Positions 1 through 33,298 of a DNA stretch of 33,298 nucleotides are shown one piece after another. The stretch comes from an uncultured Porphyromonadaceae bacterium (GTDB taxonomy: Bacteria > Bacteroidota > Bacteroidia > Bacteroidales > Muribaculaceae). Position 1 is the first letter of the stretch. Each line of letters opens with the position of its first letter. The translations under genes were made by a program, and so were the position numbers. Location: positions 1 to 33,298 of the forward strand of contig CANOLV010000027.1 of the NCBI GenBank assembly GCA_947567425.1, read 5' to 3'. The notes below the pieces were generated by a model. The model did no database searches, was not told the origin of the DNA, and was given only the letters and a program-made list of their open reading frames with translations.

Positions 1-2
1 AC

Positions 3-332
3 TATCCCCCGCGCAACGACAACAAAGAAGGCTGGGACAACATCGACATCTTCGGCTGGATGGGCTATCCGATGCAGATCAAGATCAACTTCCTCTGCCG
101 CGACTCAATCCTCGCCGCCCCGCTCTGTCTCGACCTCTGCCTTCTGATAGACCTCGCCGCACGCTGTGGCCGCTACGGCATCCAGGACTTCCTGAGCTTC
201 TTCCTCAAGAGCCCGATGCACGACTACACCAAGGGCGAAATCCCTGTCAACAATCTGTTTGAGCAGTACATCATGCTCAAGAACGCCATCCGCGAAATGG
301 GCGGATACAAGGCCGACGAACTCATCGACTAA
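3..332 (+). CDS. ino1: Myo-inositol-1-phosphate synthase, C-terminal part
   Basis: This is the last 109 residues of a gene that begins before the window. The enzyme converts glucose 6-phosphate to inositol 1-phosphate in an NAD-dependent reaction, the first step to inositol lipids, which many Bacteroidales make. The visible stretch GWMGYPMQIKINFLCRDS followed by ILAAPLCLDL and later FLSFFLKSPM matches the conserved C-terminal catalytic region of the family (known from family knowledge). The frame is open from base 3 and ends in TAA. A strong hairpin terminator follows 29 bases later, so it is the last gene of its transcript. An internal ATG at base 60 is not the real start, because homology continues upstream of it. 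Confidence 0.9.
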   Translation, partial: YPPRNDNKEGWDNIDIFGWMGYPMQIKINFLCRDSILAAPLCLDLCLLIDLAARCGRYGIQDFLSFFLKSPMHDYTKGEIPVNNLFEQYIMLKNAIREMGGYKADELID

Positions 333-361
333 TCCTGAACTGTTAAAGTTAAGCTACAACA

Positions 362-400
362 TAGAAGGCACCGCACATCACCTGCGGTGCCTTCTACTTT
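362..400 (+). terminator. Rho-independent terminator after ino1
   Basis: A 14-bp perfect stem (362-375 with 383-396) encloses a 7-base loop and is followed by a short T-rich stretch. It separates the inositol synthase gene from the ilv promoter. Confidence 0.85.
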
Positions 401-482
401 ATACGGGAGGTCGACAAAACGCACTAATGGACAACACAATGATAATAAAACGTCTCCGATAAGTGTAATTTATATTAAAATA

Positions 483-514
483 TTTGGCAGTTTTAGCAAA
501 ATATAATACTTTTG
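483..514 (+). promoter_or_regulatory. Bacteroidetes-type promoter of the ilv operon
   Basis: TTTG at 483-486 and TACTTTTG at 507-514 are separated by 20 bases, which fits the Bacteroidetes primary sigma factor consensus. Transcription would begin near 520, about 24 bases before the leader peptide ATG. Confidence 0.75.
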
Positions 515-543
515 CAAAGAATTACTACAAAAGAATAAACAGA

Positions 544-618
544 ATGCCCACTTACGCCATTATGATTATCAGCCACCTCAACGTGGTCATTACCGTCCTA
601 CCTCAGCCGGGAGCATAA
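544..618 (+). CDS. Branched-chain amino acid leader peptide (24 codons)
   Basis: A 24-codon frame starts at ATG 544, after an A-rich stretch and about 24 bases after the predicted transcription start. It ends at TAA 616-618. Nine of its 24 residues are Ile (4), Val (3) or Leu (2), clustered in codons 6-19 as AIMIIS, HLNVVIT and VL. That is the composition expected of a ribosome-sensing leader for an isoleucine/valine operon. Its last codons (CCG GGA GCA) contain the antiterminator strand 607-614. A small hairpin (572-576 with 583-587, one G.U) lies inside the codons and could act as a pause site. It is too short for ordinary gene calling. The role is inferred from composition, position and the RNA structures that follow. 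Confidence 0.75.
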   Translation: MPTYAIMIISHLNVVITVLPQPGA

Positions 619-664
619 TCGTATTGCCGTATGACAGCAAACTACAATCTATAAAAGCTCCCGG
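607..664 (+). promoter_or_regulatory. Antiterminator pairing of the ilv attenuator
   Basis: Bases 607-614 (CCGGGAGC) are the exact reverse complement of 657-664 (GCTCCCGG). The second strand is also the 5' arm of the terminator at 654-689, so the two structures exclude each other. The first strand lies in the final three sense codons of the leader peptide. A ribosome that finishes the peptide would cover it and allow termination. One stalled at the upstream Ile/Val codons would leave it free to block the terminator. Confidence 0.7.
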
Positions 665-696
665 AATCGCAGACCGACACGGGGGCTTTGCTTTTT
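654..696 (+). terminator. Attenuator terminator upstream of ilvD
   Basis: Ten base pairs (654-663 with 680-689, one G.U pair at 659/684) enclose a 16-base loop. TTTTT follows at 692-696. It lies between the leader peptide and ilvD, so it is a premature terminator rather than the end of a gene. Confidence 0.75.
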
Positions 697-760
697 CAGC
701 GGACCACCGCATCGACAAGCATCGCACGGAAAGAAAACGTTAAGAAAAAAGTATCAAGAC

Positions 761-2587
761 ATGATCATACCACTACGCAGCGCGGCAAGCACCGCAGGCC
801 GGCGGATGGCCGGCGCAAGAGCTCTCTGGAGAGCAAACGGAATGACTGAGGAACAGATGGGCAAGCCCATCATAGCCATAGTCAATTCGTTCACGCAGTT
901 CGTGCCCGGCCACACCCATCTGCACGAAATCGGCCAGACCGTCAAAAAAGAGATCGAACGCCTCGTATGCTTCGCGGCCGAATTCAACACCATAGCCATC
1001 GACGACGGTATAGCCATGGGCCACGACGGCATGCTCTACTCTCTGCCCTCGCGCGACCTGATAGCCGACTCCGTGGAGTATATGGTCAATGCCCACAAGG
1101 CCGACGCCATGGTGTGCATATCCAACTGCGACAAAGTGACGCCCGGAATGCTCATGGCCGCCATGCGCCTCAACATCCCCGCCATATTCGTGTCAGGAGG
1201 ACCAATGGAGGCCGGCGACCTCAACGGCAGGGCACTCGACCTGATAGACATAATGGTCGACTCGGCCGACGAATCGGTCAGCGACGACATGGTAAGGCTG
1301 CTCGAAGAGAAAGGATGCCCCACGTGCGGCTCATGCTCGGGCATGTTCACCGCCAACTCGATGAACTCGCTCAACGAGGCATTAGGACTCGCCCTGCCCG
1401 GCAACGGCACTCTGGTGGCCACACACGCCAACCGCGAAGAGCTGTTCAAGGAAGCGGCCCGCAGAATCGTAGAAAACACTTATTCCTACTACCGCGACGG
1501 CGACGACAGCGTGCTGCCCCGCTCCATAGCTTCACGTCAGGCCATGCTCAACGCCATGTCGCTCGACATAGCTATGGGCGGATCCACCAACACCGTGCTC
1601 CATCTGCTCGCCATAGCACATGAGGCCGGAGCCGACTTCACCATAGCCGACATCGACCGTCTGTCAAGGTCGACCCCCGTACTGTGCAAGGTGGCCCCCA
1701 ACTCAAAATATCACATACAGGACGTCAACCGCGCGGGTGGCATAATGTCTATAATGTGTCAGCTGGCAGGGAAAGGGATTGTCGACACATCCGTCAGACG
1801 CGTCGACGGACTGACTCTCGGCGAGGCCATAGACCGCTACGCCTTGGAGGGAGCAGGATTCTCAAACAAAGCCCGCGACTTATGGCTTAGCGCACCAGGA
1901 GGAGGCCGCAACATCAGCCTTGGATCACAAAATGCCCGCTACGGCGAGCTCGACAGCGACCGCGCTTCAGGTTGCATCCGCGACTTTGACCACGCATACG
2001 TCAAGGACGGCGGACTGGCCGTGCTGCGCGGCAACATCGCCGCCGACGGATGTGTGGTAAAGACAGCCGGAGTCGACGAATCGCTGTTCAGGTTCAGCGG
2101 TCCGGCCAAAGTGTTCCGTTCGCAGGAAGAGGCCGTCGACGGCATACTCCGTGACAGAGTGAAGAGCGGCGACGTGGTAGTCATCACCCATGAAGGACCC
2201 AAAGGTGGACCCGGAATGCAGGAGATGCTCTACCCGACAAGTTACATAAAGTCAAAGCATCTGGGCAAAGAGTGCGCCCTTATCACCGACGGACGCTTCT
2301 CAGGAGGCACATCAGGACTATCAATAGGCCACATATCGCCTGAAGCGGCCGCGGGAGGAGCCATCGGACTCGTGCGCGAGGGCGACATCATCGACATCGA
2401 CATCCCAGCACGAAGCATCAACGTCAGAGTGTCCGACGAAGAGCTGTCGCGGCGACGGGCCGAAGAGGAAGCCCGCGGAAAAGACGCGTTCACTCCCACC
2501 GGACGCGACCGCCAGGTGAGCCTCGCGCTCAAGGCTTATGCCTCAATGGTGTCGTCGGCCGACAAGGGAGGTGTCAGAATCCTATAA
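761..2587 (+). CDS. ilvD: Dihydroxy-acid dehydratase
   Basis: This 608-residue enzyme dehydrates 2,3-dihydroxy-isovalerate and -methylvalerate to the keto acids that precede valine and isoleucine. Visible signatures are [13 protein letters not shown] near residue 16, [13 protein letters not shown] near 42, [10 protein letters not shown] (Cys123) and [12 protein letters not shown] (Cys192). The N-terminal [10 protein letters not shown] form is that of the Escherichia coli-type enzyme, which carries an oxygen-labile 4Fe-4S cluster; this would suit an anaerobe. Length is close to the E. coli protein (616). The start is supported by the N-terminal alignment from the first few residues. It is the first structural gene after the attenuator, with ilvB 63 bases downstream. 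Confidence 0.97.
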
Positions 2588-2650
2588 GAGTCCTCCCCAG
2601 GAAGAATATCACTGCTATAATCGTCAAGACAAAAAATTATTGGAAAGTAT

Positions 2651-4366
2651 ATGAAAGAACTTATTTCCGGATCGGATGCACTGATACAGTCGCTCATCCT
2701 CGAAGGCACCGACATGGTGTTCGGCTATCCAGGCGGATCAATCATGCCCGTCTACGACCGGCTGTTCGACTATCAGGACCGGCTCAAGCACATATTGGTG
2801 CGCCATGAACAAGGCGCCACCCACGCGGCGCAAGGCTATGCACGGGTGACCGGACGCACCGGCGTGGTGATCGTGACATCAGGCCCAGCGGCCACCAACG
2901 TCATCACCGGACTTAGCGACGCGCTCATGGACAGCACCCCAATGGTAGTGGTCACCGGACAGGTAGCCACCCCGTTTCTGGGCTTCGACGCATTTCAGGA
3001 GACCGACGTGGTGGGCATCACACAGCCGATCACCAAATGGAGCTACCAGATACGCCGTGCGGAAGATGTGGCATGGGCCGTGGCCCGTGCATTCTACATC
3101 GCGTCCACAGGCCGCCCGGGTCCGGTGGTGCTCGACATCACAAAGGACGCACAGGTGGGCATGACCGAGTTTGACTACAAACCGTGCAACTATATCCGCT
3201 CCTACAATCCGCGACCCGACATCAAGGAATCGGACCTGCTCAAAGCGGCGGAACTTATCAACCGGGCCGAACGCCCGATGATCCTGTCGGGACACGGAGT
3301 TATGATCTCCGGCGCCGAAGCCGAACTCGCCGAACTCGCCGAAAAGTCGGACATACCTGTAGCCACCACCCTGCTCGGACTGTCGACCATACCGTCCGAC
3401 CATCCCCTCTACAAGGGTATGCTCGGGATGCACGGCAACATCGGACCCAATGTCAACACTAACCGGGCCGACCTGATCATAGCCATAGGCATGCGCTTCG
3501 ACGACCGCATCACGGGCAATGTCAAGACTTACGCCCGAAACGCCAAAGTGCTCCACATAGACATCGACTCTTCGGAATTCGGCAAAAACATACCGGTCGA
3601 CGCCACAATCCACGGCGACGCACGCGACGCACTGCTAAAACTGCTTCCTCTGATAGAACCGCGCAAACGAACCCGATGGCTCGGCATGTTCGACAAACCT
3701 CAGCAGATAGAGTCGGAACAGGTCATCGAACGCGAGCTACATCCTGCCGGACCTAAGATGACCATGGGCGAAGTGGCGGCCAAAGTGAGCGAAGCCACCG
3801 GCCACCGCGCCATAGTGGTCACCGACGTAGGCCAGAACCAGATGCTTTCGGCCCGCTACTCGCGCTACTCCGAACCCCGGAGCATAGTCACGTCGGGCGG
3901 ACTCGGCACTATGGGCTTCGGACTCCCAGCCGCAATAGGAGCAAAAATGGGGCGCCCCGACCGTACTGTGTGCTTCTTCACCGGCGACGGCGGCCTTCAG
4001 ATGACCATCCAGGAGTTAGGCACGATCATGGAATACGGCACAGCCGTGAAAATCATACTGCTCAACAATAACTTTCTCGGCAACGTGCGCCAGTGGCAGG
4101 CCCTGTTCTTTAAAGGACGCTTCTCACAGACTCCGCTCGTCAATCCCGACTTTGTGGCGATAGCCGGTGCATACGGCATTCCGGCGGAGAACGTGGAGAC
4201 CCGCGACCAGCTCGACGGAGCCATCGGAAGGATGCTCGGCCACGACGGCCCCTATCTGATAAACGTCAACATCGACGAGACCGACATGGTATTCCCCATG
4301 ACTCCCGCCGGCGGCAATGTCGACTTCGTGATGCTCAACCAGACAGAGATATATCCGGTAGACTAA
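2651..4366 (+). CDS. ilvB: Acetolactate synthase, large (catalytic) subunit
   Basis: This 571-residue thiamine diphosphate enzyme condenses pyruvate with pyruvate or 2-oxobutyrate, the committed step of valine/isoleucine synthesis. The N-terminal Pyr domain has FGYPGGSIMPVYD and the catalytic glutamate Glu53 in VRHEQGA. A central FAD/DHAP domain follows, with SGHGVMISGA and GMRFDDRITG. The C-terminal PP domain has the ThDP/Mg motif GDG (445-447) through NNN (472-474), followed by FLGNVRQWQ. Biosynthetic (anabolic) type is indicated by the full FAD-domain motifs and the adjacent regulatory subunit gene. Confidence 0.97.
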   Translation: MKELISGSDALIQSLILEGTDMVFGYPGGSIMPVYDRLFDYQDRLKHILVRHEQGATHAAQGYARVTGRTGVVIVTSGPAATNVITGLSDALMDSTPMVVVTGQVATPFLGFDAFQETDVVGITQPITKWSYQIRRAEDVAWAVARAFYIASTGRPGPVVLDITKDAQVGMTEFDYKPCNYIRSYNPRPDIKESDLLKAAELINRAERPMILSGHGVMISGAEAELAELAEKSDIPVATTLLGLSTIPSDHPLYKGMLGMHGNIGPNVNTNRADLIIAIGMRFDDRITGNVKTYARNAKVLHIDIDSSEFGKNIPVDATIHGDARDALLKLLPLIEPRKRTRWLGMFDKPQQIESEQVIERELHPAGPKMTMGEVAAKVSEATGHRAIVVTDVGQNQMLSARYSRYSEPRSIVTSGGLGTMGFGLPAAIGAKMGRPDRTVCFFTGDGGLQMTIQELGTIMEYGTAVKIILLNNNFLGNVRQWQALFFKGRFSQTPLVNPDFVAIAGAYGIPAENVETRDQLDGAIGRMLGHDGPYLINVNIDETDMVFPMTPAGGNVDFVMLNQTEIYPVD

Positions 4367-4380
4367 TATTGACAAGAATT

Positions 4381-4923
4381 ATGGACGAACAATTATTCAC
4401 AGTTACGGTGTTCACCGAGAACCAGGTGGGTCTGCTCAACCAGATTTCCATAGTATTTACCCGCCGGTGCCTCAACATAGAGAGCCTGTCGGTCAGCCCG
4501 TCGTCAATCAACGGCATACACAAATTCACCATCACCTGCTACAGCAACCGCGCCATGATGGAGCGCGTGGTTAAGCAGATCGAGAAGCGTATCGACGTGC
4601 TGAAATCATTTTTATACACCGACGATGAAATAGTCTACCAGGAAGTGGCGTTATATAAAGTGCCTACACCGCGTCTGCTCGACGACAGGACTGTGGAGGA
4701 AATCATACGGCGCCACAATGCCCGCATACTCGAAATCACCCGCGAATACGTGATAATCGAGAAAACAGGGCATTCCGACGAGACCGAATCGCTCTTCGAC
4801 GAACTGAAAAAGTATGACATACGCCAGTTCGTGCGCTCAGGGCGCGTGGCCGTCACCAAATCGCCGGAAGAGTATCTGACAATGTATCTGGAGGAGCAGG
4901 AGTGCAGGCTGAACGAACTATAA
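4381..4923 (+). CDS. ilvN: Acetolactate synthase, small (regulatory) subunit
   Basis: This 180-residue subunit binds the large subunit and gives valine feedback inhibition. An N-terminal ACT domain spans roughly residues 4-75, with TENQVGLLNQISIVFTRR and LNIESLSVSPS. A C-terminal ALS_ss-type region follows (EEIIRRHNARILEITREYVI). The frame is also open from a TTG at 4369. I prefer ATG 4381 because the ACT domain begins immediately after it and the ilvB stop is only 14 bases upstream. It lies directly between ilvB and the thioesterase gene. Confidence 0.92.
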   Translation: MDEQLFTVTVFTENQVGLLNQISIVFTRRCLNIESLSVSPSSINGIHKFTITCYSNRAMMERVVKQIEKRIDVLKSFLYTDDEIVYQEVALYKVPTPRLLDDRTVEEIIRRHNARILEITREYVIIEKTGHSDETESLFDELKKYDIRQFVRSGRVAVTKSPEEYLTMYLEEQECRLNEL

Positions 4924-4928
4924 ACTCC

Positions 4929-5681
4929 ATGGGTTTTATGAACGAATATACCGCCAACTACTTTCTTACTGCCGGGGAATGCTCCCCTGAAGGGACTATC
5001 CCCGTGACACTTCTCGCCAACCGCATAATCGAGACCGCCACCCTGCATGCCAACATGCTCGGCGTAGGCTATGAACGTCTACTTGAGGACGGCACCGCAT
5101 GGGTGCTCTCGCGCCTGTCGATCGAGATGCACGAATGGCCGGAAGTCAACCGACCTTACAGTCTGACCACATGGGTGGAGGGCTATAACCGCCACTTTTC
5201 AGAACGCGACTTCGAAATCAGAGACCCGGAGGGCCGCGTGCTCGGATATGCAAGATCAGTCTGGATGACCATCAACATACGCACCCGCCAGGGCGGCCAG
5301 CTCAACGGACTTGAAAAACTGGGCGAGGTGGTGTCGGACCGTCCATGCCCGATCGGGAAATGCCCGAAGCTGACCGCCGTCGACGTAGCCCGGGCCAAAA
5401 GCGGCTTCTACACATTCCGCTACACAGACTGCGACTTCAACCGCCACGTCAACACTGTGCGCTATATGGAGCTGTTGCTCAACCAATGGGACCTCGATTT
5501 CCATGACAGCCACAGATTGCGCCGGTTTGACATAGCCTTCATGCGCGAGTCATATTTCGGCGAAGAGGTAAAAGTGCTTGTCGACGCCGACGCGCAGACC
5601 GCCGACGCCTACCGCTGCGAGATAGACGGTCAGGATGGTCCGTGCGTAAGGGCTTCAATCACCTACAACAGAATTAATTAA
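4929..5681 (+). CDS. Acyl-ACP thioesterase
   Basis: About 250 residues form a double hotdog thioesterase that releases fatty acids from acyl carrier protein (FatA/FatB-like). The first hotdog contains AWVLSRLSIEMHEWP and LGYARSVWMTINI. The second contains DCDFNRHVNTVRYMELLL, where the Asn-x-His motif is the catalytic signature of this family. Bacteroides thetaiotaomicron has a structurally solved homologue in the same ilv neighbourhood (established knowledge). The frame also opens at 4902, inside ilvN. ATG 4929, just after the ilvN stop, or ATG 4938 is more likely. Its position between ilvN and ilvC suggests co-regulation with branched-chain amino acid, and perhaps branched fatty acid, synthesis (inference). 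Confidence 0.9.
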   Translation: MGFMNEYTANYFLTAGECSPEGTIPVTLLANRIIETATLHANMLGVGYERLLEDGTAWVLSRLSIEMHEWPEVNRPYSLTTWVEGYNRHFSERDFEIRDPEGRVLGYARSVWMTINIRTRQGGQLNGLEKLGEVVSDRPCPIGKCPKLTAVDVARAKSGFYTFRYTDCDFNRHVNTVRYMELLLNQWDLDFHDSHRLRRFDIAFMRESYFGEEVKVLVDADAQTADAYRCEIDGQDGPCVRASITYNRIN

Positions 5682-5714
5682 AATATCTATTCACTATAAA
5701 ATCAACGATTTAAT

Positions 5715-6758
5715 ATGGCAACATTAAACTTTGGCGGAGTTGACGAAACCGTCATCACCCGCGAAGAGTTCACACTTGAAAAAGCGCGCGAAGTACTTAA
5801 AGGCGAGACTTTGGCCGTACTCGGCTACGGAGTCCAGGGTCCCGGCCAGGGCCTCGACCTCAGAGACAACGGATTCAACGTCATAGTAGGCCAGCGCGAA
5901 GGAAAGACGTATGAAAAGGCCGTGGCCGACGGATGGGTCCCCGGCGAAACTCTCTTTTCGATCGAAGAAGCCTGCAAGCGCGGCACCATCATCATGTGCC
6001 TGCTGAGCGACGCGGCCGTTATATCCCAGTGGCCCGTGATCAAGAAACATCTCACTCCCGGCAAAGCCCTCTACTTCAGCCACGGATTCGCCATCAACTG
6101 GAGCGACCGCACCGGCGTGGTACCTCCGGCCGACGTAGACGTGATCATGGTGGCCCCGAAAGGGTCAGGCACCATGCTGCGTGTGCTCTTCAAAGAGGGC
6201 AAAGGCACCAACTCAAGTTTCGCCGTATATCAGGACGCCACAGGCAAGGCGCTTGAACGCACACTCGCCATCGGCATAGGCATCGGCTCAGGCTATCTGT
6301 TTGAGACTACTTTCCAGCGCGAGGCAGTCTCCGACCTTACCGGCGAACGCGGTTCGCTGATGGGTGCCATCCAAGGTCTTTTCCTTGCACAGTATGAAGT
6401 GCTCCGCGAAAACGGCCACACTCCGTCGGAAGCTTTCAACGAGACTGTCGAGGAGCTTACCCAATCGCTTATGCCCCTGTTTGCGGCAAAAGGCATGGAC
6501 TGGATGTATGCCAACTGTTCCACCACCGCCCAGCGCGGCGCACTCGACTGGATGGGTCCGTTCCACGATGCCATCAAGCCTGTGATGTATCAGCTTTACG
6601 ACAGCGTAAAGACCGGACAGGAGGCCCAGCGTTCTATCGACTCCAACACCAAGAGCGACTACCGCGCCGGACTCGAAGAAGAACTCCGTCAGCTACGCGA
6701 GAGCGAGATGTGGCGCGCGGCTGAAACCGTACGCTCCCTCCGTCCTGAAAACAACTGA
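5715..6758 (+). CDS. ilvC: Ketol-acid reductoisomerase (NADP+)
   Basis: This 347-residue class I enzyme isomerises and reduces acetolactate to 2,3-dihydroxy-isovalerate, with Mg2+ and NADPH. The Rossmann motif GYGVQGPGQG lies near residues 38-47. The cofactor-phosphate loop reads VGQREGKTYEKA, and VAPKGSGTMLR lies near residue 145. The C-terminal knotted domain has YLFETTFQREAVSDLTGERG (metal-binding Asp/Glu) and NETVEELTQSL. The C-terminal RPENN matches Bacteroidetes homologues. It is the last gene of the operon, followed by a strong terminator. Confidence 0.97.
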   Translation: MATLNFGGVDETVITREEFTLEKAREVLKGETLAVLGYGVQGPGQGLDLRDNGFNVIVGQREGKTYEKAVADGWVPGETLFSIEEACKRGTIIMCLLSDAAVISQWPVIKKHLTPGKALYFSHGFAINWSDRTGVVPPADVDVIMVAPKGSGTMLRVLFKEGKGTNSSFAVYQDATGKALERTLAIGIGIGSGYLFETTFQREAVSDLTGERGSLMGAIQGLFLAQYEVLRENGHTPSEAFNETVEELTQSLMPLFAAKGMDWMYANCSTTAQRGALDWMGPFHDAIKPVMYQLYDSVKTGQEAQRSIDSNTKSDYRAGLEEELRQLRESEMWRAAETVRSLRPENN

Positions 6759-6792
6759 CACACCAGACAGGAACACCCCCTGTCTTGAAAAT

Positions 6793-6839
6793 GAGAAGCC
6801 GGGCAAATCGACCTTATCCTTCGATTTGCCCGGCTTCTC
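6793..6839. terminator. Shared bidirectional terminator, ilvC / sensor kinase
   Basis: A perfect 19-bp stem (6793-6811 with 6821-6839) encloses a 9-base loop between two convergent genes. Flanking T and A runs are weak, so the stem itself must do most of the work. Confidence 0.8.
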
Positions 6840-6869
6840 GTTATGTTGCTTCCATTTTTACGGATCTTA

Positions 6870-8111
6870 TCATTTTGAACCGCACTCCGTAGGGCGCAGC
6901 GGAAGAAGTATGCGGAACGTGGTGCCCTTGCCAGGCTCCGACGCGGCCACGAATATGCGGCCTCCGTGGTACTGTTCTATAATTCGTTTAGCCAAGGCGA
7001 GTCCAAGTCCCCAACCACGCTTCTTAGTGGTGTATCCGGGATTGAAGATTGTCTTGAAGCGTTTGCGCGGAAGACCCTTTCCCGTATCGGTTACGTCGAT
7101 ACAGGCCATCACACCGTCGTCGTCGCTCCGGGACGTGACCGTGATCGACCCTTCTGCATCCATGGCATCGACGGCATTTTTGATCAGATTCTCCATCACC
7201 CACTGGAAAAGGGAGTCGCTCAACTCAACGACAAGAGGCTCCGATGAACACGCCACTTCGAGGCGTATGCGCTTGGATATACGGGTCGACATGTAGCGGG
7301 CCGCATCCTCGACCACCGCATTCACGTCGACAGGCTCCATGGCAGGGCGCGACCCGATCTTTCCGAAGCGCGACGCTATGGTGGTGAGCCTGCTGACATC
7401 CTTGTTCATCTCCGCTGTAATCTCTCTGTCGACTCCCATCGACTCAAGCAGTTCCATCCAAGCCATCAGCGAAGATATCGGAGTGCCAAGCTGGTGCGCC
7501 GTCTCCTTTGACAGACCTACCCAGACCTTATTCTGTTCGGCCTTCTTGGTGGTCATCACAGCAAAATAGACCAATGCCACGAACGCAAGCATGACCAGCA
7601 CCTGGACATAGGGGTAATAGCTTAGAAGTTTAAGCAACCGGCTGTCCTCGTAATAGAGATTCTGCACCAATCCCGGTGCTATCTCAATCTTGATAAGGTT
7701 CTGCGAATGCTTAAGCGAAGAAAGCTTCCGCTGCAGAAACTCCATGTTTCTGTCGGATATAAAGAGAGGTGACGCGCTGTCGACGGGTTCAGGCAGGTCA
7801 AAATTGCGGTGATGTATGATGTTGCCGTCCTGATCCGTGAGCAACAGCGGAATATTGCGGTTGCGCTCGATTATGCTGAGCAGAAAGTCAATGTCGGCAG
7901 ATCCGGCATCGCCGCCGTCTCCGTCGATATCGGCAGGTGAATTGACAATGGCTTTTGTGGCGTCGGCCCATATCTCCATGCGGTCGCGCTCCTGGTCGGA
8001 AAGCTGGCTAACGATGTTGTCCGACACATATATAAACACCATGACCAATGCCGCAGCCACCAAAAAGAAGGCTATGGTACCGTATCGCCGGGTGTCATAT
8101 ATATTTGCCAT
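6870..8111 (-). CDS. Membrane-bound sensor histidine kinase (orphan)
   Basis: This 413-residue kinase has TM1 at about 12-30, a periplasmic region of about 135 residues and TM2 at about 168-187. There is no HAMP domain visible. The phosphoacceptor box is SKETAHQLGTPISSL with His206; the usual H-E is H-Q here. The ATPase domain has the N-box ENLIKNAVDAM (Asn312), G1 DTGKGLP and G2 GWGLGLALAKRI. No response regulator lies beside it, so its partner is elsewhere or unknown. It begins 30 bases after the HAD gene on the same strand and is probably the last gene of that operon. An atypical H-box of this kind is, to my knowledge, common in Bacteroidetes kinases. Confidence 0.9.
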   Translation of the reverse strand: MANIYDTRRYGTIAFFLVAAALVMVFIYVSDNIVSQLSDQERDRMEIWADATKAIVNSPADIDGDGGDAGSADIDFLLSIIERNRNIPLLLTDQDGNIIHHRNFDLPEPVDSASPLFISDRNMEFLQRKLSSLKHSQNLIKIEIAPGLVQNLYYEDSRLLKLLSYYPYVQVLVMLAFVALVYFAVMTTKKAEQNKVWVGLSKETAHQLGTPISSLMAWMELLESMGVDREITAEMNKDVSRLTTIASRFGKIGSRPAMEPVDVNAVVEDAARYMSTRISKRIRLEVACSSEPLVVELSDSLFQWVMENLIKNAVDAMDAEGSITVTSRSDDDGVMACIDVTDTGKGLPRKRFKTIFNPGYTTKKRGWGLGLALAKRIIEQYHGGRIFVAASEPGKGTTFRILLPLRPTECGSK

Positions 8112-8141
8112 AACTTGTAAGTAACGGAGTCGAAGATATGA

Positions 8142-8987
8142 TTATTGCAGGCCGTCGCGGTAATCATCGGCTATGAACCGAGCCACCGAATCGGACGTGT
8201 TCGGACCTATCACGCAGTGGGCCACGGCCTTTACCTCAGGAAGCGCGTTGCCGACGGCAACCGCCACATCGGCCACCTCCATCATAGGTATGTCGTTAAG
8301 ATTGTCGCCGAACACCACTATACGGTCAGCCCCTACCTGCGCGGCCAGACGCTTGACGGCATCCGCCTTGTTTATGCCCGATGCATAAACGTCGAGATAG
8401 CCCACCGCAGGATCGAAAATGTCAAGATAGCTTCCCGGCGAGCAACTGACAACACCAGCCAAATCACGGGCCACACTGGATATCACATCCTTAGGGCCTG
8501 ATGCGAACATAAGCATGATCCGCTTGTCGGACAATGATTCAAACTCCGGACTGTCGATAAGAAACCGCTTGAGTTCGAGTCCGCTGCGTTCGGCTATGAA
8601 TTTACGGTCAATGGCTGAAAGCGGAGTATTCTTGTAGACATCAAGCACTCCGTCGTCACCGAGGGTGTACACAAAAGGATCCACGCCGTGGCGCCTCGAT
8701 ACATTGAGTATGCAGGCGGCATCTTCCGCCGTAATGAACCGAGGTTCGATATACTTTCGTCCTATGCGGTCCCAGAGCGAAGCTCCGGTCATAACTATGG
8801 CCGGAATTGAAGTGCAGGTATGCGACAGCAACGGCTCTACAGTGGCAGGAGTACGTGCAGTGGCCACCGTTATCAATGCACCCTCACGGCTAAGCGAGCT
8901 GATCAACGCCGCGCTGAAGTCGCTCACCATGCTCCTGTCGTCGAGCAGAGTGCCGTCCATGTCGGTCACATATAAAGTCTTGCTCAT
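8142..8987 (-). CDS. HAD-superfamily Cof-type phosphatase
   Basis: This is a 281-residue cytosolic phosphohydrolase. Motif I is DMDGT with nucleophile Asp9 and acid Asp11. The substrate-selecting type IIB cap lies in the middle. Motif IV is VFGDNLNDIPMM, followed by AVAVGNALPEVKAVA, the classic Cof/YidA C-terminal pattern. Substrates for this family are sugar phosphates, flavin nucleotides or similar and cannot be assigned from sequence. Its ATG overlaps the stop of the upstream thioesterase gene (ATGA), so translation is probably coupled. Confidence 0.92.
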   Translation of the reverse strand: MSKTLYVTDMDGTLLDDRSMVSDFSAALISSLSREGALITVATARTPATVEPLLSHTCTSIPAIVMTGASLWDRIGRKYIEPRFITAEDAACILNVSRRHGVDPFVYTLGDDGVLDVYKNTPLSAIDRKFIAERSGLELKRFLIDSPEFESLSDKRIMLMFASGPKDVISSVARDLAGVVSCSPGSYLDIFDPAVGYLDVYASGINKADAVKRLAAQVGADRIVVFGDNLNDIPMMEVADVAVAVGNALPEVKAVAHCVIGPNTSDSVARFIADDYRDGLQ

Positions 8988-9466
8988 AATTTCCTTCCTT
9001 CATATTCTTCAATCGCCGCCACCCATTCAGGGTCAAGCGGGGCCGATTTACCTGTGGCGAGGTTAATTCCCGCCATAGTGGTACGTCCCAGACACTTCAC
9101 CTCGCCGCTTTCAGGATTGACGATACGCTGTTCGAGGCGAAGGCTCTTCTCGCCGACGTGCGTCACCGTGGTCACCACGGCTATAGCCTCGTCGATGAAT
9201 GTCGGAGCATAAAAGTCGCAGTTTATGTTGACAACCACAATATTGATTTTCCGCCACTCAATCCTATGCGGAAGCACTTCCTGAAAATACCGAGCCTTGC
9301 CAAGGTCAAAGAACGTCAGATACACACCGTTGTTCAGATGTCCAAGCATGTCTATGTCATTGAACCGGATCTGCAACGGAATCATGTGCCTGAATGGGAA
9401 TTCCTGCGCCGGAACCCTCGGATTGGCACTTGGGGGCAACATTATCTCATCTTTCATCAGTGTCAT
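8984..9466 (-). CDS. Single-domain hotdog (4HBT-type) acyl-CoA thioesterase
   Basis: This 160-residue protein has the 4-hydroxybenzoyl-CoA thioesterase/YbgC-like pattern: IRFNDIDMLGHLNNGVYLTFF with catalytic Asp and the GHLNN turn, then INCDFYAPTFIDEAIAV and LGRTTMAGINL. It is likely to hydrolyse a small or medium acyl-CoA; substrate is unknown. It is first in a three-gene minus-strand operon with the HAD phosphatase (4-base overlap) and the sensor kinase. A shorter start at the internal ATG at residue 4 or 9 is possible, since the conserved domain begins near residue 30. Confidence 0.88.
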   Translation of the reverse strand: MTLMKDEIMLPPSANPRVPAQEFPFRHMIPLQIRFNDIDMLGHLNNGVYLTFFDLGKARYFQEVLPHRIEWRKINIVVVNINCDFYAPTFIDEAIAVVTTVTHVGEKSLRLEQRIVNPESGEVKCLGRTTMAGINLATGKSAPLDPEWVAAIEEYEGRKL

Positions 9467-9511
9467 TCAACTTTATGACGCGGCATCCTCGCCGTCAGTC
9501 CTTAAACATCA

Positions 9512-9543
9512 CAAATTTACGCAAATTCCCCTCGCCGCGCAAA
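9512..9543 (-). promoter_or_regulatory. Promoter of the thioesterase-HAD-kinase operon
   Basis: On the minus strand, TTTG (9540-9543) is followed after exactly 20 bases by TAAATTTG (9512-9519), a full match to the Bacteroidetes consensus. It lies 46 bases before the thioesterase start. Confidence 0.75.
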
Positions 9544-9614
9544 TTCACACGTAATGAAGAGGCCGTGAACACGTGAATCACACTCTTATCAAGGTGGAAT
9601 TAAGAAAAAATGAG

Positions 9615-9622
9615 TAATTTTG
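9615..9622 (+). promoter_or_regulatory. -7 box of the purB promoter
   Basis: TAATTTTG matches TAnnTTTG and lies 64 bases before the purB ATG. No convincing -33 box is seen at the expected distance. Confidence 0.55.
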
Positions 9623-9685
9623 TACTTTAAAAGTATTTGTCCGGATCAACGGACATAATCAATAAATTAAACCACAGTATAGACT

Positions 9686-11029
9686 ATGCAACTGACTCAG
9701 CTAACTGCCATTTCACCCATCGACGGCCGCTATCGCCAGAAATGCGAGCGCCTCGACGAGTATTTCTCTGAATTCGCACTGATCCGCTACCGCGTGAGAG
9801 TGGAGGTGGAGTATTTCATCGCCCTATGCGAGATACCCCTGCCCCAGCTGAGCGGAGTCAACAACGACATATTCCCCAAACTGCGCGACATATACCGCGA
9901 CTTCACAGTGGCCGACGCGGAACGCATCAAGTCGATCGAATCCGTGACCAACCACGACGTGAAGGCTGTGGAATATTTTCTGAAGGAGAAGTGGGACGAA
10001 CTCGGGCTGTCGGACCAGAAAGAATTCATCCACTTCGGACTGACTTCACAGGACATCAACAACACCTCCGTGCCTCTGTCTGTGAAAGAGGCCATCGCCC
10101 ATGTGTACCGTCCGTTGCTCCTCGAACTGATCGAGCACCTTGAAGCACGTGCCGAAGAGTGGAAAGACCTGCCCATGCTTGCCAAGACCCACGGCCAGCC
10201 GGCATCGCCCACACGTCTTGGCAAGGAGATAAAAGTGTTCAGCTACCGTCTGCGCACACAGCTCGACATTCTCGACAACACGGTTATCAGCGGAAAATTC
10301 GGTGGCGCCACCGGCAACTTCAACGCCCACCTGACCGCATATCCCGGCATAGACTGGCGCACGTTCGCGGCCAAGTTCCTGTCGGAAAAACTCGGCATAG
10401 AGCGTGAGAGCTACACGACCCAGATCTCCAACTATGACAATCTGGCGGCTCTGTTCGACGCCATGCGCCGCATCAACACCATCATCCTCGACCTCGACAA
10501 GGATATCTGGCAGTACATCTCGATGGAGTATTTCAAGCAGAAGATCAAAGCGGGAGAAGTCGGCTCTTCGGCTATGCCCCATAAAGTCAATCCCATCGAC
10601 TTTGAGAATTCCGAAGGCAATCTCGGCATAGCCAATGCCATCCTCGACCATCTGGCATCGAAACTGCCCATCTCACGCCTGCAGCGTGACCTTACCGACT
10701 CGACCGTGCTCCGCAACATCGGCGTACCGATGGGCCACATGCTCATAGCGCTCCACTCAACCCTCAAAGGCCTGAACAAACTGCTTCTTAACGAAACCGC
10801 CATCAGCCGTGACCTCGACTCGATGTGGAACGTAGTGGCTGAAGGCATCCAGACCATCCTGCGCCGCGAAGGCTATCCGAAGCCATACGAGACACTCAAG
10901 GAGCTGACCCGCGTGAACTCTACCGTGACGGCTGAGAGCATCGCCGCATTTATCGACACACTCAACGTGAGCGATGAAGTGAAGGCCGAGCTGCACCGTC
11001 TGTCACCGCACACTTATACCGGATATTAA
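9686..11029 (+). CDS. purB: Adenylosuccinate lyase
   Basis: This 447-residue cytosolic enzyme of the fumarase/aspartase superfamily performs two beta-eliminations in purine synthesis: SAICAR to AICAR, and adenylosuccinate to AMP. Visible motifs are SPIDGRY near the N-terminus, HFGLTSQDINNT, LAKTHGQPASPT (active-site His) and the mobile signature loop GSSAMPHKVNPIDFENSEGN. Length and motifs match the E. coli-type enzyme. It stands alone between its own promoter and a terminator. Confidence 0.97.
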   Translation: MQLTQLTAISPIDGRYRQKCERLDEYFSEFALIRYRVRVEVEYFIALCEIPLPQLSGVNNDIFPKLRDIYRDFTVADAERIKSIESVTNHDVKAVEYFLKEKWDELGLSDQKEFIHFGLTSQDINNTSVPLSVKEAIAHVYRPLLLELIEHLEARAEEWKDLPMLAKTHGQPASPTRLGKEIKVFSYRLRTQLDILDNTVISGKFGGATGNFNAHLTAYPGIDWRTFAAKFLSEKLGIERESYTTQISNYDNLAALFDAMRRINTIILDLDKDIWQYISMEYFKQKIKAGEVGSSAMPHKVNPIDFENSEGNLGIANAILDHLASKLPISRLQRDLTDSTVLRNIGVPMGHMLIALHSTLKGLNKLLLNETAISRDLDSMWNVVAEGIQTILRREGYPKPYETLKELTRVNSTVTAESIAAFIDTLNVSDEVKAELHRLSPHTYTGY

Positions 11030-11056
11030 ATCGAGTTTCCATCAACCGTATAAAGG

Positions 11057-11093
11057 AATCAGGCCGCAGTTTTTGAAAGACTGCGGCCTGATT
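11057..11093. terminator. Shared terminator, purB / beta-galactosidase
   Basis: A perfect 14-bp stem (11057-11070 with 11080-11093) encloses a 9-base loop between convergent genes. A T-rich stretch follows on the + side. Confidence 0.85.
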
Positions 11094-11124
11094 TGTATTA
11101 TCTGTCCGTATCGCAGGATCGGGG

Positions 11125-13536
11125 TCAGCGGATGTCGATGGTGGCTTCTGCCGACTTCAGGAGAGGCGATGTGAAGCGGACTTTCGCCTTACCCGACTGG
11201 CCTTTCTTCGCTTTTACGTATGCGAGAAGCCTGCCGCCGTAGACCCGCTGGCGGTTGTCGCGATAGTCGCCCATGTCGGTATTGTCGGACCCTTCCAGAC
11301 CGAGCAGGGTCAGCGGTCCGTCGATAAGACAGGTGACATTATTGTCGGCAAGCTTGACCGGAATTCCATCCTCGTCGACTACCTCTACGGTCAGATGCGC
11401 CACTGAGCATTCTGTGCCGAGCGTATCGGTGTCGGCAGTGACCTTAAGCGCATACGGGCGTCCGCTGGTCCTGAGTCGGTCAGTGGCCGCGACTTTACCA
11501 TCGGCACCCAGCGCCTCTACCGTCAACGCTCCGGGAGCAAAAGGAATGTCCCAATGAATCATGCCCGCACGGTCGTCGAAAGCTTTCACCCCGCCGACCT
11601 CACGGCCGTCAAGCAGCAGGCGGGCCGACGGTTGATTAGTGTAGCATACCACACGTACAGTGTCGCCCGGCTCATAATTCCACACGTCGGGCGCGTCAAT
11701 CGACAGGTGTCCTCCACGGCGCGGTTTCAGATATGTGCCCAGATAGGCCACAGGCTCCTCACACCAGAGCGAAGCACGGAATTTGCCACGGGGCTTGGCG
11801 AAACTGCCGAAGTCGAGCAGACCTGTGTGCAGACCCCGCGAAGGCCATGCCCCCGATTCGCCGAGATAGTCGGTTCCGGTCCAGATGAACTGTCCGAAAA
11901 TATAGTCATTGTCGCGCACGGCCTTCCATGCGTCGAAGCCCTGTCCGTTTTCACTGCCGTAGATTATACGGTCGGGATAAGCTGCATGGTCTTCGGCATA
12001 ACGGTTTTCGGTATAGTTATATCCAACCACGTCCACCGCCTGCGGATACTCCGTCTGATTGGACATCACCACTCCGGCAAGCGCCCCGGTGACAGGACGG
12101 GAAGTGTCGACCGAACGTATCACGGCCGCCAGACGCTTGGCTATCTCGCCGATGCGCATGGCGTCGGGAGCATCCGGATTATAACCGCCGTACATAGGCT
12201 GATTGATCGAAGAACCGTCGAGTATGGGGTGTGAATATGGATCGTTGGGATAGTCCACCTCGTTGCCAACGCTCCAGAGGAATATCGACGGATGGTTACG
12301 GTCGCGGCGCACTATGTCGGCAATGTCGCGGTCGATCCACTCCTCGAAGAAGTCGTAGGTGCCTTGATAGCTCGGAGTGCCCTTGTTCCAGCCTTCCACC
12401 CACTTACGCTTCGGGAATTCCCATTCGTCGCTTCCCTCGTCCATCACGAGCAGGCCGAGTTCGTCGCACAGATCGTAGAGCACCGGTGCCTGCGGATTGT
12501 GGCTCATACGGATGGCGTTAGTTCCGATGGCCTTCAGGTTGACGAGCCTGCGTCGCCACACTTCGGGGGGAACTACCGCGCCGAGAGTCCCGGCATCGTG
12601 GTGGAGACACACGCCCTTAACCTTCGTATTGCGACCGTTAAGCGCAAATCCATTGTCGGGAGTAAACTCCAAAGTGCGCAGTCCCACACGAGCGGACGCG
12701 CTGTCGACCACAGCACCTCCTGCAAAAAGCTGGGCCTTAAGAGTATAGAGATAGGGCGAGTCCAAGTCCCACCTGTGCGGACGTGCCACCGAGAGCTTTA
12801 CCTTAGCCATCTCTCCGTCCTTCATATTGACAGTGCCTTGAGCCACACGACGGCCATGAGCGTCGATAAGCTCCACCTCACCCTTAAGGCGCTGGTTTTT
12901 GCCGGAGCCGTCGACAGCCGACAGCTCGACATCGACCACGGCCTTCTTGTCGGTAATCGACGATGCCTGCCATCCCAGCCCCCAGGGAGTAAAGCGGACA
13001 TCATCAGCCCCTATCATATAGACATCGCGGTAGATGCCGGATCCGGTGTACCACCGCGAGTCGGCCTCACGGCTATGGTCGACACGGACGGCAAGGACGT
13101 TTTCCCCATCCTTGTTTAAATAAGGGGTCATGTCGTAGTAGAACGACACGTAGCCGTTGGGGCGCTTACCGAGCAGGTGGCCGTTGAGATATACCTCGCT
13201 GCGGTTGTAGACACCCTCGAAGTATATATAATGTACGGGGAGACTGTCGTTGACAGTAAAATGCTTACGGTACCATGCTATGCCGCCGGGCAGATAGCCG
13301 GTACAGCTGTTGAGCGTAGGCGACAGACGGCCTTCAATCGACCAGTCGTGCGGCAGGTCGAGCCTGCGCCAGCGCGAATCGTCGAAGCCGGGAGCCGACA
13401 TGGCAGTGCTGTCCGACTTGATGAAAAGCCACCCGTCGTTGAAAAGTTCCGGCTGCCCGAACGACAGCTGACCACGCGCCGTAAACGCCGACGCCGAAAT
13501 CAAGATTGTCAATAAAACCAGTTTAGCAAAATACAT
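11125..13536 (-). CDS. Secreted GH2 glycosidase, beta-galactosidase-like
   Basis: This 803-residue protein starts with a signal peptide (about 1-22, cleaved near ARG-Q) without a lipobox. The GH2 sugar-binding domain spans about 27-175 and the Ig-like domain about 180-290. The TIM barrel (about 292-565) carries the acid/base Glu426 in WSVGNEVDY and the likely nucleophile Glu529 in IIYGSENGQ. C-terminal beta domains of DUF4982/GH2_C5 type (about 590-800) follow, as in many Bacteroidetes enzymes. It would remove beta-linked galactose or a related sugar from glycans in the periplasm; exact specificity cannot be read. It has its own promoter and no SusC/SusD genes beside it. Confidence 0.9.
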   Translation of the reverse strand: MYFAKLVLLTILISASAFTARGQLSFGQPELFNDGWLFIKSDSTAMSAPGFDDSRWRRLDLPHDWSIEGRLSPTLNSCTGYLPGGIAWYRKHFTVNDSLPVHYIYFEGVYNRSEVYLNGHLLGKRPNGYVSFYYDMTPYLNKDGENVLAVRVDHSREADSRWYTGSGIYRDVYMIGADDVRFTPWGLGWQASSITDKKAVVDVELSAVDGSGKNQRLKGEVELIDAHGRRVAQGTVNMKDGEMAKVKLSVARPHRWDLDSPYLYTLKAQLFAGGAVVDSASARVGLRTLEFTPDNGFALNGRNTKVKGVCLHHDAGTLGAVVPPEVWRRRLVNLKAIGTNAIRMSHNPQAPVLYDLCDELGLLVMDEGSDEWEFPKRKWVEGWNKGTPSYQGTYDFFEEWIDRDIADIVRRDRNHPSIFLWSVGNEVDYPNDPYSHPILDGSSINQPMYGGYNPDAPDAMRIGEIAKRLAAVIRSVDTSRPVTGALAGVVMSNQTEYPQAVDVVGYNYTENRYAEDHAAYPDRIIYGSENGQGFDAWKAVRDNDYIFGQFIWTGTDYLGESGAWPSRGLHTGLLDFGSFAKPRGKFRASLWCEEPVAYLGTYLKPRRGGHLSIDAPDVWNYEPGDTVRVVCYTNQPSARLLLDGREVGGVKAFDDRAGMIHWDIPFAPGALTVEALGADGKVAATDRLRTSGRPYALKVTADTDTLGTECSVAHLTVEVVDEDGIPVKLADNNVTCLIDGPLTLLGLEGSDNTDMGDYRDNRQRVYGGRLLAYVKAKKGQSGKAKVRFTSPLLKSAEATIDIR

Positions 13537-13563
13537 AATTAAATTTGGATTGGTTAACTAATA

Positions 13564-13596
13564 CAAATTTAATGAATTTATCTGAACCGGGACAAA
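13564..13596 (-). promoter_or_regulatory. Promoter of the GH2 gene
   Basis: On the minus strand, TTTG (13593-13596) precedes TAAATTTG (13564-13571) by 21 bases, 27 bases before the start codon. Confidence 0.7.
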
Positions 13597-13629
13597 GGCC
13601 TCGCGTTTAAATTAAAAATCCATCGTAAT

Positions 13630-13914
13630 ATGCAGCGACCTAACTATACATTTCCGGGCTGGAGGAAAACCTGCGGCTTTATCATCATTGGATTGATGAT
13701 TTTATCGACGATATTTGTGCCTTCAGCCTATATACTTTGGGTCAACGGCGCGTGCATATTAGCATTATTGTTATTGTTTTATCCGATAATCCCGGAGTCG
13801 TTCCGCCAAGGGTGCAACAGTTTCGGTTACGCGTTGATAGCCCTGTGCATATTCGCCCTGCTGATAATCGGCGGAGGGCTGCTGTTTCAGCTCTGCGTCC
13901 AGCCGACATATTAA
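13630..13914 (+). CDS. Small integral membrane protein, unknown function
   Basis: These 94 residues contain three hydrophobic segments at about 14-34, 38-54 and 64-88, separated by short polar turns (FRQGCNSFG). The N-terminus has basic residues (RK at 12-13), suggesting it faces the cytoplasm. I recognise no family. It lies divergent from the GH2 gene and just upstream of the RAYT gene. No clear promoter was found in the 90-base gap upstream. The coding potential rests on length, composition and a clean open frame between real genes. Confidence 0.6.
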   Translation: MQRPNYTFPGWRKTCGFIIIGLMILSTIFVPSAYILWVNGACILALLLLFYPIIPESFRQGCNSFGYALIALCIFALLIIGGGLLFQLCVQPTY

Positions 13915-13947
13915 ACGGTTGCGGCAGCAGGAGCTTTTGATGATATT

Positions 13948-13993
13948 TGATTGCCGTCACGGAATTAATTCAGTAATTTTGTGGCGGCAATCA
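13948..13993. repeat. 13-bp inverted repeat around the RAYT promoter
   Basis: Arms 13948-13960 (TGATTGCCGTCAC) and 13981-13993 (GTGGCGGCAATCA) match at 12 of 13 positions, with a T.G at the exception. The 20-base spacer holds most of the promoter. The left arm covers the -33 box and the right arm begins at the last base of the -7 box, so it could be an operator. Confidence 0.6.
13951..13981 (+). promoter_or_regulatory. Promoter of the RAYT gene
   Basis: TTG at 13951-13953 and TAATTTTG at 13974-13981 are 20 bases apart, 19 bases before the chosen ATG. Confidence 0.6.
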
Positions 13994-13999
13994 TTTATA

Positions 14000-14539
14000 A
14001 TGACAGAGAAAGAGCACGACACCAACCTTAATGTTAATGTAGGGACGCACGGCTCGTGCGTCCATTATGCAGAGCGAAAGTCACCGCGGGCAGTTTTTCA
14101 CAACTATTCGGGAGGCTCTTACTTTGTCACGATCTGCACTAAAGACAAAGAACACTATTTTGGAAAAATTGTCGAAAACGAAATGCTCATGTCAAAAATC
14201 GGAGTATACTGCCAAACGCAAATCGATGAATTGCCACTGCATTATAAATATGCAGAAGTACCTATATACGTAGTTATGCCAAACCACATTCATTTAATTA
14301 TATGTATTGACGCAAAGTGGACGCACGAACCGTGCGTCCCTACTCAACGAACTGCACTATCTGTGGTAGTCGGAGGTTTAAAACGCTCAGTCACACTATT
14401 CGCCAGGAGAAATAACATAAATTTTGGATGGCAATCCCGCTATCACGACCACATAATTCGTGGCACTCGGGACGGGAATAATATTGCGGAATATATCAAG
14501 AACAATGTCATACATTGGGCTAATGACTGCTTTTATTAA
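14000..14539 (+). CDS. REP-associated tyrosine transposase (RAYT, Y1/IS200-like)
   Basis: This 179-residue HUH-type nuclease would cut and join single-stranded DNA at REP hairpins. The core begins at RKSPRAVFHNYSGGSYFVTICT (about 26-47). The HUH motif is MPNHIHLI with His96 and His98. FGWQSRYHDHIIR follows at 142-154, and catalytic Tyr165 is in NNIAEYIKNN. The frame is open from 13919, but ATG 14000 is preferred because it follows the promoter. Two near-identical REP-like palindromes lie in the reading frame in opposite orientation, coding for THGSCV (16-21) and THEPCV (108-113). All catalytic residues are present, so the gene appears intact. RAYTs are usually single-copy domesticated transposases, not mobile IS elements (established knowledge). 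Confidence 0.85.
   Translation: MTEKEHDTNLNVNVGTHGSCVHYAERKSPRAVFHNYSGGSYFVTICTKDKEHYFGKIVENEMLMSKIGVYCQTQIDELPLHYKYAEVPIYVVMPNHIHLIICIDAKWTHEPCVPTQRTALSVVVGGLKRSVTLFARRNNINFGWQSRYHDHIIRGTRDGNNIAEYIKNNVIHWANDCFY
14039..14063 (+). repeat. REP-like palindrome, copy 1 (inside RAYT)
   Basis: A GTAGG 5' tail leads into a perfect 9-bp hairpin, GGACGCACG / CGTGCGTCC, with loop GCT. The 25-base unit is repeated in reverse orientation at 14319-14343 with one difference in the loop. Confidence 0.85.
14319..14343 (-). repeat. REP-like palindrome, copy 2, inverted (inside RAYT)
   Basis: Read on the minus strand it is the same 25-base unit as copy 1, with 24 of 25 bases identical. It lies 14 codons after the HUH histidine pair and appears as an insert relative to the usual RAYT fold (inference). 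Confidence 0.85.
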
Positions 14540-14618
14540 TGCGTTATGAAACAACCGGACTTTGCCACAACCGTATGTCAATACAATTTATTCTTTTGAG
14601 GAGATGAGGAGATAACGT

Positions 14619-15344
14619 ATGCTGACTTCAATCGACTGCATAGCTTTACGGACAATAAAATATAACGACCGGCACAACATCCTGACGGTCTACACCCGCC
14701 AGCGCGGCCGCATGTCGCTGCTGATAGGTGCGGGGAGTTCGCGCGAGGCCAACCGGCGCCGTGCCGTGACGATGCCCCTCAGCCTGGTGAACTGCATCGT
14801 GGATCTGCGCAACGACCGCGACATTCCATCAGTGCGCGAGATCAGAGTGACACGCCAGCTTGCCGGACTCCATGCCGATCCGGCAAAAATGGCCATGGGT
14901 ATGTTCTTGGCAGAAATCCTCGGAATAGTCCTTTCGGAGGGTGACAGCGACGAGAATCTATACAATTTTCTTTCGGAAAGCATCACAAGCCTGAGCGACA
15001 TCAAGCAGGGAACTGCCAACTTCCACCTGGCGTTCCTATACAGGCTCGGCTACTTCCTGGGGATTCAGCCCGACATATCGGGCTACCGCGAAGGCAGGGT
15101 GTTTGACCTTGTCGACTCAGTGTTCCGCGATGCTCCGCCCATACATGGACGCTATCTTGAAGCCACAGATGCCCGCGCCCTGGCCATGTTGTCGCGCATG
15201 AACGGCAAGAACCTCCATCTGTTCCGCTACAGCCGCCAGCAACGCCGTCAGGTGCTGACCGCGATACTCGACTACTATTCGCTCCACTATGCCTCGCTGT
15301 CGTCGCTCAACTCGCTGGAAGTACTTCGCCGACTTTTCGACTGA
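14619..15344 (+). CDS. recO: DNA repair protein RecO
   Basis: This 241-residue protein acts in the RecFOR pathway, loading RecA on SSB-covered single-stranded DNA. The N-terminal OB fold (about 1-80) begins LTSIDCIALRTIKYNDRHNILTV with the typical YTRQRGRMSLLIGA. The helical C-terminal region includes FLAEILGIVLSEGDSDENLY and FHLAFLYRLGYFLGIQPD. The zinc-binding cysteines seen in some RecO proteins are absent. The start codon follows GAGGAGATGAGGAG, which is unusually purine-rich for this genome and could be a real Shine-Dalgarno site. The gene ends 28 bases before the -7 box of the next tRNA gene. Confidence 0.92.
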   Translation: MLTSIDCIALRTIKYNDRHNILTVYTRQRGRMSLLIGAGSSREANRRRAVTMPLSLVNCIVDLRNDRDIPSVREIRVTRQLAGLHADPAKMAMGMFLAEILGIVLSEGDSDENLYNFLSESITSLSDIKQGTANFHLAFLYRLGYFLGIQPDISGYREGRVFDLVDSVFRDAPPIHGRYLEATDARALAMLSRMNGKNLHLFRYSRQQRRQVLTAILDYYSLHYASLSSLNSLEVLRRLFD

Positions 15345-15372
15345 TTTATGACGATTATAAGGAATTTTTCAT

Positions 15373-15380
15373 TAACTTTG
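15373..15380 (+). promoter_or_regulatory. -7 box upstream of tRNA-Arg
   Basis: TAACTTTG is a full match to TAnnTTTG, 40 bases before the tRNA. The -33 region is not convincing. A small GCGC-AAT-GCGC hairpin lies between the expected start site and the tRNA. Confidence 0.6.
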
Positions 15381-15419
15381 TAGCATCAAAAAGCGCAATG
15401 CGCTCTTTGATTCCGTCTT

Positions 15420-15491
15420 GGCCTGGTAGTTCAACGGATAGAATAGAGGTTTCCTAAACCTTAGATAGCGGTTCGATTCCGCTCCGGGCTA
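15420..15491 (+). tRNA. tRNA-Arg (anticodon CCT)
   Basis: All four arms pair. The acceptor stem is GGCCTGG with CCGGGCT (two G.U pairs). The anticodon stem is GAGGT/ACCTT around loop TTCCTAA, giving anticodon CCT, which reads AGG. The T stem is AGCGG/CCGCT around TTCGATT. The discriminator is A, and CCA is not encoded. The GH43 gene follows 37 bases later with no terminator between. Confidence 0.93.
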
Positions 15492-15528
15492 CACTCATCA
15501 CTATTTATTGACATTAACCATCATCACC

Positions 15529-16581
15529 ATGACACCCCTCAAAAAGATATTTTTAGCATCGGCGGCAGGTCTGGCATTGCTCGGGACATCCGCATGCCAA
15601 TCAGGCTCATCGACAAACACCGACGGACAGACACCGGAGGCTTCGGCCAACGACACCGTTCCGGTAGCTTATCTGTTTACCTACTTCACCGGCAACCACA
15701 TTTCGCAGGAAGCAGTATGCTACGGCATCAGCCTTGACGGCTACAACTACTATGCACTCAACGGCAACAAGCCCGTCATCGACTCAAAGGTGATCAGCTC
15801 GACCGGAGGCGTGCGCGACCCGCATATACTCCGCGGCGAGAACGGCGACAACAACTTCTACATGGTCCTGACCGACATGGTGTCGGCCAACGGATGGAGC
15901 TCCAACCGCGCCATGGTTATGCTCAAAAGTCCCGACCTGATCAACTGGGACCACTCCGTGATCAATATGCAGAAAAAGTATGAAGGTCAGGAAAATCTCA
16001 AGCGAGTATGGGCTCCGCAGACCATCTACGATGCCAAAGTGGGCAAATATATGGTATACTGGTCGATGCAGTACGGCGACGGTCCGGACGTGATCTACTA
16101 TGCATACGCAAATCCGGACTTCACCGACATCGAAGGCGAGCCGAAGCCCCTCTTCATACCGGAAAACAAACTGTCGTGCATCGACGGCGACATCGTATAT
16201 AAGGACGGCACATACCACTTGTTCTACAAGACCGAAGGCCACGGCAACGGCATCAAGACCGCCACTACTGACAACCTGACATCAGGCAACTGGACAGAGG
16301 ATCCCGACTACAAGCAGCAGACCACCGATGCCGTGGAGGGAGCCGGCACATTCAAGCTTATAGGCCAGGATAAGTACATACTTATGTACGACGTCTACAC
16401 CAACGGCCGCTACGACTTCACCGAGACCACCGACCTCAAGAACTTCACAAAAGTGGAGGAACCCGTCAGCATGGACTTCCACCCGCGCCACGGCACAGTG
16501 ATTCCCATCACTCAGACCGAGCTTGACCGCCTGACAAAAGCATACGGCGTTCCGGAAGCACTGAAGGACCAGATCAAATAA
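15529..16581 (+). CDS. GH43-like glycoside hydrolase, lipoprotein
   Basis: These 350 residues start with a lipoprotein signal (KKIFLASAAGLALLGTSAC, lipidated Cys23) and a Ser/Thr-rich linker. The five-bladed beta-propeller pattern of GH43 is visible. The candidate catalytic base is Asp97 in GGVRDPHIL, the pKa-modulating Asp is in CIDGDIVY (219 or 221), and the acid is Glu270 in AVEGAGTFK. Blade repeats such as WAPQTIYDAKVGKYMVYWS are typical. GH43 enzymes mostly cleave arabinose or xylose linkages; the substrate here is unknown. The frame is open from TTG 15508, but ATG 15529 gives the proper signal peptide. It is followed 26 bases later by bcp. Confidence 0.82.
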   Translation: MTPLKKIFLASAAGLALLGTSACQSGSSTNTDGQTPEASANDTVPVAYLFTYFTGNHISQEAVCYGISLDGYNYYALNGNKPVIDSKVISSTGGVRDPHILRGENGDNNFYMVLTDMVSANGWSSNRAMVMLKSPDLINWDHSVINMQKKYEGQENLKRVWAPQTIYDAKVGKYMVYWSMQYGDGPDVIYYAYANPDFTDIEGEPKPLFIPENKLSCIDGDIVYKDGTYHLFYKTEGHGNGIKTATTDNLTSGNWTEDPDYKQQTTDAVEGAGTFKLIGQDKYILMYDVYTNGRYDFTETTDLKNFTKVEEPVSMDFHPRHGTVIPITQTELDRLTKAYGVPEALKDQIK

Positions 16582-16607
16582 ACATAAATCCTCCCACTGA
16601 CACTATT

Positions 16608-17057
16608 ATGAACGTAGGCGACAAAGTACAAGACCTGCTCGGCCTTGACCAAAACGGCAACGAAGTGCGCAGAAGCGACTTCCCCGGCAAAAGCATCGCG
16701 CTATACTTTTATCCGAAGGACAGCACGAGCGGATGCACCGCACAGGCATGCAATCTCCGCGACAACTACCAATCACTGATCGATGCCGGCTATCAAGTGG
16801 TCGGAGTAAGCGTCGACAGCGAAAAGAGCCATCAGAAGTTTATAGAGAAAAATTCACTGCCGTTCCCTCTGATCGCCGACACAGACCACAAGCTTGTGGA
16901 GCAGTTCGGCGTATGGGGCGAAAAGTCGATGTACGGACGCAAATATATGGGCACGTTCCGCACCACATTCATAATCAGCCCTGACGGCACGGTCAAACGC
17001 ATAATCACTCCCAAAGAGATCAAGACCAAGGACCACGCCGCCCAGATTCTCGCCTGA
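16608..17057 (+). CDS. bcp: Thioredoxin-dependent peroxiredoxin (Bcp/PrxQ)
   Basis: This 149-residue cytosolic peroxidase reduces H2O2 and organic peroxides. The active site PKDSTSGCTAQACNLRD has peroxidatic Cys43 and, five residues later, resolving Cys48, the pattern of the E. coli Bcp subgroup. VVGVSVDSEKSHQKFIEK and PLIADTDHKLVEQFGVWGEK follow the standard thioredoxin-fold order. It lies 26 bases after the GH43 gene and ends in a strong terminator. It helps an anaerobe survive oxygen exposure (family knowledge). Confidence 0.95.
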   Translation: MNVGDKVQDLLGLDQNGNEVRRSDFPGKSIALYFYPKDSTSGCTAQACNLRDNYQSLIDAGYQVVGVSVDSEKSHQKFIEKNSLPFPLIADTDHKLVEQFGVWGEKSMYGRKYMGTFRTTFIISPDGTVKRIITPKEIKTKDHAAQILA

Positions 17058-17099
17058 CGCCAAAGAGCGCGACCGAAGCCCGGAATAAAATTTTTTTTC

Positions 17100-17147
17100 A
17101 ATCAGGCCTGCATTTTTCCCACGAAAAATTTGCAGGTCTGATTTTTT
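17100..17147 (+). terminator. Terminator after bcp
   Basis: Thirteen base pairs (17100-17112 with 17131-17143, one G.U) plus an inner A/T stem are followed by a run of T to 17147. Its 3' arm also contains the -33 box of the next promoter. Confidence 0.8.
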
Positions 17148-17160
17148 GCCCATACCTTTG
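17129..17160 (+). promoter_or_regulatory. Promoter of the TraB/GumN-like gene
   Basis: TTTG (17129-17132) and TACCTTTG (17153-17160) are exactly 20 bases apart. The -33 box sits within the 3' arm of the bcp terminator. Confidence 0.7.
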
Positions 17161-17219
17161 CAGTGATGTAGTCAAGTACACTACTGCACCATTATTGCAA
17201 ACTTAAAACATAACCCGAA

Positions 17220-18101
17220 ATGAAAAAACTGACTCTCACCCTCGCAGCCGCCGTAATGGCACTCGCAGGCAACGCACAACTCCTCTGGAAAGTAGAAGGC
17301 AACGGAGCAAAGGATGCATCCTATCTGTTCGGAACACACCACATAGCCCCGGTCACTCTGCTCGAAACCACCCCCGGCCTGACCGATGCCCTCAACGGCG
17401 CCGAAATTGTCTACGGCGAGATTGACATGCAGACGGCGGCCGACCCCGTAAAAACCCAGCAGCTTATGATGCAACTCGCCATGGCCCCATCAGACAGCAC
17501 TATGACCAAACTTATGACTCAGCAGCAACTCGACTCAGTCAATGCCGTGCTTTCAAAATACACCCAAGGCGCAGTGACCATCGAACAGATGGACATGATG
17601 AAGCCAGCACTCCTCTCCACCCAGCTCGGAGTGATGCAGACCATGACGGCGTTCCCCGACTACACCGGACAGGAACAGCTCGACAACACCGTACAGGTCA
17701 AAGCACGTGAACTTGGAAAGCCTGTCAAGGGATTTGAGACACTTGAATTCCAGACAGAGATGCTGCTCGGCGACCCGATAACCGAACAGATAGCCGACCT
17801 GATGCACACCGTGCGCAAGGACAACATAGCCGTAAAGAAGGCTCAGGAACTCGCCATGGCCTATCTGCTCGGAAACCTGGAATCGATTCAGGCTCTAATC
17901 TTCGACCCCGAGATAGGCATGGATGAAAAATCGGCCGAAAAACTCTTATACTCCCGAAATGCCGACTGGGTAGAACAGCTGATCCCGGCTATGGCCGACG
18001 ACAAACTCTTTGTGGCGGTAGGATGCGGCCACCTCGTGGGTGAGAAAGGACTCATCGAGATGCTCCGCAAGGCCGGATATACAGTGACTCCCGTAAAGTA
18101 A
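17220..18101 (+). CDS. TraB/GumN-family (Tiki-like) secreted protein
   Basis: This 293-residue protein has a signal peptide at about 1-19 (MKKLTLTLAAAVMALAGNA). The TraB/PrgY/GumN family motifs are in order: YLFGTHH (38-41 are GTHH), a central PVKGFETLEFQ, and C-terminal FVAVGCGHLVGEKG. In animal Tiki proteins these conserved His/Glu positions bind metal and cleave Wnt; for bacterial members a periplasmic metallopeptidase is plausible but unproven. It has its own promoter. The ABC transporter genes begin 27 bases after its stop and may be co-transcribed. Confidence 0.85.
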   Translation: MKKLTLTLAAAVMALAGNAQLLWKVEGNGAKDASYLFGTHHIAPVTLLETTPGLTDALNGAEIVYGEIDMQTAADPVKTQQLMMQLAMAPSDSTMTKLMTQQQLDSVNAVLSKYTQGAVTIEQMDMMKPALLSTQLGVMQTMTAFPDYTGQEQLDNTVQVKARELGKPVKGFETLEFQTEMLLGDPITEQIADLMHTVRKDNIAVKKAQELAMAYLLGNLESIQALIFDPEIGMDEKSAEKLLYSRNADWVEQLIPAMADDKLFVAVGCGHLVGEKGLIEMLRKAGYTVTPVK

Positions 18102-18128
18102 ACAACCTACATAATAATTACTTCTTCT

Positions 18129-18962
18129 ATGATAACGCTGGACCAACTATCGTTTGGCTACTTCAAGCGGGCAGAGGCGTTGACCAATGTCTCTGCCTGC
18201 ATCGGGAGTGGAATCCATCTGCTCCTTGGCGAGAACGGCGCGGGAAAGACCACCCTGCTCCACATCATAGCCGGACTGCTCAAGCCCACTTCGGGCAGAT
18301 GCCTCTTCGACGGCGACAATGTGGCCGACCGGAATCCCTCGGACATGAACCGCATTTTCTTCCTGGGCGAGAACATGGCCTTTCCTGCCGACACCATAGC
18401 AGAAATGGCCGGAATCCATGGGCAGTTCTATCCATCGTTCGACCGCGAAATGCTCCACGACAATCTGGCCCAATTCGGATTTACCGGGCAGGAATCGATG
18501 CGTAGCCTCTCGCTGGGCAACCGCAAGAAAGCACAGATAGCCTACGCACTATCGCTCAGAGTGCCCGTGCTACTGCTCGACGAACCTACCAACGGACTCG
18601 ACATCACCGCCAGGCAGGCACTGCAAAGCATGATAATCAAGTGCCTGGACGAATCGCAGACCCTGATCGTGTCGACACACACCGTGTCGGAACTTCAGAG
18701 CCTGTATGACAGTATCATAATGGTGTCGAAAGGACATCTGCTGCTATCGATGCCGACATACGACATAGCCGCCCGCCTCACCTTCCGCACCGCACCCATA
18801 CCCCCTACCGAGTACCTATATAAAGAGATCCGGACTGGACTGCACCACTACATCGCGGCCAACGGCGACCCCGACGCCGAGACAGCCATCAACTATACCC
18901 TGCTGTACAACGCCCTGCTGAGTCCTGCCCGCGACAACATCCTGAACCAATTAACCAAATAA
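18129..18962 (+). CDS. ABC transporter ATP-binding protein
   Basis: This is a 277-residue ATPase subunit. Walker A is LGENGAGKTTL (about 33-43). The signature is SLSLGNRKKAQIAYAL, a somewhat degenerate LSGGQ. Walker B is VLLLDEPTNGLD, and the H-loop is STHTVSEL. The class resembles the small bacitracin/antibiotic-efflux type ATPases paired with YtrA regulators. The C-terminal 60 residues extend past the ATPase core. The permease gene starts 8 bases downstream. The substrate is unknown. Confidence 0.92.
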   Translation: MITLDQLSFGYFKRAEALTNVSACIGSGIHLLLGENGAGKTTLLHIIAGLLKPTSGRCLFDGDNVADRNPSDMNRIFFLGENMAFPADTIAEMAGIHGQFYPSFDREMLHDNLAQFGFTGQESMRSLSLGNRKKAQIAYALSLRVPVLLLDEPTNGLDITARQALQSMIIKCLDESQTLIVSTHTVSELQSLYDSIIMVSKGHLLLSMPTYDIAARLTFRTAPIPPTEYLYKEIRTGLHHYIAANGDPDAETAINYTLLYNALLSPARDNILNQLTK

Positions 18963-18970
18963 CCGACGAC

Positions 18971-19783
18971 ATGGACTATCAAATGACCGACAACAGATTC
19001 TCCTGGCGGCGAGTCGGGATGGTGGGCCGCTTCTACTATCCCCGCCTCAAATGGCAGCTCATAGCCTATCCGATAGCATCGATATGCCTCACACTGTTAA
19101 TATCGACGCTCATAAAACTCGAGCTACCCGCTCTTGCAACCGCCCCCTTTTCCACAGCCCTGAGCTTCATAGTCTATCTGGGTCCGCTGTTTTTCACGGC
19201 GAAGGCGGCACGCGAAGTCGAGACGACGCTGCCCGCCACTGCCGGCGAAAAGGCCACGTTTATGATCCTGTATTCACTCGTAGTCATACCTTTACTGACA
19301 TGGATACCTCAATATACGGTCCAACTGCTGATGTTCGGACAAATAATCCCGACCGACGAGATTCTAAAACACACCATGCCGGCAAACGCCAATATAGACA
19401 CAGCTTCGATAATGCAATTTGCTATAAAATCGATTCCGGCCAACGTACTCATCTACTTCGCCGTCATTCTTACATGCCTATACGCCGTAGTCAGCGTAAA
19501 GCGCAACCGCATCGTCATGTCCATAGTGTTCTGCATCGTATATCAGATAGCAGTCTCTATCGTAACAGTCATCTATTTCATATTTAAGATAATCAACTCC
19601 GGATTTATACAGAAAATAGCAGAAGGAAAAACGACAACCCCCGATGCCGTCGCAGATGAGACCATAATGCTGCTGACAGAAATAACACCGGGCATCATCT
19701 GGCTTATGGGAGGATTCAGCTTAGTGTCCTGTATCGTGCTGATATACATGATCAACCGAGGTATAAAGAGATATCAAATGTAG
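18971..19783 (+). CDS. ABC transporter permease
   Basis: This 270-residue membrane protein has about six hydrophobic segments, at roughly 29-50, 55-77, 92-112, 146-170, 176-204 and 238-262. A charged loop (KAAREVETTLPATAGEKAT) follows the second. The pattern of an N-terminal arginine-rich cytoplasmic stretch and the EVETTLPA(T/S)xxEK loop is common in ABC-2-like permeases of Bacteroidetes. It sits between the ATPase and GntR genes with almost no gaps, so the three form one unit. Confidence 0.82.
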   Translation: MDYQMTDNRFSWRRVGMVGRFYYPRLKWQLIAYPIASICLTLLISTLIKLELPALATAPFSTALSFIVYLGPLFFTAKAAREVETTLPATAGEKATFMILYSLVVIPLLTWIPQYTVQLLMFGQIIPTDEILKHTMPANANIDTASIMQFAIKSIPANVLIYFAVILTCLYAVVSVKRNRIVMSIVFCIVYQIAVSIVTVIYFIFKIINSGFIQKIAEGKTTTPDAVADETIMLLTEITPGIIWLMGGFSLVSCIVLIYMINRGIKRYQM

Positions 19784-20146
19784 ATGCCTATGGACTTTTC
19801 TGAAAACAAGCCCATTTTCAAGCAGATAATCGACTACTGCTACATGCAGATTGTAGCCGATGCATGGGAGACCGACCAACGCATACCTTCAGTCAAGGAG
19901 TTGTCGGTGGCCATGTCGGTCAACAACCGTACCGTGCTCAAAGCCTTCGAAGAGATGCAGGAAGAGAACGTAATATACCAAAAGCGCGGACTCGGCTACT
20001 TCGTCTCGCCGGATGCGAGGAAGAATATCAACCGAGTCAAGCGTGAGGAATTCTTTGCCACGACCTTGCCGGAGTTCCTAAACCAAATGAAAACAGCAGG
20101 AATCCTCCCAGAGGAAATCACGCCATACATCACAGAATCAAAGTGA
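19784..20146 (+). CDS. GntR-family regulator, YtrA subfamily
   Basis: This 120-residue regulator has a winged helix in its first 75 residues. The pattern PIFKQIIDYCYMQIV, then RIPSVKELSVAMSVNNRTV and YQKRGLGYFV is typical of GntR proteins. The short helical tail in place of a ligand domain marks the YtrA group. These regulators usually control the ABC transporter beside them. Its ATG follows the permease stop codon with zero spacing. Here it is last in the operon rather than first, as it often is in Firmicutes. Confidence 0.9.
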   Translation: MPMDFSENKPIFKQIIDYCYMQIVADAWETDQRIPSVKELSVAMSVNNRTVLKAFEEMQEENVIYQKRGLGYFVSPDARKNINRVKREEFFATTLPEFLNQMKTAGILPEEITPYITESK

Positions 20147-20153
20147 TATATAT

Positions 20154-20219
20154 AACAAAGGGCCAGTCATCGCGACTCGCCCCTTGTTATTAACCTTAAA
20201 TCTAATACCATGAAAAACA
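20154..20219 (-). ncRNA. Candidate small RNA, copy 1
   Basis: The minus strand has -7 box TATATTTG at 20225-20232, then a predicted start near 20219, a conserved single-stranded 5' region and a 3' hairpin at 20154-20188. In the hairpin, two positions are G.U wobbles on the minus strand but A.C mismatches on the plus strand, which supports minus-strand transcription. Its hairpin ends 8 bases from the GntR stop and may also end that operon. Confidence 0.6.
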
Positions 20220-20368
20220 CAGTGCAAATATAGTAATTATACCATTAGAACATACCGAGGAGAAAATGGTTCAGAGCAACGCTCATTTTAACTTCACTTA
20301 ACACATTCCGGCAATAAGGCACCGTTTCAGAATCACCTGTCGCTACACATATGTCAAGTATATAACAT

Positions 20369-20434
20369 AACAAAGGGCCAGTCGTCGCGACTCGCCCTTT
20401 GTTATTAACCTTAAATCTAATACCATGAAAAACA
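20369..20434 (-). ncRNA. Candidate small RNA, copy 2
   Basis: This is the same element with -7 box at 20440-20447. Its hairpin has a perfect outer stem AACAAAGGGC/GCCCTTTGTT and inner stem AGTCG/CGACT. Confidence 0.6.
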
Positions 20435-20567
20435 CAGTGCAAATATAGTAATTATACCATTAGAACATACCGGAGAGAAAATGGTTCAGGCCAATATTTA
20501 TTTTAACACATCTTAACCTTGTAGACCCTATCCGTCAACCTCTCCACTACCTAAAAATACACTACAT

Positions 20568-20632
20568 AACAAAGGGCCGGTCATCCCGACCAGCCCTTTG
20601 CCATTAACCTTAATCTAATACCATGAAAAACA
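20568..20632 (-). ncRNA. Candidate small RNA, copy 3
   Basis: The -7 box is at 20638-20645. The inner stem changes from A-T to G-C at its first pair relative to copies 1 and 2 (compensatory). Three further changes give G.U pairs only on the minus strand. The promoter-side flank differs from copies 1 and 2. Confidence 0.6.
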
Positions 20633-20738
20633 CAGTGCAAATATAGTAATCATGCTTTTAAAACGAATCAGTTTGAGAAATGTTCACGCAATCCACATAT
20701 TTAACTTTTCTTAACCATGTCATTCAATCTAAAATAAG

Positions 20739-20746
20739 TAATTTAG
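20739..20746 (+). promoter_or_regulatory. Possible -7 box of the rprY-rprX operon
   Basis: TAATTTAG matches TAnnTTTG at all but one base and lies 26 bases before the start codon. No clear -33 box is seen. Confidence 0.35.
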
Positions 20747-20771
20747 CAATCGAAATAAACACAGTACACTA

Positions 20772-21494
20772 ATGAGAATAAAAATATTAGTAGTCGACGA
20801 CGAGGAAGCACTCTGCGATATTCTGAAATATAACCTTGAATTAGACGGATACGATGTCGACTACGCCCTGTCAGGGGAAGAAGCCCTCGGACTTGACCTT
20901 CCGAGCTACTCACTGTTCATCCTGGACATCATGATGGATAAGATCAGCGGTTTCGATTTTGCGAAACGTCTAAAGAACAATGTGGCTACAGAAAATATCC
21001 CCATCATATTCTGTTCGGCACTCGACGGAGAGGACGACACCGTAATGGGCCTGAACCTCGGAGGCGACGACTATATCACCAAGCCGTTCGTGATCAACGA
21101 AGTACTGGCACGAGTACGCGCCATATTGCGGAGATTCCACTCCACACATCACTCGCCCCATCCTACCGTGGCCCCGCAGAAGGCCGCCGCACGCACAGTC
21201 GACATTTCCTATAAAACACTCCGACTTGACAACGACGAGAAAATAGGCTACCTCGGCTCCGAACCGGTAAAACTCACCAAAACCGAATACGACATTCTGC
21301 TGTTCTTCCTCACTCACCGCAACAGAATATACTCCCGCGAAGAAATCATCCGCGAAGTATGGGGCGACGACGTAGTGGTGTCGAACCGCACCATCGACAC
21401 AAACATAACGCGTCTTCGCAACAAGATCCAACCTTATGGCAAAAACATCAACACCCGCATAGGATTTGGATATGGCTTCAAAGAGACGGATTAG
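20772..21494 (+). CDS. rprY: OmpR-family response regulator, RprY-like
   Basis: This is a 240-residue regulator. The receiver domain (1-120) has acidic pocket Asp9/Asp10, phosphorylated Asp52 in FILDIMMDKISG, Ser82 and Lys104 in DDYITKPF. The C-terminal winged-helix DNA-binding domain (about 140-238) has LTKTEYDILLFFLTHRNRIYSRE and SNRTIDTNITRLRNKI. Together with the overlapping kinase it resembles the RprX/RprY pair of Bacteroides (from knowledge of that system). The 3' end overlaps the kinase gene by up to 29 bases. Confidence 0.88.
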   Translation: MRIKILVVDDEEALCDILKYNLELDGYDVDYALSGEEALGLDLPSYSLFILDIMMDKISGFDFAKRLKNNVATENIPIIFCSALDGEDDTVMGLNLGGDDYITKPFVINEVLARVRAILRRFHSTHHSPHPTVAPQKAAARTVDISYKTLRLDNDEKIGYLGSEPVKLTKTEYDILLFFLTHRNRIYSREEIIREVWGDDVVVSNRTIDTNITRLRNKIQPYGKNINTRIGFGYGFKETD

Positions 21495-22950
21495 TTATCA
21501 ATGGCGACTTTTCATCCCTATGATTGTCCTACTATGGACAACCATAGGGGTTCTTGTGTATTTCCGCTACAATTCCGAGAAGGATCTTAAGACAGAGCAT
21601 CTCAACGACGACCTCCGGCTGATCAACTCGCGAGTCATAGCGGCATACGAGACCAATATGGACATCGAGCCGTTTATGAAATTCATCTCGAAATACTACG
21701 AGAACTCGGAATTCAACGGCATACGAATGTCGGTCTACTCTTCCGACGGAAATCTGCTTTACTGCATAGGAGCACCGATACCATCGCAAGTAAACGGCAA
21801 CTTGACCCCGGAGCTGAGCGAAGCCACCATCAACGGAACAGGCACCTCGCTGAGGCGAAGCACCGTGGACAAAAATCAGGCGTACTACTTCTTCGGCGCG
21901 AGAAAAAGTTCCGACGGCAAGATATATGTCCACACCGCCATGCCCTATACCCGCGCCCTCGAAAAGAGCATATCGGTCAACAACGACATCTGGATCGTGG
22001 TAGGACTGGTGCTACTGGCCACCACACTGATAGCATACTTCTCCACCCGCTATATCGGACGCAACCTGAAACTGCTCCACATATTCGCCAACCGTGCCGC
22101 AAAAGGCGAGCCTCTCGGACGCGAATATGCCTTCCCCCACGACGAACTGGGCGACATATCGCGCGAGATAGTGAAGATATACCGCGACAGACTGGCGGCG
22201 AACGAACGCTCTGAACGCGAGCATAAAATAGCCATCCGCGCCACTGAGGACAAAATCAGGACCACCAAGGAGCTGACCAACAATATAAACCATGAGCTTA
22301 AGACCCCCGTGGGCGTCATAAAAGGATACCTCGACACAATAGCCGACCATCCAGAGATGGACGAAGCTTCAAGAATGCGGTTTATACGCAAAGCCCAGGA
22401 ACACATGGACCGCATGTGCAACATGCTCAACGACTTGTCGTCGATCAACCGGCTTGAAGACGGAGCATCGGGCGTGATGAAAGAGAAAGTGGACTTCCAC
22501 GAAGTGATATTCAACATCAACACCGAGCTTGAGAACATCAAACTCAGCGAGATGAAGTTTGAATACGACATGCCTCCGGGCCTCTACATCTCCGGCAATT
22601 ACAATCTGCTCTACGCCATGATCATGAATCTCATACGCAATGCCAACTTCCACTCCCACGGAACCGTATGCGGAATCAAGCTCATCAAGGAGAACAAACG
22701 CGAATACACATTCTCATTCTACGACGACGGCACAGGAGTCAGCGAAGAGCATCTGCCACATCTGTTTGACCGCTTCTACCGCATCGACAAGGGCCGTTCG
22801 CGCAAAATGGGAGGCACCGGTCTGGGACTTCCGATAGTAAAGAACACCATAAATGTGCAAGGAGGTGCCATCAGGGTGCAGAACAGGAAGCCTCACGGAC
22901 TGGAATTCGTATTCACATTAGTTAAGTGGACATCGAAGAATCAAGAATAA
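21466..22950 (+). CDS. rprX: Sensor histidine kinase, RprX-like
   Basis: This is a 494-residue membrane kinase. TM1 is at about 14-33, followed by a periplasmic domain of about 140 residues and TM2 at about 174-192, then a HAMP-like linker (IGRNLKLLHIFANRAAKG and HDELGDISREIV). The H-box TNNINHELKTPVGVIKGYL carries His276. The ATPase has the N-box MIMNLIRNANFHS, G1 DDGTGVSEEHLPHLFDRFYR and G2 GGTGLGLPIVKNT. The start overlaps rprY; ATG 21472 (residue 3) is an equally good start. NINHELKTP is characteristic of RprX-type kinases in Bacteroidales, as far as I recall. Confidence 0.88.
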   Translation: MDMASKRRISYQWRLFIPMIVLLWTTIGVLVYFRYNSEKDLKTEHLNDDLRLINSRVIAAYETNMDIEPFMKFISKYYENSEFNGIRMSVYSSDGNLLYCIGAPIPSQVNGNLTPELSEATINGTGTSLRRSTVDKNQAYYFFGARKSSDGKIYVHTAMPYTRALEKSISVNNDIWIVVGLVLLATTLIAYFSTRYIGRNLKLLHIFANRAAKGEPLGREYAFPHDELGDISREIVKIYRDRLAANERSEREHKIAIRATEDKIRTTKELTNNINHELKTPVGVIKGYLDTIADHPEMDEASRMRFIRKAQEHMDRMCNMLNDLSSINRLEDGASGVMKEKVDFHEVIFNINTELENIKLSEMKFEYDMPPGLYISGNYNLLYAMIMNLIRNANFHSHGTVCGIKLIKENKREYTFSFYDDGTGVSEEHLPHLFDRFYRIDKGRSRKMGGTGLGLPIVKNTINVQGGAIRVQNRKPHGLEFVFTLVKWTSKNQE

Positions 22951-23016
22951 ATGCGGCAAATCGCAAATTTATCTAAAATGGCATTCGATTGTAACTCGTT
23001 TGTCATAACCGTATAT

Positions 23017-23024
23017 TATCTTTG
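23017..23024 (+). promoter_or_regulatory. Possible -7 box for the structured RNA
   Basis: TATCTTTG matches TAnnTTTG. The nearest TTTG (22999-23002) is only 14 bases upstream, so the -33 spacing is poor. Confidence 0.4.
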
Positions 23025-23129
23025 CATCGTTGAAAGTCGCAATTAGACGATTTATCAACAGCAACGTATCACGATCATTACCTAAGTGAAAACATTGCTT
23101 GCAAAGATATAGTAATATTTGTAAATAAA

Positions 23130-23280
23130 GAGTCAGGGGACTCAGGCCTCAATTGAGTAAAAGACGAGGCACCGTGACCACGGAAGAGTAAAAAGTCAAT
23201 AGCAGTCGGGAAGACTGGGAATCACCCCTGATATAGCAATAGGTTTAGAGGCCGTCAGAACGACGGCCTCATTTATTTTC
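23130..23280 (+). ncRNA. Candidate structured RNA between rprX and xerD
   Basis: This non-coding stretch has a closing stem 23132-23139 with 23225-23232 (GTCAGGGG/CCCCTGAT). Inside it are hairpins GCCTC/GAGGC (23146-23150, 23166-23170), CCGT/ACGG (23172-23183) and CAGTC/GACTG (23203-23207, 23213-23217, loop GGGAA). A terminator ends the unit. A competing hairpin, GAGTC/GACTC (23130-23134 with 23139-23143), overlaps the closing stem. The 5' end is not clear and may lie near 23030. I cannot match it to a known class; 6S-like RNA or a 3'-UTR RNA of rprX are possible. Confidence 0.5.
23248..23279 (+). terminator. Terminator of the structured RNA
   Basis: A perfect 9-bp stem GAGGCCGTC/GACGGCCTC (23248-23256, 23262-23270) is followed by ATTTATTTT. 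It may also serve xerD from the other side. Confidence 0.8.
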
Positions 23281-23300
23281 CACCAATCTTAACATTCTCC

Positions 23301-24218
23301 TCACCTGAACCGGTTGCGTGGATGATGCTCCAGAATCTCCTTTCTCAACTGTGTCCGGTCGACATGCAGATATATCTCTGTGGTGGTGATTGATTCATGT
23401 CCGAGCATCTGCTGAATAGCCCTCAGATTGGCGCCGCCCTCAAGCAGATGGGTGGCGAATGAATGGCGGAGCGTGTGCGGACTTATCTCCTTGCGTATGC
23501 CCGCAAGCTCGCATAGGCGCCGTATTATATAGAATATCATAACCCGGGTGAGCCTGCGGCCGCGTTTGCTCACAAACAGCATGCTCTCCTCACCGGGCTT
23601 AAGATCAATATTGGCACGGTCAGACATCCAACGGTCTATCTCTTCGATAGCCACACCGTCGATAGGCACCACGCGCTCCTTGCTGCCCTTGCCTCGGACC
23701 ACAATATACTCGTCGTCGAGAAATAGATGCGCAAGGTCGAGGTTGACCAGCTCGCTCACTCGCAGCCCGCACCCGTAGAGGGTCTCGACGATCGCCCGGT
23801 TACGGCGGCCCTCCATGGTCGACATGTCGATACAGGAAATCATCGCATCGATCTCGTCGACCGTCAGCACCTCGGGCAGATGGCGTCCGGTGCGCGGCTT
23901 CTCAAGCAATATGGCCGGATTGTCGTCGATATACCCCTCAAGCTTCATATAGCGGAAAAACGACTTCAGACCGGAGACGATTCTCGACTGGGAAGAGGGG
24001 GCTATGCCAAGATCATGCAGTGAAGCGAAAAAATTCTGCAGGTCGTCAAGAGTGACCGACCTGAGAGTGCGCGACTCACCGGCAAGATATCCAAGCAGCT
24101 TGTCGACATCCTCACGATAAGAAATCCGGGTGTTTTCGCTCAGGCCTTTCTCAAGCTGCAGATATGCGTCGTAAGCCCCTAGGACATCGTCGACATCGTA
24201 TATTTTCCGTCCATCCAT
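23301..24218 (-). CDS. xerD: Tyrosine recombinase XerD
   Basis: This 305-residue site-specific recombinase resolves chromosome dimers at dif. The N-terminal SAM-like core-binding domain spans about 10-100. Catalytic residues of the second domain are all visible: Arg153 (GLRVSEL), Lys177 (RGKGSKER), His248 and Arg251 (SPHTLRHSFATHL), His274 (LGHESI) and Tyr283 (TTEIYLHV). The length and the LLEGGANLRAIQQMLGHESITTTEIY stretch mark a housekeeping XerD rather than an integrase from a mobile element. It starts 23 bases after the methyltransferase-like gene. Confidence 0.93.
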   Translation of the reverse strand: MDGRKIYDVDDVLGAYDAYLQLEKGLSENTRISYREDVDKLLGYLAGESRTLRSVTLDDLQNFFASLHDLGIAPSSQSRIVSGLKSFFRYMKLEGYIDDNPAILLEKPRTGRHLPEVLTVDEIDAMISCIDMSTMEGRRNRAIVETLYGCGLRVSELVNLDLAHLFLDDEYIVVRGKGSKERVVPIDGVAIEEIDRWMSDRANIDLKPGEESMLFVSKRGRRLTRVMIFYIIRRLCELAGIRKEISPHTLRHSFATHLLEGGANLRAIQQMLGHESITTTEIYLHVDRTQLRKEILEHHPRNRFR

Positions 24219-24241
24219 AGCCGCACTATTCTACGCCGAAA

Positions 24242-24991
24242 TCAGAACCATAGGTTAAACCTCTGCCGGGGCAGATGCCGATAACCTACTATGACAATCA
24301 AACGTCCGTTGGTAAACGACATTCCATGGCCGAGCGATTCGGTAATATTGCGCACGAAGTCCACCACCCTACCGTCGACGAGAAGATTGCGTGCCACTAC
24401 GACACCTTCGTTTTCCAGCAGTTCGGAGGCCAGACGCGAACAGTCGGACACAGCCTTGTCATCGTCAAGCGAATTGACCATGAGGAACGGCACCCCTCCA
24501 CCGTTGATCCGCTCATAGACGGTGAAGGCTTCGCCGATCGAACCGGCTTCGACCAAGCGCCCCGAATAGCCGCGCGTAACTTCGTCAAATATGCCGTCAT
24601 ACGATTTGCCCCCACGATATATGACCAGACGGGAGGTGCTCGACACATCAAGCACAGCGGATGTGGAAACTCCGTAGGAGGTGCCTATCTGAATCATCGC
24701 ACGAGGATTGAAATAACAAGCTATGCGAAACAGCATCTTCGCATTCTTCAGCGATATTATCCGGGGACGCGACGATTCATGCCTTTCAGCGCCAAGACTG
24801 ACGGCGAGCCGGCGGCGCGATTCAATGTCGGCATACGCATAATAGGCACACTTCTCGCGCAGCACCCTGAGCACAAACGAGAAGGCGAACGGCGAATGGA
24901 TGCCGAATCCACGGCTGTGTCTGATGCGCCCGAGCGCGTTGCAATACAGTTTAAGGGCGGCTCTTCTCTTTCCCACGTCGGAAGCCAACAA
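24242..24991 (-). CDS. Methyltransferase-like protein, probably degenerate SAM site
   Basis: These 249 residues have an N-terminal stretch RGFGIHSPFAFSFVLRVL that I associate with a Bacteroidetes group annotated as class I SAM-dependent methyltransferases. The expected glycine-rich loop reads MIQIGTSYGVSTSAVLD (near 99-115), close to E/D-x-G-x-x-x-G but with Gln in place of the acidic residue. Later motifs are weak. Enzymatic activity is therefore uncertain. The start codon lies 41 bases inside the end of the YfhO gene; GTG 24976 is an alternative. It is the middle gene of yfhO-like / this / xerD. Confidence 0.6.
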   Translation of the reverse strand: MLASDVGKRRAALKLYCNALGRIRHSRGFGIHSPFAFSFVLRVLREKCAYYAYADIESRRRLAVSLGAERHESSRPRIISLKNAKMLFRIACYFNPRAMIQIGTSYGVSTSAVLDVSSTSRLVIYRGGKSYDGIFDEVTRGYSGRLVEAGSIGEAFTVYERINGGGVPFLMVNSLDDDKAVSDCSRLASELLENEGVVVARNLLVDGRVVDFVRNITESLGHGMSFTNGRLIVIVGYRHLPRQRFNLWF

Positions 24992-27527
24992 ACGATAATA
25001 CTATGGAAGCCAACACACCCAGATATATCAGGATTATGCCGATATACGAAATAGCGGTAGTGGTGCGGACAGACTGAGGGTCAAACTCAAACACTATGTC
25101 ATGCGCCCCGGCCGGAATGCGGACAGCCCTCAGCAGATAATCGACACGGGCTATCGGCACCTCCGCATCGCCCACACAAGCCTTCCATCCCCACGGGAAA
25201 TATACTTCGGAGAACACTGCGACTCCACCCTTGTCAGAAACAGCGCGGTAAGTAAGCCTGTCCGGCGAATAGCTCGTCTGATATATGGTGTCGGAAGCAG
25301 TCGGCATTGCAGATATCTCGCCGAGCACATCGCGGAAACGTCCGTCGGCCACAGCCACGTCAGCCGGATTGATGTGGTCGAGCGCATCCATTTCGGCATC
25401 GGCACCCGACACGTATGCCACGCTATCGACAAACCAAGCATTGCCAAGCGCATCCGGATTAGGCACCACCTCATCCTGGCTTAACACTATGTACTTGGCA
25501 TTCAACATGTTCAGCACATTCATGTCAGCTTCAGAGACATTTCCGGTCATAAAATTGCCCAAATGGCGGTCGATCATGTCCTGATAGCGGGTAAGCTTTG
25601 CTGCGTGGTAGCCTCCGATGGTCTTATGGCGGTAGGACGGACCTGCCTGCGAGAATTCCGGAATGTTCATAACCCTGTAGTTCATCGCCGTGTCCTGAAG
25701 GATCTGACGATCGGCGGCGGTCAACGGAAACGGTTCGCCCTGGGTAAGTTGGCGTGGCACAAAACTATTCGTGTCAAGATAACGCTTGTCTACCACAAAC
25801 AAATCGACCGTCACCAGCACCGTCAACAACGCGCACATAGCCTTGACGTTAATCTTCGACAGCAGGAACAAGTAGAGCACAGCACCGCCGAGAGCGATAA
25901 ATATGAAGCTACGCAGGGCATCGGTGGACACCATGGACATACGCACAGTCTGCGCCGCGGAGAATATGGTCGAATATGGCGCCTGCGTCAGATAAGAGCC
26001 GTAGGCTTCGGCCTCCTGAGCCGACAGAAAAGAGCCGAAAACACCGGGCGACATTATTCCGACAAGGCATACCAGCAGACACAATCCGAACGATATGAAC
26101 ATCGGCCGACGATACTGCTTCCAGTTGTCGCGGTGATCGATGACAGTCTTGACAGCAAGCACAGCCAACAGCGGTATGGTGAATTCCGCCACCACAAGTA
26201 TGCTGGCCACCGTGCGGAACTTATTGTACATCGGGAAGTAGTCGATCATCAGATCGGTGAGCCACATCATGTTATGGCCCCAGGACAGCGCCACGGAGAT
26301 CACAGTCACCACTACCAGCATCCACTTGACAGGGCCTCTGACTATGATACAACCCAACAGGAAAAGCGCGAATATCAGCGCTCCGACATACACAGGACCG
26401 TTAGTCATGGGCTGATCGCCGAAATATTGCGGAAGCTGTCCAAGAGCATTCGCCATTTCACCCTGGATCTTGCCGGATGCCACCATATCGCGTGCGGCAG
26501 GAACATCATACAAAGTCAGGAACTTATTCGATCCTTGTTCAGGCTTAATCGTGGCCCCACCCTTCAAATTAGGGATAAGCAGGGTGAACGTCTCGTCCTT
26601 GCCGTAGCTCCACGCCGTTATGTAGTCCTTGTTAAGGCCGCCTCCCTCACCTACCGATCCGCCGGACGCCGCTCCAGAGAGTTCACTGTGGCGGCCGCGC
26701 ATGGTCTCCTTGGAATATTCGTAAGTATTATATAAGTTGGGCGAATTTGCCGCCACAGCCAGCACAGCGGCTACGGCCAAAGCCCCGGTGGCTTTCCACC
26801 ACTGCGCCATCCGGCCCTCACGGTAAAGCAGCACTCCGTAGGCCATCATGAACCCCAGCACCACCATCAGGAAGTAATAGGACATCTGTATATGGTTGCC
26901 CGAGATCTGGAACATGGCAAACAGTGCGGCCAAGGCACCGCCAGCCAGATAACGTCCGCGATATGCGAGCACCATACCGGCAATAGTAGGCGGAATGTAG
27001 GCCAATGTGATGAATTTCCAGATGTGCCCGGCACCTATTATTATCACAAAATATGACGAAAGCCCGTATGCTATGGCTCCGGGCAGTGCAAGATACCACT
27101 TCACCCTCATCGAAATCAGCAGGATGAAAAATCCCATCATCATAATGAAAAGCAGATTGACCGGCGACGGCAGCCATAGACTGTAGGCCTTCTCCACGGC
27201 CTTTATCAGCCCGCCGGCGGCATACGACGGAGATATCTGGAATGTAGGCATTCCTGAAAACAAAGCATTTGTCCAGCGCGGAGTCTCGCCGGTCTGGTCG
27301 CGGTACATCTCCGACTCATGGCTTATGGCCACACCCTGCAGCGTGTCGTGCTGGCGAAGTTCGTTTCCCTCCATGGCATCAGGCCAGAAAAAGGCAAACG
27401 CCACCATCACAATCACCGCCACCGACACGATGAAGCCGATGAAAGACCGACTTTTGATAAACTCTCTTATATTAGTCCCGGCAACCGATGGCCGGCCCGG
27501 GGACGACGTGGTAGAATCGCTATTCAT
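24951..27527 (-). CDS. YfhO-family polytopic membrane protein (GT-C-like)
   Basis: These 858 residues have a cytoplasmic N-terminus, TM1 at about 28-48, and about a dozen further hydrophobic segments up to about residue 555. A soluble domain of about 240 residues (Tyr/Asn-rich, VMNIPEFSQAGPSYRHKT) follows, with a final TM near 830-850. After TM1 comes FFWPDAMEGNELRQHDTLQ, whose acidic residues resemble the first external loop of GT-C glycosyltransferases. The YfhO family is thought to transfer sugars to lipids or teichoic acids in Firmicutes; the role in Bacteroidetes is unknown. It has its own consensus promoter and heads a three-gene operon. Confidence 0.85.
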   Translation of the reverse strand: MNSDSTTSSPGRPSVAGTNIREFIKSRSFIGFIVSVAVIVMVAFAFFWPDAMEGNELRQHDTLQGVAISHESEMYRDQTGETPRWTNALFSGMPTFQISPSYAAGGLIKAVEKAYSLWLPSPVNLLFIMMMGFFILLISMRVKWYLALPGAIAYGLSSYFVIIIGAGHIWKFITLAYIPPTIAGMVLAYRGRYLAGGALAALFAMFQISGNHIQMSYYFLMVVLGFMMAYGVLLYREGRMAQWWKATGALAVAAVLAVAANSPNLYNTYEYSKETMRGRHSELSGAASGGSVGEGGGLNKDYITAWSYGKDETFTLLIPNLKGGATIKPEQGSNKFLTLYDVPAARDMVASGKIQGEMANALGQLPQYFGDQPMTNGPVYVGALIFALFLLGCIIVRGPVKWMLVVVTVISVALSWGHNMMWLTDLMIDYFPMYNKFRTVASILVVAEFTIPLLAVLAVKTVIDHRDNWKQYRRPMFISFGLCLLVCLVGIMSPGVFGSFLSAQEAEAYGSYLTQAPYSTIFSAAQTVRMSMVSTDALRSFIFIALGGAVLYLFLLSKINVKAMCALLTVLVTVDLFVVDKRYLDTNSFVPRQLTQGEPFPLTAADRQILQDTAMNYRVMNIPEFSQAGPSYRHKTIGGYHAAKLTRYQDMIDRHLGNFMTGNVSEADMNVLNMLNAKYIVLSQDEVVPNPDALGNAWFVDSVAYVSGADAEMDALDHINPADVAVADGRFRDVLGEISAMPTASDTIYQTSYSPDRLTYRAVSDKGGVAVFSEVYFPWGWKACVGDAEVPIARVDYLLRAVRIPAGAHDIVFEFDPQSVRTTTAISYIGIILIYLGVLASIVLSFVGFRRGKEKSRP

Positions 27528-27594
27528 TTGTTCTATACTGAGATTTGTCTTTTATATAATCGGGCAGCGCACTGATATACTGCCTAATAAGATA

Positions 27595-27626
27595 CAAAGT
27601 TAAGACAAATGCGCCACTTCCGCAAA
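27595..27626 (-). promoter_or_regulatory. Promoter of the yfhO-like operon
   Basis: On the minus strand, TTTG (27623-27626) and TAACTTTG (27595-27602) are 20 bases apart, 67 bases before the start codon. Confidence 0.7.
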
Positions 27627-27679
27627 AAGAATTCACCGAGAACCGCCGTACCATGCAATATCATGTACATGCACAGCAC

Positions 27680-28843
27680 TCAGAACCGGAAACCGACAAG
27701 GAATGTGACCGACTCCGTCGAATTAAGAAATGTATAGCTTCTGCCCATGTAGATATGTCCGTCAAACCGTCCGGTGAGCGAAGCGAAAAGAGCGCGGTAG
27801 TTGAACACCACCGACCCCATCATTTTAATGTTGGCCGAAAACATGTCCTTCCGACCGTCGGCCGAGTCGCCGTAAAGATGCTTATAGCCCAAAGCCGGCA
27901 TGGCCGTTATGTTGAGCAACCATCGCTTCGGACGCGGAACCCAGTTGTAGGCATAGCCTCCGAGCAGATTATAGTCGGTATAGTGGAATCTGTAATGGAA
28001 CCTGTCGTCGGGAAGATACTTCAGCATGTCCATCGGCAGCTTGGTGAAATCAATGTCGATCTCCTGAGTGTTGAAGTTAAAACCGCATATCCACGTCCCG
28101 GCACTCTTCATCTGATATTTCGAGTAGCAGTAAGCGGCGGCATGGCTATACTTCTGATGGTTGAAGAAATAATACAGCGACCCGGTCTTTACGTCATGGT
28201 TCACAGCATTGAAGTCATAGTGTATGCGCTTACCGTCGTTGTAATCGCCGAAATGAGTGATAGTCACGCCGCCATTGGTCGATGCGTGCATGTAGCTTCC
28301 GGAAAACAGCGCGCAGGTAAAATTAAATTCAAAGTTGGCCCGGTTGGCCACCGGATGATGAAACAGGTCGTTGGCATTAAACGTATAGCCCACGCTCAGC
28401 GCCATAAAGTTCAGCGACAATCCCAAGTCGCTGTAGTAGGCCGACGACATCCGCACATTGACATCGTCAGGCAGATACATGGCATAGCTTTCAGCCCATG
28501 TATAGCTCTTGCCGTAAAACTTCCAGTTCTTGCCGGAGCCGACCACATATTCAGGATCGTAAGAGTTGAACGTCTTGTCGCCCCAATTGTACACTTTCAG
28601 GCAAAAACGCGCGAATTTAGGATAGTTGATTCCCGGGTCGTTTATACGGAACCCGTTTGACATCAACTGGCTCACCCAATTCTTTCTGCGCCATTCAGGG
28701 GTGGCATACGAAGGCCACTCTATAGAATCAAGGGGAGCCTCGACTGTCATTGCGGAGTCTGCAGGACACACATCCGATGCCCATGCCGACATAGCCATGA
28801 GAAGACACGCACAGATTACAGCCGAGATCCTACAGAACGACAT
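27680..28843 (-). CDS. DUF4421-type outer-membrane beta-barrel protein
   Basis: These 387 residues begin with a signal peptide (about 1-22, cut at SAWA-S). The rest alternates polar and aromatic residues in many short strands and ends in VTFLVGFRF, a terminal aromatic typical of outer-membrane barrels. The overall pattern (WVSQLMSNGFRINDPGINYP near the start, KRWLLNITAMPALGYKH later) resembles DUF4421, a Bacteroidetes family of unknown function. It lies between the BSH-like gene and the yfhO-like gene on the same strand, each with separate promoters. Confidence 0.75.
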   Translation of the reverse strand: MSFCRISAVICACLLMAMSAWASDVCPADSAMTVEAPLDSIEWPSYATPEWRRKNWVSQLMSNGFRINDPGINYPKFARFCLKVYNWGDKTFNSYDPEYVVGSGKNWKFYGKSYTWAESYAMYLPDDVNVRMSSAYYSDLGLSLNFMALSVGYTFNANDLFHHPVANRANFEFNFTCALFSGSYMHASTNGGVTITHFGDYNDGKRIHYDFNAVNHDVKTGSLYYFFNHQKYSHAAAYCYSKYQMKSAGTWICGFNFNTQEIDIDFTKLPMDMLKYLPDDRFHYRFHYTDYNLLGGYAYNWVPRPKRWLLNITAMPALGYKHLYGDSADGRKDMFSANIKMMGSVVFNYRALFASLTGRFDGHIYMGRSYTFLNSTESVTFLVGFRF

Positions 28844-28899
28844 ATAATACGGATAAAACCAATTGCACCCCGATAAGGGAAACCATTATTAATGTTTCG

Positions 28900-28907
28900 C
28901 AAATATA
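28900..28907 (-). promoter_or_regulatory. -7 box of the DUF4421 gene
   Basis: TATATTTG on the minus strand matches the consensus and lies 57 bases before the start codon. No clear -33 box is visible. Confidence 0.5.
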
Positions 28908-28932
28908 CGTAAAATACCTGAAACGGAGAACA

Positions 28933-28966
28933 GCCGTGCCGATAAATCCTTGCTTACCGGCACGGC
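28933..28966 (-). terminator. Hairpin after the choloylglycine hydrolase gene
   Basis: Nine base pairs (28933-28941 with 28958-28966) enclose a 16-base loop, 8 bases beyond the stop codon. Only a weak T-rich stretch follows, so termination strength is uncertain. Confidence 0.55.
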
Positions 28967-28973
28967 CGCCAAA

Positions 28974-30038
28974 TCAATACATCGGCGTGAACGGGTCGTG
29001 CTTGACGAGCTTGTCGGTGACATCGCCGACATATCTTTGACTTTTAGACGTGTCGAGCCTCAGGACTGGAGCTCCCGGACGAAGGTCGCACTTCTTCAGA
29101 TCGACATAGAATATGCCCTCGTTAGTCACTATATCAAAGTAATAAAGCCGGTCGCGGAGATTGGCGAACGAGCGCCACTGGGTAGACGACACATTTGGCT
29201 CTCCCTCAATCAAATAGGTGTAAGGTACCGAAACATTGAACAGGATCGAACGTATGATCGACAGCCCCAGCCGTGCATCATTGGTCTTCTCGACATGCTT
29301 GTCGAAGAAGTAGCCGCGGACGAATCGGTCTGGACTGCTCACTGTGCCCGGAAGCATGTGGGTGCCGCCTATCTTCTCCCAATACTGATTGATCGCTGTC
29401 ATAGCCGGATACTGAGGATCGTTGGTCATGGCTATTATGTCCTGCCCTTCGTAGACGCGCACTTCGCCGTTGTCAAACTCCAATATGGCCGAACGTCCCT
29501 GGGCATCGGTTATTCCCCAGTGAAGTGCCGACACCGTACCGCCGTCGAAAGTGGCACCTGAGATGTTGAAATTATGTTCCTTCAGCACTTTCACCACCTC
29601 CGGAGTAGTAGCATTCATGTCAAGAAGCCATGCCACGAACACGGCGAGCGACATAGGCGGCCGTCCGGAAGTGGACGGGCTGTCATAAACCGTACCCTTG
29701 CAGAACAGTCCGTTTATCACAAGCCCTTTCTCGTTCATTCCCTCCGTGACACCTCCGTCATAGCCTACGGCGTAAACCGCACCGTACTTCGATGTCCACT
29801 CCACGGAATTTTCCTGCACATTGCCCTTCTTTTTCATTCCCTTGGGATATACATATATATTGGTAGGGATAGGAGTGCGCCAGTCGAGCGATCGTCCGAC
29901 AATACGGAGCACTTCCGTATCGGGCGTTCCGGTGGAATCAGTGCCGGTATAGAGAATGCGGGAGCACGCTTCAGCCTTCGAAGCCCCGCCGAGCGACATA
30001 AGCCCCAAAAGAAACAGGAGCGACAACAATCTTTTCAT
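28974..30038 (-). CDS. Choloylglycine hydrolase family protein (bile salt hydrolase-like)
   Basis: This 354-residue N-terminal nucleophile hydrolase has a signal peptide (1-24, ending KAEA) and Cys25 as the first mature residue, so signal cleavage itself would expose the catalytic cysteine. Expected active-site residues follow: Arg49 and Asp52 in GRSLDWR, Asn109 in GLVINGL, Asn206 in AMTNDPQYP and Arg238 in SPDRFVR. The family includes bile salt hydrolases, penicillin V acylases and other amidases. BSH is plausible for a gut bacterium, but the substrate cannot be fixed from sequence. Periplasmic location fits Bacteroides homologues. It stands alone, with a hairpin after it. Confidence 0.85.
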   Translation of the reverse strand: MKRLLSLLFLLGLMSLGGASKAEACSRILYTGTDSTGTPDTEVLRIVGRSLDWRTPIPTNIYVYPKGMKKKGNVQENSVEWTSKYGAVYAVGYDGGVTEGMNEKGLVINGLFCKGTVYDSPSTSGRPPMSLAVFVAWLLDMNATTPEVVKVLKEHNFNISGATFDGGTVSALHWGITDAQGRSAILEFDNGEVRVYEGQDIIAMTNDPQYPAMTAINQYWEKIGGTHMLPGTVSSPDRFVRGYFFDKHVEKTNDARLGLSIIRSILFNVSVPYTYLIEGEPNVSSTQWRSFANLRDRLYYFDIVTNEGIFYVDLKKCDLRPGAPVLRLDTSKSQRYVGDVTDKLVKHDPFTPMY

Positions 30039-30266
30039 AAATTAAGCGATTTAAATAGTTGATAACTCAGTAATTTTCAAATAATAACGCCAACAAGCAC
30101 AAATTAGTTCGCACAAACGCGCCCTCCGTGACACATTCCTATTGCCGACAGGCGACACCTCCAAAACCGCAATCATAACACTCCCTCAAAAATACCGGCA
30201 AGCACCAACACCAAAAGCCGATTTTGCACGATTTTCATATTTTTTGTGGAAATAACAGCCAAAATA
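30039..30266. other. Intergenic region, nothing further recognised
   Basis: This AT-rich stretch lies between the divergent choloylglycine hydrolase and tRNA-Ala transcripts. It must hold the hydrolase promoter. I found no full consensus; the best minus-strand candidate near 30079-30087 has an extra base in the -7 box. Confidence 0.5.
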
Positions 30267-30298
30267 TTTGCACGTTCGAAGCAAAAGACTTAATTTTG
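30267..30298 (+). promoter_or_regulatory. Promoter of the tRNA-Ala / tRNA-Leu unit
   Basis: TTTG (30267-30270) and TAATTTTG (30291-30298) are exactly 20 bases apart. The tRNA begins 43 bases later. Confidence 0.75.
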
Positions 30299-30340
30299 CA
30301 CTGCAAATAAGCAGACATTCTGCCACACATTCAAATACAT

Positions 30341-30414
30341 GGGGTATTAGCTCATCTGGCTAGAGCGCGACACTGGCAGTGTCGAGGTGAGCGGTTCGAG
30401 TCCGCTATACTCCA
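30341..30414 (+). tRNA. tRNA-Ala (anticodon GGC)
   Basis: Acceptor GGGGTAT pairs with ATACTCC and includes the G3.U70 pair that identifies alanine tRNAs. The anticodon stem CGACA/TGTCG encloses CTGGCAG, giving GGC, which reads GCC/GCU. The T arm is AGCGG-TTCGAGT-CCGCT. The discriminator is A, and CCA is not encoded. Confidence 0.95.
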
Positions 30415-30442
30415 CTTTAATAATTTCGAAATTGACAACAAT

Positions 30443-30524
30443 GCCCAGATGGCGGAATCGGTAGACGCGCTGGTCTCAAACACCAGTGGAGCAATCCATC
30501 CCGGTTCGATCCCGGGTCTGGGTA
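30443..30524 (+). tRNA. tRNA-Leu (anticodon CAA)
   Basis: This 82-base tRNA has the long variable arm expected for leucine. Acceptor GCCCAGA pairs with TCTGGGT. The anticodon stem CTGGT/ACCAG encloses CTCAAAC, giving CAA, which reads UUG. The T arm is CCCGG-TTCGATC-CCGGG, and CCA is not encoded. It lies 28 bases after tRNA-Ala in the same transcript. Confidence 0.95.
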
Positions 30525-30527
30525 CGG

Positions 30528-30572
30528 ATAACGACTGTTAATCATTTGATTCTCAGCCGTTATTTTCGTTTT
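30528..30572 (+). terminator. Terminator after the tRNA pair
   Basis: A 10-bp stem (30528-30537 with 30554-30563, one mismatch) is followed by TTTCGTTTT. Confidence 0.65.
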
Positions 30573-30724
30573 AAGCCACCACGGCATTGGCGCATCAGGC
30601 ACAAGTCCCCACCCACCAACCACGACATGAATCGGCCCTAATGTCCAAACAAAACTTGAAATAATCAATTAAAAATAGAACCACGCAAATCACAAATTCT
30701 ATTTCCGATTTCGGATAATTTTAG

Positions 30725-30732
30725 TAGCTTTG
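30725..30732 (+). promoter_or_regulatory. -7 box upstream of the small secreted protein
   Basis: TAGCTTTG matches TAnnTTTG, 72 bases before the ATG. Only a weak ATTT is present 20 bases upstream. Confidence 0.5.
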
Positions 30733-30804
30733 CAGAAATAGAATCTCGATATATGATTGAAGAAATAAGGGAATCGAGGCGATTGGAACCACTAAAAAGA
30801 AATT

Positions 30805-31278
30805 ATGAGGCTCGTGATTTTTACCATCTGTCTACTGACCGAGGTGTTAGCGTATGCAGAGTCAATAAGAGACAACGAAACTATTGAAAGCAACGACAGT
30901 CAGGAAAACTTTCTTATGGCATTTCCTGAAATCGAAGCCGATATCAAGAAATTCTACGCCAATGTGGTATTTGAGACCATGCATGACACCGGATACTGCA
31001 TTGCAGATATTTGCACTGCTGAATTTCTACATAAATTATCAAGTGCCAACGATTACAACGGACAAGGTTATGCCACATGGCTTCTTCGATCCGGCGAGCA
31101 GGACGGCGACGATACGCCATGCCGAATTGAAGCAGTCACGGCCGGCGACAACCGCACAATAACCGTGGATTATTCCGACATGGGACATGACGGCTCCACC
31201 ACATTAACAATGGTGCTTGACGGCGGCAAATGGAAAATCGACAACTGCACCGTCCCCCATGGATACGACCCGCTATAA
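30805..31278 (+). CDS. Small secreted protein, DUF3828-like, unknown function
   Basis: These 157 residues start with a signal peptide (about 1-18, MRLVIFTICLLTEVLAYA). The mature part has an acidic helix (MAFPEIEADIKKFYANVVF), a middle with four cysteines, and strands ending in LTMVLDGGKWKIDNCTV. The order helix, 'Y...C...L', then a terminal 'GKWKID' strand resembles DUF3828 periplasmic proteins, but the match is from memory and weak. Codon use is more AT-rich at third positions than in the core genes. It has its own promoter and is convergent with the flavoprotein gene. Confidence 0.6.
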   Translation: MRLVIFTICLLTEVLAYAESIRDNETIESNDSQENFLMAFPEIEADIKKFYANVVFETMHDTGYCIADICTAEFLHKLSSANDYNGQGYATWLLRSGEQDGDDTPCRIEAVTAGDNRTITVDYSDMGHDGSTTLTMVLDGGKWKIDNCTVPHGYDPL

Positions 31279-31339
31279 TCAGGGCTATTTGTCAGATAAA
31301 TTATATAAAAGACGTTCACGCCCTACATTGTTCGTGCGA

Positions 31340-31822
31340 TTACGGCTTTGACTTGCCGACAGGCGGTTCGGTCAGCTTAATCCTTACGACCGTAGTTCGG
31401 TCAAGGCTTCCCGCAACGGCTTTATCGAAATGTTCCATGTACTTAGGAAGAAAACGCTCGCAGATAAGCCGTAATGCCTCTATCTTTTCAGCATCGTCGG
31501 TCACAATCTCGGCTTTGCCAATTGCTATTGCAGAGTGAAAATATTCAGTGAAATTATTCTTATCCTTCTCATACTTGGGAGTGCATTTGCTGACTGCGGA
31601 AAGGCTGACGATGGGATTGTGCACGAGACAGTCCATTTTCTCGCCTTCGGCCGCGCAATGAAAATAAAAGATATTTTCACTCCTGCGCACTAAGTTGAGA
31701 GGTACCCCGTATGGGATTCCGTCAGGGCGCACCATGCTTACGGTGACATACGGCGCCTTGTCGAATACTTCAAATGCCCATCCGGCATCTTTCCTCTCTT
31801 CAATTCTTCTCAACTGCCTCAT
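31340..31822 (-). CDS. Pyridoxamine-phosphate-oxidase-like flavoprotein (Nim-type fold)
   Basis: This 160-residue split-barrel FMN protein begins MRQLRRIEER. APYVTVSMVRPDGIPYGVPL, then NIFYFHCAAEGEKMDCLVHNP and VSLSAVSKCTPKYE follow. This order is shared with NimA and related PnpOx-family proteins. Some Nim proteins reduce 5-nitroimidazoles in Bacteroidetes, but most relatives have unknown substrates, so resistance should not be assumed. A HYxxxxA-type site (here EYFHSAIAIGKAEIV) is present. It is divergent from the MarR-GNAT gene, 147 bases away. Confidence 0.82.
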   Translation of the reverse strand: MRQLRRIEERKDAGWAFEVFDKAPYVTVSMVRPDGIPYGVPLNLVRRSENIFYFHCAAEGEKMDCLVHNPIVSLSAVSKCTPKYEKDKNNFTEYFHSAIAIGKAEIVTDDAEKIEALRLICERFLPKYMEHFDKAVAGSLDRTTVVRIKLTEPPVGKSKP

Positions 31823-31903
31823 ATCTAATTGAACTTCGTCTTAATCTTTTTACAGACTTATCTTATTTAGACTGTAAATTTACTAAATTTCGAGTAGAAA
31901 CTC

Positions 31904-31934
31904 TTGTTCAGTCCGTAATTTTGCCGTAACTTTG
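31904..31934 (+). promoter_or_regulatory. Promoter of the MarR-GNAT / cupin operon
   Basis: TTG (31904-31906) and TAACTTTG (31927-31934) are 20 bases apart. The next feature, a palindrome, overlaps the end of the -7 box and the expected start site. Confidence 0.7.
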
Positions 31935-31950
31935 CGTAATCAATTACGCA
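31933..31950. promoter_or_regulatory. Palindromic operator, likely for the MarR domain protein
   Basis: TGCGTAAT-CA-ATTACGCA is a perfect 8-2-8 palindrome. It covers the last two bases of the -7 box and the probable transcription start. This is the usual place and shape of a MarR operator, so autorepression is likely (inference). Confidence 0.65.
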
Positions 31951-31969
31951 ATTACATACATATATAGAT

Positions 31970-32923
31970 ATGGACTTCTTTGAACGTACAGGTAAAATGG
32001 CAATCGGCAGCAGACTGAGGGTTCTGACAGAAACACTGACCCGCGATGCCGCAAGCATATATGGACTTTATGGCGTTGACATAAAGCCCAAATGGTTTCC
32101 TGTTTTTTACTCGCTGACCGATGAACAGCCCAAGAGTGTAACGGCCATCGCAAGGGAAATAGGACAGTCACACCCGTCGGTAAGCACCATAGTCAAGGAA
32201 ATGATTAAAACAAGACTTATCGAGGAAGTTGATGACAAAGCCGACCGCAGATGTACACTCATAACGCTCACGGAATACGGCAAAAGCCTCTCCCAAGAGC
32301 TTATCGCCCAACTCCGCGATGTGGAGCGTGCAGTGGAGCAGATTTCATCAGAGTGTGACAATGACTTGTGGGCTGCCATCGCCGATTGGGAGAAGGCCCT
32401 CGGGCGCAAATCAATACTTGAACGGGTAAAGGAAATAAAGGAGCAACGCGAACATTCAGAGGTTGAGATTGTCGAGTATCAACCACAATACAAAAAGGCG
32501 TTCTACGAACTCAACCGAAAGTGGATTGAACTGTATTGGGAGTTGGAGCCACATGACATTGAGGTTATGGAAAATCCTGATATACATATCCTTGAAAAAG
32601 GCGGTCATATATTCGTGGCGTTATACAACGGCTTTCCCGTTGGTGTATGTGCCCTATGCCCCATGCCGGAAGGATCTGCCTACGATTTTGAGTTGGCAAA
32701 GCTGGCGGTCAACAATTCTATCCAACGAAAAGGGATAGGTCGCAGACTTTGTGACGCTGTAATCAACAAAGCGCGTGAGTTGGGCGGCAGGATTCTGTTT
32801 CTTGAAAGCAATACCCGGCTTAAACCTGCGATTGCCCTGTACCGCAAACTCGGCTTCAAGGAATTACCTGAATATCATCCGGCATACGCACGTGGTGATA
32901 TACAGATGGAATTATCACTCTAA
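31970..32923 (+). CDS. MarR-GNAT fusion: regulator with acetyltransferase domain
   Basis: In this 317-residue protein, residues about 1-150 are a MarR winged helix (SVTAIAREIGQSHPSVSTIVKEM as recognition region, then VDDKADRRCTLITLTEYGK as wing). Residues about 163-317 are a GNAT fold; the acetyl-CoA loop is AVNNSIQRKGIGRRLCDAV, followed by ESNTRLKPAIALYRKLGF. MarR-GNAT fusions are known in several phyla, but their substrates are mostly unknown. The N-terminal ATG sits 36 bases after the promoter. A cupin gene follows 14 bases after the stop, presumably in the same operon. Confidence 0.88.
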   Translation: MDFFERTGKMAIGSRLRVLTETLTRDAASIYGLYGVDIKPKWFPVFYSLTDEQPKSVTAIAREIGQSHPSVSTIVKEMIKTRLIEEVDDKADRRCTLITLTEYGKSLSQELIAQLRDVERAVEQISSECDNDLWAAIADWEKALGRKSILERVKEIKEQREHSEVEIVEYQPQYKKAFYELNRKWIELYWELEPHDIEVMENPDIHILEKGGHIFVALYNGFPVGVCALCPMPEGSAYDFELAKLAVNNSIQRKGIGRRLCDAVINKARELGGRILFLESNTRLKPAIALYRKLGFKELPEYHPAYARGDIQMELSL

Positions 32924-32937
32924 ATATAATCAAATAT

Positions 32938-33276
32938 ATGAAGACAAAAGTGTTTGTACGGCGCGAAGATGCGCTCAAAAAGACTTTCAAGGGAGTAAAT
33001 CTTGATTCCCTTGCTGTCGGAGAGAAGTCTATGGTGACAAAAATGAACTATGTGAAGGGCAACTTCGCCACACTTCACACCCATCCCCACGAACAGTGCG
33101 GCTATGTTATCTCAGGCGAATACCATCTGATAGTGGATGGCGATGAGAAGATAGATGTGATAATGCACCCCGGAGATACATACGCAATCCCCGGCAATAC
33201 TCCTCATTCGTTTGAGGTAATTGAGGATGGTGAGGTTGTTGACGTGTTCACACCCCAACGCGAAGACTACCTCTAA
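32938..33276 (+). CDS. Small cupin-domain protein
   Basis: This 112-residue single cupin has motif 1 as GNFATLHTHPHEQCGYVISG, with His-x-His and Glu as the metal ligands, and motif 2 as HPGDTYAIPGNTPHSF with the fourth ligand His. Such cupins bind metals and can be isomerases, dioxygenases or sensors; the function here is unknown. It starts 14 bases after the MarR-GNAT gene and is complete, ending 22 bases before the window end. Confidence 0.88.
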   Translation: MKTKVFVRREDALKKTFKGVNLDSLAVGEKSMVTKMNYVKGNFATLHTHPHEQCGYVISGEYHLIVDGDEKIDVIMHPGDTYAIPGNTPHSFEVIEDGEVVDVFTPQREDYL

Positions 33277-33298
33277 ATCATATCACAACTGCCAGATA

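Follow-up and report, generated by a model that had tools for sequence, protein, structure and literature searches.

A probable ribosome-mediated attenuator ahead of the ilvD operon of a Muribaculaceae bacterium and its patchy recurrence among Bacteroidales

The enterobacterial ilvGMEDA, ilvBN, leu and trp operons are controlled by ribosome-mediated attenuators, and in these archetypes the leader contains a protector (pause) hairpin. The Bacteroid-trp motif is a leader-peptide attenuator located ahead of trp genes. This motif (RF01692) is presented as a Bacteroidetes cis-regulatory RNA in the relevant passage of PMC2864571. Leader-peptide attenuation, classic in proteobacteria, is also reported from Actinobacteria and Firmicutes in passages of PMC2965389 and PMC10272879, and for the ilvBNC leader of Corynebacterium a three-hairpin model has been put forward (PMC11857589, in the passage concerned). 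Within Bacteroidota, the pertinent passages speak of ‘strong clues’ for leader-peptide attenuation before amino-acid operons of Flavobacterium psychrophilum (PMC9723704) and of sORFs reminiscent of leader peptides within long 5' UTRs of B. thetaiotaomicron (PMC7366714). Given that leader peptides have already been suggested for Bacteroidota in these two papers, the phylum had been linked to this mechanism before. A preliminary description of the locus considered here remarked that such attenuators are less documented in Bacteroidetes; the string ‘ilv’ is absent from the main texts of PMC9723704 and PMC7366714. Among the open-access articles searched, none was found to describe the ilvD leader, the alternative structures that it can adopt or how it is distributed in Bacteroidales, and the searched literature yielded little on the control of amino-acid synthesis in Bacteroidales.

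The locus lies in a stretch of 33,298 nucleotides from an uncultured Porphyromonadaceae bacterium assigned to the Muribaculaceae (contig CANOLV010000027.1; hereafter the window). Positions 3-329 of the window are the final part of a gene resembling myo-inositol-1-phosphate synthase (Pfam), and the genes 3' of the leader, which form a predicted operon, belong to the Ile/Leu/Val pathway (ilvD, ilvB, ilvN and ilvC, by Pfam). A gene for an acyl-ACP thioesterase is placed between ilvN and ilvC. The features are the following.

483 to 486, plus strand: TTTG, candidate -33 element of a Bacteroidota-type promoter (sequence; consensus as quoted in the relevant passage of PMC7366714)
507 to 514, plus strand: TAcTTTTG, a match to TAnnTTTG and candidate -7 element (sequence; consensus from the same passage of PMC7366714)
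544 to 618, plus strand: leader peptide ORF, product MPTYAIMIISHLNVVITVLPQPGA followed by the stop codon (sequence; similar leader type in relatives)
583 to 597, plus strand: putative sensing codons Val-Val-Ile-Thr-Val, at which the ribosome would stall (sequence)
607 to 614, plus strand: antiterminator strand A, CCGGGAGC, within leader codons 22-24 (sequence, complementarity test, swap test)
654 to 689, plus strand: terminator hairpin of 10 pairs, dG -17.8 kcal/mol (fold energy; covariation among relatives)
657 to 664, plus strand: switch strand B, GCTCCCGG, whose partner is either A or, for 657-663, the 3' arm of the terminator (sequence, covariation)
692 to 696, plus strand: T run 3' of the hairpin, after a GC spacer at 690-691 (sequence)
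761 to 2587, plus strand: ilvD, dihydroxy-acid dehydratase, first gene of the operon (Pfam PF00920, PF24877)
2651 to 4366, plus strand: ilvB, acetolactate synthase large subunit (Pfam TPP_enzyme N/M/C)
4384 to 4923, plus strand: ilvN, acetolactate synthase small subunit (Pfam ALS_ss_C)
4929 to 5681, plus strand: acyl-ACP thioesterase, within the operon (Pfam PF01643, PF20791)
5715 to 6758, plus strand: ilvC, ketol-acid reductoisomerase (Pfam KARI_N, KARI_C)

From these features and the comparisons that follow, we are highly confident that transcription of the ilvD-ilvB-ilvN-thioesterase-ilvC operon is attenuated by this element in a ribosome-mediated manner. The preliminary description had placed, in front of a Bacteroidales ilv operon, a promoter, a 24-codon leader with nine Ile/Val/Leu residues, an antiterminator strand perfectly complementary to 657-664 and a 10-bp terminator with a T run just before ilvD, and all of these were recovered at the positions listed above, the T run in an imperfect form. 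Ile, Leu and Val account for nine of the 24 residues of the leader, which ends with the stop codon at 616-618, and the VVIT core is found again in several leaders of the window's genus. With the promoter elements at 483-486 and 507-514, the transcript is expected to start near 518-522; a simple sigma-70 scan lists no sigma-70-like promoter on the plus strand just 5' of the leader.

Strands A and B are reverse complements at all eight of eight bases, and the complementarity between the leader end and the 5' arm of the hairpin is significant in the window (p 0.001 against a shuffled leader-end zone). The terminator-like hairpin, with one G-U among its 10 pairs, has a z-score of -3.3; for the antiterminator that competes with it (600-666), dG is -18.8 kcal/mol and the z-score -3.2. 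The leader region as a whole (530-760) does not fold unusually well (z -1.1, with 31 of 200 shuffles equally good); the folding signal is in the two specific pairings, not in the whole leader region. The hairpin at 654-689 is missed by a simple hairpin scan because the rule of that scan permits only loops of 3-8. GC intervenes between the stem and the T run at 692-696, though the stem itself ends in TTT. No protector hairpin was detected in the window (p 0.96), in agreement with the two-structure design proposed earlier. In relatives, a protector was found at p≤0.05 in 13 of 65 loci (median p 0.35), with a mean energy across the set of -9.3 versus -8.2 kcal/mol for shuffled sequences, so that such a hairpin is at most weakly present in some of them.

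For the comparative analysis, 297 genomes of the family were sampled, 145 of which have an ilvD match at E≤1e-40, giving 146 places with the window included. A further 80 ilvD loci, the best 80 among the matches listed, came from the GTDB contig collection. Of these 226 upstream regions, 213 were scored, after removal of two with an end sequence identical to that of another (L084 and L180, the same as L003 and L179), of L116, judged to be the same record as L002, and of 10 regions shorter than 230 nt. At this threshold, 152 of the 297 family genomes have no ilvD match. They include 113 of the 204 genomes with a completeness of 90% or more and a contamination of 5% or less, and many members of the family may have lost the synthesis of branched-chain amino acids.

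Under the strict definition, the module consists of an ORF of 12-46 codons in which at least 6 of 8 consecutive residues are Ile, Leu or Val, a hairpin that is followed by a T run and folds at -9 kcal/mol or lower, and, near the leader stop, an antiterminator duplex that likewise attains -9 or lower. All three parts are present in 65 of the 213 ilvD upstream regions, compared with one of 213 reverse complements and one of 4,260 dinucleotide shuffles (20 rounds), and given this near absence from the controls, a chance origin of the combination is very unlikely. A relaxed search, in which the T run is not required, found 52 of 213 regions, three of 213 reverse complements and none of 2,130 shuffles, and the union of both searches comprises 73 of 213. 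Within the 65 strict loci, TAnnTTTG occurs no more than 110 nt 5' of the leader in 60 (7.8 expected from shuffles). A YGTRBR-like element is mildly enriched 3' of the leader stop (28 of 65 loci, 16.0 expected, between -4 and +26) and is possibly an RNA polymerase pause signal.

When hairpins lacking a T run are counted as well, the window's family has the module in 38 of its 141 regions (L002 and L003 being grouped with it) and, among the matches listed, it occurs in 35 of 59 regions of other Bacteroidota and none of 13 of other phyla; here the phylum follows the record title, which for metagenome bins can be wrong. Closer to home, it is found at 11 of the 12 distinct ilvD loci of the window's genus, the window included, L193 being the one that lacks it. 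The short Ile/Val/Leu-rich ORF anticipated for relatives is therefore found both there and in many other Bacteroidales. Since the module went undetected in 103 of 141 family regions and, among the matches listed, in 24 of 59 regions of other Bacteroidota, it is widespread yet patchy, which argues against a universal role. Among the nine scored loci with Prevotella or Prevotellaceae titles in the matches listed, for instance, two (L008 and L020) are positive and seven (L036, L045, L046, L048, L051, L059 and L068) are negative. Some negatives (for example L012, L019 and L034) nevertheless have Ile/Leu/Val-rich leaders plus hairpins, and 10 of the 75 loci with leader and terminator fall short of the antiterminator threshold.

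Compensatory changes among relatives had been predicted for both pairings, and for the terminator they are evident. In a 65-row MAFFT alignment, 96.5% of the cells of the terminator stem are paired, and double-sided changes affect nine of 10 pairs (97 cells versus 31.9 in shuffles, a value reached by none of 500). A register taken from the window's row was tried and rejected: only 72.2% of its cells are paired, which does not exceed the shuffles, and the slide control shows it to be one column off most rows. For the antiterminator, the outcome is divided. In the Bacteroides register, 71.5% of cells are paired over the 65 rows and 60 cells carry double changes, versus 33.7 in shuffles (reached by none of 500) and 38 in the best slid version; the number of pairs with a double-sided change, eight of 10, does not exceed the shuffles (209 of 500). 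The MAFFT alignment (A1) leaves the A strand of the window out of register with Bacteroides-type rows, and A/B covariation is thus probably understated. The 65 rows were chosen for having both terminator and antiterminator, and related sequences inflate column shuffles.

The swap test is free of alignment and uses 75 loci picked without an antiterminator threshold. In this test, duplexes between A and B of the same locus have a mean energy of -14.1 kcal/mol, versus -10.8 for mismatched partners (none of 5,000 permutations), and for the A strand of the window its own terminator arm ranks first of the 75 arms. At loci with several hairpins, the choice between them was made by the better combined energy, a bias that touches the swap test as well. 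When the leader-end zone is shuffled, 46 of the 75 loci, not all of them, reach p≤0.05. In the nearest relative (L083, 95% identical to the window over ilvD residues 3-113), C at 607 is replaced by G and the G at 664 with which it pairs by T, so that a C-G pair becomes G-U. Taken together, the alignment and swap tests argue that both pairings are under selection.

Across the 65 loci, A starts at a median of 14 nt past the first base of the final Ile/Leu/Val cluster codon and 4 nt ahead of the end of the stop codon, overlapping the stop in 22 loci, preceding it in 19 and following it in 24; in the window, the corresponding distances are 9 nt and 12 nt. For the strict counts and the swap test, A was searched from -25 to +22 nt around the leader stop, and with the search restricted to the leader end, the nearness of A to the stop is partly built in. 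When the best partner of B was sought freely across as much as 130 nt ahead of the hairpin, 54 of 75 loci had its midpoint no more than 15 nt from the stop, whereas a uniform distribution would give 18.0. Given that A is in or next to the stop codon of the leader, the ribosome itself would be the only mask needed.

Folding of the transcript up to B with ribosome-sized masks is consistent with such a switch. In the window, the antiterminator has a probability of 1.0 with a stalled ribosome versus 0.0 with a ribosome at the stop, and the corresponding means over 65 loci are 0.72 and 0.04; the difference exceeds 0.3 in 50 of the 65, the switch not appearing in the other 15. In the full-length equilibrium fold, the terminator still wins with a stalled ribosome (probability 0.94 in the window), and when the full terminator is present, equilibrium favours it on average in all three modelled states. 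Accordingly, if the element is a switch, it must act kinetically, during transcription.

From the sequence and these models, we infer the following course of events, in agreement with the earlier proposal that the position of the ribosome decides between terminator and antiterminator, which the leader, covariation and masked folding support. The ribosome would trail RNA polymerase through the short leader. With charged tRNA-Ile, tRNA-Val and tRNA-Leu plentiful, it would get to the stop at 616-618 and mask A, leaving B free, whereupon the terminator would form and transcription would end near 692-696. Should tRNA for Val or Ile be short (Leu is a less certain signal), the ribosome would stall at the Val-Val-Ile-Thr-Val codons and leave A exposed to capture B once the latter is transcribed; with A and B paired, the terminator would come too late to form, and the operon would be transcribed.

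A similar arrangement is found ahead of other amino-acid genes in the window's genome. Upstream of hisG (L228, reverse strand), there is a leader with eight His, MKISTLSHHHHHHHHQSTTGGDDGMCV, followed by a hairpin of -26.6 kcal/mol and a T-rich tail. Upstream of pheA (L232, reverse strand), a leader with nine Phe/Tyr among 17 residues, MTRFYAYYFSYFYFARD, is followed by a hairpin of -22.7. The leader end is complementary to the 5' side of the hairpin in both cases, with p 0.003 at pheA and p 0.037 at hisG; in the latter, the complement extends into the hairpin loop, and the zone used was -45 to +2 rather than the -25 to +22 applied to ilvD and pheA. The composition of the leader thus tracks the pathway, which provides independent support for the mechanism. 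No similar leader was seen upstream of the LeuA-like and homoserine dehydrogenase genes of the same genome, and a trp comparison was impossible, given that the TrpE domain has no match in this incomplete assembly. In three Marinifilaceae-type loci, two leader-plus-hairpin units stand in series before ilvD (about -408 to -107 relative to the ilvD match in L058, -364 to -70 in L072 and -363 to -71 in L075). Both leaders of each are Ile/Val/Leu-rich. At every one of these loci, an antiterminator reaches p<0.05 in one unit, while the second unit stands at p 0.088; these are possible tandem attenuators.

Other readings of the locus have to be weighed against attenuation. The hairpin might be a constitutive partial terminator, or a stabiliser of the mRNA 5' end, with the ORF and the complementary strand there by coincidence. 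In its favour, many genes have terminator-like hairpins, the T run here is imperfect and every modelled state has the hairpin as its preferred equilibrium fold, but coincidence accounts poorly for the joint recurrence of leader, Ile/Leu/Val density and A/B match in 65 of 213 regions and almost never in shuffles, for the covariation of A with B and for the clustering of freely searched A strands at the leader stop, and we give this explanation only a slim chance. For control of ilvD by a metabolite-binding riboswitch or a T-box, the chance appears very faint. The idea draws some plausibility from other phyla, where T-boxes and riboswitches are found ahead of amino-acid operons; however, a search with Rfam 15, covering riboswitch, T-box, Bacteroid-trp and ilvB-type motifs, found nothing at or above the gathering score in window positions 300-1000 or in 20 relatives, and a coding leader occupies most of the transcript before the hairpin.

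The leader product is short and hydrophobic, as would befit a functional small membrane-like peptide, with the RNA structures serving only its own expression. Beyond the Ile/Leu/Val clusters, however, little is shared among the leaders, the N-termini and tails of which vary even within the genus, and the change of composition to His before hisG and to Phe/Tyr before pheA would be hard to reconcile with such a peptide, an explanation to which we assign next to no chance. Attenuation by the translating ribosome is the reading that we retain, and the element is real, recurrent under selection and very probably functional.

In L083 and several loci of genus g6, the hairpin is present and the T run is almost missing, and strong attenuator-type hairpins with few or no T residues after them occur in L083, L086, L093, L098, L119 and L150. 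Termination at such T-poor loci may not be purely intrinsic. At about even chances, we propose that the Bacteroidales possess a widespread, stripped-down class of attenuator without a protector, in which A lies around the leader stop and the terminating ribosome would be the OFF switch, with the same plan reused before ilvD, pheA and hisG and in tandem in Marinifilaceae; given that T runs in this class are often poor, termination may need a helper factor.

Bacteroidales are major gut bacteria, and a recurrent leader with covarying alternative structures offers a concrete point at which control of their branched-chain amino acid supply can be tested. The minimal two-structure design and the wide distribution in Bacteroidales are the interesting aspects. 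If the proposed mechanism is true, coupled transcription and translation would act as a sensor in a phylum noted for the absence of Shine-Dalgarno sites, a statement made for a flavobacterium in the passage concerned of PMC9723704.

Like the enterobacterial ilvGMEDA, ilvBN, leu and trp attenuators, the element of the window has a leader in which the regulated amino acids are abundant, an antiterminator and a terminator of which only one can form at a time, and an operon of the same pathway downstream. Unlike them, it lacks a protector (pause) hairpin, none being clearly conserved in relatives either, its A strand lies in or next to the stop codon of the leader, and its promoter is of the Bacteroidota type. 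Given that the defining features tested were found and the archetypal protector hairpin was not, the element would work like a ribosome-mediated attenuator, and in our view a protector hairpin is not required for membership of that class. The Bacteroid-trp motif (RF01692) is likewise a Bacteroidota cis-regulatory element; it differs from the ilv module in the operon concerned, and the module has no Rfam match. In the same phylum, the leader peptides or leader-like sORFs of F. psychrophilum (PMC9723704) and B. thetaiotaomicron (PMC7366714) are comparable, whereas an ilvD leader, alternative structures and comparative evidence are absent from the relevant passages of these papers. The ilvB-II motif and ilvBNC leader of Corynebacterium, as described in the passage concerned of PMC10272879, share with the window an Ile/Leu/Val-enriched short ORF and a terminator and antiterminator before ilv genes. 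In that motif, however, stem P1 covers most of the ORF, the antiterminator joins the P1 loop to the right shoulder of P2 and the gene is ilvB, whereas in the window the left arm of the terminator is the partner of A and the gene is ilvD.
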